Of a DNA stretch of 64,000 nt, positions 1-64,000 are shown in pieces. Position numbers and translations under genes: made by a program. Location of the stretch: positions 868,001 through 932,000 of the forward strand of contig NC_021741.1 of the NCBI RefSeq assembly GCF_000422085.1. The letters are read 5' to 3'. The notes beneath the pieces were generated by a model that had not been told where the DNA came from, made no database searches, and worked only from the letters and a program-made list of their open reading frames with translations. Positions within the stretch are counted from its first letter, which is position 1. The number at the start of each line of letters is the position of its first letter. Source of the stretch: Serratia liquefaciens ATCC 27592 (GTDB taxonomy: Bacteria; Pseudomonadota; Gammaproteobacteria; Enterobacterales; Enterobacteriaceae).

Positions 1-194
1 TTTTAGTACAAGCCCATATTTTTATCAATGCATTTACAGTTTAATTACAACTTAAGTCACAATCTGACCGCACCAATCATCAAAAACCTCAGCGGCACCT
101 CAACGAAGGCGCTGTTTGACTCAGAGTGCTTCTCGGTTTTTCCCCGATCCGGTACACTGCGGGGCGGAAGATTGACGATAACAAGAGGTTCCTC

Positions 195-776
195 ATGTAC
201 CACGACCTTATTCGCAGTGAACTGAACGAAGCGGCCGATACCCTGGCGAAATTTATCAATGACGATGCCAATATCGACGCCATTCAACGCGCGGCAGTGC
301 TGCTGGCCGATTCCTTCAAAGCCGGTGGGAAAGTCATTTCCTGCGGTAACGGTGGCTCCCACTGTGACGCCATGCACTTTGCCGAAGAGCTGACCGGCCG
401 CTACCGTGAAAACCGCCCAGGCTATCCGGCGATTGCCATTTCCGACGTCAGCCACCTGTCTTGCGTCAGCAACGACTTCGGCTACGAGTATGTGTTTTCG
501 CGCTATGTGGAAGCGGTAGGCCGCGAAGGCGACGTACTGCTGGGCATTTCCACCTCAGGCAACTCCGGCAACATCATTAAAGCTATCGAAGCGGCGCGTG
601 CCAAAGGGATGAAAGTGATCACCCTAACCGGCAAAGACGGCGGCAAAATGGCCGGTTCCGCAGACGTGGAAATCCGCGTACCGCACTTCGGTTACGCCGA
701 TCGCATCCAGGAAATTCATATCAAAGCGATCCACATCTTGATTCAGCTGATCGAAAAAGAGATGGTTAAGGCTTAA
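195..776 (+). CDS. gmhA: sedoheptulose-7-phosphate isomerase
   Basis: GmhA (LpcA) converts sedoheptulose 7-phosphate to D-glycero-D-manno-heptose 7-phosphate, the first step of ADP-heptose synthesis for the LPS inner core; it is cytosolic. The 193-residue product matches E. coli GmhA from memory almost throughout, including the SIS-domain phosphosugar motif [17 protein letters not shown] and the GISTSGNS loop. The frame is open from 126, but the start at 195 is preferred because [14 protein letters not shown] aligns with the E. coli N-terminus and an AGAGG-like ribosome site precedes it. It stands upstream of yafJ as in E. coli. Confidence 0.97.
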
Positions 777-873
777 CGGCTTTAGGGGGCGCACAGCCCC
801 CGCTAATATTGTATTGGGGTGCGCCTGGCGCGCTCCAATAGACGGCGTCAGGGTGGTTAAGGAGTGGCAAGCG

Positions 874-1680
874 ATGTGTGAACTGCTCGGGATGAGCGCA
901 AACGTACCGACCGATATTTGCTTTAGCTTTACCGGGCTGGTTCAGCGCGGTGGCCGTACCGGGCCACATAAAGATGGTTGGGGCATTACCTTCTATGAAG
1001 GGAACGGTTGCCGCACGTTTAAAGATCCCCAGCCGAGTTTCGACTCGCCGATCGCCCGTCTGGTGCAAGAATATCCGATTAAGTCCTGTGCGGTGGTTTC
1101 GCATATCCGCCAGGCTAATCGCGGTGAAGTGGCGCTGGAGAATACCCACCCTTTTACCCGTGAGCTGTGGGGCCGTAACTGGACCTACGCGCACAATGGC
1201 CAATTGAAAGGCTATCGCCAGTTGGAAACCGGCAACTTCCGCCCGGTCGGCCAGACTGACAGCGAATATGCTTTCTGCTGGTTGCTGCACCAGCTTTCCC
1301 TGAAATACCCTCGTACCCCGAGCCGTTGGCCGCCGGTATTCCGCTATATCGCGCTGTTGGCGGATCAACTGCGTCAGAAAGGGGTATTCAACATGCTGCT
1401 GTCGGACGGGCGCTTTGTGATGGCGTACTGTTCCACCAATTTGTATTGGATCACGCGTCGTGCGCCATTCGGCAAAGCTACGTTACTCGATCAGGACGTG
1501 GAGATTGATTTCCAGCAGCAGACCACACCCAACGATGTGGTCACGGTGATTGCCACCCAACCGCTGACGGCGAATGAAACCTGGCACAAGATCGCACCAG
1601 GCGAATTCGCGTTATTTCACTTCGGTGAGCGGCTTGGCCTGAGCGAAGGGATTGGTGCTGACAGCGGGAGCCGTGGTTGA
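874..1680 (+). CDS. yafJ: class II glutamine amidotransferase-like protein YafJ
   Basis: This 268-residue protein belongs to the YafJ family of class II glutamine amidotransferases (Ntn hydrolase fold). Starting at 874 puts Cys at position 2 (MCELLGMSA), where the catalytic nucleophile is exposed after Met removal, and AAGGAG precedes it; the longer start at 814 would bury the Cys. The conserved [15 protein letters not shown] and TYAHNGQL stretches are present. Its acceptor substrate is unknown. The last 69 bases overlap the convergent yafK gene. Confidence 0.93.
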
Positions 1681-2382
1681 CGCATACTGCGTCATCTGGC
1701 TGCTGCTCATCAACGGTTGGCCCAGCACGTACTGACCGTTGGATACCCCCACCATTGGCGGTTGATGGTTTTTGACGAAGTAGTCATAACCCGGCTTCAA
1801 CTGGCGCCAAAAAGCGATGTAGTTAGACGAACTGTGTCGCTTCAGGTTTTGATCGGTCATGCGGAACGGGTAGATACTGATATCAATCCGGCTCTGACCA
1901 TAAGCGAACGCGGCTTCGACGTAACGATAAATCTCATCCATATAGGTGTTGGTCATCGCGTAACACCCAATCGATTTACATTCACCGTGGATCATCAGAT
2001 AAGCGCCGGAATACCCCTGTGATTTATCGTAATCATTAGGGAAGCCGATATTTATTGCCCGATAATACTTACTGTCGGGTTTCAGATGGCGCGAGTCGAC
2101 GCTATAAAAGCCTTCCGGACTTTTAAAGTCACCTTCACGACGTTTCGGGCCGAGGCCGCCGGAGAAATTGCAGATAGGGAAAGAGTTCACCAGGCGGAAT
2201 TCATTGCCCATTTTTGCATACAACTCCAGCGTGCGTTCTTCTTTGAATATCTGAATATAAACCGGTGAACCCACTAATTGCTGCTTAACCACCGGCGCCT
2301 CGGGAACCTGCTCGCTGGCGCTGCAGGCCGTGATCATCGGCATAGAAAAAAGCATCGCAAACAACAACGCGATTTTGCTCAT
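1612..2382 (-). CDS. yafK: YkuD-fold murein hydrolase/transpeptidase-family protein (YafK, DpaA/LdtF)
   Basis: YafK (also LdtF or DpaA in E. coli) is an L,D-transpeptidase-fold envelope enzyme reported to detach Braun lipoprotein from peptidoglycan. The product has 256 residues. The YkuD signature is visible as [12 protein letters not shown], with the His, Ser-x-Gly-Cys and catalytic Cys. The N-terminus ([20 protein letters not shown]) ends in a lipobox-like ITAC, so this copy may be a lipoprotein; the E. coli protein, as I recall it, has an ordinary cleavable signal. Its 3' end overlaps yafJ tail to tail. Confidence 0.9.
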
Positions 2383-2959
2383 TATTATTCCTGCTTATAT
2401 TTATCTGCTGGCTCAATGTAAACATGGCCAACATGCCACTGATTATTGTTTTACGGTCTTAAAACTCCGTCAGATTACCAGCGTGTTCTTTTTTAGCAAT
2501 ATGCGATGTGTATAAAAAAACTACAAACTTCGATAAAAGTGAATCGACAGGCAGATTTTAACGATTGGTGGAGTAAAACAGCGGAAATTTAATTGCGTTT
2601 GCTTGACTCAGGTCACTGCCCAGCGCAGAAAAATGTTGTGAAAAATGTTAATATCCCGGCTCGAATTAATCTGCTGTTACGTCCGCAGAATGAGGTGTTG
2701 AGCTTACTTCTCGGGGGGATTGAATCACCCCTGCGGCAACAAAGTATTAACAGCGTTTTTAGCGCGCAAAAATGGATCCAGGAGTTATCAACGGAATGTT
2801 CGCGACCCCATTTTGTCAGTGCGAAAGATTTCATGTTGAGCGTGATGCCGTTGCGCTTAACCCAGAGGCTGCTGATGCAGTCTCATCATCCAGGCATCGT
2901 CAGCACCAGCCTCTGGGGCCGGTAAGACGTGTGAAACTAACCAACATCGTATAAATCTT
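2383..2959. other. 577-base intergenic region between yafK and nqrA
   Basis: Holds the divergent promoters of yafK and the nqr operon. It is AT-rich near 2450-2600. I find no convincing operator, terminator or RNA gene. A 110-codon open frame at 2593-2925 lacks a proper start and family resemblance and is probably chance, so the nqr mRNA may have a long leader. Confidence 0.5.
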
Positions 2960-4309
2960 ATGATTAAAATCAGAAAAGGGTTAGATCTGCCCATTGCCGG
3001 AACACCGGTTCAGGCAATTCATGACGGCCCAATCATTCAGCATGTCGCCCTGCTTGGGGAAGAATACGTCGGAATGCGCCCGTCCATGCTGGTGCAGGAA
3101 GGCGATAGCGTTAAGAAAGGTCAGGCGCTGTTCGAAGATAAAAAGACCCCCGGCGTATTCTTCACTGCGCCAGCCAGCGGCCGCATCGTAGCCATCAACC
3201 GTGGTGAACGGCGCGTTTTGCAGTCGGTGGTGATCGCCATCGAAAATGGCGGTGACGAACAGCTGGAGTTTGCCCATTACCCGATGGCGGAACTGGCCAT
3301 GTTGCCGCGCGAGCAGGTCGAAAGCGAACTGATCGCCAGCGGCTTGTGGACGGCGTTGCGCACCCGCCCTTTCAGCAAAACTCCTGTGCCGGGAACGACG
3401 CCGCGTGCCATTTTCGTTACCGCCATGGACAGCCAGCCGCTGGCTGCCGATCCGTTGGTGATCATTACCGAACAACTGGCGGCATTTAACGCCGGGTTAG
3501 CGGTATTGGCACGCTTGACCGACGGTAAAGTCCACGTCTGTCACGCATCAGGTGCGAACCTGGGCAAGCAGCCGGATGCACAGGTGACCTATAACGAGTT
3601 TGCCGGCCCACATCCTGCCGGGTTGGTGGGGACCCATATCCACTTCCTCGAACCGGTCAGTTTGAAAAAAACCGTCTGGCATATCGGTTATCAGGACGTG
3701 ATCGCTATAGGGACGCTATTCACTACCGGCAAGCTCGATACCGATCGGGTGGTGGCGCTGGCCGGCCCGCAGGTGGAACAGCCACAGCTGCTGCGTACCC
3801 GCCTGGGGGCCAGCCTCGATGAACTGACCGCCGGCCGTCTTAAAGCCGGTGAAAACCGGGTGATTTCAGGCTCGGTGCTGAGCGGCACCCACGTCGCTGG
3901 CCCTAACGCCTATCTTGGCCGTTTCCACTCGCAGGTTTCCGTGCTTGAAGAAGGGCGTGATAAACAGCTGTTCGGCTGGATCGCGCCGTCGCCGGATAAA
4001 TTCTCTATCACCCGCACCACGCTGGGCCATTTCCTGAAAAACAAGCTGTTCGCCTTCTCGACCACCACCCACGGTGGCGAACGCGCCATGGTACCGATCG
4101 GCAACTATGAGCGGGTGATGCCGCTGGACATTCTGCCGACGCTGCTGCTGCGTGACCTGCTGGCGGGTGACAGCGACAGTGCACAGGCGCTGGGCTGTCT
4201 GGAGCTGGATGAAGAAGATCTGGCGCTTTGCACCTTCGTCTGCCCCGGCAAGTATGAATACGCTCCGGTGCTGCGCGACGTGCTGACCAAGATTGAGCAG
4301 GAAGGATAA
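2960..4309 (+). CDS. nqrA: Na+-translocating NADH:quinone reductase subunit A
   Basis: NqrA is the peripheral, quinone-interacting subunit of the Na+-pumping NADH:ubiquinone oxidoreductase. The 449-residue product begins [16 protein letters not shown] and ends with the usual [11 protein letters not shown] region, normal length for the family. It opens the nqrABCDEF-apbE-nqrM operon, whose genes abut or overlap. The ribosome-binding site before 2960 is weak; no better in-frame start is seen. Confidence 0.96.
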
Positions 4310-4312
4310 CCG

Positions 4313-5554
4313 ATGGGCCTGAAGAACTTTTTTGACAAAATCGAGCATCACTTCACTCCGGGCGGCAAGCTGGAAAAGTGGTACCCGCTGTTTGAAGCCA
4401 CGACGACGGTGTTTTACACCCCGGGTCTGGTGACACGCGGCGCTTCGCACGTGCGCGACGCCATCGATCTGAAACGCATGATGATCCTGGTATGGCTGGC
4501 CGTTTTCCCGGCGATGTTCTGGGGTATGTACAACGTTGGCCAACAGGCCATTCCGGCGCTGCATCACCTCTACAGCGGCGATCAGCTGCAACAGGTATTG
4601 GCGGGCGACTGGCACTACCGGCTGGCGCAATGGTTGGGGGCTTCTTTGGCGGCGGACGCCGGCTGGGTCAGCAAAATGGTGCTGGGTGCCTGCTACTTCC
4701 TGCCGATATACGCCGTGGTGTTTCTGGTCGGCGGATTTTGGGAAGTGCTGTTCGCTATCATTCGCAAGCACGAGATTAACGAAGGTTTCTTTGTTACCTC
4801 GATTCTGTTTGCGCTGATTGTGCCGCCCACGCTGCCGCTGTGGCAGGCCGCGCTGGGGATTACCTTCGGCGTGGTGGTGGCGAAAGAAATTTTCGGCGGC
4901 ACCGGGCGCAACTTCCTTAACCCGGCATTGGCGGGGCGCGCTTTCCTGTTCTTCGCTTATCCGGCGCAGATTTCCGGTGACCTGGTGTGGACCTCCGCCG
5001 ACGGTTTCTCCGGCGCAACGCCGCTGGCGCAATGGAGCGCGGGTGGGGCGCACAGTCTGAGCAACGTCGCTACCGGCCAGTCAATCAGCTGGATGGACGC
5101 GTTTCTCGGCAACATTCCCGGCTCCGTCGGCGAAGTTTCCACACTGATGATCCTGCTTGGCGGGGCGATAATCCTGTTCGGTCGTGTGGCATCCTGGCGC
5201 ATCGTCGCCGGCGTGATGCTGGGCATGATGGCTACCGCCTTCCTGTTTAATTCCATCGGTTCTACTACTAACCCGCTGTTCGCCATGCCGTGGTACTGGC
5301 ACCTGGTGTTAGGTGGTTTCGCCTTCGGCATGATCTTTATGGCCACCGATCCGGTTTCCGCCTCGTTCACCAATAAGGGGAAATGGTGGTACGGCATCCT
5401 GATTGGCGTGATGTGCGTGCTGATCCGGGTGGTCAATCCGGCCTATCCGGAAGGCATGATGCTGGCGATCCTGTTCGCCAACCTGTTCGCGCCGCTGTTC
5501 GATTATCTGGTGGTGCAGGCCAACATCAAGCGGAGAAAAGCCCGTGGCGAATGA
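4313..5554 (+). CDS. nqrB: Na+-translocating NADH:quinone reductase subunit B
   Basis: NqrB is the large integral membrane subunit that carries a covalent FMN and binds riboflavin. The 413-residue product has many hydrophobic segments. The flavinylation motif DGFSGAT places the acceptor Thr at residue 236, the same number as in Vibrio NqrB, so ApbE encoded downstream should load FMN here. It starts 3 bases after nqrA and overlaps nqrC. Confidence 0.97.
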
Positions 5555-6338
5555 ATCTAAAAACGACAGCATCGGTAAAACGCTGCTGGTGGTACTGCTG
5601 TTGTGCCTGGTGTGTTCTGTGGTGGTGGCGGGTTCCGCCGTCGGTCTGAAGTCCAAACAGCAGGAACAAAAGCTGCTCGACAAGCAGCGCAATATCCTCG
5701 ATGTGGCCGGCCTGCTGCAACCGAAAATGGAGGGCGAGCAGGTCAAAACGCTGTTCACCCAACGCATCGAACCCCGGTTGCTGGATTTAAACAGCGGTGA
5801 GTTTGTTACCGGCAAGGCAGCGGCGTTCGATCTGGCTGCGGCATTGCGTGATGACAGCAAAAGTGCGGCGTTGCCGGCGGCTGACGATCCGGCGGGCATC
5901 AAACGCCGCAGTAACCAGGCGGAAATCTATCTGGTGCGTGACGACAGCGGCGCGGTGAACAAAATTGTGCTGCCGGTTTACGGCACGGGCCTGTGGTCAA
6001 TGATGTACGCCTTTGTTGCGCTGGATAATGACGGTAACACGGTGAAAGGCATTACTTACTACCAGCAAGGGGAAACCCCGGGTCTGGGTGGTGAGGTTGA
6101 GAATGCCAGCTGGCGCCAGCAGTGGGTCGGTAAAAAGCTGTTTGACGATAACGGGCAACCGGCGATCCGCGTAGTGAAAGGCGGAGCGCGTCAGGGAGAT
6201 GAACACGGGGTGGACGGCTTGTCCGGCGCCACGCTGACCTCCAACGGCGTGCAGCATACTTTTGACTTCTGGTTGGGCGAGCACGGCTTTGGCCCGTTCC
6301 TGAAAAAAGTTCGTGAAGGAGCGCTGAAAAATGGCTGA
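5544..6338 (+). CDS. nqrC: Na+-translocating NADH:quinone reductase subunit C
   Basis: NqrC has one N-terminal membrane helix (about residues 12-34) and a periplasmic flavin domain with a second covalent FMN. The acceptor motif DGLSGAT puts the modified Thr at residue 230. It begins with GTG inside the end of nqrB (11-base overlap) and its stop overlaps the nqrD start, so translation is probably coupled. 264 residues, normal for the family. Confidence 0.96.
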
Positions 6339-6960
6339 TTCCAAAGAGATTAAACGGGTCCTTTTAGGGCCTCTGTTCGACAACAACCCGATTGCCCTAC
6401 AGGTGTTGGGCGTCTGCTCCGCGCTGGCGGTGACCACCAAGCTGGAAACGGCGGTGGTGATGACCATCGCGGTGACGCTGGTTACGGCGTTTTCCAGCTT
6501 CTTTATTTCGTTGATCCGTCACCATATTCCGAACAGCGTGCGCATTATCGTGCAGATGGCGATTATCGCCTCGCTGGTGATCGTGGTCGATCAGCTGCTG
6601 CGCGCCTATGCGTTCGAGATTTCCAAACAGCTGTCGGTGTTCGTTGGCCTGATCATCACCAACTGTATCGTGATGGGGCGCGCCGAAGCCTATGCCATGA
6701 AGTCGCCGCCCATCGAGAGTTTCATGGACGGTATCGGCAATGGGCTGGGGTACGGGGTGATCCTGGTGCTGGTTGGCTTCCTGCGTGAGCTGTTCGGTTC
6801 CGGCAAGCTGTTCGGCATCCCGGTGCTGGAAACGGTACAGAACGGCGGTTGGTATCAGCCAAACGGTTTGTTCCTGTTGGCACCGAGCGCGTTCTTTATC
6901 ATCGGCCTGCTGATCTGGGCGCTCCGCACCCTGAAACCAGCGCAGATCGAAAAGGAGTAA
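6331..6960 (+). CDS. nqrD: Na+-translocating NADH:quinone reductase subunit D
   Basis: NqrD is a six-helix membrane subunit, homologous to NqrE and RnfA/RnfE, which together hold an intramembrane Fe-S centre and form the Na+ path. The product (209 residues) begins [20 protein letters not shown], typical of NqrD, and contains the conserved [11 protein letters not shown] stretch with its Cys. It overlaps the end of nqrC by 8 bases and is followed by nqrE after 6 bases. Confidence 0.97.
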
Positions 6961-6966
6961 TGGCCG

Positions 6967-7563
<597 letters not shown>

Positions 7564-7578
7564 AGGCGGGAAGAATTT

Positions 7579-8802
7579 ATGGAAATTATTTTAGGCGTCG
7601 CGATGTTTACCGCCATCGTTATGGTGCTGGTACTGCTGATCTTGTTCGCCAAATCGAAGCTGGTGAACACCGGCGATATTGCGGTGGAAGTGAATGGCGA
7701 TTTGGACAAAAGCTTTACCGCTCCGGCGGGCGACAAGCTGCTGAATATGCTCTCCAGCCAGGGGATCTTCGTTTCGTCCGCCTGTGGCGGCGGCGGTTCC
7801 TGCGGGCAATGTCGGGTGGTGATCAAAGAGGGCGGCGGCGATATCCTGCCGACTGAACTGTCGCACATCAACAAGCGTGAAGCGAAAGAGGGTTGCCGCC
7901 TGGCCTGTCAGGTGAACGTGAAGCAAAACCTGAAAATCGAGCTGCCGGAAGAAATCTTTGGCGTGAAGAAGTGGGAGTGCGAAGTTATCTCCAACGATAA
8001 CAAAGCCACCTTTATCAAAGAGCTGAAGCTGAAAATTCCTGACGGTGAAGATGTGCCGTTCCGTGCCGGTGGTTTTATTCAGATCGAGGCGCCGGTGCAC
8101 GACATCAGCTATGCCGATTTCGATGTGCCGGAGGAGTACCGCGGCGACTGGGACAAATTCAACCTGTTCTGCTATCGCTCAGTGGTGAATGACACCACGG
8201 TGCGCGCCTATTCCATGGCGAACTATCCGGATGAAAAGGGCATTATCATGCTCAACGTGCGTATCGCTACGCCACCGCCGCGCGATCCTGACGTGCCGCC
8301 GGGCATTATGTCTTCCTATATCTGGTCGCTGAAGGCCGGTGACAAGGTGACCATCTCCGGGCCGTTCGGCGAGTTCTTTGCCAAGGATACCGACGCCGAA
8401 ATGATCTTTATCGGCGGTGGTGCCGGCATGGCACCGATGCGTTCACACATCTTTGACCAGCTCAATCGCCTGAAGTCCAAGCGCAAAATCACCTTCTGGT
8501 ACGGCGCGCGTTCGCTGCGTGAGATGTTCTACGAGGACGATTTCAATCGGTTGCAGGAAGAGAATGAAAACTTTACCTGGCACGTGGCGCTTTCCGATCC
8601 GCAGCCAGAGGATAACTGGACGGGTTACACCGGCTTTATCCATAATGTTCTGTTGGAAAACTATCTGCGCAACCACCCGGCGCCGGAAGACTGCGAATTC
8701 TACATGTGCGGTCCGCCAATGATGAACGCCGCGGTGATCAAGATGCTGAAAGATCTGGGCGTCGAAGACGAAAATATCATGCTGGATGACTTTGGTGGCT
8801 AA
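7579..8802 (+). CDS. nqrF: Na+-translocating NADH:quinone reductase subunit F
   Basis: NqrF is the NADH-oxidising entry subunit. Domain order: an N-terminal membrane helix (about 3-25), a plant-type 2Fe-2S ferredoxin domain with [10 protein letters not shown] and a later Cys, then a ferredoxin-reductase module with FAD motif [19 protein letters not shown] and the NADH-side FYMCGPPMM near the C-terminus. 407 residues, the usual length. apbE starts at the base after the stop. Confidence 0.97.
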
Positions 8803-9834
8803 ATGCGCGTAGGGGCAATGAAGGGCTGGATGACGACGGTGGTGCTGAGCGCCACCCTGTTATTGACCGGTTGCGGGCCGGAGCAGGTGAATCTCGATGG
8901 TAAAACCATGGGGACCTCCTATTCGATCCGCTACGTCACCGGCGACGATACGCCGTCCGCCGCCAAGATACAGGCGGAGATCGACAAACGGTTGGAGTTG
9001 GTGAACGACCAAATGTCCACCTATCGTCCTGGCTCGGAACTGAGCCGCTTCAACGCCAGTCGCGCAGTGGATAAACCCTTCCCGGTGTCGGCCGCGACGG
9101 CAGAAGTGGTGCTGGAGGCGCTGCGTATCAACCGCGTTACTGACGGCGCGCTGGACGTGACCGTCGGGCCGTTGGTTAACCTGTGGGGCTTCGGGCCTGA
9201 AGGGCGGCCGGACAAGGTGCCGAGCGCCGCCGCACTGGAGCAGCGCCGCGCCTGGACTGGCATCGACAAGCTGTCGGTACAGGGCAACGCGTTGGTCAAA
9301 CGCATTCCGGAGCTGTATGTCGATCTTTCCTCGATTGCCAAGGGTTACGGGGTGGATGTGATTGCCCAGTACCTGCAGTCGCAGCAGGTGAAAAATTACA
9401 TGGTCGATATTGGCGGCGAGGTGCGCACTCGCGGCCACAACGGTGAGAATAAACCGTGGCGTATCGCCATTGAGCGGCCGACCGCCGGCATGGAGCAGAA
9501 AGCGCAATTGGTGATCCAACCCGGTGAGATGTCGATAGCTACCTCGGGGGATTACCGTAACTATTTCGAACAGGATGGCGTGCGGTATTCGCATACTATA
9601 GATCCGATCACCGGCCGGCCGATCCATCACCACCTGGTGTCGGTCACGGTGTTGAGCCCAACCTGCATGGCGGCAGACGGTTTGTCGACCGGATTAAACG
9701 TACTGGGGCCGGAACGCGGCATGGCATTGGCGAACCTGATGGGGATCCCGGTGTTCATGATTGTGAAAACTGCCACCGGTTTTGAAGAGCGCTACTCTGA
9801 GGCGTTTAAACCCTATTTGAACAAGCACTCGTGA
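8803..9834 (+). CDS. apbE: FAD:protein FMN transferase ApbE (lipoprotein)
   Basis: ApbE transfers FMN from FAD to a Thr hydroxyl in D-x-x-(S/T)-G-A-T motifs; its likely targets are NqrB T236 and NqrC T230 from this operon. The signal ends in a lipobox (LLLTGC), so the enzyme is a periplasm-facing lipoprotein. Conserved parts seen: GKTMGTSYSIRY, VDLSSIAKGYGVD, VDIGGEVRTRG, and the C-terminal TCMAADGLST. ATG at 8803 touches the nqrF stop; an alternative ATG at 8818 is equally possible. About 343 residues. Confidence 0.95.
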   Translation: MRVGAMKGWMTTVVLSATLLLTGCGPEQVNLDGKTMGTSYSIRYVTGDDTPSAAKIQAEIDKRLELVNDQMSTYRPGSELSRFNASRAVDKPFPVSAATAEVVLEALRINRVTDGALDVTVGPLVNLWGFGPEGRPDKVPSAAALEQRRAWTGIDKLSVQGNALVKRIPELYVDLSSIAKGYGVDVIAQYLQSQQVKNYMVDIGGEVRTRGHNGENKPWRIAIERPTAGMEQKAQLVIQPGEMSIATSGDYRNYFEQDGVRYSHTIDPITGRPIHHHLVSVTVLSPTCMAADGLSTGLNVLGPERGMALANLMGIPVFMIVKTATGFEERYSEAFKPYLNKHS

Positions 9835-9841
9835 GGTCGCT

Positions 9842-10069
9842 ATGTTGACGGTATTTGTCGCCACCTTCGTGTTGTTTCTGCTGATTGTCGGCGGTATGTC
9901 CCTGGGCTACGTGTTTAAACGTAAAAGCCTGCAGGGCAGCTGCGGCGGCATTACGGCGCTGGGGATGGATAAGGTCTGCGACTGTCCGGAACCTTGCGAT
10001 GCGCGGAAAAAACGCCTGGAGAAAGAGGCGTTGCGCCAGCAGCAGTTGGAAAAGCACCGGATTATCTGA
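9842..10069 (+). CDS. nqrM: Na+-NQR maturation protein NqrM
   Basis: NqrM (DUF539) is a small membrane protein needed to assemble the Fe centre between NqrD and NqrE. The 75-residue product has one N-terminal helix followed by a Cys-rich cytosolic segment (SLQGSCGG, CDCPEPC) matching the family. GAGG precedes the ATG. It closes the operon before a terminator. The last seven codons and the stop lie in the first copy of a 25-base tandem duplication. Confidence 0.94.
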   Translation: MLTVFVATFVLFLLIVGGMSLGYVFKRKSLQGSCGGITALGMDKVCDCPEPCDARKKRLEKEALRQQQLEKHRII

Positions 10070-10095
10070 CTTGGAAAAGCATCGGATTATCTGAC
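10046..10095 (+). repeat. 25-base tandem duplication at the 3' end of nqrM
   Basis: Bases 10046-10070 and 10071-10095 are identical except for one C/T change. The first copy encodes the NqrM C-terminus (LEKHRII) and its stop; the second repeats this after the stop. It looks like a recent slipped-strand duplication that leaves the protein intact. Confidence 0.95.
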
Positions 10096-10099
10096 TACA

Positions 10100-10126
10100 A
10101 GGGGCGCATGCAGCGCCCCTTTTTTT
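10100..10126 (+). terminator. rho-independent terminator of the nqr operon
   Basis: GC-rich stem (GGGGCGC paired with GCGCCCC) with a 5-base loop followed by seven T. It may also serve the convergent GDPD-like gene. Confidence 0.9.
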
Positions 10127-10131
10127 ATCGG

Positions 10132-11016
10132 TTATTTGGCCTGGCGAAAGTTTTTCGCATCGGCCGGTGAGTTGACCATCACCCCGTCTACCCCAAGCGC
10201 CAGCGCCTGCTGGTAGTCTGCCGGGGTGTTAATACCAAACAGAATGATGTGCGCTGGGCCTTGCGAACGGAAGCAGTCGATCGATTCTTTATCCCAGGTC
10301 AGAAACGCCTTGGAGCGCCCCTCGCCCAGGGTAAATTTCTCCACCACTTCCACTTCCCGTTTCAGTTCCAACCCGTACCAGCGTGGCTTCTGGTTATCCG
10401 GCTTCAGTTCGCACAGGTGTGACAGGCTGATATTCGCCAGCAGGTCGCGGGTTTCATCGCGGGTTTCGAAACGCTTGATAGCCGGCGGTAGCGCCTGCAA
10501 ATATTTGGCATCGGTGGAGTAGACGCGAGTGCGGTTCAGGCTGTCGGTTTTTTCCAGGGTTGCCAGCAAGGTTTTACCGAACTGGGCCGGATTGGCATCC
10601 GGTGACTTGATGTCCAGATAGAAATTGACCTTGGGGAAGTCGTTTAGTATCTCATCCAGTCGAGGAATGCCAATGCCTTTCCCCCGGAACGGGTGCGTTT
10701 CCCCTTTGGCGAATGACCAGCCGGCGTCAACTTTCGCCAGTTGTTCGGCGGTGTAAGCGGAGACCAGGCCCTGTTGGTTGGTCAGCGCTTTCAGGTCTGA
10801 AGGACGGTATAGCACGATGACGCCGTCTTTGGATTCCTGCAGCGTGATCCAAATGGCGTCGGCGCCGTTTTTCAGTGCGGTTTCAATTGCGACGCGAGTG
10901 TTTTCAGGTGCGTCGGCAGTGCCACCGCGGTGCGCAATAATGGCAGGGGCTGCGCTCGCGGCAAGGGATATCAGGGATAATGCTGAAGCGAATAAATAGA
11001 CCGATAATGCTTTCAT
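10132..11016 (-). CDS. secreted GDPD-fold protein with altered active site
   Basis: The protein has a cleavable signal peptide (about residues 1-23) and then the glycerophosphodiester phosphodiesterase signature HRGG (H29) and PENT (E38). The next motif, normally E-x-D, reads WIT (56-58), and the following His-Asp pair is YRP (70-72), so at least two metal ligands and the general-acid His are absent. It may be a catalytically divergent or non-enzymatic subfamily. The start at 11016 is chosen because AGGAAGG lies 8 bases upstream and the signal peptide begins there; an earlier ATG at 11037 is possible. 294 residues, single gene. Confidence 0.8.
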   Translation of the reverse strand: MKALSVYLFASALSLISLAASAAPAIIAHRGGTADAPENTRVAIETALKNGADAIWITLQESKDGVIVLYRPSDLKALTNQQGLVSAYTAEQLAKVDAGWSFAKGETHPFRGKGIGIPRLDEILNDFPKVNFYLDIKSPDANPAQFGKTLLATLEKTDSLNRTRVYSTDAKYLQALPPAIKRFETRDETRDLLANISLSHLCELKPDNQKPRWYGLELKREVEVVEKFTLGEGRSKAFLTWDKESIDCFRSQGPAHIILFGINTPADYQQALALGVDGVMVNSPADAKNFRQAK

Positions 11017-11187
11017 GTAGGGCACCTTCCTGTGCAAGGTTTATTGTTATCAATAACTGAGGCGATTAATTTGCCACAGCGTACTATTCAAAAATTACGC
11101 TTTTTTAACAAGTCGAAGATAATTGGGTGAAACCCTGTTTTATCCGAGCTGATCCGAGTTTTGCCGAGGCTTGAGCTTTCCATTATT

Positions 11188-11207
11188 GGCTGTATACTTA
11201 TACAGTA
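11188..11207 (+). promoter_or_regulatory. LexA (SOS) box of dinB
   Basis: CTGT and ACAG half sites at 11190-11193 and 11202-11205 are separated by 8 AT-rich bases, a near-perfect CTGT-N8-ACAG SOS box. It ends 14 bases before the dinB start, so LexA would cover the promoter. Confidence 0.93.
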
Positions 11208-11221
11208 TTATTGGAGGGGCG

Positions 11222-12283
11222 ATGCGTAAAATCATTCATGTCGATATGGACTGCTTCTTCGCGGCGGTAGAAATGCGCGACGATCCCAGCCTGCGCGATA
11301 TTCCGTTGGCGATTGGTGGCAGCGCCGACCGGCGTGGGGTGATCAGCACCGCCAACTATCCTGCACGTCGCTATGGCGTACACAGTGCCATGTCGACGGC
11401 GATGGCGCTCAAGCTTTGCCCGCACCTTAAGCTGCTGCCCGGCCGCATGGCGGCGTACAAGGAAGCCTCGCTGCATATCCGTGAAATTTTTGCCCGCTAC
11501 ACCCCGTTGATCGAACCGCTGTCTCTGGATGAAGCCTATCTGGACGTCACTGACTGCAGCCAGTGCAACGGCTCGGCGACGCTGATCGCCGAACAAATCC
11601 GCCAGGCGATAGCCGATGAACTGAACCTCACCGCGTCTGCCGGTGTCGCGCCCATCAAATTCCTCGCCAAAATCGCCTCGGAGCTGAATAAGCCGAACGG
11701 CCAATACGTCATTACCCCGGCGCAGGTTCCCGCGTTTTTACAGCAACTGCCGTTGAGTAAAATCCCGGGCGTGGGAAAAGTGACCGCCAAACGGTTGGAA
11801 GAAGTGGGGTTGATCACCTGCGCCGACGTGCAGCAGTACGATCTGGCAGCGTTGTTAAAGCGCTTTGGCAAATTTGGCCGCGTTCTTTGGGAACGCTGTC
11901 AGGGCATCGATCTGCGGGAGGTTTCGCCAGAGCGGCTGCGCAAGTCGGTGGGGGTAGAACGCACGCTGGCGGAGGACATTCATGCCTGGGAAGAGTGCGA
12001 AGCGCTGATCGTCGACAAACTGTATCCGGAACTGGAAATGCGCTTGCGCAAGGTAAAACCGGATCTGCATATCGCCCGCCAAGGCGTAAAGCTGAAGTTT
12101 CAGGATTTCCAGCAAACAACCCAGGAACACGTTTGGCCAGTACTGAATAAAGAGGATTTGATCAATGTAGCGCGTCAGGCATGGAGCGAAAGGCGCGAAG
12201 GGCGTGGGGTGCGGCTGGTAGGCTTGCACGTGACGCTGCTGGATCCGCAGCTAGAGCGCCAGCTGTTGCTGCCGTGGGAATAG
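11222..12283 (+). CDS. dinB: DNA polymerase IV (Y family)
   Basis: DinB is the SOS-induced, error-prone translesion polymerase IV. The 353-residue product begins [20 protein letters not shown] as in E. coli and shows [10 protein letters not shown] (palm acidic residues), the HhH region [13 protein letters not shown] and the little-finger RKSVGVERT. The start at 11222 follows GGAGGGG and matches E. coli, rather than 11171. The yafNOP genes that follow dinB in E. coli are absent. Confidence 0.97.
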
Positions 12284-12313
12284 CAAGGGCGCAATGCAAT
12301 ATTGCGCCCTTGC
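12283..12313. terminator. perfect inverted repeat between dinB and pepD
   Basis: A 13-bp perfect stem (12283-12295 with 12301-12313) with a 5-base loop lies between the convergent genes. Neither side has a strong T run, so it may act as a bidirectional transcript-stabilising hairpin or weak terminator. Confidence 0.55.
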
Positions 12314-12361
12314 TTGCACAGCACGGTATTTTTTAGGGTTCAGTACACCGAACCCGGCAAA

Positions 12362-13822
12362 TTACGCGCGCTCTGGGATAGCCTTCAGCAGTGCCGTCAG
12401 CAGTTTCCAGTACAGGCCCACGCTTTCGATATGCACCTGCTCATCCGGCGAGTGCGGCCCGGTGATGGTCGGCCCAATCGACACCATATCCATATTCGGG
12501 TACGGCTTTTTAAACAGGCCGCATTCCAGCCCCGCGTGGATCACCATGATGTTTGGCGTCTTGTTGAACAGATCCTGATAGATCTCGCGTACCAAATGCA
12601 TGACCGGTGAGTCAGCGTCCGGTTGCCAGCCAGGGTAGCCGCCTTTCGGGGCCACTTTGGCATTGGCCAACTGGCCCAGCGCGGTCAGCATGCCGACCAC
12701 GTAATCTTTACCGCTGTCGATCAACGAACGGATCAGGCAGATGATTTCTGCTTCGCTGTCGCTGGTGGTCACTACGCCCACGTTCAGTGAGGTTTCCACC
12801 ACGCCTTTCACCGCGTCGCTCATGCGGATCACACCGTTTGGCGTGCCGTTGAGCAGTGCCAGGAAACGCTGTTGGCTGTCTGCGGTCATGGCCTGAGACG
12901 TGCTGGTGGTTGGCTCCAGCAGAACGGTGATGTTCTTCTCTTTAGCGGACAGCTCATTTTGCAGGGTGGCCAGGAACGCCTGGCTCAGTGCTTTGAGCTC
13001 ATCGGCCTTAGCTGCCGGTACGGCAACCACGGCAGAAGCTTCACGCGGGATGGCGTTGCGCAGGGTGCCGCCGTTCAGGTCCAGTACGCGCAGATTCAAC
13101 GCCGCGGCATTATCGAACAGGAAGCGCGCCAGCAGTTTGTTGGCGTTGCCCAGACCGACGTGAATATCCGCGCCGGAGTGGCCGCCTTTCAGGCCTTTGA
13201 TCGTCAGCTTCAGGGTCTGGTAACCGGCCGGTACGGCTTCACGCTGCAGCGGCAGGGTGGTGATGAAATCAATACCGCCGGCGCAACCCATGTAGATCTC
13301 GCCTTCTTCTTCGGAATCGGTGTTGATCAGGATATCGGCCTGCAGCCAGTTAGCCTGCAGCCCGAATGCACCGTCCATGCCGGCTTCTTCGGTCATGGTC
13401 AGCAGCACTTCCAGCGGACCGTGCTCGACGCTGTCGTCTGCCAGCACAGCCAGCGCGGAGGCCATGCCGATGCCGTTGTCGGCGCCCAGCGTGGTGCCGC
13501 GCGCTTTGATCCACTCACCGTCGATATACGGCTGAATCGGATCCTTGGTGAAGTCGTGCACGGTGTCGTTATTCTTCTGCGGCACCATGTCCAGGTGCGC
13601 CTGCAGGGCAACCGGCTTGCGGTTTTCCATGCCTTTGGTGGCTGGCTTGCGCAGCAGGATATTGCCTACCTGGTCACGCTCGGCGTGCAGGTTTTTCTCT
13701 TTGGCCCATTCGAGGATGTGCTGCGCCAGCGCTTCTTCATGATAAGAAGGGTGTGGAATAGAGCAGATTTTGGCAAAAATATCCCACAGCGGCTGTGGCG
13801 AAAGTTGAGACAATTCAGACAC
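12362..13822 (-). CDS. pepD: aminoacyl-histidine dipeptidase (peptidase D, carnosinase)
   Basis: PepD is a cytosolic M20-family zinc dipeptidase cleaving Xaa-His dipeptides. Visible catalytic/metal motifs: QAHLDMVP (His), GADNGIGMA (Asp) and TMTEEAGMDG (Glu-Glu). The start is GTG at 13822: SELSQLSPQPLWDIF then matches the E. coli N-terminus and AGGAG lies 7 bases upstream; the open frame to 13975 is extra. 486 residues against 485 in E. coli. Divergent from gpt. Confidence 0.96.
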   Translation of the reverse strand: MSELSQLSPQPLWDIFAKICSIPHPSYHEEALAQHILEWAKEKNLHAERDQVGNILLRKPATKGMENRKPVALQAHLDMVPQKNNDTVHDFTKDPIQPYIDGEWIKARGTTLGADNGIGMASALAVLADDSVEHGPLEVLLTMTEEAGMDGAFGLQANWLQADILINTDSEEEGEIYMGCAGGIDFITTLPLQREAVPAGYQTLKLTIKGLKGGHSGADIHVGLGNANKLLARFLFDNAAALNLRVLDLNGGTLRNAIPREASAVVAVPAAKADELKALSQAFLATLQNELSAKEKNITVLLEPTTSTSQAMTADSQQRFLALLNGTPNGVIRMSDAVKGVVETSLNVGVVTTSDSEAEIICLIRSLIDSGKDYVVGMLTALGQLANAKVAPKGGYPGWQPDADSPVMHLVREIYQDLFNKTPNIMVIHAGLECGLFKKPYPNMDMVSIGPTITGPHSPDEQVHIESVGLYWKLLTALLKAIPERA

Positions 13823-14032
13823 AATAAGTCTCCTGTAACGGCATTCACGGCATAGCGGGAATACCGCTCGGTTAGGGTTAGGGGCATCTGTGCGGTTTTG
13901 GCACGATCTCCAGAGAATATCACTTTCTACCGGGCGGTGCCCGTCCCGAATTGTGCTGTTTAAGCGCTTGATCACACTAGTTTGCTGCGCTGCAGTTCAT
14001 TTTTTCAGCATCAATCACCAGAGGAAATACTT

Positions 14033-14104
14033 ATGATTTCCACGGTACAACTGGTATTCGGCGCGCCCAGTCTCTATAATCTCGCGCAACCTTTTTTCCC
14101 CTGA
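14033..14104 (+). CDS. possible 23-codon small ORF upstream of gpt
   Basis: ATG follows AGAGGAAATACTT, a good ribosome site, and encodes 23 residues ending in PFFP. The proposed gpt -10 element (14075-14080) lies inside it, so it would only be translated from a more upstream start site. It may be chance. Confidence 0.2.
   Translation: MISTVQLVFGAPSLYNLAQPFFP
14052..14080 (+). promoter_or_regulatory. putative sigma-70 promoter of gpt
   Basis: A consensus -10 TATAAT at 14075-14080 stands 17 bases after a weak -35 (TGGTAT, 14052-14057), about 65 bases before the gpt ATG. The rest of the 324-base divergent pepD/gpt gap shows no recognised operator. Confidence 0.55.
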
Positions 14105-14146
14105 TTACTGAATAAGCCACACGCTGGCTGGCTGGGACACCATTCT

Positions 14147-14605
14147 ATGAGCGAAAAATACGTTGTTACCTGGGACATGCTGCAAATGCAAGCGCGCAAA
14201 CTGGCTCACCGCCTGCTGCCTGCTGACCAATGGAAGGGCATTATCGCCGTAAGCCGCGGCGGTCTGGTACCGGCTTCTCTGCTGGCGCGTGAGCTAAGCA
14301 TTCGTTATGTGGATACCGTGTGCATTTCCAGCTATGACCATGACAACCAACGCGAAATGAAAGTGCTCAAGCGCGCTGAAGGCGACGGTGAAGGCTTTAT
14401 CGTCATCGACGATCTGGTGGATACCGGTGGTACTGCAAAAGCCATCCGCGAGATGTACCCGAAAGCGCATTTCGTCACCATCTTCGCCAAGCCAGCAGGT
14501 CGCCCGCTGGTGGACGATTATGTGGTTGATATCCCACAAGATACCTGGATCGAACAGCCATGGGATATGGCGGTGACCTTCGTACCACCGATCGGCGGTC
14601 GTTAA
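14147..14605 (+). CDS. gpt: xanthine-guanine phosphoribosyltransferase
   Basis: Gpt salvages guanine, xanthine and hypoxanthine to their nucleotides using PRPP, at the inner face of the membrane. The 152-residue product starts [20 protein letters not shown] as in E. coli and has the PRPP-binding motif [12 protein letters not shown]. Upstream promoter and downstream terminator make it a single-gene unit between pepD and frsA. Confidence 0.97.
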
Positions 14606-14625
14606 GTTCGACAGGCTGTTCCATT

Positions 14626-14652
14626 AAAACGCCCGGTTTCGCCGGGCGTTTT
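14626..14652 (+). terminator. rho-independent terminator of gpt
   Basis: AAAACGCCCGG and CCGGGCGTTTT form an 11-bp stem with a 5-base loop, followed by further T-rich sequence. The A-tract/T-tract arrangement suggests function in both directions. Confidence 0.92.
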
Positions 14653-14749
14653 CGTTATTTTGGTTTATCGCCCCAGAGTTAGGTACACTACCTCCAGTTG
14701 ATTAGGCTGTTTGCGGCCTATAGCCAGATTTACGGAGGCTGTTGTTACC

Positions 14750-15999
14750 ATGGCACAAGCCAACCTTTCTGAAATTCTGTTCAAACCCTCATTTAAACAT
14801 CCTGAGACCTCGACGCTGGTGATGCGCGCGCGCGCAACAAAGTCAGCGCCGATTTGCATTCCACGCTGGAAGGCAACACCGTCAGCAACTGGTATCGCAT
14901 GCTTAACCCGCTGTTGTGGGCCTGGCGCGGCGTTGATCCGATCGAAATCAACGAAGTGCTGGCGCGCATCGCAGTCGCCGATGTGGAGCACACCAACGAC
15001 AAATGGCTGGATACCGTGGTCGGTTACCGTAACGGCAACTGGATTTACGAATGGGTTCACCAGGGCATGCGCTGGCAACAGAGCGCGTTGGAACAGCAGG
15101 ATCCTTTGATCGGCGGTCAGCACTGGCTCAACGCCGCCAATTTTTACAGCATCGCCGGCTACCCGCACCTGAAAGGGGACGAACTGGCCGAGCAGGCCGA
15201 AGCGCTCTCCTGTCGGGCTTACGAAGAAGCCGCGCTGTTGCTGCCTTATCAGTTGAAAGAGCTGGAGTTTCGCATTGAGGGCGGCAGCAGCATCAATGGC
15301 TTCCTGCACCTGCCGGACAAGGGTGAGGCCCCGTTCCCGACGGTGTTGATGTGCGGCAGCCTGGACACGCTGCAAACTGACTATCACCGCCTGTTCCGCG
15401 ATTATCTGGCACCGCACGGCATCGCCATGCTGACCATCGATATGCCCTCCATCGGCTCCTCATACAAGTGGAAGCTGACGCAAGATTCCAGCTTCCTGCA
15501 TCAGCAGGTGCTGATCCAGCTGGCCTCGGTGCCGTGGGTCGATCATCAGCGCGTCACCGCGTTTGGCTTCCGTTTTGGTGCCAACGTGGCGGTACGTCTG
15601 GCCTATCTGGAGCCACAGCGGCTGCGTGGCGTGGCTTGTCTGGGGCCGGTGGTGCATCGCCTGCTGTGCGACAGCAAAACGCAACAGCATGTGCCGGACA
15701 TGTACATGGATGTGCTGGCCAGCCGGATGGGGATGGCCAACGCGTCGGATAACGTGCTGAAGGTGGAGCTGAACAGTTATTCGCTGAAAACCCAAGGGCT
15801 GTTGGGCCGCCGTTGCCCGACGCCAATGCTGGCCGGTTACTGGGATCAGGATCCGCTCAGCCCGAAAGAAGAAGCGCAACTGATCGCATCATCCTCGCTG
15901 GACGGCAAACTGATCGCCATACCGCGCGCCCCTGTCTACAGCAGTTTCCACAAGGCGTTGCTGCAAATGACCCACTGGATGAAAGATAAAATGCGTTAA
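14750..15999 (+). pseudogene. frsA: frsA, fermentation-respiration switch protein, interrupted by a frameshift
   Basis: FrsA is an alpha/beta-hydrolase-fold protein that binds unphosphorylated EIIA-Glc and shifts carbon flux between respiration and fermentation. The start at 14750 gives [20 protein letters not shown], the expected N-terminus. The frame is then lost within an alternating GC tract at 14824-14835. Downstream homology ([14 protein letters not shown] ... to [12 protein letters not shown]) continues to 15999 in another frame. Removing one GC unit restores 415 codons, close to 414 in E. coli. So it is either an inactivating 2-base expansion or a sequencing error. The rest of the gene, including the nucleophile-elbow region GFRFGAN, is intact. 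Same position as in E. coli, between gpt and crl. Confidence 0.85.
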
Positions 16000-16059
16000 T
16001 TAGTTGCTAAATTTTAACAGTTTGTTAAAAAGAGTGGTCTACATTGAGGAGGTTAAAGA

Positions 16060-16461
16060 ATGACGTTACCGAGTGGTCACCCTAAAAGCCGACTAATGAA
16101 ACGTTTCGCCAGCTTGGGGCCGTACCTGCGTGAAGGGCAGTGTGAGAACGACCGTTTTTTCTTTGATTGTTTAGCCGTGTGCGTCAATGTTAAGCCCGCT
16201 CCAGAGAAGCGCGAGTTCTGGGGTTGGTGGATCGAACTGCATGCCGAAGATACGCGTTTCACCTACGCCTATCAATTTGGCCTGTTTGATAAAGATGGGC
16301 ACTGGACGCCGGAAAAGATTAAAGATGCTGAAGTGAAAACCAAGTTGGAAACCACCCTGCGTGATTTCCACCGTCGTCTGGGCGAGCTGCTGACCACCAT
16401 GGAACTGACGCTTGAACCGGCCGAGAATTTCAAAGAGAAACTGATTAAACTTTCCGCCTGA
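16060..16461 (+). CDS. crl: sigma-S-binding assembly factor Crl
   Basis: Crl binds RpoS and promotes formation of the sigma-S holoenzyme. The 133-residue protein begins [12 protein letters not shown] and has [16 protein letters not shown] and EFWGWW as in E. coli. GAGG precedes the start. In E. coli phoE follows; here crl is followed by an ERIC element and proB. Confidence 0.96.
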
Positions 16462-16559
16462 CCCCGTTAGACCACAAGTATTCTGCTGATTTCGCGTTGT
16501 GCCTGTTGGCATAACGCGTCTCTCCTGCTACAAAGTCCTTTGCACTCTTATTCTCATCA

Positions 16560-16682
16560 TATCCTATAGCTTTCGAGTTGCAGCTAGGCGGCAAGTGCAG
16601 GAATCCGCAGGAGCTTACCAAGGTAAGTGACTGGGGGGATTGCGAGTAGCCAACAACGCTGCAGCTTGAAAGATGACGGATA
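16560..16682. repeat. ERIC (intergenic repeat unit) element
   Basis: A 123-base imperfect palindrome. Its core GGAGCTTACC ... GGTAAGTGACTGGGG matches the conserved centre of enterobacterial ERIC sequences, and its ends are inverted (AGTTGCAGC / GCTGCAGCTTGAA). It ends 20 bases before the proB start, so it is probably transcribed as part of the proBA leader and could fold into a long hairpin. Confidence 0.9.
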
Positions 16683-16702
16683 AATTACACGGCAGAAATA
16701 CT

Positions 16703-17806
16703 ATGAACGGCAGCCAGACACTGGTTGTGAAATTGGGCACCAGCGTGTTGACCGGCGGATCGCTGCGTCTTAACCGTGCTCACATTGTCGAACTGGTACG
16801 CCAGTGCGCACAACAGCATGCAGCGGGTCACCGCATCGTTATCGTCACCTCCGGCGCGATTGCCGCCGGGCGCGAACATTTGGGTTACCCCGAACTCCCC
16901 GCCACCATCGCCTCCAAGCAGCTGCTGGCGGCGGTCGGGCAGAGCCGGCTGATTCAACTGTGGGAGCAACTGTTTTCCATTTACGGCATCCACGTCGGGC
17001 AGATGTTGCTGACGCGCGCCGATCTGGAAGACCGTGAACGCTTCCTCAACGCGCGTGACACCATGACCGCGCTGCTGGACAACCGTATCGTGCCGGTAAT
17101 CAATGAGAACGACGCGGTAGCGACCGCAGAAATCAAGGTGGGCGACAACGACAACCTGTCTGCGCTGGCGGCGATCCTGGCCGGGGCCGACAAGTTGCTG
17201 TTGCTGACCGATCAGCAAGGCTTGTACACCGCCGATCCACGTAATAACCCGCAGGCGGAACTGATCCGTGAAGTGCACGGCATCGACGATGCGCTGCGGG
17301 CCATCGCTGGCGACAGCGTTTCCGGCCTGGGCACCGGCGGCATGGGCACCAAGCTGCAAGCTGCCGACGTGGCTTGTCGCGCCGGCATCGACGTGATCAT
17401 TGCCGCTGGCAGCAAGCCGGGCGTGGTGGCGGACGTTATTGAAGGTAAACCGGTGGGCACGCGTTTCCACGCGCTGGAAACCCCGTTGGAAAACCGCAAA
17501 CGCTGGATCTTTGGCGCACCGCCAGCGGGTGAGATTACCGTCGACGACGGCGCGGTCGATGCGATTATGGCGCGCGGCAGTTCGCTGCTGCCGAAGGGCA
17601 TTCGCGAAGTGAAAGGCGATTTCTCCCGTGGTGAAGTGATCCGCATCCGTAACCTGGCGGGGCGCGATTTGGCCCACGGCGTCAGCCGCTATAACAGCGA
17701 CGCGATGCGCATGATTGCCGGTCATCACTCGCAGGAAATCAGCGAAATTCTCGGTTATGAATACGGCCCGGTGGCAGTGCACCGCGACGATATGATAGTC
17801 AGTTAA
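16703..17806 (+). CDS. proB: glutamate 5-kinase
   Basis: ProB phosphorylates glutamate in the first step of proline synthesis and is feedback inhibited by proline. The 367 residues comprise an amino-acid kinase domain ([38 protein letters not shown]) and a C-terminal PUA domain (about 275-367). The start at 16703 gives [12 protein letters not shown], matching E. coli length; there is little Shine-Dalgarno sequence. It forms an operon with proA, 9 bases apart. Confidence 0.96.
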
Positions 17807-17815
17807 GGAGTGAGC

Positions 17816-19069
17816 ATGCTAGAGCAAATGGGGAGAGCCGCCAAACAGGCTTCCTGGCAACTGGCGGTGCTGAGCACGGCGAAGAAAAACCAGGTGTTGT
17901 CGGTCATCGCCGACCGGCTGGAAGCCGAAAGCGAAGTGATTTTGCAGGCTAACGAGCAGGATATGACGCAGGCACGCGCCAGCGGGATGAGCGAAGCGCT
18001 GCTCGATCGCCTGCTACTGACCCCGGCGCGACTGGCGGCGATCGCCAACGATGTGCGCCAGGTGTGTCGTTTAAACGACCCGGTCGGCCACGTGTTGGAC
18101 GGTAGCCTGCTGGACAGCGGGCTGAAACTGGAACGCCGTCGCGTGCCGTTGGGCGTGATTGGCGTGATTTATGAAGCACGGCCAAACGTCACCATCGACG
18201 TTGCCAGCCTGTGCCTGAAAACCGGCAACGCGGTGATCCTGCGTGGCGGTAAAGAAACCCACCATACCAATCAGGCGACGGTGAAAGTGATCCAGCAGGC
18301 GCTGGAACAGTGCGGCCTACCGGCGGCGGCGGTACAGGCTATCGACAGCCCGGATCGCGCGTTGGTGAATGAACTGCTGCGCCTGGATCGCTACGTCGAT
18401 ATGCTGATCCCACGCGGTGGCGCGGGCCTGCACAAGCTGTGTCGTGAACAGTCGACCATCCCGGTGATCACTGGCGGTATCGGCGTTTGCCACACCTACG
18501 TTGATGACAGCGTTGATTTCGACAAGGCGCTGACGGTGATAGAGAACGCCAAAATTCAGCGCCCAAGCGCCTGTAACTCGCTGGAAACGCTGCTGGTGAA
18601 CCGCAACATCGCCGCAGAGTTCCTGCCGGCGCTGAGTGCCAGAATGGCGGCGGTGGGGGTTACCCTGCACGCGGCGGAGAATGCCATGTCGCTGTTGCAA
18701 GACGGCCCGGCAACGGTGGTGGCGGTGGCGGCAGAAGATTATGACGACGAATGGCTGTCGTTGGATCTGAACGTGGCGCTGGTGGACGATATCGATCAGG
18801 CCATCGACCATATCCGTACCCACGGCACCAGCCATTCCGACGCGATCCTCACCCGTTCACTGAGCAGCGCCGAGCACTTTGTGCGTGCGGTGGACTCCAG
18901 CGCGGTGTATGTGAATGCCAGCACCCGCTTCACCGACGGCGGCCAGTTCGGTCTGGGTGCAGAAGTGGCGGTCAGCACGCAGAAACTGCATGCCCGCGGT
19001 CCAATGGGCCTGGACGCTCTGACCACCTACAAGTGGATCGGCTACGGCGACGATTTGGTTCGCAGTTAA
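17816..19069 (+). CDS. proA: glutamate-5-semialdehyde dehydrogenase
   Basis: ProA reduces glutamyl 5-phosphate to glutamate semialdehyde with NADPH, acting with ProB. The 417-residue protein begins [19 protein letters not shown] ends 5 bases before the ATG at 17816. The catalytic Cys is in [13 protein letters not shown]. Other family motifs: [16 protein letters not shown] and [22 protein letters not shown] strong terminator follows. Confidence 0.97.
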
Positions 19070-19099
19070 CGTTTAGTACGGCGTTGAGATTTCATGTAG

Positions 19100-19124
19100 G
19101 GGCGCAGCATGCTGCGCCCTTTTT
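19100..19124 (+). terminator. rho-independent terminator of proBA
   Basis: GGGCGCAG and CTGCGCCC form an 8-bp stem with loop CATG followed by five T. Confidence 0.92.
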
Positions 19125-19207
19125 GTATGCTGGTTCATACCAGAACTGGCATTGTTGCAGGCCCAAAGAAATTATTCTGACAGTCGGTTCTGTGCCAGGA
19201 GCGGACG

Positions 19208-19233
19208 TTATTAACACTATGGTGTGTTAATAA
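19208..19233. repeat. perfect 10-bp inverted repeat, possible operator
   Basis: TTATTAACAC and GTGTTAATAA are separated by 6 bases. It lies at the left edge of the AT-rich island, downstream of the nuclease-like gene. It could be a recombination or repressor site; no family assignment. Confidence 0.45.
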
Positions 19234-19290
19234 ATGTTGGGTAGAGCATCTCTCAGATGTTTTATATTAAAAATAAAAAAGGTATTATTT

Positions 19291-20292
19291 CTATTCAACC
19301 TCAACTTTTTCGACAACAAATCCATCTTTGCTAAAAAAGTCCAAAACTCGTTCAATGTTACCTATACCCCATTGGTTGGATATTACTATTACTTCACCTG
19401 ATTCGAGCTCAATCAGATCATCGTCATTCATGTGGTATCGATTTTTTCTCTCATCACTAATACATTCAGCTAGAGCTATCGTACGGTTTTTTATGACGCC
19501 AAATAATTTTTTTCTCAGCTCATCGAAGTTAGCAGGATTATTCTTTTCTATCCAATCAGTAAAAATTTCTAATGCAAGATTTCTTTTGTTTAGGACAAGT
19601 CCTTTGTATCTATAACTTGAATAATCCCTCTCTGATTTTTTAGAGCTGGCAATCTGCTCTATACGCTTCTCTCTAAATCTAACTTGGTATTCGTTCAGTT
19701 CGGGGACCGGTATTATCTGCTCTGCATTGATTAGAACTTCACCTTTGAAATTATAAGGTGTTATTTTTACGCAGCTAATATCAACGCCTTTATCCCTTAG
19801 CCAGATTGCCGTAGTAGTAAGTTCCTTACTAAATCCAGCCGATGCCAATATGACTCTTATATCTTTTCCAAAGTCGACAAGCTCTGTATCTTGAAGTTCA
19901 ACAAAGTCTAGTATTTTTTCTTTAGCATCGATATCAATATTGTTTTTATGAAGATAGGCCTGATAATATTCACATGCCTTAGAAAAACTCATAGTAGATA
20001 TCATCGCCGCATATCTCAATGCTTGGAGCTCCATATGAGCACCAATCTCGTCACGCTTTAACTCTATTACTACAAGGTTTGCCTGTTTATCAATAGCTAA
20101 TATGTCAATCCTTCGGCGACTATCTTCCCAATCAGAGAATTCTTCGGCGATGACAAGACAATCAGGTGCCAATATGGTGATGTTATTTTTAATTGCCTCT
20201 TGCAAATCATAACGCTCTTGCAATCCTTCAATAGAAAACGTAGTTCTCTCTAAAGGTGTCAATGTTTTGTTGGAAATGTTATATAAAGCCAC
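19291..20292 (-). CDS. NucS/DUF91-like PD-(D/E)XK nuclease-domain protein
   Basis: The 333-residue protein carries a plausible PD-(D/E)XK core: D63 in RRRIDILAID, E77-x-K79 in VVIELKRDE, and a following QALRY (Q90, Y94), the arrangement found in NucS/DUF91 and related restriction-type nucleases. The C-terminal half is not recognised. It starts with GTG at 20292 after AAGGAG with good spacing. The gene is clearly AT-richer than its neighbours and lies where E. coli has thrW, so horizontal acquisition is likely. The role (repair, defence or cargo) is unknown. Confidence 0.7.
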   Translation of the reverse strand: MALYNISNKTLTPLERTTFSIEGLQERYDLQEAIKNNITILAPDCLVIAEEFSDWEDSRRRIDILAIDKQANLVVIELKRDEIGAHMELQALRYAAMISTMSFSKACEYYQAYLHKNNIDIDAKEKILDFVELQDTELVDFGKDIRVILASAGFSKELTTTAIWLRDKGVDISCVKITPYNFKGEVLINAEQIIPVPELNEYQVRFREKRIEQIASSKKSERDYSSYRYKGLVLNKRNLALEIFTDWIEKNNPANFDELRKKLFGVIKNRTIALAECISDERKNRYHMNDDDLIELESGEVIVISNQWGIGNIERVLDFFSKDGFVVEKVEVE

Positions 20293-20432
20293 AAAAACTC
20301 CTTTTTAAACCTAACTGATAATAATTAAATGAATCGTTAAATATCACTTTTCCTTGTTAATAACATACCTCTGTTGTGAGTTGTGTGCCAATGAGAAATT
20401 TACGTCTGCTCCTCGATCATAGCGGCCCAATA

Positions 20433-20669
20433 TTAAAGGTTTTCCATATAATAGAACGTTTTCATCAGTTCTTCTTCGGTTTGTGGTGATACCAAACTTG
20501 CCCCAGAATCTTCCTCAACTTTTATCAAAAGCTCAATTCCTAACCTGTTTGCCACATGGTTAGCACAACTTCGTGCATGAGAAGCTCTGTGTGCCAAGGA
20601 TCTTGCAATATCCAAAACTCTTGTCCTCGATGATGAATGAGATATTAGTTCCTCCTTAAACAGATACAC
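20433..20669 (-). CDS. hypothetical small protein in the island
   Basis: A 78-residue reading frame starting with GTG, on the same strand as the nuclease-like gene and upstream of it. No domain recognised; the middle is Arg/Ser/Ala/His rich and the end acidic. No clear ribosome site precedes the GTG. An internal AAGGAGGAA could serve a shorter product but no suitable start follows. It may be a fragment. Confidence 0.35.
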   Translation of the reverse strand: MYLFKEELISHSSSRTRVLDIARSLAHRASHARSCANHVANRLGIELLIKVEEDSGASLVSPQTEEELMKTFYYMENL

Positions 20670-20792
20670 CTGGATAACTCGTTCTTCGCTGCCAAAGCTA
20701 TCAGGGGGCGTTCAACTATAAGGCAGGGAATGTACCGGACCGGTGGCTCTCTTCAATAGCTATAGCTATGGAGTGTCTAATTTGCTCATCGC

Positions 20793-20845
20793 GCCCGATA
20801 TGTACTGATAAGCGCATTCGTAATGCAAAAATCGTAGGTTCGATT
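20793..20845 (+). pseudogene. thrW: degenerate tRNA-Thr(CGU) remnant (thrW)
   Basis: The anticodon arm with CGT (AGCGCATTCGTAATGC) and the T-arm half GTCGTAGGTTCGA-like segment of thrW are recognisable, and the 5' end resembles GCCGATAT. The D-arm is deleted and the acceptor 3' strand (from after TTCGA) is replaced. It cannot form a functional tRNA. In E. coli thrW follows proA and is a known integration site. Here it lies 1.7 kb from proA with the island between, consistent with an attachment-site scar. Confidence 0.7.
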
Positions 20846-21078
20846 ACAGAGAATGAAATCGCCCGCCAATTCGCTCAATAACCGCTCCAGCATCAACCCC
20901 AAGCAACCGGGTAATCACAGCAAACTCCACCACATCCAGCTTGCGCTCGCCGTTTTCAACCTTGGCGATAAACGACTGCGGGCGTCCCAGCGCTTCGGTC
21001 AGGTTGGCCTGAGTGATGCCTTTTTCCATACGTGATACCCACACCAGCGCAAGAAAAGTGAGCTGCGGGTGGGTGCAT
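20844..21078 (-). pseudogene. XRE-family helix-turn-helix regulator, 5' end apparently frameshifted
   Basis: From 21044 down, the frame encodes an XRE HTH (GITQANLTEALGRPQSFIAKVENGERKLDVVEF), but it lacks a good start. An ATG at 21078 is one frame off. Between them is a CACCCACC tandem; deleting one CACC joins the ATG to the HTH frame and gives a plausible 76-residue regulator starting MHPQLTFLAL. The stop codon lies in the T-loop part of the thrW remnant. Either the gene is broken, or it uses GTG at 21044. Confidence 0.45.
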
Positions 21079-21093
21079 AACAGGGCAGCGAAC

Positions 21094-21633
21094 CTAACGC
21101 CGATTCAACCAAGGCAGCATACGCACCAGCGCATTGTCCTTAACGATATAGTGATGGAACAGCGCTGCGGCGGCATGCAGCCCGATCAGCCAATAGCCGA
21201 AAGCCGCCAGCGTCTTATGCCAGCCGATAATCGTCCGCGCCTGCGGCCGGTCGGCAATCTCGGCGAAGGGCATCGGCAAGCCGAATAAAAACCACTCTTT
21301 CCCCCCCAAATAGCGGGAATAGACGCCCAGAATCGGCAACGTCAGCAGCAGCAGGTAAATTAGGCTGTGTACCAGATGGGCTACGCCAGTTTGCCATTTT
21401 GCCGGTTTCGGCTCGATAGCGGGGCTGGTGTGGCGCCAGCGTAGAAACAAGCGGGCGATCATCAGAACAAATACCGTCACTCCGCAACTGAAATGGGTCA
21501 CCACCAGCACGTACCACACCGGGGTGCCCGGTACGGCAAGCCCTCTCAGCTCAATCGTCGTGCAGGTCACGACCAGCAGGATCGCCACCAGCCAGTGCAG
21601 ACGGATCTGCATCGGCATATAAGAGTTCTGCAC
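21094..21633 (-). CDS. cytochrome b561 (CybB family)
   Basis: A 179-residue four-helix membrane dihaem cytochrome of the prokaryotic b561 family, which passes electrons (in E. coli from superoxide) to ubiquinone. Haem-ligand histidines are seen in IRLHWL (helix 1), VVTHFSCG, LVHSLIY and IGLHAAAALFHHY. GTG at 21633 is used because AAGG stands 7 bases before it; an ATG at 21618 is an alternative. Confidence 0.85.
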   Translation of the reverse strand: MQNSYMPMQIRLHWLVAILLVVTCTTIELRGLAVPGTPVWYVLVVTHFSCGVTVFVLMIARLFLRWRHTSPAIEPKPAKWQTGVAHLVHSLIYLLLLTLPILGVYSRYLGGKEWFLFGLPMPFAEIADRPQARTIIGWHKTLAAFGYWLIGLHAAAALFHHYIVKDNALVRMLPWLNRR

Positions 21634-21700
21634 CGGGTTACCTTTTGATGTTAAATCACAGTGTTGATGAGAGTAACCAAATGTTACAGGAGAGGAAAGC

Positions 21701-21759
21701 GCCGGATGAGAATTTCATCCGGCGGAATGCCGGTGTGGCACCCAACGCGGGTGCCACAC
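21701..21759 (-). terminator. two adjacent hairpins downstream of the peptide-binding protein
   Basis: Perfect stems 21733-21743/21749-21759 (11 bp) and 21701-21709/21715-21723 (9 bp) follow the stop of the 21766-23364 gene on its strand. The second is followed by a T/C-rich stretch. The 9-bp GCCGGATGA stem is REP-like. Confidence 0.75.
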
Positions 21760-21765
21760 TTTCAC

Positions 21766-23364
21766 TCAGTTGATCTTGGCCTTGGCAAAGTCGCTGCCGT
21801 TAACGTCAACCACATAGCCGCTGACGTTGCTGCGGGTGGCGTAGAACACCTTGCCGTTAGCCAGCGGCAGCAGCGGAGCCTGCTGGGCAAAAATCACCTG
21901 TGCCTGCTGATAAAGCTTGGCACGTTCGGCCGGGACGCTAACCTTAATCGCCTGCTGGATCAGCTTGTCGTAGCTGCTGTCGCACCAGCGTGCCGCGTTG
22001 GCACCGGTTTGCACGCCGGCGCAGTTGAGCAGGGTAGCGAAGTTGTCCGGGTCGCCGTTATCCGACATCCAGCCATACAGCGCGCTCTGCTGTTCCCCTT
22101 TGCGCAACCCGGCCAGATACTGGCCCCATTCCCAGGTGACGATTTTGGCTTTTACGCCCACTTTCGCCCAGTCGTTTTGGATCATCTGAGCGATGCGGCG
22201 TGAATTCGGGTTGTAAGGGCGGGCTACCGGCATCGACCAGATGTCGGTCTCAAACCCTTTCTCCAGCCCGGCCTGCTTGAGCAGTTCACGCGCTTTTTCC
22301 GGGTTGTAAGCGTATTCGGGCAGTTTGTCGTTATAGCCCAGCATGCCCGGCGGCAGTATCGAATAGGCCGGCGTGCCGCTGTCTTTGAATACCGCCGCAA
22401 CGATGGCCTTTTTGTCCACCGCATAGCTCAGAGCCTGGCGTACCAACACGTTGTCGAACGGCTTCTTCTGGGTGTTGAACGCCAGATAGCCGACGTTCAG
22501 GCCGTCGATGTTGTGCAACTGCAGGTTTTTGTCGCTCTTGATGGCGTCAAACTGCTCCGCCAGCGGGGCAGGGATAATCTGACACTCGTTGGTTTTCAGC
22601 TTGGCCAGCCGGGTTTCCGGGTTTGGCGTAATGGAGAAAATCAGGTGTTTGCTGGCCACTTCGCCCTGCCAGTAATGCGGGTTGGCGATGTAGCGGATCA
22701 GCGAGTCCTGTTTGTACTGCTGCAGCGCAAACGGACCGGTGCCGATCGGCCAGTTATCGACATATTCCGGGGTGCCTTTTTTCAGCATGGCATCGGCATA
22801 TTCGGCGGAAAGGATCGAGGCGAAGTCCATCGTCCAGTCGGCGAGGAACGCGGCGTTAGGCTGGCTCAGCGTAAAGCGCACGTGGTCGTTATCCACCGCC
22901 TCCACTTTGGTGATCAGCTTGTCCAGCCCGGTGTCGGTGAAGTACTCGTAGTTGCCGCCGGACACCTTGTGATACGGATGATTGGGGTCCTTTTGACGCA
23001 TCACGGTGAACACCACGTCCTCGGCGTTGAAGTCGCGCGTCGGGGTGAAGTATTTGTTGCTGTTGAATTTCACGCCCTTGCGCAGCGTAAAGGTGTAGGT
23101 TTTGCCATCCGGACTGATGGTCCACTCGGTCGCCAGTGAGGGCGCCGGGGTTTTATCGCTTTCACGCAGCGTCAGCAGGCGGTTGTACAGCACCTGCGAG
23201 GTGGCGATAAAGGTGGTGCCGGAGCTGGAAAGCTGCGGGTTGAAAGATTCGGGCGAGGCTACGGTGCAGTAGACCAGGGTATCCGTGGCGGCCAGTGCGT
23301 TGCCCGTCGTCAACAGGCCGGTTCCTGCCAACAACAGACCCGCAGTGCTTTGTTTTAAACGCAT
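21766..23364 (-). CDS. ABC transporter substrate-binding protein, DppA/SapA-type
   Basis: A 532-residue periplasmic family-5 solute-binding protein with signal peptide (about 1-25, ending NALAA). It shows the family pattern: SFNPQLSSSGT near the N-terminus, LRKGVKFNSNKYFTPTRDFNAEDVVFT, and PVARPYNPNSRR as in dipeptide-binding DppA. It probably binds dipeptides or similar ligands. No permease or ATPase gene is adjacent, so it must dock on a transporter encoded elsewhere. It may be a paralogue of DppA. Confidence 0.88.
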   Translation of the reverse strand: MRLKQSTAGLLLAGTGLLTTGNALAATDTLVYCTVASPESFNPQLSSSGTTFIATSQVLYNRLLTLRESDKTPAPSLATEWTISPDGKTYTFTLRKGVKFNSNKYFTPTRDFNAEDVVFTVMRQKDPNHPYHKVSGGNYEYFTDTGLDKLITKVEAVDNDHVRFTLSQPNAAFLADWTMDFASILSAEYADAMLKKGTPEYVDNWPIGTGPFALQQYKQDSLIRYIANPHYWQGEVASKHLIFSITPNPETRLAKLKTNECQIIPAPLAEQFDAIKSDKNLQLHNIDGLNVGYLAFNTQKKPFDNVLVRQALSYAVDKKAIVAAVFKDSGTPAYSILPPGMLGYNDKLPEYAYNPEKARELLKQAGLEKGFETDIWSMPVARPYNPNSRRIAQMIQNDWAKVGVKAKIVTWEWGQYLAGLRKGEQQSALYGWMSDNGDPDNFATLLNCAGVQTGANAARWCDSSYDKLIQQAIKVSVPAERAKLYQQAQVIFAQQAPLLPLANGKVFYATRSNVSGYVVDVNGSDFAKAKIN

Positions 23365-23667
23365 AAAATGGATGGCTCCCTCAGGTTGATTGAGGACACT
23401 GCCGCCGCGGTGGCATTCAGGCAGCCCTCAATTTAAATATAAGTGATTGATCGCGAATATGGGAACTGAGGAATGACGATTGTTCGACGGTCGCAGAACG
23501 GTCGGGCGTCAAGATAGCCGATGAAATTGTATGCTTAGGTAAATAACCCCGGTTTTTCGGTTGTCTGACAAAAATGTTATCGACGAGTCACTTTGGGGTC
23601 AGCAACCCCCACTTAGAATCACCTCACCAGGCAGAACCTGGTCTGGTCAATCTAATGAGGTGGTTAT
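23365..23667. other. 303-base divergent intergenic region
   Basis: Separates the peptide-binding protein gene and the DUF1471 gene. A short stem (CTGCC/GGCAG within GAGG...CCTC) lies at 23387-23432 in the leader of the former. No recognised operator. Confidence 0.4.
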
Positions 23668-23922
23668 ATGAAAGCGATTAAATATGTCATGGCGGCGTTT
23701 ATCCTGGCGGTGGTGTCCACCAGCAGCTTTGCGGCCAACAGCGTCAGTTCCGAGCAGGGGCTGACTAAACTCGGCGTGGTCTCCGCCAGCGGAGCACTGA
23801 CGCTCTCAGGTCTGGAAAAGCAATTGGCGAAGAAAGCCGATCAGGCTGGGGCCAGTTCATACCGCATTATTTCCGCCAGCGGAGGCAATAAACTGCACGG
23901 CGTAGCGGTAATTTACCAATAA
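23668..23922 (+). CDS. DUF1471 (YdgH/BhsA/McbA-like) periplasmic small protein
   Basis: An 84-residue protein with signal peptide (to about residue 23, FAA) and the DUF1471 pattern: TKLGVVSASGALTLSGLEKQLAKKADQAGASSYRIISASGG. The family includes stress-, biofilm- and copper-related envelope proteins in enterobacteria; the exact role here is not predictable. GAGGTGG precedes the ATG. A second member lies at 63021. Confidence 0.9.
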   Translation: MKAIKYVMAAFILAVVSTSSFAANSVSSEQGLTKLGVVSASGALTLSGLEKQLAKKADQAGASSYRIISASGGNKLHGVAVIYQ

Positions 23923-24091
23923 TGGCAGGTGCATGCCGTTAGACCGGGGCGGTACTTGTTTTTACCGCCCCAGAAGGTTTCTGTTTTGTTGGTTTGTAGC
24001 CCTCATCCTCCGTCACTTAACCCTCGGTCATTCCTCAAGCGCACTCTCCCCGTCAATTAAGTTTGCAGCATGAACAGGTTGTTCTATATTC

Positions 24092-24126
24092 ATGAAAATG
24101 ATAATAAGTGTTATTATCATTTTCAT
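24092..24126. promoter_or_regulatory. 35-base perfect palindrome, overlapping Fur boxes
   Basis: Sixteen bases (24092-24107) are repeated exactly inverted at 24111-24126 around a 3-base centre; the arms contain ATGATAATAA / TTATTATCAT, matching the Fur hexamer pattern GATAAT in several registers. It lies 255 bases before the VibH-like gene, so iron-replete repression by Fur is expected. The intervening leader (24127-24381) has no recognised gene. Confidence 0.85.
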
Positions 24127-24381
24127 TTGTAACCAAACCGAAACATCTTCAGTGCGTTGCCCTGGCCTTGGAAAAGGTGGCTGCGCCGTCTCGCTTTACG
24201 TGCGCCAGGGAGGTCAAGCACGCCAACCACAACACAATAATAAGGATCACGCCGGGCAGCCCTTGGGCTGGTCATCCAACCGTGTCCGCCATTTACCCCG
24301 CTTTTGGCCGTTATCGGCGGCAGCGGGGTTTTCGCTTCCGTTGTTTCAACATTTGTTTATGGCTTATCAAAGGTAGGTAAC

Positions 24382-25728
24382 ATGTCGGAAACTGTTTTGG
24401 CTACTGAATGGCTGCCGCTGACACCGGCGCAGTTAGACTTCTGGGACGAATTTACCTTGCACCCCGGACAGCCTTTTTCCACCGTCGCTCACGTCACCGA
24501 ACTACGCGGCGCGGTAGATGAAGAGGCGCTGTGTCGGGCTATCACTCAGACGATGGCGGAAACGCAGGCGTTTGCATTGCGTTTTCGCGGCGGCACTGGC
24601 GAGAGCTTGCCGCAGCAACGTTACGATCCCCAGGCAATACCGCAACTTAATCGCCTAGATCTTCAGGCACAGCCCGATCCCTACCAGACCGCGATGCGGC
24701 TGATGCAGGCGGATGTCGATCAACCACTGGATCTATGCAGCCAGCCGGTGGCCGCGGTGTGGTTGATCAGGCTGGGGCCTTCGCGTTTTATTTGGTACAT
24801 GCGCGCCCATCATATTGTGATTGATGGCTTTGGCATGGCGTTGGTTGAACATCGTTGTGCCGCGCTGTATGCGCATTTCCTCGACGACAGCGCGGCAGGG
24901 CACGCATTGGGCGAAATTCGTGCTTTTCAGCACCATGAACTGGCCTATGCGGCTTCTGAACGCTGCGCTAAAGACCGGTATTTTTGGCAGCGGTATTTGC
25001 CACCGTCGCAGACCTTGCCAACGGTGCGCAAAGGCGGCAGGGAATATGGCGTGAAATCCCTGAGTACCAGCACGCCGTTGCCGGAGGAGATCCCGCAGCG
25101 GTTGCGTTGGCTGTCGGAACGTAGTGGTATCGGTTGGCCCGATCTGTTGCTTTCCCTGTCCGCCGCCTGGCTGTTCTTTACCTTGCCGCCGTTGCCGCAT
25201 GATAAGGGCGATTCGCGCACCATGTGGATGCCGGTGATGAACCGCCGCAGCAGCCAGGCCACCAATACGCCGGCGCTGGCGGTCAATACGCTGCCGCTTT
25301 TGGTATCGCTGCGTGCGGAAGAGACTTTGGGCCATTTTCTGTCGGGCATGGCGAAGATGCTGCGTGAGCTGCGCAGCCACGCAGGTTACCGTCTGCGGCA
25401 CATTGCCGCAGATCGCGGTGTGACGCCGGCCTCTCGTTTGTTTATCTCGCCGTTTATCAACGTCCAGCCGTTTGATCCCGCCGGTTTCAGCGGCTGCACC
25501 TGTACGCGACGGGTACTGGCAGGAGGATCTGGCGACGGCGCTAACCTGACCTTCCGCGGGCGCACCGATGCTGGCGATCTGCACCTGGATATCGATGTTT
25601 ACGTGCAGCAGTTTGCCTGCGATGGGATCGAAGACTACGGGCGTGACCTGCAGGCGTTTTTACTGCGTGCGTTGCGGGAAGAAGCGCTGGAGACGGCGCT
25701 CGGCGAACTGGTGGCGGTGCCCGCCTGA
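24382..25728 (+). CDS. schH: free-standing NRPS condensation enzyme, VibH/SchH-like
   Basis: A 448-residue single condensation domain with intact catalytic motif HHIVIDG (H143, H144, D148). Its free-standing form and neighbourhood fit VibH of vibriobactin synthesis, which joins dihydroxybenzoyl carried on an aryl-carrier protein to a soluble diamine; the Serratia counterpart in serratiochelin synthesis is SchH, where the diamine is diaminopropane. The start at 24382 gives MSETVLATEWLPLTPAQLDFW; an AGGTA precedes it weakly. It lies downstream of the Fur palindrome and convergent to the adenylation gene. The symbol is by analogy. Confidence 0.8.
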   Translation: MSETVLATEWLPLTPAQLDFWDEFTLHPGQPFSTVAHVTELRGAVDEEALCRAITQTMAETQAFALRFRGGTGESLPQQRYDPQAIPQLNRLDLQAQPDPYQTAMRLMQADVDQPLDLCSQPVAAVWLIRLGPSRFIWYMRAHHIVIDGFGMALVEHRCAALYAHFLDDSAAGHALGEIRAFQHHELAYAASERCAKDRYFWQRYLPPSQTLPTVRKGGREYGVKSLSTSTPLPEEIPQRLRWLSERSGIGWPDLLLSLSAAWLFFTLPPLPHDKGDSRTMWMPVMNRRSSQATNTPALAVNTLPLLVSLRAEETLGHFLSGMAKMLRELRSHAGYRLRHIAADRGVTPASRLFISPFINVQPFDPAGFSGCTCTRRVLAGGSGDGANLTFRGRTDAGDLHLDIDVYVQQFACDGIEDYGRDLQAFLLRALREEALETALGELVAVPA

Positions 25729-25795
25729 TGGCCGAAAGGTCAGCGTAATGGTTGGGGCCATGCTCGACCCGATATAAGTTTGAATGAGGTGATAG

Positions 25796-25817
25796 GGGGC
25801 TGCATGCAGCCCCTTTT
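25796..25817. terminator. bidirectional terminator between the VibH-like and adenylation genes
   Basis: An 18-base perfect GC palindrome (GGGGCTGC...GCAGCCCC) followed by TTTT on the plus strand, between two convergent genes. Confidence 0.85.
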
Positions 25818-25829
25818 AGTTTGAACCGT

Positions 25830-27701
25830 TTAACGTGCCAACAACGCCGCCACTTCCCGCGCATTTTTGCAGGGGATTAACAGCGTTGGCGGCAGTTGGG
25901 TGTCAAAGGCCTGGTTAAGCTGCGCCGCCACCTGGCGAATGTGTGGCAGCTTCAACCCCATGCTGATAAAGGCCGTTTCTTCTCCCCATTCCGGGCGCGG
26001 CGTTGCGCCGATAGCCTGCAAATAGATCGACAGGATCTTGCCGCTGTGCGCCGGTGGCGCGCTCGGCAGCGGTGCCGCACAGGCATTCAGGCCCGGAGTG
26101 GCACGATCGGCGCTGAAGGCTGCGCGGATGCGGTGACGGTCGGTCTTGCCGTTACCCGACAGCGGCAGCAACTCGGTATGAATAAAGCGTGTCGGGATAT
26201 GGGTACAAGGAAGGTAGCCGGTCGAAAAAGCGCGGATCGCCGCCAGCGACAGCGGTTTGCCGTCGTGGGTGAGGTACATCGCCCCGAGCGTCGCTTCGCC
26301 ATTGTCACCGCCAGGGTAATCCACTACCACGATATCGACAATAGCCTCGTGTCCGCGCAACACATCTTCAATTTCCGGCAGCGAAACGCGCACGCCACGG
26401 ATTTTCACGTAGCCGTTCACCCGGCTGGCGAACAGGATATTGCCGTCCGGACGATAGTACCCCTGATCGCCGGTACGGAAGGCCCGCAGCGGTTGCCCGT
26501 CGGGCCCCTCCAGCGTAACGAAATCATGTTGTTTTAAATCACCGTCCTCCAGATACCCCAGCGCCAGATTCACCCCGGAGGTGTGGATGCGGCCGACCAC
26601 GCCGGTCGGGCAGTGGGTACCGTCGTCATGGCAGATAAAGTATTGGTTAGCCGGCAGCGGCTGACCATAAGGCACGGTGCCGGTGTCCTGCGGCGCTAGC
26701 GGGTGCCAGATGCTCCAGATGGTGGTTTCGGTCGGGCCACCGAGTGAGAACAGGCTGATGTCCGGACGCAGGCCGCGCAATTGCTGTACCGTCGCCGGTT
26801 TGATGTAATCGCCCCCCTGAGCCACCAGTCGCAGCGAACGCAGGCTGTCGTCGGTTTTACAGGTAAGCAGCATTTCCAGAATGGCGGGGACCGAACACCA
26901 CAGGCTGACGCCATGGCGCTCAACCAACTGGTTCCAACTGATGGCGTCCTTTTCCTGATGTGGTGCCGGTAACACCAGCGTGGCACCGGCGCTGAGCGAG
27001 CCGAACAGATCAAACATCGACATATCGTGGTGCGGCGGCGTGACCGAAATCATCACGTCGTCGGCGGTGACCGCCCAGCGCTGCAGGGTCTGGCCGATAA
27101 CGTTGGCGGTGGCGCGGTTATTGAGCACCACGCATTTCGGTTTGCCGGTGGTACCGGAGGTATACAGATAATAACTGGCTTCGGTGCTGACGCTGCGCTC
27201 GGTCAGCGTCTGGCTGTCCGGCAGCTTGGCGGCGCCCGCCGTCGGGTCAAGCAGTTCCACTGGCGTAACCCCGAACGAGGTGTCCAGCTCACCCTTGTGT
27301 ACCACCAGATCCGGCCGGCAGTTGGTCAGCAGATAGGCGGTACGTTCCGGCGGTGAGTTGATGTCGATCGGCACCCAGATAATGCCCAACAGCGCACAGG
27401 CGAGTGAAATGGTTACATGCTCCGGGCTGCGCGCCAGATACAAGGCCAGCACGCTGCCTGGCTTCAGGCCACGCTGTTGCAGATTTGCCATCACTGCGCT
27501 AACCCGTTGGCCCAATTCCGGGTACGTCAGGCTTAGTTGGTCGCAGATTAACGCGGGGCGCGGCTGCGGATCGTTAAACAACCTGTCGGCCAACTGCGCA
27601 AGATAAGGGTAAGCGCTGAATGACGTCTCGCTGTGGTTATGGCGGTAATGTTGGTAATCGATAAATTGCGCGGGGGAATTTCCACATCGCCGTCCCGGCA
27701 C
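25830..27701 (-). CDS. NRPS adenylation protein with degenerate carrier domain (A-PCP*)
   Basis: Contains a full adenylation domain (about 35-525): A3 YLYTSGTTGKPK (178-189), A5 GGPTETTIW (321-329), A7 RTGD (409-412), A8 VKIRGVRVSLPEIE (432-445), A10 NGKTDR (517-522). The surrounding sequence (SLGGPTETTIWSIWHP) resembles A domains that serve heterocyclization modules, so Thr/Ser/Cys is a likely substrate; Thr is expected if the product is a serratiochelin. A C-terminal carrier-like segment (about 555-620) has L585 where the pantetheine Ser should be. The nominal GTG start at 27701 lies inside the Cy2 gene and has no Shine-Dalgarno; homology suggests a one-base frameshift joins the two (see findings). 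Probably one of the split VibF (SchF) pieces. Confidence 0.8.
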   Translation of the reverse strand: MPGRRCGNSPAQFIDYQHYRHNHSETSFSAYPYLAQLADRLFNDPQPRPALICDQLSLTYPELGQRVSAVMANLQQRGLKPGSVLALYLARSPEHVTISLACALLGIIWVPIDINSPPERTAYLLTNCRPDLVVHKGELDTSFGVTPVELLDPTAGAAKLPDSQTLTERSVSTEASYYLYTSGTTGKPKCVVLNNRATANVIGQTLQRWAVTADDVMISVTPPHHDMSMFDLFGSLSAGATLVLPAPHQEKDAISWNQLVERHGVSLWCSVPAILEMLLTCKTDDSLRSLRLVAQGGDYIKPATVQQLRGLRPDISLFSLGGPTETTIWSIWHPLAPQDTGTVPYGQPLPANQYFICHDDGTHCPTGVVGRIHTSGVNLALGYLEDGDLKQHDFVTLEGPDGQPLRAFRTGDQGYYRPDGNILFASRVNGYVKIRGVRVSLPEIEDVLRGHEAIVDIVVVDYPGGDNGEATLGAMYLTHDGKPLSLAAIRAFSTGYLPCTHIPTRFIHTELLPLSGNGKTDRHRIRAAFSADRATPGLNACAAPLPSAPPAHSGKILSIYLQAIGATPRPEWGEETAFISMGLKLPHIRQVAAQLNQAFDTQLPPTLLIPCKNAREVAALLAR

Positions 27702-28924
27702 ATCAACATTACCCGACGTTGCAATGCGTCCAGCATTGCCTGAACTTGCTCACCATCCAACGCCTGCTCGGCGTAGTCGACGCACAGCAGCAGGTTCTTG
27801 TCGGCATCTTGTGTCAGGCGGATATCGATCGCCACCTGCGGCGTCTGGGTCACGCCGTCATGGTAGCGAACCGGCGCGTTGCCAGGCAGCGTCTCCCACC
27901 CCAGGCAGTTGGTGAGGATCACCGGCAGCGCCGGGGAACCCTGGCTGAGGTTTAGCAACTGCCGCGCCAGATCAACACCGGAAAATGCCAGATGGTCTAG
28001 CGCCCCCAGCACGTCGTCCTGCAAGGCCTGGGCGCGGCTGATAAAGGTGCCCCCCAGGCGGGAATAGCGTACCGCCACAAAGGTAGAGGCGTTGCTGAGC
28101 GCACCATTTGCCGCAGGAAACGCCACCGGCACGCCGACGCAGAGTTCGCCGTCGGTGGTCCACTGCGCCAGCGTATCGAGGATCAGAGCCGAAAGGCTGC
28201 TGTTGCGCAGCAGGGCATGGGCGGAACCTAGGCGCGAGAACTGTTTTAGAACCTCGCGCGGCAAAGTCAGGTTGGCGCGGCGATAGCGAGAGGATTTGAT
28301 ATTGGCCAGCGGGGTGCGCCACGGCAACGCCGACGGCGTGGTGACGTCCTGTAGCTTGGCTTGCCAGTAGGCGGCATCAATCTGACGCTGTTCCGCCGTG
28401 GCTGCAGCCGGTGGGCTTGGCGGCACGACAGGCGGCAGCGGGGCGTCGTCGAACAGCCGGGCGATGACGGTGGAGATACCCTGGCCGTCGAGGATCAGCG
28501 CGTCGAAGCTGGTGAAAATCACGGTGTCGTAGGGGTTGCCGGTGGCGTCCTGCGTCTCCGAGAACTGAATGGCGGCAATACGCCACAACGGCTGCGCGGG
28601 ATCGTGGCGCTGATGCGAATATTGCTCGCGCAAGTCAGCCAATTGGCGTTGCGCTGCCTGATGGTCGAGCGCACGCAGATCGTGCCGATCCAGATTCAGC
28701 GTGGCCTCTGCCCGCACGTGTTGGGTGAAACGCTGGGTATCGATGCAAGTGCGCAGCGCCGCATAGTGCTGCACCAGTTCGCTCAATCGGCTTTCCAGGC
28801 GGGCCAAATCCAGTCCCAGACCGCGATATTCGCGAAAGTCGTGCATCGCTACGCCGCCGAGCGGCCATTGTTCGCTGCGCCCGAGCAGGTAAGCCTGCTG
28901 CAGTGCGCTTAATGGTGTCTCCAT
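27548..28924 (-). CDS. NRPS heterocyclization domain protein Cy2 (VibF-like fragment)
   Basis: The N-terminal about 430 residues form a Cy domain: LSALQQAYLLGRSEQWPLGGVAMH at the start, the Cy core D141-A-L-I-L-D146-G-Q-G149, and TQTPQVAIDIRLTQD. Cy domains condense and cyclize Thr/Ser/Cys to oxazoline or thiazoline. The third motif position is Gly instead of the usual Ser. The last about 50 residues have no homology because the frame departs from the A-domain frame near a C5 run (27672-27676, shown as G on the plus strand). It starts 75 bases after Cy1 on the same strand, probably in one operon with it. Confidence 0.8.
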   Translation of the reverse strand: METPLSALQQAYLLGRSEQWPLGGVAMHDFREYRGLGLDLARLESRLSELVQHYAALRTCIDTQRFTQHVRAEATLNLDRHDLRALDHQAAQRQLADLREQYSHQRHDPAQPLWRIAAIQFSETQDATGNPYDTVIFTSFDALILDGQGISTVIARLFDDAPLPPVVPPSPPAAATAEQRQIDAAYWQAKLQDVTTPSALPWRTPLANIKSSRYRRANLTLPREVLKQFSRLGSAHALLRNSSLSALILDTLAQWTTDGELCVGVPVAFPAANGALSNASTFVAVRYSRLGGTFISRAQALQDDVLGALDHLAFSGVDLARQLLNLSQGSPALPVILTNCLGWETLPGNAPVRYHDGVTQTPQVAIDIRLTQDADKNLLLCVDYAEQALDGEQVQAMLDALQRRVMLMCRDGDVEIPPRNLSITNITAITTARRHSALTLILRSWPTGCLTIRSRAPR

Positions 28925-28999
28925 GGTATTTCCCTATTGATTGTCACTAACCCACGAAATAGAAAGCAGGGCGCATGAGACCACGCGCCCGGATCGGTA

Positions 29000-30601
29000 T
29001 CAGGCTTTGGGTGCCAGCACCTGCAATAACAGTTGAGCGCCCTCGGCGGCATTGGGGGCTCGCTCGCAGATCACTGCGGCAAGAGCGGCCGGAGTCGGGT
29101 TCGCCTCTATATCCTTCGGCGCCAGCGCCACCGGCAGGTATTTGTTAAGTACCGCCAATAGGGCCATCAGAGCGTCCTGCGGCAGTTGCAGGGTACGGAT
29201 ATCGTCATCGTCACCCAGCCTGGCGTCCGGCGCGACCCGCGCCAGCAGCCGGTGCAGCAGTTGGCGAACCGGCATCTGACGTGCCTGGCCCGCTGAGGAG
29301 CATTGCGCCAACCACTGCGAAAGTGGCTGATTAAAGCTGTCCGGCCGGTTGGCGGCCCGTTTCAGCAAGGCGCCGTAAGTGGCGAACAGCTGCGGCAACA
29401 GCCGATCAGGGAAGGCGTCCAGGCGGACGTCCCAGTTGATCAGAATGCCGCCGTTGGCGTGTGCCACCTGCGCGTCCAGCGCCACCTGCGGCCCCTGGGA
29501 AATTACCCACTCCAGCGGGCCAAAGGTGCGGGTGACGTTGTCAGAAAACAACGCTTTGCCACGGATGCCAAACCCGGCGGTAAACACGACGGGTGAAGGC
29601 TGCATGCTGCCTTGCAGGCGCGACAAATCGCGCATCACGCTGACGCCGGGGTAATCGGCGTGAGCTATTAACTCCGCCAGCTGGGCCATCAGGCGGCGGC
29701 TGAAAGCCGGCAAGTTTTCAGCCGGGTTCAGCTCCACGCCCAGCAGCACCAGGTTAGAGAAGTCGCCAATGATCGGGGCGAGGTTGGCTTCATCCCGGTG
29801 GAACAGCGGCACGTTGAGCCTGAAGCGCGGCATGTTCCAGCCATGGCCGACGGTAACGGCAAACAGCGCCAGAAACAGGGATGACAGCGTGATGCCGTGC
29901 GCTCTGGCGGCATCCTCCAGCGCTTTGGTTTCGCTCGCGCTCAGTTGCAGCGCCAGCCGATCGCTGCGGCAAATATCCGGCGTGCGCAACAGGTGTGGTG
30001 CCGGCGGCAGCTGAGGCAGGCGTTCACGCCACCAGGCCTGAGCGCGAGTGCGACGTGACTGCTGCGCGGTATCGGCATAGTGACGATCCAGATAGTCAAA
30101 GTAGGGTACGCCATTGTCGGCGGGGGATGCCGGACATTGGTGATAAAACCGCGCCAAATCCTCCATCAACACGCGGAAACCCATGGCATCGCCGGCGATC
30201 ATATCCAGATCAACATGCAGCCTGCTGTGGCCGCCCGGCAGCAGGCTGAGGCTGATATCGCAGGGGATACCTTGTTCCAGCGGCAGTTTTTGGCTGCTTT
30301 TTTGCTGCCGTTTGGCTGTGAGCCGGTGGCTCGCTTCGGGGGTATCGAACTGGCTGAAATCGTCCAGATGCAGGCCATGCTCAGGGCCGCAGGGGCTGAT
30401 GGTCTGCTGGCCATCGGCCGTGATGCACAGGCGCAACATAGGGTGATGCAGGTAAAGGGCGGCAACGGCCTGTCTCAGTCGTTCGACGTCCAGGTCGCAG
30501 CAGTTAAATTCCGCATACAGGTGGGCGGATACGCCCCCCAGCGGCGCTTCGGATTGCCGACCTACCCAGTAGGCGGCCTGCATCGTGGTCAACGCTTTCA
30601 T
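29000..30601 (-). CDS. NRPS heterocyclization protein Cy1 with degenerate carrier domain
   Basis: A 533-residue protein. Residues about 1-430 are a Cy domain (LTTMQAAYWVGRQSEAPLGGVSAH, motif D133-M-I-A-G-D138-A-M-G141, PLFHRDEANLAPIIGDFSNLVLL, SQGPQVALDAQVA). The C-terminal about 445-515 looks like a carrier domain in which the DSL motif reads D476-A477-L478, so no phosphopantetheine can attach. In VibF the two Cy domains are fused; here they are separate. It is the first gene leftward from the shared Fur-controlled promoter region. Confidence 0.82.
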   Translation of the reverse strand: MKALTTMQAAYWVGRQSEAPLGGVSAHLYAEFNCCDLDVERLRQAVAALYLHHPMLRLCITADGQQTISPCGPEHGLHLDDFSQFDTPEASHRLTAKRQQKSSQKLPLEQGIPCDISLSLLPGGHSRLHVDLDMIAGDAMGFRVLMEDLARFYHQCPASPADNGVPYFDYLDRHYADTAQQSRRTRAQAWWRERLPQLPPAPHLLRTPDICRSDRLALQLSASETKALEDAARAHGITLSSLFLALFAVTVGHGWNMPRFRLNVPLFHRDEANLAPIIGDFSNLVLLGVELNPAENLPAFSRRLMAQLAELIAHADYPGVSVMRDLSRLQGSMQPSPVVFTAGFGIRGKALFSDNVTRTFGPLEWVISQGPQVALDAQVAHANGGILINWDVRLDAFPDRLLPQLFATYGALLKRAANRPDSFNQPLSQWLAQCSSAGQARQMPVRQLLHRLLARVAPDARLGDDDDIRTLQLPQDALMALLAVLNKYLPVALAPKDIEANPTPAALAAVICERAPNAAEGAQLLLQVLAPKA

Positions 30602-31107
30602 CGGGTTTCCATCAGTATTGAGAGACTGTAAGAATATATTGCAATGTTAATGGGAATGAAAATTATTACTATTTTTATTTGTTGGTATAAAACGTAAGGG
30701 TAATGTGGAAAGGGGAGATTCTCGCTCGCTTATAGAAAATATTAATACTGATATAATTATGTTTTATATTCATTTTAATTGAAATTATTGGTTTTATAGA
30801 ACCCACAATAACTGCGTTTTATCGTTCAGCACTTTACCCGCTGCGCATCCTGTTTATTTGTTTAGTTGATAATGATTTGCATTAAAAAATGTAAAATATT
30901 ATCATTATTAACATTTCTTTACGTTTCCAGACAAAAAATCTGCGTCCGCCCCCGGTTTATCTGGGGTGGGGCGGCTGTCTGCGGCAGGGATATGCAATAG
31001 CAAGGTCAGGAAGGCCGCAATGCCATTGTCAGTGTGAGAATCAGCGTCGTTACCTATGTGAAATAAAACATATTTTTGTGCATCTGGGATGAAAGGAGAA
31101 TACATCT
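30602..31107. promoter_or_regulatory. divergent Fur-regulated promoter region of the siderophore locus
   Basis: A 506-base AT-rich gap between Cy1 and the receptor gene. A 19-base sequence at 30868-30886 (GATAATGATTTGCATTAAA) matches the Fur consensus well, and a second TATTATCATTATTAA-type stretch is at 30896-30911. Together they would control both directions. Bases 30920-31080 hold nothing I recognise. Confidence 0.75.
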
Positions 31108-33231
31108 ATGAGCAAGCATTCAGCGGCTCAAAGGCATAAAATCGTAGGAAACAAGGAAAAAGCAGGCTTGCAAGCCATTGGGGCATTTTCCTCACTCTTT
31201 CTGGGTCTTTGTTCTTTATCTGTGGGCAGCGTTAATGCCGCCGCAGTGGACGAAAAGGTGCAGGAAGCCGCCGACAGCAAACGTAACGATAATTGGCAGG
31301 ACTCCGAAAGCCTGCTGGTGACCGGCGAAAAGATAAAGCGCAGCATTTTCGACACCGGCTCCAGCGTGCAGGTGTTCGACAGTGAGCGGATCGCCGCTAT
31401 GCCCAATGCGTTGCAGATCCCCGATTTATTACGCATGACGGCCAACGTCATGGATGTTGGCATCGGTAACGATCTGCCCACCGTACGCGGTATCGACGGC
31501 TCCGGCCCGAACACCGGCGCCAACGCCTTCCTCAGCGGCACCCGTCCGCGCCTCAATTTGTCTCTGGATGGTCGCTCCCTGACCTATAACGAGCAGGCCT
31601 ATGGCCCGCAGTCGCTGTGGGATCTGGATCGCGTCGAAGTGTTCCTCGGCCCGCAGAGCTATATTCAGGGGCGTAACGCCATTGCCGGTGCGATCGTGAT
31701 GGCCAGTAAGGATCCCACTTTCGATTGGGAGAGTGCCTTCAAGGGCGGTGCGGGCAACCAGCACTCTTCGCAATTGTCCGCTATGGTTTCAGGCCCGCTG
31801 GTGGAAGATCAACTGGCGTTCCGCGTCAGCGTCGATCGCCAGCGTCGCCGCAGCGATGTCGATCTTCCTGCTTATGAGCCGGTGGGCGATCCGCGTGAGG
31901 TTGAAGCCACTACCGCACGTGCCAAACTGTTGTTCAATCCGGCAGGCCTGCGCGAGCTGACCACCAAGCTGACCTTTAACCACTTTGGCAGCACCTCGCC
32001 ACAAAACGAGAGCCTCAACCCGCTGGTTCACCCGACCAGCCTGCGCCACGATCCGCGCCGAGCGGTGTTTAAAAGCAACACCAACAGCGGCGTTTGGGAT
32101 CTGTCCTGGGAGCAATCCGACAGCCTGACGCTGGAAAACCGCGTTATTTATACCGACTTCAATATTAACCGTCCTACGGCTTATGCCTTGCCGTACGCCG
32201 ATATCGGCGGAAAAGAGGTGCACGTGGAGCCGGTGGCGCGTTTTGGTGGGCCAGACAGCCGCCTGCGCGGGCTGGCGGGGTTGCGTTATTTCCACTCCAA
32301 GCAGGATGAGTTCGTTAATATTTTCGGCGGTTCGACCTTCAAGGATAAAACCGACACCAACTCGGCCTTTGCCGAGCTGACCTACGCCATCACGCCGAAG
32401 GTGGATATCACCGCCGCCAGCCGTTTGGAACGCGAGCACCGTCAGCGTACCGGCGGCAGCAAGGCCGTGCGTATCGATTTCGATGAAACCTACGACGTAT
32501 TCCTGCCGAAGCTGGATCTGGCCTGGAAACCGACGGATACCCAGACCTACGGCGCCAAGGTGGCGCGCGGCTATAACGCCGGTGGCGCAGGCATCACCAT
32601 CGGCACGCCGGTAGTCAATTACACCTATGGTTCGGAATATGTCTGGAACTATGAGTTGTACACCCGTCACCACCTGAAAGATGCCAACGTCATCCTGACC
32701 AGCAACATCTTCTACAACGACTACAAGGACATGCAGCTGCCGTATTCCCTGGGGCCGAACTCCTCGGTGATCCGCAATGCCGACAAGGTGGAAACCTACG
32801 GCGCGGAAATGGGGGCGACCTGGCAGCCGCGTTGGGACTTCGAACTGTTCACGAACGTCGGTCTGCTGAAGACCAAGATCAAGAAGTTCTCGGGCAGCGG
32901 CGTAGATGGGCATGAACTGGCGCGTGCGCCGGCTTATACCGCCAACATGGGCGCCAAGTACCAGTTGATGGCCGGGTTGGAACTGAGCGGCAACGTGGCG
33001 TTCTCGGACTCCTACTACTCGCAGTACGACAACGACTCTCGCGGGCGCATCGGATCTTACTGGTCGGCGAATACTCAACTGGCGTACACCTTCGCCTATG
33101 GCCGCGCCACCCTGTATGCGCAGAACCTGTTTGACTCGGAACGTCGCGTGATGGTCAGCGGCAACGACGTCTACACCGCGACTCAGCAGCGTCCACGCAT
33201 GATCGGTGCGGCGCTGGAACTGACATTCTGA
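31108..33231 (+). CDS. TonB-dependent siderophore receptor
   Basis: A 707-residue outer-membrane receptor: extended signal (to about residue 45, NAAA), a TonB-box-like ESLLVTGEKIK, plug domain (about 65-190; PTVRGIDGSG, VEVFLGPQSYIQGRNAIAGAI) and a 22-strand barrel ending in an aromatic residue (LELTF). AAGGAG precedes the ATG. Given its place between the NRPS genes it probably imports the Fe-siderophore made here, like ViuA for vibriobactin. Confidence 0.9.
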   Translation: MSKHSAAQRHKIVGNKEKAGLQAIGAFSSLFLGLCSLSVGSVNAAAVDEKVQEAADSKRNDNWQDSESLLVTGEKIKRSIFDTGSSVQVFDSERIAAMPNALQIPDLLRMTANVMDVGIGNDLPTVRGIDGSGPNTGANAFLSGTRPRLNLSLDGRSLTYNEQAYGPQSLWDLDRVEVFLGPQSYIQGRNAIAGAIVMASKDPTFDWESAFKGGAGNQHSSQLSAMVSGPLVEDQLAFRVSVDRQRRRSDVDLPAYEPVGDPREVEATTARAKLLFNPAGLRELTTKLTFNHFGSTSPQNESLNPLVHPTSLRHDPRRAVFKSNTNSGVWDLSWEQSDSLTLENRVIYTDFNINRPTAYALPYADIGGKEVHVEPVARFGGPDSRLRGLAGLRYFHSKQDEFVNIFGGSTFKDKTDTNSAFAELTYAITPKVDITAASRLEREHRQRTGGSKAVRIDFDETYDVFLPKLDLAWKPTDTQTYGAKVARGYNAGGAGITIGTPVVNYTYGSEYVWNYELYTRHHLKDANVILTSNIFYNDYKDMQLPYSLGPNSSVIRNADKVETYGAEMGATWQPRWDFELFTNVGLLKTKIKKFSGSGVDGHELARAPAYTANMGAKYQLMAGLELSGNVAFSDSYYSQYDNDSRGRIGSYWSANTQLAYTFAYGRATLYAQNLFDSERRVMVSGNDVYTATQQRPRMIGAALELTF

Positions 33232-33384
33232 TGCGATAGCAATCGGTCTGCAGCAGGGGCGTATTCACGCCTTGGATTGTTGGCGCTTGCGCGAGTTTGT
33301 CAGCGATCTGTGGTAGATACGTCCCTGTTTATGACCCGCGTTCCCCCGAGGTTCCGGTATGGCCGGGCACAAGGAGATAGAGCA

Positions 33385-36321
33385 GTGAGCGGTTATTTTG
33401 ACAATATTCTCAGCGATGACGAGGCCCAGCGTCTGGACCTGGCGTTTCAGACGCTGGGCGAGCGGGCGGCGGATGCCTCACAGCCATTGAGCGAAGCGGA
33501 AGAACTGGCGTGGTTCATGCACCAGCAGCGCGGCGACGGCGGTTGCCAGCAGGCGATGGCCTGGCGGCTGGGCGGCGAGCCGGATATCGGCAGACTGGCC
33601 AGCGCGCTGGAGGCTCTGACCCGACTGATGCCGGAACTGGACGTTCGTTACGATTTCGACGATGAGCAAGGCTTACGCAAACTGCGCGGCAACGCAACGC
33701 TGAATCCGGTGAGCATTCAGCCTGTCGCGGACGAACAGCAGGCGGTAAGCCGTCTGTTGCAAGCGCAGGCGACGCCTCTTGAGTTGGCAAGCGAAGCGCC
33801 GCTTCGTTTTCTGCTGTTTACCGGTGCCGGTTCGGTGCTGGGCGTCGTTGCCCACGATATTTTGGCTGAAAGGCTGTCGTGTCGACAATTATTGACGATG
33901 CTGTCGGCGCTGTATAATCGCCATGATCCCCTGCCAGTCCCGGACACTCTGTCGCCGGTTGCACTGAATAATCCATTGCCGGAAGCGACGGAGCTGGTTC
34001 TGCCGTGGCCACGCCATGCGACAGCGCTGCGGGACTACCGACAATTGGCAGCACAGGACGAACGTCTGGCGCAGGCCGGGGTACGTATAGCGACCCGCGT
34101 GGCGCGCAAGATTTTGCCCGTAACCGATAACCCAACCACCTTACTGGCGGCGATCACCGTTCGCTTTGGCCGCTTTATCGCCGCTCAGTCCGGCGGGCAA
34201 CCGGTGCAGTTGTGCGTGCCGCTCGACGACGCACAACAGGCGAACGGTATGGACGGCTGGCAGGGCGCCAGCCGATTGAAACGCCTGACCTTGCAGCCTG
34301 CGGATCAGGAGGCGGAAAGCCGACTGCTGGCACAGCAAACGGCGGAAGCGCCCAACCCAGAATTGGCTCAGCTTCTGGTGAGCTGGCTGGCGGATCCTTC
34401 GGTGGCGCTGCAGTTGGATGGGGTTAACGCTGAACGCCTGCTGTTACCGCCGCTGCATACGCCTTTTGAACTGATGCTGGCTTTGAGCCTGCCCGAGCCG
34501 GACTCGATGGTGTTGGAGCTAGTGGCGGATCCGCGCCTGACCCCGCATGTCGCGCCGTTCCTGCTGGAGCAGTTCGTCGCTTATCTCGCCGGACGGACGA
34601 TCACGACAGCCCTGCTGCCTGCCGCTGAGCAACCGTTGGCCCAGCCCGAAGCTGTCCTGGCGGGAGAGGATGCACAACAACAAGAAAATGATGAAATCGC
34701 CCAATTGATCCTGGCGGAATTCCGCGATGCCCTGGTGGCGCCGGACATGACCGTCGATGAAGATTTCTTCGATCGCGGCGGGCATTCGCTGGTCGCGACC
34801 CGCGTCATCGGTCGCTTGTTAAGCCTGCACCGTATCGAACTCAACATTAACGACCTGTTCAGTCACGCCACGGCCCGAGGGCTGTCGGCCTACGCCAAAC
34901 GTCAGGCGGTTACGGCACCGGCGGTACAAGCGCCCAGTACGCAGCTGCGGGATGAGGTGGTCCAGGCACCGCTGTCGCTGGCCCAGCACTCCCTGTGGAA
35001 AGTGTACGAGGCCTTCGGTCACGACGAGATTTTCAATCTGCCTTTCGCCATCAATTTCCTCGATCCGGTGGATGAAATGGCCCTGCGTCAGGCGTTTATC
35101 GACGTCATGACGCGCCACAGCGTATTGCGTTCACTGTTTATCGAACATCAGGGGGAGGTTCGCCAACAGGTCGTGCCTGCGGCTGAACTGCTCGATTACG
35201 AGTGGTTCCACTTCTCTTATGAAACACCGGCCGGTAACGCCAGCGAACTGTTGGCCAAGGCCGGCGACCACCGCTTTGATCTGACCCGCGAGCTGCCGCT
35301 GCGCGCTACCTTCCTGCGTGACGCGGCAACCGGCCGGCAACTGCTTTCGCTGCTGTTCCACCATGTGGTGCTGGATGAATGGTCGCTGAACCTGATGATG
35401 GACGAGCTGGGCATCGCCTACAGCCACCGTGTGGCAGGGCAGAAGCCGCAGTGGAAAGGTGAAGTGCCGCAGTTTTATGCCTTTGCCCGGCAGCAGCAGG
35501 CCGGCGGCGTCGCACAGCAACACCTGGACTATTGGCTCGATAACCTGCGCGATGCGCCGGTCGGTCAGCCGCTGTTCCAGCAGGAACCTTCGCACCATCC
35601 TGCAGTCCCGGCCGATGCAGACGTCAACGGCGGATGGCTGGAATTTGACGTCGAACCAACGGTGGCTGAGGGGTTGTACGCGCAGGCCAGGAAGAACAAC
35701 GCCTCACTGTTCAACGTGGTCTACGCCGGTATCACTACGGCGCTGCGCCTGTTGGGCGGTCCGACGGATCTGCTGGTGGGGACTTCCACCTCCGGCCGTA
35801 ACGACGCCGAGTTCTTTGACACCATCGGCTACTTCACCACGGTGGTGGTGCACCGGGTGCGCTTCGCCGACCAGCTGACGGTCGCTGGGCTGATTGACCA
35901 GGTGAAAAACACCATCAATGGTTCTATGCCTTACACCGATATTCCTATCGATCTGGTGGAAGAAGGGCTGTTTGGTGCTCATGCCGACCGCAAGAACCAC
36001 ATGTTCGAAGTGTTCATTCAGATCCACAGCCGTATCAAGCTGAACGGGGCATTTACCCTGCAGGACGGCAGCACGGTGGCCTATCGTCAGGTGGAGCCGG
36101 AGAAAACCGAATCGCTGCTCGGTTTGCAGTTTGAAGTGATGGAAGAAAACCTCGACGGCGTGAAATCCCTGCGCGTGATGATGACCTACCGTACCGATCA
36201 TTACACCGCGCAACAGGCGGGGTTGATCGCTGCAACTATTCAGCACGTGTTCTCTCACTTTGCCCAACAGGCCGGCGGGGACATGCCACTGTCGGCCTTG
36301 CCGCCGGCGCCACAGCAATAA
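33385..36321 (+). CDS. NRPS C-PCP-C protein (VibF C-terminal-half equivalent)
   Basis: A 978-residue protein from GTG at 33385 (AAGGAG 8 bases upstream). C1 (about 25-420) is degenerate: HHxxxDG is replaced by AHDILAE around H157. PCP (about 425-500) is intact with DRGGHSL, Ser468 being the pantetheine site. C2 (about 520-970) has HHVVLDE (H659, H660, D664), catalytically complete apart from Gly to Glu at the last position. This is exactly the C1-PCP-C2 end of VibF, whose C1 is also known to be catalytically inactive and used for dimerization. C2 probably releases the oxazoline acyl chain onto the DHB-diamine made by the VibH-like enzyme. A third (Cy1, Cy2/A) part of the synthetase is on the other strand. 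Confidence 0.87.
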   Translation: MSGYFDNILSDDEAQRLDLAFQTLGERAADASQPLSEAEELAWFMHQQRGDGGCQQAMAWRLGGEPDIGRLASALEALTRLMPELDVRYDFDDEQGLRKLRGNATLNPVSIQPVADEQQAVSRLLQAQATPLELASEAPLRFLLFTGAGSVLGVVAHDILAERLSCRQLLTMLSALYNRHDPLPVPDTLSPVALNNPLPEATELVLPWPRHATALRDYRQLAAQDERLAQAGVRIATRVARKILPVTDNPTTLLAAITVRFGRFIAAQSGGQPVQLCVPLDDAQQANGMDGWQGASRLKRLTLQPADQEAESRLLAQQTAEAPNPELAQLLVSWLADPSVALQLDGVNAERLLLPPLHTPFELMLALSLPEPDSMVLELVADPRLTPHVAPFLLEQFVAYLAGRTITTALLPAAEQPLAQPEAVLAGEDAQQQENDEIAQLILAEFRDALVAPDMTVDEDFFDRGGHSLVATRVIGRLLSLHRIELNINDLFSHATARGLSAYAKRQAVTAPAVQAPSTQLRDEVVQAPLSLAQHSLWKVYEAFGHDEIFNLPFAINFLDPVDEMALRQAFIDVMTRHSVLRSLFIEHQGEVRQQVVPAAELLDYEWFHFSYETPAGNASELLAKAGDHRFDLTRELPLRATFLRDAATGRQLLSLLFHHVVLDEWSLNLMMDELGIAYSHRVAGQKPQWKGEVPQFYAFARQQQAGGVAQQHLDYWLDNLRDAPVGQPLFQQEPSHHPAVPADADVNGGWLEFDVEPTVAEGLYAQARKNNASLFNVVYAGITTALRLLGGPTDLLVGTSTSGRNDAEFFDTIGYFTTVVVHRVRFADQLTVAGLIDQVKNTINGSMPYTDIPIDLVEEGLFGAHADRKNHMFEVFIQIHSRIKLNGAFTLQDGSTVAYRQVEPEKTESLLGLQFEVMEENLDGVKSLRVMMTYRTDHYTAQQAGLIAATIQHVFSHFAQQAGGDMPLSALPPAPQQ

Positions 36322-36367
36322 CGTTGTTCACCCTAACTGACTTTATTACTTTCATGGAGATAAACGG

Positions 36368-37600
36368 ATGTCTGGAACAATAGGAACACCCCGCGCTTTA
36401 CTGTCGCTGTTGATTGCAACGTCGTTGGTGGTGGCCGGTGCGGCGCAGGCCCGTGACGCAGGGATCTCTCAGCAGGATATCAAGCGCCAGCCGTTGTCGT
36501 CGGCGCTGGTGGAAATGGCCTACAGCCCAAGCCAGAAGTCGCTGTTCGTCAGCGCACCGGACTGGAAGGAAGAGGCGAAATCCCGCGTGTTGCGTCTGGA
36601 TCCGACCACGTTGGCGGTGCAGGCGGAGATCCCTCTGCAGGTGAAGGGGTTCGGCGTAGCCCTGGATGATGCCGGCCACCGGCTGTATCTGACTCAAGGG
36701 TTCAATGGCTCGGTCGGCGTGGTGGATACCACCACCAACCGTGCGCTGGACAGCATTCCGGTGACCGAAAAAACGATGCTGGAGCAGACCTACAAGGAGG
36801 CCGGTATCAGCGGCAAGCGCCTGGAGTTCCTGCTCAAGGAGCTTAAGCGCTTCAAGATCACTGAAGACTACCAGTACCGCATCCGCGAAATGAAGTATGA
36901 CGCGCAGAGCGGCCGCCTGTTCTTGCCGGGGTTGGGTTTTGGGGTAGATAGCGTGCTGTTTGTGGTCAACACCCGGACTCAAAAGCTGGAGAAAATGATC
37001 CCCGGTTTCGGCTACAACGCGGTGGGCATCACTCTGGATGAGAAAGGACGGCGCGTATTTGTCTCTAACATGCAGGGGCAACTGATTACCCTGAATGCCG
37101 ATACCCTGGCGATCACCTCTACCAAAGAGATTCAAGCGGATCAGCTGCTGAACCTGGTGTACGACGGGAAGAATAACCGTCTGTTAGGGGTGGATCAGGG
37201 GATCGACCGCGACAACTACCGCAATACCCACCTTGAGCGCGACTACGTGAAGCGCAGCAGCGGTCACCGGGTGTTTGCGCTGGATGCGGACAGCGGCAAA
37301 GTGTTGGCCAGCGAACTGACCGATGAAGTGCCAATTGGCCTGCTGTTGGACGATCGCAACCAGCGTGTGTACGTCGCCAACCGCAAAGGGATCCGCGTCG
37401 ATCATGGCGCAGGTACGTTGACGGTGTTTGATTCAAACAGCCTCAAGCGCCTGCAAACCGTAGAACTGCCGCCGCACCCTAACAGCCTGGCGCTGGACAC
37501 CAGCAACAACGTGTTGTTCGTGACGGTGAAGAATGACGGAGCCAGCACCAAAGCCGGCAAACCGGAAAGCGTTGTCCGTATTCAACTGCCAAAAAACTGA
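36368..37600 (+). CDS. YncE-like periplasmic beta-propeller protein
   Basis: A 410-residue secreted protein (signal to about residue 28, AQA) with repeated blade motifs such as HRLYLTQGFNGSVGVVDTTTN, RRVFVSNMQGQLITL and NNVLFVTVKNDG, typical of the YVTN/YncE seven-bladed propeller. In E. coli yncE sits by yncD, a TonB-dependent receptor gene, and is iron regulated. Here it follows receptor and NRPS genes by 46 bases, so a role in siderophore handling is likely but unproved. Confidence 0.85.
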   Translation: MSGTIGTPRALLSLLIATSLVVAGAAQARDAGISQQDIKRQPLSSALVEMAYSPSQKSLFVSAPDWKEEAKSRVLRLDPTTLAVQAEIPLQVKGFGVALDDAGHRLYLTQGFNGSVGVVDTTTNRALDSIPVTEKTMLEQTYKEAGISGKRLEFLLKELKRFKITEDYQYRIREMKYDAQSGRLFLPGLGFGVDSVLFVVNTRTQKLEKMIPGFGYNAVGITLDEKGRRVFVSNMQGQLITLNADTLAITSTKEIQADQLLNLVYDGKNNRLLGVDQGIDRDNYRNTHLERDYVKRSSGHRVFALDADSGKVLASELTDEVPIGLLLDDRNQRVYVANRKGIRVDHGAGTLTVFDSNSLKRLQTVELPPHPNSLALDTSNNVLFVTVKNDGASTKAGKPESVVRIQLPKN

Positions 37601-37610
37601 GTGTGATCCC

Positions 37611-37636
37611 GCTGCGTCAGTGAAGGCTGACGCAGC
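37611..37636 (+). terminator. inverted repeat after the YncE-like gene
   Basis: GCTGCGTCAG and CTGACGCAGC form a 10-bp stem with 6-base loop; only a weak T run follows. It probably ends the receptor-NRPS-propeller unit. The rest of the 306-base gap to 37906 holds no recognised gene. Confidence 0.65.
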
Positions 37637-37906
37637 GTATTCTTGGCATAAGTCTTCTTGTCCGCAGTGAATCCATACTCACCAATGTTGTTATTAATTA
37701 ACGGCATACTCATTTCGCTGCCGCCTCTTCTGAGGCGGTTGTGTAGCATGACGTCTGGGGCGCAGAACGCCACTGACGGCCCGCATGGCCCCTTGATGTG
37801 AGCCAATCCCACATAAACACAAGGTAATAAAAACTGGTCTTGTTCCGATAATTTGATTATAAACACCGCCGTTAGGGACAATGTTCTCATCTGAATTGGA
37901 GTAGTT

Positions 37907-38548
37907 ATGTTGGCTAAAGTTAATCGGTTGTTCGCCGGTGCGCTCCTGGCGCTATTGCTTCCTGCTGTCGCCGTGGCGGCGGATTACCGTGCTGGCGAGC
38001 AATATTCTCGCCTGGATAAACCGGTGGCGTCAGCCCCTGCGGTGGTGGAGTTTTTCTCTTTTTATTGCGGCCCTTGTTATCAGTTTGCCGAAACCTACCA
38101 TGTGGGCAGCACCGTCAGCCAGGCGCTGCCTGAGGGCACCAAGCTGACCAAATATCATGTCGGCCTGATGGGCAAATTGGGCAATGAGCTGACTGAAGCC
38201 TGGTCGATCGCGATGGTGATGGGCATCGAGGATAAAATCGAAGGCCTGCTGTTCGACGAGCTGCAAAAAAAGCGCGCCATCAACAGTGAAGAGGATATTC
38301 AGTGGGTGTTTGCCGCCGCCGGCGTAGATGCCGCGGCCTATGAAAATGCGCGCCACAGCCTGTTGGTGAAGGGCTTGATTGCGAAGCAGAATGAAGCGGT
38401 GAAAGCGCTGGACGTACGGGCAACCCCATCGTTTTATGTCTCCGGCAAGTACAAAATCGATAATGCCGGAATGGCGAGCCAAAGCGTTGACGGCTATGCA
38501 AAAGAATACGCGGCCGTGGTGCGTTATCTGCTGGATAGCCAGCCTTAA
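37907..38548 (+). CDS. DsbA-family thiol:disulfide interchange protein
   Basis: A 213-residue periplasmic thioredoxin-fold protein with signal peptide (to about residue 25, AVAA), active site C54-G-P-C57, the helical insertion of DsbA proteins, and the cis-Pro loop ATPSFYV. The CGPC dipeptide is thioredoxin-like rather than the CPHC of classical DsbA, so redox potential may differ; it may be a DsbL-like or second DsbA. Single gene with a terminator. Confidence 0.87.
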   Translation: MLAKVNRLFAGALLALLLPAVAVAADYRAGEQYSRLDKPVASAPAVVEFFSFYCGPCYQFAETYHVGSTVSQALPEGTKLTKYHVGLMGKLGNELTEAWSIAMVMGIEDKIEGLLFDELQKKRAINSEEDIQWVFAAAGVDAAAYENARHSLLVKGLIAKQNEAVKALDVRATPSFYVSGKYKIDNAGMASQSVDGYAKEYAAVVRYLLDSQP

Positions 38549-38573
38549 TCCTCCCGATTCTCCCGTTTTTATC

Positions 38574-38596
38574 AACCCGGCTACGGCCGGGTTTTT
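38574..38596 (+). terminator. rho-independent terminator of the DsbA-like gene
   Basis: AACCCGGC and GCCGGGTT stem, loop TACG, followed by T-rich sequence. Confidence 0.9.
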
Positions 38597-38748
38597 CATG
38601 TCTGGAGCCATAAGGCGCAATTTGTGATCCCAGCGCCAGATCCCACTGTCGGCATTGCTTGTATGTTACTGGGTTGTTATGTTGATTTTCTGTTCATTGC
38701 CGCTTGCGGTTCGAACGCGTCCATCGCTGATGTGTGAAGGGGGGATCC

Positions 38749-39663
38749 ATGGCAATTTCCGTACCGGTCAGGGAGGTTGGCTTCGAAGAGTGGTTGGCGA
38801 AAATCAACTCCGCCTGCGGCCGGTTCTGCGCCCGAACTCTGGGGCCGGGATTTAGCGGCGCGATGCAGGAGTTTCGTGCCCACGCGTTACGTATGAGCGT
38901 GGTGGATGCGACGCAAACCCGCCTGTATCGAACCCAAAAAGAAATTAACCGCAGCGACGGCTCGCATTTTTTCACGGTCTTTCAACTGCGCGGCAGTTCA
39001 TTGATGGAGCAGGGTGACCGACAGGCAGTCTTGTCCGCCGGTGACGTCACGCTGATCGACGCTTCACGTACCAGCAGTTTTACCTTTCAACAGGACTCCC
39101 GCCAAATCTCATTACTGATGCCGCGCAGCTATTTCGAACGGTCGGCACGTTTTAGCGATCTGCAATTCGCACGACGGCTGGATGGGCAAAGCAGCATGGC
39201 GCGCCTCAGTCGGCAACTGGTCTTGGGCTGCATGCAGGACGCGCAGATGAGCGCACCGGAGAGCGAGGCGATACTCAGTGCCGTGGCAACTCTGTTGCGC
39301 CCGGCGCTGGTGGAACCTGAAGTGGGAGCGGAGGTTTTCCCGCAGGCTTTCACCCGAACGCTGGCGTTTATCGATACGCATATCCAGTCGCCGCAGTTGC
39401 GGCCTGAGTGGATCGCCGCTGAACTGGGCGTTTCGGTACGCAGCCTGTACCGGATGTTTGCCCGTCAGGGACTGGTGGTGGCGCAATATATCAAGCACCG
39501 CCGTCTTGATTTGTGCGCTCAGGCGCTACGCACGGCGCCTGAGCGGCAAAAGTTGGTCACTATCGGCCATGACTGGGGTTTTGCCGATCACAGCCATTTC
39601 TCCACCGCCTTCAAAAGCCGTTTTGGCGTTTCGCCCAGCGAATACCGCAAGCAGTATCAGTAG
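38749..39663 (+). CDS. feaR: AraC-family activator FeaR
   Basis: FeaR activates feaB (and tynA in E. coli) in response to aromatic amines or aldehydes. The 304-residue product has an N-terminal sensor domain and a C-terminal double HTH: LRPEWIAAELGVSVRSLYRMFARQGLVVAQYI and TIGHDWGFADHSHFSTAFKSRFGVSPSEYR. The start at 38749 follows AAGGGGGG. It is convergent with feaB; tynA is not present between them. Confidence 0.93.
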   Translation: MAISVPVREVGFEEWLAKINSACGRFCARTLGPGFSGAMQEFRAHALRMSVVDATQTRLYRTQKEINRSDGSHFFTVFQLRGSSLMEQGDRQAVLSAGDVTLIDASRTSSFTFQQDSRQISLLMPRSYFERSARFSDLQFARRLDGQSSMARLSRQLVLGCMQDAQMSAPESEAILSAVATLLRPALVEPEVGAEVFPQAFTRTLAFIDTHIQSPQLRPEWIAAELGVSVRSLYRMFARQGLVVAQYIKHRRLDLCAQALRTAPERQKLVTIGHDWGFADHSHFSTAFKSRFGVSPSEYRKQYQ

Positions 39664-39846
39664 CGCCCTTAAGGCGCTACTCAGATTATTGACAAAGGGG
39701 GATAAAAGCGTGGTTTTTCCCCCTTTGAGTTATCAGCCGAAAATCAATAATTTGATTTTCCTGATCTATTTTCAAAACCTTTAGCGCCTGCTGACAAACA
39801 TTTTATGTTTATCAGCAGTATCAGTAGCGCTCTGAAGGGCGCTACT
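39651..39846. repeat. duplicated hairpin segment between feaR and feaB
   Basis: A stretch of about 30 bases covering the last codons of feaR and a hairpin (39659-39681, AGTAGCGCC/GGCGCTACT) recurs imperfectly at 39815-39846. A third hairpin (39788-39818, 13 of 14 bp) adjoins the second copy. The three hairpins probably terminate the two convergent genes. Confidence 0.75.
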
Positions 39847-39863
39847 GGCCATTAAGGCGCGGT

Positions 39864-41363
39864 TCAGTAACGAATGCACACCGATTTGGATTCGGTATAA
39901 GCATCCAGCCAGTCCGGGCCGAAATCACGGCCGCTACCCGATTGTTTGAAGCCGCCGAAAGGCATGTTGGCGTCGATCAGCGTATGGGTGTTGACCCACA
40001 CCGTGCCGGCCTGAATTCGTGGCGTGAAGGCCATCGCCGCTTGCAGGCTGGTGGTCCACAGGCTGGCGGTCAGGCCGTAGTCGGTGTCGTTGGCTTTGCG
40101 CAACGCTTCTTCAGCATCCGCCACGCGGATCAGATTGACCACCGGGCCAAACACTTCTTCGCGCGTCAGGTTCAGCTTGTCGTCCGGGTTAATTACCAGC
40201 GTCGGCGGAATATAGAACCCTTGCGAGTCCGGCCCGGTCGCGCCGCTGATCAACTCAGCGTGCTTGGATCTGGCATCGTCCAGATAGGCCGCCACTTTAT
40301 TGCGGTGGTCGCTGGAAACCAGTGGGTTGATCTGCGCACTGGCATCCATGCCCGGTCCGACGGACAGGGATTTCACCGCCAGCTCGAACCCGGCCACCAA
40401 AGTGTCGTAGATTGGCGCTTCAATATAAATCCGCGAGCTGGCGGCGCACACCTGCCCCTGGTTCAGGAAACTGCCCGCCATCAGGCCTTCGATAACCTGC
40501 TGCGGGTCGGCATCTTTCAGCACGATGGCCGGGTTTTTACCGCCCAGCTCCAGCGTCACGCGTGTCAGCCGGTCCGCCGCTGCGCGGGCGATGCCTTTGC
40601 CGACCGGCGTGGAGCCGGTGAAGCTCACTTTGGCGATCAGCGGGTGTTCGGTCAGCGCTTTGCCGCAGCCGGTACCTTTACCCGTCACCACGTTGAATAC
40701 CCCCGGTGGAATGCCGGCTTCGGTCGCCAGTTCAGCCATGCGCAGCAGGGTGAGCGGTGTGGTCTCCGAGGGTTTGATCACGATGGAACAACCTGCGGCC
40801 AGCGCTGGCATCACTTTCCACATACCGATCATCAGCGGGAAGTTCCACGGCACAATGCCTGCCACCACGCCAATCGGCTCTTTACGGGTATACACCTGAT
40901 ATTTGGCCCCCGGCGGCATGGGGATCGACACGTCCAGGGTTTGGCCGGTGATCTTGGTAGTCAGCCCGGCGGTGTAGCGCATCCAGTTTAGCGTGCAGCC
41001 TACCTCGAACATGCGGGCAATATTGATCGACTTGCCCTGTTCCAGCGTTTCCAACTGGGCCAGTTCTTCGGTGTGTTGTTCAACCAAATCGGCATAGCGC
41101 AATAAAATACGCTCGCGCTCGGCAGGTAAACGTTGCGCCCAGACCCCAGAGGTAAAAGCCTGATGGGCTGATTGTACGGCGCGTGCGACGTCTTGCGCGT
41201 TGGCGTCGGCGGTGGAGGAAATTTGTTGTCCATTGGCGGGGTTATACACCGCCAGCCGGCCTTCGGCGGTGGAACCACACCATTGGCCGTCGATATACAG
41301 CCCATGATGGCGATCGAGAAAACGCGAAACGCTGTCCATCACTGCTACGTTATTGTCAGGCAT
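39864..41363 (-). CDS. feaB: phenylacetaldehyde dehydrogenase
   Basis: FeaB oxidises phenylacetaldehyde and related aryl-acetaldehydes to the acids with NAD+. The 499-residue protein (same length as E. coli FeaB) carries the aldehyde dehydrogenase residues N174 (VPWNFP), E272 (LELGGK) and nucleophile C306 (GQVCAASS). AGGAGGG precedes the ATG. Two FeaR-type motifs lie upstream. With no amine oxidase gene nearby, its substrate may come from the IpdC-type enzyme at 44696. Confidence 0.95.
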
Positions 41364-41410
41364 ATGCCCTCCTGTCAGACAAAAAAGGTCGCTATCGTTA
41401 ACCTTAAAAG

Positions 41411-41472
41411 TCTATAGCAGGCAGAGAAGGAGGGCTTTCGTCTGTCTGACATTCGGTTTGTCGTGCGTGACA
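41411..41472 (-). promoter_or_regulatory. feaB promoter with two tandem FeaR-type motifs
   Basis: Read on the minus strand, TGTCA-N8-AAA occurs at 41472-41457 and again at 41451-41436, 21 bases apart, fitting the E. coli FeaR site TGNCA-N8-AAA as I recall it. A -10-like TATAGA follows at 41416-41411. The arrangement suits direct activation by FeaR bound to two sites on one face of the helix. Confidence 0.7.
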
Positions 41473-41479
41473 GAGTAGA

Positions 41480-41505
41480 GAAAACGGCTGAGGGGATCAG
41501 CCGTT
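41480..41505 (-). terminator. rho-independent terminator of leuE
   Basis: On the minus strand a 9-bp stem (AACGGCTGA/TCAGCCGTT) with 5-base loop is followed by TTTTCTC. It sits between leuE and the feaB control region. Confidence 0.85.
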
Positions 41506-41516
41506 AATGCGGCGAA

Positions 41517-42155
41517 CTAGGAGCTGAGGGTGGCCAAACGAGTGGCGAAGCCGAGGAACAGCAGGCCGATCAGGCCATTACCCAGTTTTGCCAGGCCTTT
41601 CTTATGGTTAAAGAAGTGCGCCAGCATCGCGCCGGAGAAGATCAGCGTGGTCATGTAGATAAAACTGACCGATTCGAGGATCAGCGCCAGAATGGTGAAC
41701 GACAGGCCGGTGTGCGCATAGTTGAAGTCGATAAACTGCACGAAGAACGACACGTAGAACAGGATCGCTTTCGGGTTGGTCAGGCTGAGCGTCAGCGATT
41801 TGCGCAGGATGCTGTGGCCGCCTTCAATCTGTTGTTGCTGCGCCGCATTTTTCTGGATAAAGGTGGCGTAGAGAATTTTCGCACCGAGGAACAGCAGGTA
41901 AATTGCGCCGAGAAAACGCACCAGGGTAAACAGGAACGGCGTGGTACGGATCAGTGAAGCCACGCCAATATAGGCGCAGAAAATCAGGATCGCATCGCCG
42001 ATAAACACGCCCAGCGCGGCGGTATAACCGGCACGTACGCCACGTGTCACACCGGTCTTCAGTACGTACAGCGTATTCGGGCCTGGCAGAATGATGATAA
42101 ATACCACCCCGGCCAGATAGGTCCAAAGATTCAGGACGCCAAAACTCTCTAACAC
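41517..42155 (-). CDS. leuE: leucine efflux protein (LysE/RhtB family)
   Basis: A 212-residue, six-helix inner-membrane exporter like E. coli LeuE (YeaS): [48 protein letters not shown] and a C-terminal [12 protein letters not shown] at 42155 is chosen since GGAGAGG precedes it and the length then equals E. coli LeuE; the frame is open to 42194. Confidence 0.92.
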
Positions 42156-42333
42156 AATAACCTCTCCATGCGCGGAACTGACAGCCAATAACACTGGCTA
42201 CACCCGTAGCCGGGCGCGATCCTAACGCCGCAGCGGCGGGTTGGCAACGTATTAAACTTCATGTTGTTTGCCGTATTTTGCTACAGGTCGGCGCCAGTCA
42301 ATACTGCATCGAGCGGCGCCAATTGAAGGGATT

Positions 42334-43194
42334 TTAGGGTTTACGCGCCAGCAGCGTGGCAAAGCGCAGTGAAATGCGGTTACCGGCGGCGTCGGTTTTG
42401 TGCAGTTGGCCGACATCCTCGTTGTACTTCAGGATTTCCCAGTCGGCGTAATACTCCTTAAGCTCGCCCGGTTTAAAGGTGAAGGGGAAGGGCAGACTGC
42501 AAGGGTAATCCGGAGTATCCATCGCGGCGACAATCAGGTTGTAACCGCCGTTCAGGGTGCTGTCCTGCATGTTTTTTACCAGCCCTGGAATTCGCTCGCG
42601 GCTGAGGAACATAAACACCACGGTGGAAAGAATAAAGTCGTAATCGCCGTTGAAGGTGTGAGCATTGAGGTCTTGCACGCTGGCGCGAATGTGCGTCAGT
42701 CCTTCGCTATCGATGATGCTATTGAGGTTGTCGATCGACGGGCCATGTTTGTCCCAGGCGGTGACGTCAAAGCCTTTCAGATTGAGATAGAGCGAGTTGC
42801 GCCCGCCGCCGCAGCCCAGATCCAGCGCTTTGCCGGGTTTTATGCGCTGCACGGCTTCGATCACCTCGGAATGGGTGCGCGTCAGTTGGTGCTTTTTGTG
42901 GTAGTAATCCTCCGGTGAACAGTAGAAAGCCAGTTGGCAGGTCATATCATCGGAAAATGAAACGATGCGGTGCCATTGCTGTGGTTCGATAAACGGCGGC
43001 TGGCTCTCAGGGCTGAACTGCCAGGTTTCGGTAGTTTCGCCATCTTCGGTCATCAACGCAAAGGTCAGGGTGCCGCTCAGCAGCGTGAGTTTGGCCCAGG
43101 TGCCGCTTTGGGTGTTGTGCTTTTGCTGGAAACTCTCCGGCAGCGTCACGCTGTTCCATACCTGCAGGGTTTTATAACACAGCAGCTCATTCAT
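42334..43194 (-). CDS. tehB: SAM-dependent methyltransferase TehB (tellurite resistance)
   Basis: A 286-residue fusion: N-terminal cupin-like domain (about 1-95, DUF1971-type, [25 protein letters not shown]) and C-terminal TehB methyltransferase ([18 protein letters not shown] site, [17 protein letters not shown]). E. coli TehB lacks the N-terminal part; the long form is common in other bacteria. It methylates/detoxifies tellurite and similar anions. No tehA is adjacent. Confidence 0.9.
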
Positions 43195-43477
43195 GCGTCT
43201 CTCCTCAAATTTTGCGTTGCCCCGGTGTGGGCGAATAAAATGATTTTATATGTTGCATATAAAATACATGTTTATCGGTTCGTTGAAAATGCCCGCGATC
43301 ATGAAAGGTGTGATTAGAAGTGAGCAAGGCAAGATGCTTAACCCCACGGTCATTCCTTTAAGGTGTATTTCCTGGCAGACGCCTGCTCTCAGCTCCGAAT
43401 CAACACATTTAGACTGGATCGGGGTCCGCTGCTGGGCTAACGTCACTGCAGTGTATGTCAAAACGATCAGGGAAAAG

Positions 43478-44596
43478 ATGCCAATTCGCCGTTTTATCAA
43501 CCCGATGACCTTGCGTCCGTTGAGCCTGGCCGCGCTGCTGGTGCTGGCCGGTTGTACCACGAAAACCACCACGACTTCACCGGTGCAACGCCCGGCTGAC
43601 GTCAAAGCTCAACTGGTGCGTTTGATGCCGGCTAACACCGCCGATCGCCAGGGCTGGGCCACCGATATCACCGCCGCTTTTGCCGCACAGGGTATCGAGC
43701 CCAGCGACCAAAACCTGTGTTCAGTGCTGGCGGTAACCGAGCAGGAGTCGACCTTCCAGGCCAATCCGCCGGTGCCGGGGCTGCCCAAAATCGCCTGGAA
43801 AGAGATCGACCGCCGCGCTGATCAGTTGCATATTCCCAACTTTCTGGTGCATACCGCTTTGCTGATCAAGTCATCGAACGGCAAGAGCTACAGCGAGCGT
43901 TTGGATAAGGTTCGCACCGAAAAAGACCTGAGCGATATCTTTGACGATATGATTGATTCGGTGCCGATGGGGCAAAAGCTGTTTGGCAGCCTGAACCCGG
44001 TGCATACCGCCGGGCCGATGCAGGTCAGCATCGCCTTTGCCGAGGCGCATGCCAAAGGTTATCCGTATCCGATCGACGGCTCGATCCGCCGTGAAGTGTT
44101 CAGCCGCCGCGGCGGCATGTATTTCGGTATTGCCCACCTGTTGGGTTACCCGGCTGACTACAGCCAGCCGATCTACCGCTTCGCCGACTTCAATGCCGGT
44201 TGGTACGCCAGCCGCAACGCCGCTTTCCAAAGTGCGGTCAGCCGCACGACGGGCATTCCGTTGGCACTGGATGGCGACTTGATTAACTACGGCACCGACA
44301 AACCCGGCACCACCGAGCTGGCGGTGCGTACCCTCGGCAAGCGGCTCAATATGAGCGACTCGGCAATTCGCCGGGCGCTGGAGAAGGGGGACCTGCCCGA
44401 ATTTGCCGATACCGACCTGTATGAGCGGGTGTATGCGCTGGCAGAGAAAACCACCGGCAAGAAACTGCCGCGGGAAATGCTGCCAGGCATTCAGTTGGAA
44501 AGCCCGAAAATCACCCGTAAGCTGACCACCGCCTGGTTTGCCAAACGGGTGGATGAGCGGCGCCAACGCTGCATGACGCGCGCTTCGGCAGGTTAA
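43478..44596 (+). CDS. DUF1615 lipoprotein
   Basis: A 372-residue lipoprotein (lipobox LVLAGC) resembling the DUF1615 family. The segment NLCSVLAVTEQESTFQANP, with HTAGPMQVSIAFAEAHA later, resembles a lytic-transglycosylase fold (catalytic Glu followed by a G-P-M-Q-V motif), so a murein-related role is possible. ATG at 43478 follows GGGAAAAG; the frame is open to 43250. Confidence 0.8.
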   Translation: MPIRRFINPMTLRPLSLAALLVLAGCTTKTTTTSPVQRPADVKAQLVRLMPANTADRQGWATDITAAFAAQGIEPSDQNLCSVLAVTEQESTFQANPPVPGLPKIAWKEIDRRADQLHIPNFLVHTALLIKSSNGKSYSERLDKVRTEKDLSDIFDDMIDSVPMGQKLFGSLNPVHTAGPMQVSIAFAEAHAKGYPYPIDGSIRREVFSRRGGMYFGIAHLLGYPADYSQPIYRFADFNAGWYASRNAAFQSAVSRTTGIPLALDGDLINYGTDKPGTTELAVRTLGKRLNMSDSAIRRALEKGDLPEFADTDLYERVYALAEKTTGKKLPREMLPGIQLESPKITRKLTTAWFAKRVDERRQRCMTRASAG

Positions 44597-44695
44597 ACCT
44601 GCGACAACACCCGCTGCTGCAAAGTTTGCAGCGGCAGGTGGTGCAAGGTCTGGAGGGATCCGCCGCGCATTGAGCTACGGCGGATGTTGACGCGG

Positions 44696-46372
44696 TTAAG
44701 CGCGACGCGGGTTGGTCAAGCCGAAGTTAAAGTTATTGCAGCGGTTGCAGAATTCCTTCATCACCGGCGGGGTGTCCATCATCGGCACCTTAACTTCGAT
44801 AAAGGCCAGCCGCTCCTGACGCGAGGCGTGTTCCAGCGCCAATTCCAACTGGTGGGTAGTTTCTACCGCCACGCTGAACGGTTTCGCCTGGGTATTGAGC
44901 ACCGCCGGCAGTTTGGCGTAGTCCCAGGGGCCGATATCGTTGTACGACGAGTTCTCGCCAAGAATATAACGTTCGATGGTGTAACCATCATTGTTAATCA
45001 AGAAGATAATCGGCTTCTGATCGTAGCGCAGCAGGGTGGAAACTTCCTGAGCGGTCAGTTGGAAAGAACCGTCGCCAATGAACAGCAGATGCCGGCGGTC
45101 TGGTGCGGCCATCATGGTCCCCAGCAGCGCCGGCAGGGTATAGCCAATCGAGCCCCAGATCGGTTGATTGACCACCTGAACACCGTCCGGCATACGCATG
45201 CCGCCAATCGCCGCGCCTGAGGTGCCATTCTCCACCACAATTACGTCATCGGCGCGAATAAAGCGTTGTATGCGTTGCCATAAATAAGCCTGATCGATAG
45301 GGGCATCGCTGGGCGTTGCCAACCGATGCCGCGCTTCAGGCAGGGGTGTCGGCGGGTGGCCTGTTACCTCTTCACCCAGTGCCAGCAGCGCCTGCAACAG
45401 GTCGGCGGTCGCCACTGCCGGGTAAGAGGTCGTGCCCAGCTTCACGGAGAACGGCTGAATATCAATTTGCGCGTCAGCCGGGATCTGGTGCGAAAAATAC
45501 CCGGTTGTGGAGTCCACCAGGCGAACGCCAAAGCTCAGCACGCAGTCGGCGTGCGCCATATGTTCATAGAGTTCGGGGCGCGAAAGGTTGCCGCTGTAAC
45601 CGCCCATCCAACCCGGCGTGGTTTCCGGAATGATGCATTTGGCCGTCGGCATATTGGTGAGGGGAATGGCAAATTTATGTGCGACCTCGATCACTAATTG
45701 CTGCAGTTGAAAGCGATCCACCATTTGGTCGACCAGAATAATCGATTTCTTTGCCTGTTTTATTCGCGCCAGCAATGCCATGGCCGCCAACTGGACATTA
45801 TATTGGTCGCTGGCTGGCAATTGCGGCGCGACCATTGCCTGAGTGATTTCAATTTCCACATCACAAATATCAGAAGGTAACTGTAAATAAACCGGTTTCT
45901 TTTCCGTCCAGGCACGGGAAATAACGCGAGGGATCTCCACCGCCGCATTTTCTGGCGTGATCAACGCTTGGGCGACGGTGAATTGTTTAAAACAGTTCAT
46001 GACGTTATCAAAATTGCCGTCCGCCAGCGTGTGGTGCAGCAGCTCATGATTTTTCATTGCGTGCAGCGGCGGGGTACCGGCCAGGCAGACAACCGGTGCG
46101 GACTCGGCGTAAGCCCCGGCAATGCCGGACAGCGCGGCCAGATCGCCGACGCCGTAGGTGGTGATCAGTGCCCCAGCCCCTTTTAACCGTGCATAACCGT
46201 CGGCCGCGTAGGATGCATTCAGCTCATTGCAGTTGCCAATAAATTCGATATTGCTGTCGTGCTCGATCAATTCCAGCAGCGCCAGATTATAGTCGCCGGG
46301 TACGCCATAAATACGATCGATGTTCAGGGTGCGGAGCTGTTGCAGGATGAATGCCCCGATAGTGATTTTCAT
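44696..46372 (-). CDS. ipdC: indolepyruvate/phenylpyruvate decarboxylase (ThDP enzyme)
   Basis: A 558-residue thiamin-diphosphate decarboxylase of the IpdC/PDC family. Seen: catalytic E50 (NCNELNASYAADGY), H113-H114 (NHELLHHTL), and the ThDP/Mg motif GDGSFQLTAQE ... INNDGYTIE. Such enzymes decarboxylate indolepyruvate, phenylpyruvate or pyruvate to aldehydes; substrate cannot be fixed from motifs alone. CCGGAGAAACAC precedes the ATG at 46372. In plant-associated enterobacteria IpdC is the key step of indole-3-acetate synthesis. Confidence 0.87.
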   Translation of the reverse strand: MKITIGAFILQQLRTLNIDRIYGVPGDYNLALLELIEHDSNIEFIGNCNELNASYAADGYARLKGAGALITTYGVGDLAALSGIAGAYAESAPVVCLAGTPPLHAMKNHELLHHTLADGNFDNVMNCFKQFTVAQALITPENAAVEIPRVISRAWTEKKPVYLQLPSDICDVEIEITQAMVAPQLPASDQYNVQLAAMALLARIKQAKKSIILVDQMVDRFQLQQLVIEVAHKFAIPLTNMPTAKCIIPETTPGWMGGYSGNLSRPELYEHMAHADCVLSFGVRLVDSTTGYFSHQIPADAQIDIQPFSVKLGTTSYPAVATADLLQALLALGEEVTGHPPTPLPEARHRLATPSDAPIDQAYLWQRIQRFIRADDVIVVENGTSGAAIGGMRMPDGVQVVNQPIWGSIGYTLPALLGTMMAAPDRRHLLFIGDGSFQLTAQEVSTLLRYDQKPIIFLINNDGYTIERYILGENSSYNDIGPWDYAKLPAVLNTQAKPFSVAVETTHQLELALEHASRQERLAFIEVKVPMMDTPPVMKEFCNRCNNFNFGLTNPRRA

Positions 46373-47188
46373 GTGTTTCTCCGGATTTTTTATCTTTCTT
46401 TTATCAGGCAGAGAGCAGCAAATAACTTGCTGGCGATGTTGTGTTATGAGCAATTCAATAAACGTTCAGCCCTTGCAGACCGGGTCATGCTCATTAGCTT
46501 TAACAATTATTTAAACTATCGGCTTGTTCAAGTTGAGTGGGGCGCATGAGAGGGTAGTTTGTTGTATTTGCGGGTTTACGTTGGGGGTGAGGGGGATTAA
46601 CCGCAGCGATGTTGTGGGTGGTATTTTTCACCAAATGTAATAGATATGTGAAATATGGCGACTGTGGCCGGAACATGGCGCACGGGATGATCACCGGTAC
46701 TTTTGTCTGCCGCTAAAAATGACGGTGGGAAGTCATCCGTTTTCGCCGTTGCAGGTCTCTAAAACAGCGATGTAACTGCAAATTTACAGTCGTGTCGCCT
46801 GACAGGGCCTTGAGGTTATTGAGATTGCCGCAAAATGGGGGGAGAAAACCCACGAAAAGCGTGACGGCGATTACAGTTGCTCTTTGGGCGGCAGTAAAGA
46901 TTTCGCTACGTTCAGAGCAGGAAAGAAGTTCGCTAGCAGGCTGGTGAGCCACCGGGTTTTACTTCGGCAGCGGCATTATTGCGGAGTATTCCGACAGACG
47001 GTGCATAGGGAGCGCAGTAGCCTGAGCGCCCGGAGTCGACCCGCCGGGCGCGTTTCCCTTTATCTGCGGCTAAACTTAACCAAGTGACAACGAGGTAGGA
47101 GAAAGCAGTTGGATAAATAAGATACAGCTTGATCTTGATGGGTCGATCGGTAAGAATCGCCGGCCTTATTTTTTACAGGAGTTTGATG
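46373..47188. other. 816-base gap between ipdC and pagP
   Basis: No convincing gene. A hairpin with 8-bp GC stem (47026-47033/47044-47051) followed by a weak T stretch could end an unknown short transcript. The rest shows nothing I can assign; short open frames here lack ribosome sites and homology. Confidence 0.4.
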
Positions 47189-47779
47189 ATGTTTTTTAAA
47201 CGGACAATTTTGGCTTGCTCAGTGGCGCTGCTATTTCCTGCACTACCTTCTTACGCTGAGGTTGGTGCAGAAAATGGCAGCGCGGCGCAGGCTGAAAAAC
47301 CGGGGTTGTGGCAGCGTTTCACCGATAACGTGGCGGAAACCTGGAACAACTCGCCGAATAAAGACATTTATCTGCCGGCCATCACCTGGCATAACCGCTG
47401 GACTTACGACGACGAACATATCGATAAGTACAACGAGCGCCCCTGGGGCGCCGGCTATGGTATTTCGCGTTACGACAGCGACGGTGACTGGCACGGTATC
47501 TATCTGATGGCATTCAAGGATTCATTCAATAAGTGGGAGCCGATCGGCGGTTACGCTTATGAGAAGATCTGGCGTCCTCTGGACGACAAGGACTTCCGAC
47601 TGGGTCTGGGCTTCACCGCCAGTGTCACTGCGCGAGATAACTGGAATTACATTCCTATCCCGGCCCCGTTGCCTTTGGCTTCTATCGGTTATAAGCGTCT
47701 GACCTTCCAGGCCACTTATATTCCTGGCACCTATAATAACGGCAACGTGTTCTTCGCCTGGCTGCGTTGGCAGTTCTGA
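47189..47779 (+). CDS. pagP: lipid A palmitoyltransferase
   Basis: PagP is an outer-membrane barrel that moves palmitate from phospholipid to lipid A, giving resistance to cationic peptides. The 196-residue product has a signal peptide (to about SYA) and the catalytic residues in ITWHNRW (His) and [10 protein letters not shown] (Asp-Ser), then [11 protein letters not shown] and a C-terminal aromatic. Two ATGs are adjacent (47186, 47189); 47189 has better spacing from AGGAG. No convincing PhoP box was found. Confidence 0.94.
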
Positions 47780-48029
47780 TCCCCAGCGGGTCGCCCAGTT
47801 TGGCGGCCCATAGCCCCCCGAGCTGTACATTCCTCGCTCAAAAAATTACCTGAATTCTGAAAAAACGCCGTATTGCCGGCTAAAAGGAACTTGTCGCCGT
47901 GGGTGGCGTCCCAAGAGGTGACCCGGCGCATTGCGCTGATTGCACACGATTCGCCCATCCGCTTTCTCCTGTTGCCAATGGCAAGGGGGGATGCTGAAAA
48001 GATGGCGAGATAAACAGGAGCTTTACCCC

Positions 48030-48515
48030 ATGAACACCAAGCATCGTTTACTGCTGGCGCTGACATTGACTTCCGCCATGACTTGCGGCGCCGCTCAGGC
48101 AGCCGGCCTGATGGATTCCCTCAGCAGCGCGGCCGGTGAACTGAGTAAATCGGGTGGCAGCACCAGTGGCACTTCACTGTCTTCCCTGACCGGTTTACTG
48201 AACGGTGGCGACAAAGCGCTGAGCTCCAGCAGCATGACCAACGCGGCCGGCATCTTGCAGTACTGCGTGAAAAATAACGTCCTGTCGGCCAACGGCACCG
48301 AAGCGGTGAAAGACCAACTGCTGAGCAAATTGGGCATCACCAGCACGGAGAACGCTAAAAGCCAGGACTACCAGCAAGGGCTGGGCGGTCTGCTGAAAAC
48401 CGGCGAAGGCAAGAGTCTGGATCTGAACAGCCTGGGCACTTCGCAAATCACTGAAAAAGTGAAGCAAAAAGCCTGTGATTTGGTCCTGAAACAGGGCGCG
48501 TCCTTTATTTCCTGA
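48030..48515 (+). CDS. DUF2501 secreted protein (YjjA-like)
   Basis: A 161-residue protein with signal peptide (to about AQA) and Ser/Gly-rich middle, resembling E. coli YjjA (DUF2501). Function unknown. AGGAG stands 9 bases before the ATG. It has its own terminator. Confidence 0.82.
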   Translation: MNTKHRLLLALTLTSAMTCGAAQAAGLMDSLSSAAGELSKSGGSTSGTSLSSLTGLLNGGDKALSSSSMTNAAGILQYCVKNNVLSANGTEAVKDQLLSKLGITSTENAKSQDYQQGLGGLLKTGEGKSLDLNSLGTSQITEKVKQKACDLVLKQGASFIS

Positions 48516-48522
48516 TAGCTTG

Positions 48523-48554
48523 AACGGCGGTATGCTCCGGCTGCCGCCGTTTTT
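48523..48554 (+). terminator. rho-independent terminator after the DUF2501 gene
   Basis: AACGGCGG and CCGCCGTT stem with a 13-base loop, running into five T. Confidence 0.8.
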
Positions 48555-48627
48555 AACTTTCCCCGCCGTATTTCAAACGGGCCGGCTATCTGCGACGTGA
48601 AATAGACCGGGAGTGGTAAGAGAAAAA

Positions 48628-48891
48628 ATGAAAAAAATTCTGATGGTTTCCCTGCTGGCAGGGATGGCGATATTACAGGGCTGCAGCATGAAATCTAACG
48701 ATGCGCCACCGCCGCCGCAGGTAAAACCAATTGGCATGGCGAACCCGGCGGACGTGTATTGCACCAAGATCGGCGGCAAGCTGAACGCCAAGCAAAATGC
48801 TGACGGCCAGTATTCCACCTGTACCTTGCCGAACGGTCAGGAAATCGAAAGCTGGGAATTATTCCGCCGCGATCATCCGGTGAAGAAATAA
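48628..48891 (+). CDS. small DUF333-type lipoprotein
   Basis: An 87-residue lipoprotein (lipobox LQGC) with the DUF333 hemolysin-like pattern MANPADVYCTKIGGKLNAKQNADGQYSTC-LPNGQEIESWELF. Function unknown; such proteins are envelope stress or DUF333 lipoproteins. It is convergent with the next gene, 9 bases apart. Confidence 0.85.
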   Translation: MKKILMVSLLAGMAILQGCSMKSNDAPPPPQVKPIGMANPADVYCTKIGGKLNAKQNADGQYSTCTLPNGQEIESWELFRRDHPVKK

Positions 48892-48900
48892 GCCTCGCGA

Positions 48901-49518
48901 TTAAAACTCGCGGTCGCTGATCGGCTGGTATTGCACACTGCCGTCCGTTTGCAGTTTCAGCGACAGCCGCCAATCCTGATGACGACTCAGGGTGAAAGGT
49001 TTGGAGCGGAAGTTACAGCCGGTTTTGATGTTTTTAATTTTCATCACGTATTCCCCGGCCGGGTTGGTTTTGATATTAAAACTGCCGGCTGCGGGAATAA
49101 AAACTTCCGCCAAACGCTGTGGCGCGCCCGGCGTCTCCAGTTTGACCAACACCGCAAAATTGTTGTTTTGATTATCCAGCGTCAGTTGTTGCAGTGGGTT
49201 GGCGGCTTTGCCTTCCGGCTGATGCAGGTAGCCGGCCGAAAGAGGCCAGGGTTGCCCGGCATTGTCATGCAGCGGGCCACCACACTGTTCGCGTGCTTCG
49301 CGCATCGGCATTTCACGCTGGATGGCCCGGTTGTAATCTGTGGTAGCCGTCGCGACAAACTCATCGTCATTTTGATCGGCTCGCAGATAGCGTTTGGCGC
49401 TGAAAACCCCAGCGGCAATCAGCATAAAGAAGATAAAAATCGTCAGGCGGCTCCTGAAAATGCCCCCAAACAGCCTGCCCGGCAATTGAAATAGCCACTT
49501 CGCAATTTTTGACAGCAT
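48901..49518 (-). CDS. hypothetical membrane-anchored protein
   Basis: A 205-residue protein with one N-terminal membrane helix (about 23-41) and a soluble, presumably periplasmic, domain with two Cys (C79, C168 region) that might pair. Family not recognised. The composition matches neighbours, so it is probably a genuine species gene. Confidence 0.6.
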   Translation of the reverse strand: MLSKIAKWLFQLPGRLFGGIFRSRLTIFIFFMLIAAGVFSAKRYLRADQNDDEFVATATTDYNRAIQREMPMREAREQCGGPLHDNAGQPWPLSAGYLHQPEGKAANPLQQLTLDNQNNNFAVLVKLETPGAPQRLAEVFIPAAGSFNIKTNPAGEYVMKIKNIKTGCNFRSKPFTLSRHQDWRLSLKLQTDGSVQYQPISDREF

Positions 49519-49624
49519 CCTTTTCCCTTAGCGCCCAAGCCGTTACGTTCTGCGGTAACCTTGCTCGCCTCAGTATAGCCAAATCACTTGGGGTGAGGTA
49601 ATAACCCCGTAAAATTCCTGAGTT

Positions 49625-50317
49625 TTAACCCATCCCTTCTTCCAGCAGCAACAGCAGTAAAAAACCGACAAAAAACATCGCGGTGGCGAGCGGGGTATCT
49701 TTACCTCCTTCATGCGCCTCAACCAGCAACTCCTCCGTGACCAAATAGAGCAAGGCAATCAGGCCGAAGGCCAGAAACGCGGTTAGCCAGAATGCCCCCA
49801 GCATGGCAATCGGCGCACCCAGCATACCGCCTAGTGGCAACAGCAGAGCCAGGCCGCCAATCGCCAGCATGGCTTTTATCCGTCGGCCGAAAAAATCACG
49901 TAAATCGCCCACGATCGACAGCCCCAGAAACAGCACTTCCAACGTTAGCGCGAGCGTCAATAACAGGCCCGCTTTTGCACCGGCAGCGAAGGCGATGCCC
50001 AGCACCAGGCCATCGATAAAAATATCCACGCCGACGGTTGCCACAAAGCCCACCGGCCCCTGAGCCCGTTCGCCCAAACGCCTGACCAGCAGCATCATCA
50101 GCACACCTGCGGCACCACCGAGCAGTACTGCCCAGGGCGATTGTTGCTTGAGGTCGGGCAGAATTTCGGTCGCGGCCGCGGCAAAGACGATACCAGCGGT
50201 AAAGTGATGAATGATGCGCATGGCGGCATCGCCAGGGCGGCGGTACAGCGCGATGGCGGCGCCAATGACGGTCGCTGCGGCGGGGAATAAGGTATAAAGC
50301 ACGGCTGAGGTCATCAA
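49625..50317 (-). CDS. ZIP-family metal transporter
   Basis: A 230-residue membrane protein with about seven to eight helices. ZIP features: HHFTAGIVFAAAATEILPD (helix with His, Glu and Asp) and VDIFIDGLVLGIAFAAGAKAG in the pore helix. It probably imports divalent metal (Zn or similar). The Asp in place of the usual His in the pore-helix HN..DG motif may alter selectivity. Divergent from the DeoR regulator. Confidence 0.8.
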   Translation of the reverse strand: MMTSAVLYTLFPAAATVIGAAIALYRRPGDAAMRIIHHFTAGIVFAAAATEILPDLKQQSPWAVLLGGAAGVLMMLLVRRLGERAQGPVGFVATVGVDIFIDGLVLGIAFAAGAKAGLLLTLALTLEVLFLGLSIVGDLRDFFGRRIKAMLAIGGLALLLPLGGMLGAPIAMLGAFWLTAFLAFGLIALLYLVTEELLVEAHEGGKDTPLATAMFFVGFLLLLLLEEGMG

Positions 50318-50390
50318 TAGTCCTTTATTTGAGACGTAAAGTTTCAGTCTAGCCCAGTGCTACCCTTTCGTAGCGTTGCATAAAAATTTG

Positions 50391-50420
50391 TACGTTTATG
50401 CACGTTTGTGTACATTTGTG
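50391..50420. promoter_or_regulatory. three 10-base direct repeats upstream of the DeoR gene
   Basis: TACGTTTATG, CACGTTTGTG and TACATTTGTG follow each other without gap (consensus YACRTTTRTG), one per helical turn, 28 bases before the regulator start and 74 before the divergent ZIP gene. This fits an operator of a DeoR-type protein. Confidence 0.6.
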
Positions 50421-50447
50421 ATCACTTGTTCGCCATCGAGAAACCGA

Positions 50448-51230
50448 ATGTCCAAAATGTTGCCCAATCAGCGCCACGACGCGATCCTCGCTACCTTGCA
50501 GCAGCAGGGGCGAGTACTGGCGGTTGAAATGGCGGAACGCCTGAACACCACCGAGGCCACCATTCGGCGCGATCTGCGCCAGTTGGCGGCACAAAACCTG
50601 TGTAAACGCATTTATGGCGGTGCTCTGGCACCCACGCCGGCAACCGGCCCTATCAGCGCAAGGCTGCAATTGAGCGGTGACGAGAAGCAGGCACTGGCGC
50701 TGGCTGCGCTGGCATTGGTCAAGGAAGGGCAGGTTATTTTCCTCGATGCCGGCAGTACCCACCTTTATTTAGCCGAGCTGTTGCCGCGCGATTTGCGGCT
50801 GACGGTGGTGACTAACGCATTGACTATTGCCGGCAAAATGCTGGACCAGCCGGGGATCCGCACGATTTTAATCGGCGGCGAGCTGGATGCCGACATTGGC
50901 GGCTGTGTGGACGCCAAGGCGGTACAGGAAATCGACGATTTTTACTTTGATCTCGCTTTCGTCGGCATTTGTGCTTATGACCCGGGCTGCGGTTTCTCGG
51001 CGCTGAATTATCAGGATGCCCAGTTCAAGAAGCGTCTGCTGGCGCGGTCAGGCAACTTGGCGGTGCTATGTACCGGCGACAAACTCAACACCTATGCCCC
51101 CTACAGCTTTCTGCCCGCCCATCGGGTCGATTATTTAGTCACGCCACCTGGCCGTCATCCGCAGCTCGAACAGCAGATCACGCACAGTGGCGGCAAAGTG
51201 TTGTACAGCGATTCACCCATTGGAGACTGA
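50448..51230 (+). CDS. DeoR/GlpR-family transcriptional regulator
   Basis: A 260-residue DeoR-type repressor: N-terminal winged HTH (RHDAILATLQQQGRVLAVEMAERLNTTEATIRRDLRQL) and sugar-phosphate-sensing domain (FLDAGSTHLYLAELL, VVTNALTIA, LIGGELD). The effector is unknown. ATG at 50448 precedes the HTH by 10 residues. One base separates it from the VOC gene, so they form an operon. Confidence 0.88.
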   Translation: MSKMLPNQRHDAILATLQQQGRVLAVEMAERLNTTEATIRRDLRQLAAQNLCKRIYGGALAPTPATGPISARLQLSGDEKQALALAALALVKEGQVIFLDAGSTHLYLAELLPRDLRLTVVTNALTIAGKMLDQPGIRTILIGGELDADIGGCVDAKAVQEIDDFYFDLAFVGICAYDPGCGFSALNYQDAQFKKRLLARSGNLAVLCTGDKLNTYAPYSFLPAHRVDYLVTPPGRHPQLEQQITHSGGKVLYSDSPIGD

Positions 51231-51231
51231 G

Positions 51232-51615
51232 ATGAAAATAGCCCATGTTGCACTCTGGACCCGCGATATTGATGCCCAGGTGACGTTCTGGCAGCGGTAT
51301 TTTGACGGCGTTGCCGGGGAACAATACGTTAGCCGGAACCGTCCGGGGTTTGTTTCCCGCTTTGTCAGCCTTGCGGCGGGGCCAACGCTGGAAATCATGA
51401 GTTTGCCGGATCTGCTGTCAGCGGAGCAGGCCAGTGAACGTGTGGGTTGGGCGCATATTGCTTTGTCGGTGGGAGAGGAAAGCCGTGTCGATCAGTTGGC
51501 GCAGCGCGCGCAGCAGGAGGGGATCCTGCAGGCGGCGCCACGCTGGACAGGGGACGGTTTTTATGAGGCGATCATCCGTGATCCGGACGGTAACGCCATC
51601 GAAATCACCGCCTGA
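51232..51615 (+). CDS. VOC/glyoxalase-fold protein
   Basis: A 127-residue vicinal-oxygen-chelate protein beginning MKIAHVALWTRDID with metal-ligand-like His5, and ending RDPDGNAIEIT with the conserved Glu. It may act on a small carbonyl or sugar-derived compound linked to the DeoR regulator it follows. Convergent with the LysR gene, stops adjoining. Confidence 0.85.
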   Translation: MKIAHVALWTRDIDAQVTFWQRYFDGVAGEQYVSRNRPGFVSRFVSLAAGPTLEIMSLPDLLSAEQASERVGWAHIALSVGEESRVDQLAQRAQQEGILQAAPRWTGDGFYEAIIRDPDGNAIEITA

Positions 51616-52524
51616 TCACTCCTCTTCGATGCTGGCGAACTGCTGCCCCAAATAGTCGAGCAGCAGCCGCACCGCCGGCAGCAGGCCGCGGCGTGACGGG
51701 TAAACCGCATGCACCACGCCGCCCTGCGGTTGCCAACCCGGCAGCAACTGCACCAACTCACCGCGCAGCATATCGTCACGCATCATCATTGACGGCAATT
51801 GCACGATCCCTGCACCGGCAATCGCCGCAGTTCGCAGCATCAGCATATCGTCCGTCACCAGCCGTGGCCTGTGTTCCCACTCCATTTTTTCTCCCTGCGG
51901 CCCGGTCAACTGCCACAGGTGCTGTGCGCGTGCCGGACCGAGATCCAGGGTGGGGTATTTATGCAGCTCTTCCGGTTTTTCCACTGGGCCCAGGGTTCGA
52001 ACCAGCGCCGGGCTGGCGGCGATGCACCAGGTGCGCTGCGCCAAAATTTTCAGTACCAGATCGCTGTCTTCCAGCGGCGGCGGCCGCACGCGGATGGCCA
52101 GATCCAGGCCTTCACCCACCACATCTACCCGGCGATTAGTCGCTTCCAGATGCACCGTGACCTTCGGGTAATCGGCCATAAAGGCCGCCACCATGCTACC
52201 GACCCGGGTGTGCAGAATGGCCACCGGGCAAGTCATGCGCACCGTGCCACAGGGTTCGGCGCGGGTTTGTTCGATGGCTTGCTGTGCGGCATCGGCTTCT
52301 ACCAGCATGGCCTTGCAGTGCGCATAGTAATTCAGACCGACGTCGGTGACGGAAAACCGTCGCGTCGAGCGTTGGATCAGGCGTACGCCCAGGCGTTCTT
52401 CCAGTAGCGCTATGCGTCGACTCAGTTTGGACTTGGGGATACCCAGCGCCCGGCCGGCGGGGGCGAAGCCCTGATGGTCGACTACGCTGGCGAAATAAAA
52501 CAGATCGTTCAAATCGGTGAACAT
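51616..52524 (-). CDS. LysR-family transcriptional regulator
   Basis: A 302-residue LysR protein: N-terminal winged HTH (FASVVDHQGFAPAGRALGIPKSKLSRRIALLEERLGVRLIQRSTRRFSVTD) and a substrate-binding domain of the group that regulates aromatic/quinone responses. It is divergent from the pirin gene, which it likely controls. Confidence 0.92.
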   Translation of the reverse strand: MFTDLNDLFYFASVVDHQGFAPAGRALGIPKSKLSRRIALLEERLGVRLIQRSTRRFSVTDVGLNYYAHCKAMLVEADAAQQAIEQTRAEPCGTVRMTCPVAILHTRVGSMVAAFMADYPKVTVHLEATNRRVDVVGEGLDLAIRVRPPPLEDSDLVLKILAQRTWCIAASPALVRTLGPVEKPEELHKYPTLDLGPARAQHLWQLTGPQGEKMEWEHRPRLVTDDMLMLRTAAIAGAGIVQLPSMMMRDDMLRGELVQLLPGWQPQGGVVHAVYPSRRGLLPAVRLLLDYLGQQFASIEEE

Positions 52525-52653
52525 TGCCTGCCCTTACCATCGTTCTATATGTAGAACACTGAGTGTACATCTTGCCTACTACTGCGGCAAACGCCGCAGG
52601 ATTAAACTTCTGACATCAACTTAAGGTCGTGAGACCTGAAACAGGAGTTCAAG

Positions 52654-53535
52654 ATGAAAAAGATCCTCGGTATTTACAACAGCCCTGAAGCCCACTGGGT
52701 CGGCAACGGTTTCCTGGTGAATTCGCTGTTCTCCTATAACGATTTGGGGGCAGAAATGAGCCCGTTCCTGCTGTTGGATCATGCTGCGCCAACCAAGTTC
52801 CGCTCTGCCTCCGGCACCCGCGGCGTGGGTCAGCATCCGCATCGCGGGTTTGAAACGGTCACCATCGTCTACCAAGGCGAAGTGGAGCACCGTGATTCCA
52901 CTGGCAGCGGCGGGGTGATTGGCCCCGGTGACGTACAGTGGATGACCGCCGCCTCGGGTATTTTGCACGAAGAGTTCCATTCACGGGATTTCTCGCGCAA
53001 CGGCGGCACCATGGAAATGGTTCAGCTGTGGGTGAACCTGCCGGCCAAGGACAAAATGGCTGAGCCGGGTTACCAGACGCTGCTGAATGCGGATATCCCG
53101 GTGGTTCCACTGGCGGATGGCGCAGGCCAGGTGCGGGTGATTGCCGGTAACTTCGGCGGCCACGCCGGTCCGGCACGTACTTTTAGCCCGCTTAATGTCT
53201 GGGACATGAAGCTGAATGCCGGTCATACCACCACGTTGACGGTGGAGGAAGGGCATACGCTGGCGCTGGTGATACTGCATGGCGCGATTCATGTTAACGG
53301 TGAAGAAGTGGTGCGCGAAACCCAAATGGTCAGGTTTGACCGTGCAGGGGATTCAATCACCCTCGAAGCCAACAATGATGTCAGCTTGCTGGTACTGAGC
53401 GGCGAGCCGATCGATGAGCCTATCGTCGGTTATGGCCCGTTCGTGATGAACAGCGACGCGGAAATCCAGCAGGCTTTCCGTGACTTCAACGGCGGCAAGT
53501 TCGGCAGCATGACGGCAGAGAACCACGCCGGCTAA
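52654..53535 (+). CDS. pirin family protein
   Basis: A 293-residue bicupin. The N-terminal metal site is visible as H61-x-H63 (QHPHRGFET) and H105-x-E107 (GILHEEFH). Pirins bind Fe and some oxidise quercetin; in Serratia marcescens pirin was reported to modulate pyruvate dehydrogenase. Divergent from the LysR gene and followed by ycaC, suggesting a LysR-controlled unit. Confidence 0.92.
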   Translation: MKKILGIYNSPEAHWVGNGFLVNSLFSYNDLGAEMSPFLLLDHAAPTKFRSASGTRGVGQHPHRGFETVTIVYQGEVEHRDSTGSGGVIGPGDVQWMTAASGILHEEFHSRDFSRNGGTMEMVQLWVNLPAKDKMAEPGYQTLLNADIPVVPLADGAGQVRVIAGNFGGHAGPARTFSPLNVWDMKLNAGHTTTLTVEEGHTLALVILHGAIHVNGEEVVRETQMVRFDRAGDSITLEANNDVSLLVLSGEPIDEPIVGYGPFVMNSDAEIQQAFRDFNGGKFGSMTAENHAG

Positions 53536-53672
53536 GCCCTCACCGCATATCTTAGAGCCGATCCGGAAAAACACCTCCGGATCCGGTTCTACACTTAGGT
53601 AACCTTTGCACTTTGGCCTCTTGGCCAAGGCAACCTTTAACCGCAATAATCAACACCCCACAGGAGTAAACC

Positions 53673-54299
53673 ATGACTGCAAATTACAAACGCCTCGATA
53701 AGGATCAGGCTGCCGTTTTGCTGGTGGATCATCAGGCAGGGCTGCTTTCACTGGTACGCGATATCGATCCCGATCGTTTTAAAAACAACGTACTGGCACT
53801 GGGTGATTTAGCGAAGTATTTTAACCTGCCGACTATTTTGACCACCAGCTTCGAAGACGGCCCCAACGGCCCGCTGGTCCCTGAACTCAAAGCTCAATTC
53901 CCCGATGCACCCTTTATTCCACGCCCTGGGCAGATAAATGCCTGGGATAACGACGACTTCGTCAAGGCAGTGAAAGCCACCGGCCGCAAACAGTTGATTA
54001 TCGCCGGTGTCGTCACCGAAGTGTGCGTGGCCTTCCCGGCGTTGTCTGCCCTGAGCGAAGGTTTCGAAGTGTTCGTAGTCACCGATGCTTCCGGCACCTT
54101 CAACGAGCTGACGCGTCAATCGGCCTGGAGCCGTATGGAAGCCGAAGGCGCGCAACTGATGACCTGGTTTGGCGTCGCGTGTGAGCTGCACCGCGACTGG
54201 CGCAACGATGTCGAAGGGCTGGGGGCCTTGTTCTCCAACCACATTCCCGATTACCGCAACCTGATGACCAGCTACAGCACGCTGACCAAAGGCAAGTAA
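53673..54299 (+). CDS. ycaC: isochorismatase-fold hydrolase YcaC
   Basis: A 208-residue cysteine hydrolase very close to E. coli YcaC from memory. Active-site residues D19 (LLVDHQAGL), R84 (IPRPGQ) and C118 (GVVTEVCVAFPAL) are present. Substrate unknown. AGGAG precedes the ATG. The gap from the pirin gene contains a hairpin (53560-53567/53576-53583). Confidence 0.92.
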   Translation: MTANYKRLDKDQAAVLLVDHQAGLLSLVRDIDPDRFKNNVLALGDLAKYFNLPTILTTSFEDGPNGPLVPELKAQFPDAPFIPRPGQINAWDNDDFVKAVKATGRKQLIIAGVVTEVCVAFPALSALSEGFEVFVVTDASGTFNELTRQSAWSRMEAEGAQLMTWFGVACELHRDWRNDVEGLGALFSNHIPDYRNLMTSYSTLTKGK

Positions 54300-54470
54300 T
54301 CAAAATAGAAAGAAAAGCCGAACGACCTTTACACAATCCTTAAGCTTTCATCACGTTAGCGGAGAGATGTAAGCAAAGATCATCGGGATGCAAAGGTCGT
54401 GAAAAGCGGCTTTCTCATCGGCCGGGGGCGGGGTAGGTTAGGCCCAATCCCGGCAAATGAGATCGACAAC

Positions 54471-54803
54471 ATGAAAAATGCAATCAAAGTACTGACGCTT
54501 CCTGTGCTGGCTGCCGTGACGCTGTTCAGCGTTAGCGCGCTTTCCGCTCCGGCTCCGGTAGAAAAAAACGTCCCCCCTGCAGAACAGCAGTTCCGCTTAC
54601 CTCCTTTCCCTGGTGGGCATATGCCTAAACCGGGCTTCTGCCACGGCGGTGAGCTGTTCTGTGCGACTTCCGCCAGCGATAATCCCACTGAAACCATCAA
54701 TAAGCTGACTTCGGTGATCCCTGCCGGTAACGCCAAGCATTACGAAGTACGAATCTCGGTAGTGGCATTGCCGGATACGCCACCTGCGTCCCCAGCGCCG
54801 TAA
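54471..54803 (+). CDS. hypothetical secreted small protein
   Basis: A 110-residue product with a good signal peptide (to about ALSA) and a Pro-rich mature part with two Cys (GFCHGGELFC). No family recognised. No clear Shine-Dalgarno before 54471. Confidence 0.55.
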   Translation: MKNAIKVLTLPVLAAVTLFSVSALSAPAPVEKNVPPAEQQFRLPPFPGGHMPKPGFCHGGELFCATSASDNPTETINKLTSVIPAGNAKHYEVRISVVALPDTPPASPAP

Positions 54804-54864
54804 GCGGCCCCGCTGGTTCTGAAGGGGAATGCGCGTTAGTCTGGGGTAAACCTCAGGAGGCAGG

Positions 54865-55317
54865 ATGAATCCGTCAACGCTCCCCCCTTATCTCCAGCCC
54901 GGTGACCGGGTGCTGTTATTCGATGGCGAATGTAATTTGTGTCACGGGCTGGTGAGATTTTTGATTCGTGCCGATCGACAGGGCAAGATCCTGTTGGCCA
55001 CGGTGCAATCCGAAGAAGGTCAGGCAATCCTGAATTGGCTGGCCTTGCCTACCGACCGTTTTGACTCCATCGTTTATCTTGAACCGGGCCGACATTGGTT
55101 GCGTTCGGCGGCGTTTTTTCAGGCGTTGCGTCAGCTTGGCTGGCCATTTCGCCTGTTGGCGCTGGCGCGCTTTTTGCCGCAGCGCCTGGCGGATAGGTTT
55201 TACAATGCAGTGGCGAGCAATCGCTATAGGTTATTTGGCCGCAATGCTGGCACGGCGTTGCCTGGAGAGGTTTTGCCGGGGCGTTATCTGCGCGATCGTC
55301 GTGAGCAATCTCGCTGA
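54865..55317 (+). CDS. DCC-family thiol-disulfide oxidoreductase (DUF393)
   Basis: A 150-residue protein with the DCC signature DGECNLCHG (about residues 20-28), typical of YuxK-like DUF393 proteins thought to act in thiol redox chemistry. CAGGAGG precedes the ATG. Confidence 0.88.
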   Translation: MNPSTLPPYLQPGDRVLLFDGECNLCHGLVRFLIRADRQGKILLATVQSEEGQAILNWLALPTDRFDSIVYLEPGRHWLRSAAFFQALRQLGWPFRLLALARFLPQRLADRFYNAVASNRYRLFGRNAGTALPGEVLPGRYLRDRREQSR

Positions 55318-55403
55318 GCTTTACGCTTCTTTACCCTTTAATCGATTGAATTATCATCATTCCGCCCCAATATAGTGGAACGTTCAGCTAAAAAGGAGCG
55401 CGT

Positions 55404-55667
55404 ATGGGGATCAGTGAAGAAGAGTACATCCGCCGTTTGAGTCAGGAGAAGAATGCGGTGGGAAATACGGCAAAATGGGTGGCGATTGTCTCCGCTATTT
55501 ATTTCGCCCTTATGGTGTTTTACGGCCACCCGATCGGCGTGCTGACCATGTCCGGGCTAATTTTTATTGTCTCAACCACCACCTGGTTGAAGAAGCGCCA
55601 AAAGGTTAAGTCCTACCGTCGGGCGCTGGCGAAGATCAATGATGAACCGCCGGCTCAGCAGCCCTGA
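55404..55667 (+). CDS. small two-helix membrane protein
   Basis: 87 residues with hydrophobic segments at about 22-40 and 44-60, between charged termini. Family not recognised. AAGGAG 6 bases before ATG supports it. Its end overlaps the convergent GNAT gene by 13 bases. Confidence 0.7.
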   Translation: MGISEEEYIRRLSQEKNAVGNTAKWVAIVSAIYFALMVFYGHPIGVLTMSGLIFIVSTTTWLKKRQKVKSYRRALAKINDEPPAQQP

Positions 55668-56206
55668 TACTCACTGCGCGTAATGCTGTAAACCAGGCTT
55701 GGCGTATCGCCGGGCACGTCATCCAGAGTATCGACCACACGTAACCCCGCTTTTTCCAGCACGCGGCATGAGGCCAGATTTTTTTCGCGCACAATAGCCG
55801 AAATTTCTGTCAACTGCAGATGCTTGAAACCATACTCCAGCGAGGCCTGCGCCAACTCAGTGGCCAAGCCGCTGCCCCAAACCTGCGTATCAAAACGATA
55901 GCCCAAGTTCACCGTGCGCTGTGCCCCTAGCGGCCGCCAGGACAACCCGCCAAAGCCAATGACCCACTCCGGCTGCTCACGCAGTGCAATTGCCCAGGAT
56001 CCATAGCCGTGTTGCGCCCAATTTTCGATCCGCCCCGTCAGCGCCAATCGTGCCTGTTCTTCGCTGGCGATGGGGCCTGCGGGATTAAATCGCTGGGTGT
56101 CGGGATCGCCAAAAATGGCGTAAAAACGCGGCAAATCGTCGGCCACCGGCGGACGCATCAACAGGCGAGTGCTTGCATAGGGGGCGATAGGGTTCATCTT
56201 CGGCAT
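55655..56206 (-). CDS. GNAT acetyltransferase, RimJ/RimL-like
   Basis: 183 residues with GNAT features: TRLLMRPPVADDLPRFYAIF, VIGFGGLSWRPLG, VWGSGLATELAQASLEYGF (acetyl-CoA loop) and LASCRVLEKAGLRVV. It may acetylate small molecules or protein N-termini; substrate unknown. Confidence 0.88.
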   Translation of the reverse strand: MPKMNPIAPYASTRLLMRPPVADDLPRFYAIFGDPDTQRFNPAGPIASEEQARLALTGRIENWAQHGYGSWAIALREQPEWVIGFGGLSWRPLGAQRTVNLGYRFDTQVWGSGLATELAQASLEYGFKHLQLTEISAIVREKNLASCRVLEKAGLRVVDTLDDVPGDTPSLVYSITRSEYQGC

Positions 56207-56271
56207 AGCTTGCGTAACCTGCTGTGATTGGACAGGTTTAACTGTAGACCAGCGGTGCGGAAGAAGAAACA

Positions 56272-56300
56272 GCCCCCCCCCTCCGGGTGGAAAGGGGGGG
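56272..56300 (-). terminator. C9/G7 hairpin downstream of the DUF2076 gene
   Basis: A run of nine C (56273-56281) faces seven G (56294-56300). It forms a strong hairpin just after the DUF2076 stop. Homopolymers this long are prone to length error. No T run follows. Confidence 0.45.
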
Positions 56301-56305
56301 AAGGA

Positions 56306-57058
56306 TCAGATAAACGAATCGTCGTCGCTGTAGTCGTCGTCGGCGAAATCGGTGTTATCGTCGTTTTGATAATCCGCGTTCTGGAAGCCGTTATCTTGGT
56401 TGAGGAAGCGGCTATCACCGCCGTTGTTAAAGGTATCGAGATTGTTGGACGCGTCGAAATTATTCATCGCGCTGTCATCCACCGGTGTTGCCGGCGTTTC
56501 ATCGATAATATTAACAATTTCCTGTGGTTGTGAATGGCGGAACATACCGGTCAACATGTCGGCCAGCACCACACCGCCTGCCACGCCGGCGGCAGTCTGC
56601 AATGCCCCGCCGAGGAACCCGCCGGCACGTGAAGGTGCTGCCTGCTGCGGTTGGCTGTAGGCCGGTTGCTGCTGTTGAGCATAGCCTCCCTGCGGCTGGT
56701 TGTTCCATGCCGCGTTATTCTGCTGTTGCGCCTGATACTGCTCGCGCGGGCTTGGCGCGTTGCGATTACCGCCACCAAACAGCCCGGCCAGAAAGCCGCC
56801 GCTGCTTTGTTGGTTGGCGTTATTTTGCTGTTGCTGGGCAATCTGGCTCTCCAGATCCTTCACCCGCTGGTCGAGCTGCTTCAGCGCCGCTTCCTGAATG
56901 ATCATCGCCTGAGCCATGTAATAAGGCGCGGAAGGCTGTTCACGGATGTGTTGGTTGATTTGCTGCTCTGCCTGGAGATCCCTCTGGCCCGTCTTGGTCT
57001 CGGCTTCTTTCAAACGGCCAAACAGACCATCGATAAGACGTTGTTCTTCGGATTGCAT
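56306..57058 (-). CDS. DUF2076 protein
   Basis: 250 residues. The N-terminal about 85 (SEEQRLIDGLFGRLKEAE ... LKQLDQRVKDLESQIAQQ) form a predicted coiled coil; a Gln/Asn-rich linker follows, then a Gly/Ala-rich helix (GGFLGGALQTAAGVAGGVVLADML) and a very acidic Asp/Asn-rich tail. This matches DUF2076 proteins, thought to be envelope associated. ATG at 57058 after GAGG. Confidence 0.8.
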   Translation of the reverse strand: MQSEEQRLIDGLFGRLKEAETKTGQRDLQAEQQINQHIREQPSAPYYMAQAMIIQEAALKQLDQRVKDLESQIAQQQQNNANQQSSGGFLAGLFGGGNRNAPSPREQYQAQQQNNAAWNNQPQGGYAQQQQPAYSQPQQAAPSRAGGFLGGALQTAAGVAGGVVLADMLTGMFRHSQPQEIVNIIDETPATPVDDSAMNNFDASNNLDTFNNGGDSRFLNQDNGFQNADYQNDDNTDFADDDYSDDDSFI

Positions 57059-57184
57059 AGGATTACCTCTAGGAGATGAATAACGATACTGGATGATAGA
57101 TATCATCGGTAACTGTCACCCTAGCGCGTTTAGATGAACCAATAAATAAATGGCAGGTAAACCTGTTTATGAATTTGTTACCCG

Positions 57185-58006
57185 TTACGTCAGAGGGATC
57201 AGCATCACCAGTTTCAGACCGCTATTTTCCGATGGATTAAACGTCAGTTGACGATAGCGCAGCTCCCCGTGTTGCACATGAGCGAAGGTACGCTCGCCCC
57301 CCTCGCGTGCCAGTACGTCATGCTGTTTCCACCAGTGATGGAAGGCTTCGCTGTTGTGCGTCATGTTGCGGACGAAAGCCCGCATCTCTTCGGTATTTTG
57401 ATGGTGGCTGGTTTCGGCACGAAACTCGGCGACCACGCGGCGTGCCCGTTCCTCCCAGTCGCTGACCAGCGTTTTGGCTAACGGGTGGAAAAACATAAAG
57501 TGCAGCAGATTGGGCGTAGCGGCTTGGCCCAGCCAACCACAGAACAGGCTTTCCGCCGCCGGGTTCCAGGCGACGACATTCCAGGTGATATCCAGCAGGT
57601 AGCAAGGCACCGTTACCTGGTTAACGCTTTGCAGCACCGCGCTGTTGTCGGCTTCGTGAGGTTGCTCCTGTTCGGGGTCTGCGACTCGCGCCAGGGTAAA
57701 CAGGTAGTGGCGCTCGGCATGCCCTAACCGCAGTGCTTTGGCGATACGCGCCAGCGTATGCGGCGAGATGGATACCTCGCGGCCTTGCTCGATCCAGGTA
57801 TACCAGGTGGCGCTGATACCGCTGATTTGCGCCAGCTCTTCACGGCGCAGTCCACTGGTGCGGCGGCGTGGTGCGGTGGGTAAACCCAGCATTTCCGGCG
57901 TGATGCGTTCACGGTGCGCACGCAGGAAAGCGCCGAGGGCTTTGGGGCCGGATAAGGCTTCAGATTGCATAGGCTGGTACCTGTTCATACTAGGATAACT
58001 GCTCAT
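57185..58006 (-). CDS. XRE-family regulator with MmyB-like ligand domain
   Basis: An HTH (GLRREELAQISGISATWYTWIEQGREVSISPHTLARIAKAL) is followed by a C-terminal MmyB-type PAS-like domain (CYLLDITWNVVAWNPAAESLF, ending FNPSENSGLKLVMLIP). Members often regulate the adjacent oxidoreductase or methyltransferase gene; here a methyltransferase is divergent. Starts at 58006, 57988 and 57970 are all possible, none with strong ribosome site. Confidence 0.87.
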   Translation of the reverse strand: MSSYPSMNRYQPMQSEALSGPKALGAFLRAHRERITPEMLGLPTAPRRRTSGLRREELAQISGISATWYTWIEQGREVSISPHTLARIAKALRLGHAERHYLFTLARVADPEQEQPHEADNSAVLQSVNQVTVPCYLLDITWNVVAWNPAAESLFCGWLGQAATPNLLHFMFFHPLAKTLVSDWEERARRVVAEFRAETSHHQNTEEMRAFVRNMTHNSEAFHHWWKQHDVLAREGGERTFAHVQHGELRYRQLTFNPSENSGLKLVMLIPLT

Positions 58007-58088
58007 ATTGTACCCGTATATTAAGCTGATTATAGTAATAAAAAAGCCATCCGGCACCGGCGCAAGCCAGACAAAAAAGGAAGCACAT

Positions 58089-58859
58089 ATGAGCAACAGC
58101 AACAGCCATAAAAATGCGGTCGATCGTCAATTTGGTGAGCAGGCCAGCGCCTATCTGACCAGCGCAGTTCATGCACAGGGGAAGGATCTGCAGCGACTGT
58201 CTCAGTTGCTGGAGCCTTATCCCGATGCCAGGCTGCTGGATCTGGGGTGTGGGGCCGGGCATGCCAGCTTTATCGCCGCAGCGAAAGTGGCTCAGGTTGT
58301 GGCCTACGATTTGTCGGCGCAAATGCTGGCGGTAGTGAGCCAGGCCGCGGTAGAGAAAGGTTTCAATAATATTCAGGTGCAGCAGGGCGTCGCGGAATCA
58401 CTGCCGTTTGAGGACGCCAGCTTCGATCTGGTGATTAGCCGCTATTCGGCCCACCATTGGCATGATGTCGGCCAGGCGCTGCGCGAAGTGCGCCGGGTGT
58501 TGAAACCGGGCGGCAGAGCGATCTTTATGGATGTGGTCTCACCGGGGCATCCGCTGCTGGATATCTATCTGCAAACCGTTGAGGTGCTGCGTGACACTTC
58601 GCATGTCCGCAATTATGCGCCGGGTGAATGGTTGGGGTTACTGACTGAATCAGGGCTGCTGGTACGGGAAGTGACGTCGGACAGGTTATATCTGGAATTC
58701 AGCAGTTGGGTCGCGCGTATGCGTACGCCGGAGCATTTCGTTACCGCGATCCGAGCGTTGCAACAGGGGGTTTCTGAAGAGGTGCTGCAGCATTTTGCCA
58801 TTCAGCCGGACGGCTCATTCACCAGCGATATTATGATGTTTGAGGCGGTCAGAGGATAA
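58089..58859 (+). CDS. class I SAM-dependent methyltransferase (YafE-like)
   Basis: 256 residues with SAM-binding LLDLGCGAGHAS (motif I), VAYDLSAQML, and VLKPGGRAIFMDVVSPG. It resembles E. coli YafE, a UbiE-type methyltransferase of unknown substrate. ATG at 58089 follows AAGGAAG. Divergent from the XRE-MmyB regulator. Confidence 0.87.
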   Translation: MSNSNSHKNAVDRQFGEQASAYLTSAVHAQGKDLQRLSQLLEPYPDARLLDLGCGAGHASFIAAAKVAQVVAYDLSAQMLAVVSQAAVEKGFNNIQVQQGVAESLPFEDASFDLVISRYSAHHWHDVGQALREVRRVLKPGGRAIFMDVVSPGHPLLDIYLQTVEVLRDTSHVRNYAPGEWLGLLTESGLLVREVTSDRLYLEFSSWVARMRTPEHFVTAIRALQQGVSEEVLQHFAIQPDGSFTSDIMMFEAVRG

Positions 58860-58973
58860 ATAATTTCAGGGCAGCCTATATACCCTCTATCTTTACGATT
58901 ACCGCGTGATTAGCGATAACCGGAAGTCCATTGGATATAGCGGCTGCCCTGACAGAACATTACCGGGTATAAA

Positions 58974-59669
58974 TTACTTCTTGTCTTCCAACAGGCAGCG
59001 ATAAATCAGGCCGCCGATAGCACCACCGACTAATGGCACCAGCCAGAATACCCAAAGCTGTTGCAATGCCCAGGTTCCCTGGAATATTGCTACACCGGTA
59101 CTGCGTGCCGGGTTAACAGAAGTATTGGTTACCGGAATACTGATCAGGTGGATCAGCGTTAATGTCAAACCGATGGCCAGCGGAGCAAATCCTGCCGGTG
59201 CACGTTTATCTGTCACGCCATGAATAACGATCAGGAAGAATGCGGTCAATACCAATTCAATAACAATCGCGGATTGCAGAGAATAACCGCCCGGTGAATG
59301 TTCACCGTAACCGTTGGAAGCAAAGCCGCCGCCGGTAGGATCAAAACCTGCTTTGCCGCTGGCGATCAAATACAACACCGCCGCTGCAGCAATCCCGCCA
59401 ATCACTTGAGCAATCACGTAGGGAATAACGTCTTTCGCGGCGAAGCGACCGCCGGCAAATAAACCTACGGTAACGGCCGGGTTAAAGTGCCCGCCAGAAA
59501 TATGGCCAACGGCATAAGCCATAGTGACTACAGTCAGACCAAAAGCGAGTGCGACACCAAGAAAACCAATACCCAGTTGTGGGAATGCAGCTGCTAATAC
59601 TGCGCTACCACAACCACCGAACACCAACCAAAATGTGCCAAAAAATTCGGCAAAAAGTCGCTTTGACAT
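58974..59669 (-). CDS. aqpZ: aquaporin Z
   Basis: A 231-residue MIP-family water channel, same length as E. coli AqpZ. The two NPA boxes are HFNPAVT and VNPARS, with the aromatic/Arg filter residues of a water-selective aquaporin ([16 protein letters not shown]). The start is [19 protein letters not shown] at 59669 by alignment; ATG at 59678 also possible. Confidence 0.96.
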
Positions 59670-60116
59670 AGATTCCATCCCACGGAAAATACTAACGGGC
59701 GTTAGCACTAAAAACTATAGAACACCTTTTTAAATTAATGCAGGTTTCTATAAGTAATTTCTTAATGCACCTTGAGTAACAGCGGGTATTAAATCCCCGG
59801 GAATTAATTTTGTCTATGCGACTTCATCCCTATTCTTAGGTTTTTCGTGCGTTTGCTGTTTTTTTTATCGCTGTTATAAGAATTTACCCTAAGCTTAGCT
59901 GGTATAGGTGTTTTTAGCGGAAAATAGCTATGGTTAAATTTGATTTTCTATCTGTTTTTTCCATTCGAATTGTCTGCGTTAATTGCTAATTCCTATTTGC
60001 CATATTTAATTGTTGCTGCAATTCATAGCATTAGGTCCGTTTGTCATCAGGCTGTCATGTAAGACTAATACCTTAGCAAGCTGCCAACTCTACCCCCATA
60101 ACACTGAGCCAACATC
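59670..60116. other. 447-base AT-rich divergent promoter region
   Basis: Lies between aqpZ and the phytase-like gene. It is AT-rich throughout 59720-60040, without a recognised operator or gene. Confidence 0.4.
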
Positions 60117-61481
60117 ATGAAAATAAAATCAGTTTCGCTGTTAATCAGCGCGTTGTTCCCCCTGTTTTCTTATGCTGCCACCGACGTTGAAGTGGCGCGT
60201 TATATTGTCAGTTTTCCGGGTGGCGAGCATGTGAGTTATCAGGGAGCATTCGCCAAGAATTTCCCGCAAGGATTACCGGTGGGTATCGGATCGGGCCTGG
60301 TATTCAATGGGCGTGAGGGTAAGGACTTGCTGTTAACGACGTTGACCGATCGCGGCCCGAATGCCGACGCGCCTGCGGTAGGCGATCAGGAAGCGAAAAT
60401 CTTCGCTAATCCGCAGTTTGTGCCGTTGCTGATGGATATTCGTGTTGGCGACGGCAAGGCGGTCGCCAGCAACTTGCGTCCGCTGCATGACCAGCAAGGC
60501 CCTATCAGCGGATTACCGCTACCGGCGGGGTTGATTGGTTCAACCAATGAAGTAGCGCTGAGCGACACGCTGAAAACGTTGGAAAGCGATCGACGTGGGC
60601 TGGATACCGAAGGCATCACGCCGGACGGTAAAGGCGGCTATTGGCTGTGTGATGAATATGGCCCATTCCTGATCCATATCGACAATCAGGGCAAGATCCT
60701 CGCCAAATACGGCCCGACCCCGGAGCAGGGGGAGCAAGCGGTGGCCAGCGGGTTACCGAATATCATCAAGTGGCGCCAGCCGAACCGGGGCTTCGAAGGG
60801 ATCACTCGTTTGCCGGACGGCCGCATTCTGGCTGCGGTGCAGAGTACGCTCGACGTCGACGGCAAGAGTAAAAACAAGGCGCAGTTTACGCGCTTGGTCA
60901 GTTTTGATCCGGCCAGCGGCAAAACGGCCATGTACGGCTATCCGATCGATATCGACAGCTATAAAAAAGCCAAAGACGCCAAGGTGGGTGACATCGTGGC
61001 GGTGGATAACCAACATATCCTGCTGGTTGAGCAGGGCAGCGATAAAGACAAGCAGATGATCAATAAGATCTATCTGGTCGATCTCAGCCAGGCGAGCGAT
61101 CTGACGGCTTTCGAAGGTAAAGGAAAGGCGCTGGAGTTTGACGATGCCAAAGATCTCGCCAAGCGCGGCGTGAAGCTGGCGCAGAAACGTGAAGTGGTGG
61201 ATCTGCGTAAATTGGGTTGGCAACAAGAGAAGGTAGAGGGCCTGTCGCTAATTGACGATCGCACCCTGGCGGTGATTAACGATAACGATTTTGGCCTGCA
61301 GGCCAAGCTGGTGGACGCACAACCCAAGGCCAAGAAAATCGGCGATTATCAGCTGGATAAACAGGGCAGCCTGAGCCTGGACGGCAAAGCGGTATCCACC
61401 CGTATCGAGCTGCAACCGCTGGAGAAACCGGAATCGCTTAGCGAGCTGTGGGTGCTGACGCTACCGCAACCGCTGAAGTAA
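60117..61481 (+). CDS. secreted phytase-like esterase domain protein
   Basis: 454 residues with signal peptide (to about residue 20, YAA) and an 'esterase-like activity of phytase' beta-propeller pattern: SGLVFNGREGKDLLLTTLTDRGPNAD, DTEGITPDGKGGYWLCDEYGPFLIHID, NRGFEGITRLPDGRILAAVQST, and VEGLSLIDDRTLAVINDNDFG. Probably a periplasmic phosphoesterase-like enzyme. Confidence 0.87.
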   Translation: MKIKSVSLLISALFPLFSYAATDVEVARYIVSFPGGEHVSYQGAFAKNFPQGLPVGIGSGLVFNGREGKDLLLTTLTDRGPNADAPAVGDQEAKIFANPQFVPLLMDIRVGDGKAVASNLRPLHDQQGPISGLPLPAGLIGSTNEVALSDTLKTLESDRRGLDTEGITPDGKGGYWLCDEYGPFLIHIDNQGKILAKYGPTPEQGEQAVASGLPNIIKWRQPNRGFEGITRLPDGRILAAVQSTLDVDGKSKNKAQFTRLVSFDPASGKTAMYGYPIDIDSYKKAKDAKVGDIVAVDNQHILLVEQGSDKDKQMINKIYLVDLSQASDLTAFEGKGKALEFDDAKDLAKRGVKLAQKREVVDLRKLGWQQEKVEGLSLIDDRTLAVINDNDFGLQAKLVDAQPKAKKIGDYQLDKQGSLSLDGKAVSTRIELQPLEKPESLSELWVLTLPQPLK

Positions 61482-61488
61482 ATAAGGC

Positions 61489-61529
61489 AACAGGGGGCGA
61501 CGTCTCAATAGCGCACCGCCCCCTGTTTT
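61489..61529. terminator. bidirectional terminator between the phytase-like gene and ltrA
   Basis: AACAGGGGGCG and CGCCCCCTGTT pair (61489-61499/61517-61527) and TTTTC follows. Confidence 0.85.
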
Positions 61530-61537
61530 CTGGTTTA

Positions 61538-62713
61538 TCAGTGAAAGCCGCCGGCCTGCGGCGTTCTGCCGCGTGAAATACTCTCCCACACCGCGACGGC
61601 CACCATAATCAACGTGGTCAGGCCATTCACCATCAGTAAATCGGTGAGGTAGGCTATCGGCGCCAATACCGCCAAAGCGATCAATCCCACCAGGTGCGAA
61701 AGCGGGAACCGACGATACACCAACCGCTTGTAAAGTGCGTTGGCGAGCAGGTAAATCGCCGGGCCCAGCAGCAGCACTGCTGCCGTCACATTGTCGATAT
61801 GGCCGTCAGGGTGGGCGATCACCAGTTCATTGGCAACGGCGCAGACGATGATCGCGCCAACCAGCACCACGTGTACGTAATGGAAGTTAGCGCCCAGTTG
61901 GCCGGGGTTTTCCGCCTGGCTGATAGCATGGCTGCCGGCTTTGCTGCTGGTATCAAAATAGACCCACCACATCGCCAGGCTGCCGAGAAACGCCACCAGT
62001 GAGGCAATCAGCACCGGCGCGCTCCAGGACTCCATTTCGCTGAGGGTCGAACCGGTAATCAGAATGGTTTCCCCCAGCGCTACGATCACGAATAGTTGGC
62101 AGCGTTCCGCCAGATGATGGCCTTCGATAGTCCATTCGCTGCTGCTGTCGGAGCGACCCAGCACCGGTAAGCGGAAGCCGAACATCGGCGAAACGTATTC
62201 GCACAATACGGCCAGGGCCCACAGCACCAGTCGGTTATGACCTTCCGCCAGGCCGCCAAGGATCCAGAACACCGCTGAAATACACATCCAGCCAAAAATA
62301 CGGCGGAAGTTTTGTTTCAGTGGATGGCCGGCGGGCAGCAGCTTCAGCACCACGCACGATCTGCCTACCTGGATCGCCACGTAAAACAGCGCAAAAGTCA
62401 GCCCGCGTTCGCCAAAGGCCTGTGGCAGAGCAGAAGAAGCGAACAGGCCCAACAACATGATGCCAAACAGCAGAATACGGATAGGACGGGTATCCGGGTT
62501 AAACCAGTTGGTGACCCAGGCGGTGTATTGCCAGGCCAGCCAAACGGCGAACCACAGCAGCAGCGTTTCCACCGCGCCGGTCAGCGTCAGATGGTGCAGC
62601 AGGTAGTGGGAAAGTTGGGTAACGGCAAAAACGTAAATCAGATCGAACAGCAGTTCCGAAAACGAAACCGAAGCGCCATGACCATCACGAACACGCAGTA
62701 AGGTTTGCGACAT
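61538..62713 (-). CDS. low-temperature-requirement protein A (LtrA) family
   Basis: 391 residues, about eleven membrane helices. It begins MSQTLLRVRDGHGASVSFSELLFDLIYVFAVTQLSHYLL, the LtrA/DUF-type N-terminus with conserved ELLFDLIYVFAV. The biochemical role is unknown. ATG at 62713 is preferred (AGGA upstream) over 62728. Confidence 0.88.
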   Translation of the reverse strand: MSQTLLRVRDGHGASVSFSELLFDLIYVFAVTQLSHYLLHHLTLTGAVETLLLWFAVWLAWQYTAWVTNWFNPDTRPIRILLFGIMLLGLFASSALPQAFGERGLTFALFYVAIQVGRSCVVLKLLPAGHPLKQNFRRIFGWMCISAVFWILGGLAEGHNRLVLWALAVLCEYVSPMFGFRLPVLGRSDSSSEWTIEGHHLAERCQLFVIVALGETILITGSTLSEMESWSAPVLIASLVAFLGSLAMWWVYFDTSSKAGSHAISQAENPGQLGANFHYVHVVLVGAIIVCAVANELVIAHPDGHIDNVTAAVLLLGPAIYLLANALYKRLVYRRFPLSHLVGLIALAVLAPIAYLTDLLMVNGLTTLIMVAVAVWESISRGRTPQAGGFH

Positions 62714-63020
62714 AGGGAGTCCTTCCATAATGATAACCTTCGGAAATAGCGTAGTTCAGTCGCGGTTGCGGGGAGAAGAATCTTAAAAGGGGCGGTTTTT
62801 ATATTCCTTGGCCAAACGGACTTTAAATTGTCATCTGTCAGGGGTAGAGTGACGGTATAGACCCGCTTTGTCCTGCCAGAGACATACCTGCACGTACTTC
62901 CTCCTTATTTTCATCACAATGATTGATGTTCTTTACATTGGATTACGTCTGCTTTCATTGCCTGGTAGATAATTAACTCCACTGATACGAGAAAATAAAC
63001 AAAAACATCTGGAGTTCATT
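62714..63020. other. 307-base divergent intergenic region
   Basis: Promoter region between ltrA and the second DUF1471 gene. No recognised operator. Confidence 0.4.
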
Positions 63021-63305
63021 ATGAAACTATTACCTGGCATCGCAGCAGTTCTTTTGGCAGCCGCTTCATTCTCTTCCTTTGCAGCGCCGCTGTCATCGGT
63101 AAAACAGATCAATACAGAGCAGGCCAGCGGTATGCAAAGCCTTGGCGTAGTGTCGGTTTCCGGCGTTAGCGGTTCTCCGGGCGATGCGGTTCACGCACTG
63201 AAAGAAAAAGCTCAGGCGGACGGCGCCAGCAGCATTCGTATTATCGGGTTGGACACCCCGGGGGATTCCAGCAACTGGCGCGGTAATGCAGAAATATATC
63301 GTTAA
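63021..63305 (+). CDS. DUF1471 (YdgH/BhsA/McbA-like) periplasmic protein
   Basis: 94 residues, signal peptide to about FAA, then the DUF1471 pattern LGVVSVSGVSGSPGDAVHALKEKAQADGASSIRIIGLDTPGDSSNWRGNAEIY. A paralogue of the 23668 gene. GGAG precedes the ATG. Confidence 0.9.
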   Translation: MKLLPGIAAVLLAAASFSSFAAPLSSVKQINTEQASGMQSLGVVSVSGVSGSPGDAVHALKEKAQADGASSIRIIGLDTPGDSSNWRGNAEIYR

Positions 63306-63325
63306 TCGTCTGCAGTAAATAAAAT

Positions 63326-63430
63326 TCGGCCACTGTAACAGGTGGCCGATAAAATAAACGGGTGTGGATAATAATCTGACCGGTAATGCAATTGCTTGAT
63401 TACCTGACGATGATTTCCACACCCTTTTTT
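63326..63430 (+). terminator. two tandem hairpins after the DUF1471 gene
   Basis: First stem TCGGCCAC/GTGGCCGA (63326-63333/63342-63349). Second, larger stem GGGTGTGGA/TCCACACCC (63360-63368/63416-63424) encloses an inner pairing GGTAAT/ATTACC and is followed by six T. Confidence 0.85.
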
Positions 63431-63544
63431 ATCTGCGCTCGGTTGCATTTTATTACAACTGTGTCGGCGGTTTTAGGAAACATGTTAATGAATACTTAAG
63501 GAATTGGGGTCAGATTGGTGACTACTCAACCTAAGGAGGCCCCA

Positions 63545-64000
63545 ATGTTAAACGCGACACGGCTGCAACTGAAAAACCACTTTTCCTACCTCCAGCAGTT
63601 TATGGCTTCGCCGCGCACCATTGGTACGCTGGCACCTTCTTCCCCCTGGCTATGTCAGGCGATGTTGAATCAGGTTGAATGGACCGGGGCGCTGTCGATC
63701 GCCGAACTGGGCGCGGCGGACGGCGTGCTGACCAAACGGATATTAGGCCGGATGCGTGCAGATGCTTCGCTCGAGGCCTTTGAAATCCAATCTCATTTTG
63801 TTCATCAGCTGCGGAAAATTGACGATCGTCGCCTGCAAGTGATGGATCGCTCGGCTGAAGAGATGGCCGGCGATTATGACGTGGTGTTCTCTTGCCTGCC
63901 GTTGCTGTCGATCCCGCTAAAAATCAGCATGCGTATTTTGCAGCAGGCCCAGCAGCGTTTGCTCGCGCGCAACGGAACCTTGGTGCTGTTTCAGTACAGC
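63545..64000 (+). CDS. phospholipid N-methyltransferase-like protein, 5' part only
   Basis: A frame open from ATG 63545 to the window end (152 codons, no stop). AAGGAGG stands 5 bases upstream. It begins MLNATRLQLKNHFSYLQQFMASPRTIGTLAPSS, the N-terminal pattern of PmtA-like/rRNA-type SAM methyltransferases, with SAM site IAELGAADGVLTKRIL and VVFSCLPLLSIP. Likely a complete gene that runs off the window. Confidence 0.8.
   Translation, partial: MLNATRLQLKNHFSYLQQFMASPRTIGTLAPSSPWLCQAMLNQVEWTGALSIAELGAADGVLTKRILGRMRADASLEAFEIQSHFVHQLRKIDDRRLQVMDRSAEEMAGDYDVVFSCLPLLSIPLKISMRILQQAQQRLLARNGTLVLFQYS

Follow-up and report, generated by a model that had tools for sequence, protein, structure and literature searches.

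A sch-type siderophore locus of Serratia: an interrupted schF2 gene and serine-less carrier-like domains with a possible docking role

Genes of the sch locus

The window, which is the whole 64,000-nucleotide stretch of DNA that was analyzed, belongs to a genome of 5.28 Mb in 2 contigs. It contains schH, schF2, schF1, a siderophore receptor gene and schF3 together in the sch layout (Table 1). An earlier, sequence-only reading had described Cy, Cy and A domains on the minus strand, C-PCP-C on the plus strand and a VibH-like enzyme (SchH) alongside, and all of these are present as described. They lie in separate genes on two strands and do not form a VibF-like single chain of Cy1-Cy2-A-C1-PCP-C2. 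Reading of the sequence makes ATG 24382 a likelier start of schH than TTG 24304. The Fur-box-like site was found with a Fur-box consensus. Directly after schF3 there is a YncE-like β-propeller gene (36368-37600), which was also seen in loci L031, L045, L046, L052 and L078. By tblastn such a gene adjoins the C-PCP-C gene in 34 of 70 loci, some of them from the same genome; the 34 are 29 Serratia loci and those of Pantoea A4, an E. coli plasmid, Citrobacter, Serratia sp. H1w and Intestinirhabdus.

Table 1. Features of the locus, in window coordinates
Feature	Position	Strand	Remarks
schH (VibH-like amide synthase)	24304..25728	+	Pfam Condensation 119.9 bits; HHxxxDG intact in translation
A part of schF2, ends in psiT2	25830..27701	-	Pfam AMP-binding 241.5 bits
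psiT2 (serine-less carrier-like domain, C-end of SchF2)	25833..26045	-	
Cy2 part of schF2	27548..28924	-	
schF1 (Cy1, then psiT1)	29000..30601	-	Pfam Condensation 107 bits; DMIAGD motif
psiT1 (serine-less carrier-like domain and one extra C-terminal helix)	29003..29284	-	
Fur-box-like site	30868..30883	+	Between divergent schF1 and receptor genes; 1 match vs 0.05 expected (window, shuffling)
TonB-dependent siderophore receptor	31108..33231	+	TIGR01783 254.2 bits, above cut-off
schF3 (C-PCP-C)	33277..36321	+	Probable start GTG 33385
C1 of SchF3 (degenerate)	~33496-34617		
PCP of SchF3	~34681-34911		
C2 of SchF3	~34963-36273		

The sequence-only reading had allowed that the genes might lie nearest to a different siderophore family. 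Among the named loci, the closest C-PCP-C proteins are those of Serratia, with a S. liquefaciens MAG at the top (95% identity). Of 29 further genomes from the genus, 25 carry the C-PCP-C gene, and the four genomes without it have sizes of 1.5, 1.9, 2.5 and 3.6 Mb. S. plymuthica NBRC 102599 shows the architecture of the window, but its SchF2 is whole. No plasmid-borne copy was found by megablast in 72,556 plasmid records. The natural parts of the synthetase are SchF1 (Cy1), SchF2 (Cy2-A) and SchF3 (C-PCP-C), together with SchH and the receptor, as in S. plymuthica V4. The locus therefore belongs to a known kind, the sch cluster having already been described, and it is almost certainly the serratiochelin locus of a close relative of S. 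liquefaciens within Serratia.

Genes for DHB, which the earlier reading expected elsewhere in the genome, are present. In a profile search EntE scored above its cut-off outside the sch locus, and beside it lie an isochorismate synthase (above the TIGR00543 cut-off) and an isochorismatase. An EntA-like open reading frame and the ArCP serine were seen by sequence reading only, and an EntF-like protein reaches 1855 bits, below its cut-off of 2400. DHB can be supplied from this enterobactin-type locus, and in S. plymuthica a cluster of this type is described as the source of DHB in the available part of one report (PMC7962358). For diaminopropane, dat (above its cut-off) stands side by side with a ddc-like gene that matches RhbB, a diaminobutyrate decarboxylase, with 413 bits, below the cut-off of 900. 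The A-domain pocket motifs of the window agree with those of VibF and BasA. Serratiochelin is the likely product on the basis of sequence, as had been proposed, and this is supported by the Serratia relatives, the gene set and layout and the DHB and diaminopropane genes. Another option is that the main product is a different DHB-oxazoline amide, such as photobactin, which is built on putrescine. The same part of that report states that one set of enzymes also yields photobactin in S. plymuthica V4, but that serratiochelins are >80% of its siderophores, and that schF3 and schH mutants of S. plymuthica lose the polyamine siderophores (PMC7962358). As dat and the ddc-like gene are also present in the window genome, we consider such a product unlikely.

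In the window genome schF2 is found in two frames, so three intact SchF proteins are not encoded. The Cy2 and A frames (461 and 639 codons when counted between stops) overlap at 27548-27701, and the frameshift is located there, in the Cy2-A linker. In 16 of 16 fetched relatives, drawn from the 25 genomes of the genus with the C-PCP-C gene, Cy2 and A form one open frame of 1031-1034 codons. The best database match of the window's A frame is P0001, an intact Cy2-A protein of 1031 aa that is 99% identical and has 378 members. The sequence-only reading had counted four natural pieces; its placement of the domains holds, but the Cy2/A boundary is in all probability a frameshift of this assembly, either a mutation or a sequencing error. 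One could suggest that the gene is truly divided and gives two working proteins, since the break falls in the linker and both domains thus look whole, and since A-psiT also occurs as a protein by itself, as in BasA. This is very improbable given the single frame in all 16 relatives and in P0001, and the A frame also shows no convincing start of its own by sequence reading; its GTG 27701 falls within the Cy2 gene and is probably no real start. There was no sign of a second copy: elsewhere in the genome, Pfam Condensation matches only the EntF-like protein. With schF2 interrupted in its linker, either the strain is without a whole SchF2 or the assembly contains an error. The sch locus and the frameshift, taken as one reading, are highly probable, and the finding as first given is ordinary, because the cluster has been described before and the supposed fourth piece comes from a frameshift.

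Serine-less carrier-like domains of SchF2 and SchF1

The last ~70 residues of SchF2, here termed psiT2, resemble a carrier domain. PF00550 (PP-binding) matches 25 of 25 homologous pieces at E values up to 1, and the window's psiT2 at E 0.003, below the curated cut-off; in whole-protein Pfam scans at E 0.001 PP-binding is listed for neither SchF1 nor the A open reading frame. The psiT2 profile is in register with that of true PCPs (67%, E 5e-5 for one comparison). Its AF2 model is carrier-like (pLDDT 90.3), and in Foldseek nearly all the matches listed are to carriers or to structures that contain one (TM up to 0.79, best E 0.0026). The serine of the phosphopantetheine site is found in 0 of 273 A-subunit tails among the matches listed and the loci, so psiT2 does not have the serine of a functional peptidyl carrier, and in 80 of 80 true PCPs it is present. 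In these same 273 tails the site holds Pro (213), Leu (56) or another residue or a gap (4), and psiT2 shows a pattern of its own, with G at -3 in 261, L at -2 in 250 and H at +2 in 232. The 273 tails come from 223 database clusters and 50 loci, and they and the 80 PCPs hold overlapping species. From the 232 A proteins we omitted 6 that are incomplete at the A end, 2 with tails of <60 aa (P0079 and P0139) and the one fused VibF. P0139, a 1404-aa Cy1-Cy2-A protein of Brenneria tiliae, ends without a pseudo-carrier.

A similar domain, psiT1, follows Cy1 in SchF1. PF00550 matches 12 of 13 psiT1 pieces at E up to 1, the piece of the window lying above the cut-off. The AF2 model is again carrier-like (pLDDT 89.5), and Foldseek E-values were never <0.001 for either psiT1 or psiT2. 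The psiT1 profile is only weakly like that of true PCPs (15%) and aligns with psiT2 over 74 columns (67%). No serine stands at the site in any of 88 Cy1 tails, as a functional peptidyl carrier would have; the position is a gap in 30 of them, and in 12 a serine lies within one residue of it. Omitted from the 88 were P0323, P0325, P0326 and P0328, which have a true GGDS carrier, and P0249, which is partial and without a tail. Among 78 stand-alone, full-length Cy1 proteins (14 of 92 were omitted as partial or of other architecture), 77 have at least 70 aa after Cy1, and 73 of these are without GGxS. Photorhabdus, Affinibrenneria, Roseibium and others have stand-alone Cy1 proteins with tails of the psiT1 type. 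By eye, 25 contigs could be matched by their length between the Cy1 and Cy2-A lists, and those pairs therefore probably lie together.

Selection on the domains was compared in 11 Serratia genomes out of the 16 fetched relatives. The dN/dS of psiT2 is 0.073, next to 0.074 for A and C2 and 0.053 for the true PCP, and psiT2 is under purifying selection. Values are 0.154 for psiT1, 0.155 for C1, 0.137 for Cy1 and 0.118 for Cy2, and the linkers give 0.29-0.34 in SchF3 and 0.134 and 0.144 in SchF2; psiT1 is thus no more constrained than the SchF2 linkers.

Divided lines and a possible docking role

The sequence-only reading saw a VibF-type enzyme that is split here. The separate form, however, is common and the fusion is the exception. 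The likely product of that reading stood, and the four pieces and the direction of the split did not. We scored ~8,000 candidates sharing most words and analyzed 240 proteins, the best 120 of 1566 for a query including psiT2 and the best 120 of 317 for a query without it; because its query region excluded psiT2, the latter sample was not chosen for this domain. The 240 listed proteins comprise 107 Cy1-Cy2-A-psiT2, 76 Cy2-A-psiT2, 27 A without a scored psiT2, 8 A-psiT2, 7 Cy1-Cy2-psiT2 and 14 others, and one Cy1-Cy2-A-C1-T-C2 chain, which is V. cholerae VibF (P0136). This is also the only protein of >2000 aa among the best 120 of 317, where the length limits admit VibF. Among 394 genomes drawn from the order, 9 match the C-PCP-C protein at E 1e-75 and none has a frame of >1131 aa. 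In the genus of V. penaeicida 23 of 227 genomes match; two candidates for a fused VibF there, suggested by frame length, were rejected, as stop codons separate two frames in their DNA. The usual form is Cy-Cy-A plus C-PCP-C, and V. cholerae VibF is a rare fusion.

Several variants were seen along the way. The E. coli conjugative plasmid L031 (NZ_AP022088.1) bears a VibF-type set with a VibH-like gene, Cy1-Cy2-A-psiT2, fepB-like transport genes, a receptor, C-PCP-C and the YncE-like gene. C-PCP-C proteins with 2-3 tandem PCPs occur in Vibrio/Motilimonas loci (L050, L051, L056, L057, L058, L068 and L079). In Rhodobacter sp. TJ_12 (L073, 3820-9537) a single frame of 1906 codons joins a VibH-like domain to the end of psiT2, which is thus internal. 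An apparent absence of Cy1 in Pluralibacter (L070) was rejected, since a 41%-identity match sits on another contig of that genome.

By analogy with VibF and the S. plymuthica literature, the enterobactin locus would provide the aryl carrier on which DHB is loaded, SchF2 would load Thr through its A domain onto the PCP of SchF3, Cy2 of SchF2 would form DHB-Thr on this PCP and Cy1 of SchF1 would close the oxazoline. SchH would make DHB-diaminopropane, and C2 of SchF3 would join it to the oxazoline part. With the roles assigned in this way the three SchF proteins must meet on one PCP, and because one PCP serves three proteins, the association in trans that had been proposed earlier is very likely.

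One question that is raised from these structures is what holds such a divided line together. One explanation is that psiT1 and psiT2 are docking domains made from dead carriers, which couple the divided line, and we give this about an even chance. In a similar manner to a carrier that docks on the next C domain, psiT2 may dock on the dead C1 of SchF3, and psiT1 may dock on SchF2 or SchF3. As a general statement, that divided VibF-type lines are held by serine-less carriers at open joints, each docking the next subunit, is evenly balanced between being right and wrong; here too psiT2 would sit on the dead C1, and the coupler would be lost upon gene fusion, as in VibF. Both domains stand at a subunit terminus that faces another subunit, P0139 being an exception. 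The proposal is also in line with the complete loss of the serine from both kinds of tail (among the matches listed), as against its presence in every true PCP, and with the closed joints of V. cholerae VibF, where psiT2 is absent between A and C1 and psiT1 is absent between Cy1 and Cy2. In joined Cy1-Cy2 chains the median linker is 11 aa (n = 124; one is of 80 aa). The carrier likeness of both domains (PF00550, AF2) and the dN/dS of psiT2, similar to that of A, also count in favour. Against docking, the fused A-C1 contrast comes from one lineage (P0136), and P0139 is without psiT2. The slight profile likeness of psiT1 to true PCPs, a psiT1 dN/dS no lower than in the SchF2 linkers, the 12 of 88 tails with a nearby serine, the Foldseek E-values and the whole-protein Pfam scans count against it as well.

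The proposed partner was looked at in 51 loci (L033-L082 and L085) of 74, the 23 weak ones being omitted. Every C1 match in the 51 loci starts at profile position 1 or 2, and 20 of them stop short of position 190; what is retained of C1 is thus its N-terminal part. The 20 loci in which only this part is matched, the rest seemingly being lost, are L032, L045, L049, L052, L060-L067, L069, L072, L075, L077, L080-L082 and L085. Four Rhodobacter-type loci with PCP-C2 (L071, L073, L074 and L076) show no C1 match, though their A subunits carry psiT2, and this speaks against C1 as the universal partner of psiT2.

Another hypothesis is that the pseudo-carriers serve the adjoining A or Cy domain, in its folding or its activity, or bind some other partner, and do not dock. 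psiT2 comes directly after A and is equally conserved (dN/dS 0.073 vs 0.074), and it is retained in loci without a C1 match. Yet the homologous A domain of V. cholerae VibF manages without psiT2, and joined Cy1-Cy2 chains manage without psiT1, which leaves this hypothesis a substantial minority chance. The pseudo-carriers could also be functionless relics of old modules, given the missing serine and the degenerate C1, an example of a dead domain in the locus; the AngR PCP, too, is described as non-functional (PMC6836290). For a relic, however, psiT2 is under purifying selection (0.073) and has gained the conserved G, L and H pattern given above (261, 250 and 232 of 273, among the matches listed), and this makes a relic improbable.

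If the docking explanation is true, it would define a class of NRPS docking domain that consists of a whole dead carrier, and it would explain how serratiochelin-, photobactin-, acinetobactin- and anguibactin-type synthetases of many Proteobacteria assemble from separate proteins, as well as the retention of dead carriers and of a dead C domain. The domains would also be of use in NRPS engineering as a coupling part. With the AngR PCP, dead carriers as such are already on record for this family. The pattern across the whole family and its connection with open joints were not found in the open-licence literature, including a docking-domain review (PMC9113145), and may already be in print.

Comparison with known systems

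Cluster p2 of S. plymuthica V4 (schH, schF1F2F3) has the same genes as the window, in which schF2 differs by being interrupted by the frameshift. The comparison with V4, which had been suggested for this DNA, also gave the same accession order: the available text lists H, F2, F1, one gene between and F3, and describes schF1F2F3 as vibF homologues (PMC5635690).

In the acinetobactin (BasD/BasA/BasB) and anguibactin (AngN/AngR/AngM) systems Cy-Cy, A and PCP-C are on separate proteins, like in the window. BasA (P0102) also ends in a serine-less carrier-like tail, and the PCP of AngR is without its serine according to the accessible part of its description (PMC6836290). These systems differ from the window in the position of the cuts and in the N-hydroxyhistamine acceptor, and docking is not mentioned in the available parts of their accounts.

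A carrier as part of a docking unit, to which psiT can be likened, is found in the complex of PaxA T1-CDD with PaxB NDD (PDB 7b2b), as far as its partly available description goes. In Foldseek this structure is at rank 20 for psiT1 and at rank 25 for psiT2. The carrier of the PaxA/PaxB complex is reportedly functional and accompanied by a separate short docking element, unlike psiT.

V. cholerae VibF and VibH share with the window the six domains and the VibH homologue. In VibF, C1 is inactive, Cy2 condenses and Cy1 cyclises, as stated in the section available of its description (PMC5577590). In contrast to the window, V. cholerae VibF is one chain, with neither psiT1 nor psiT2.
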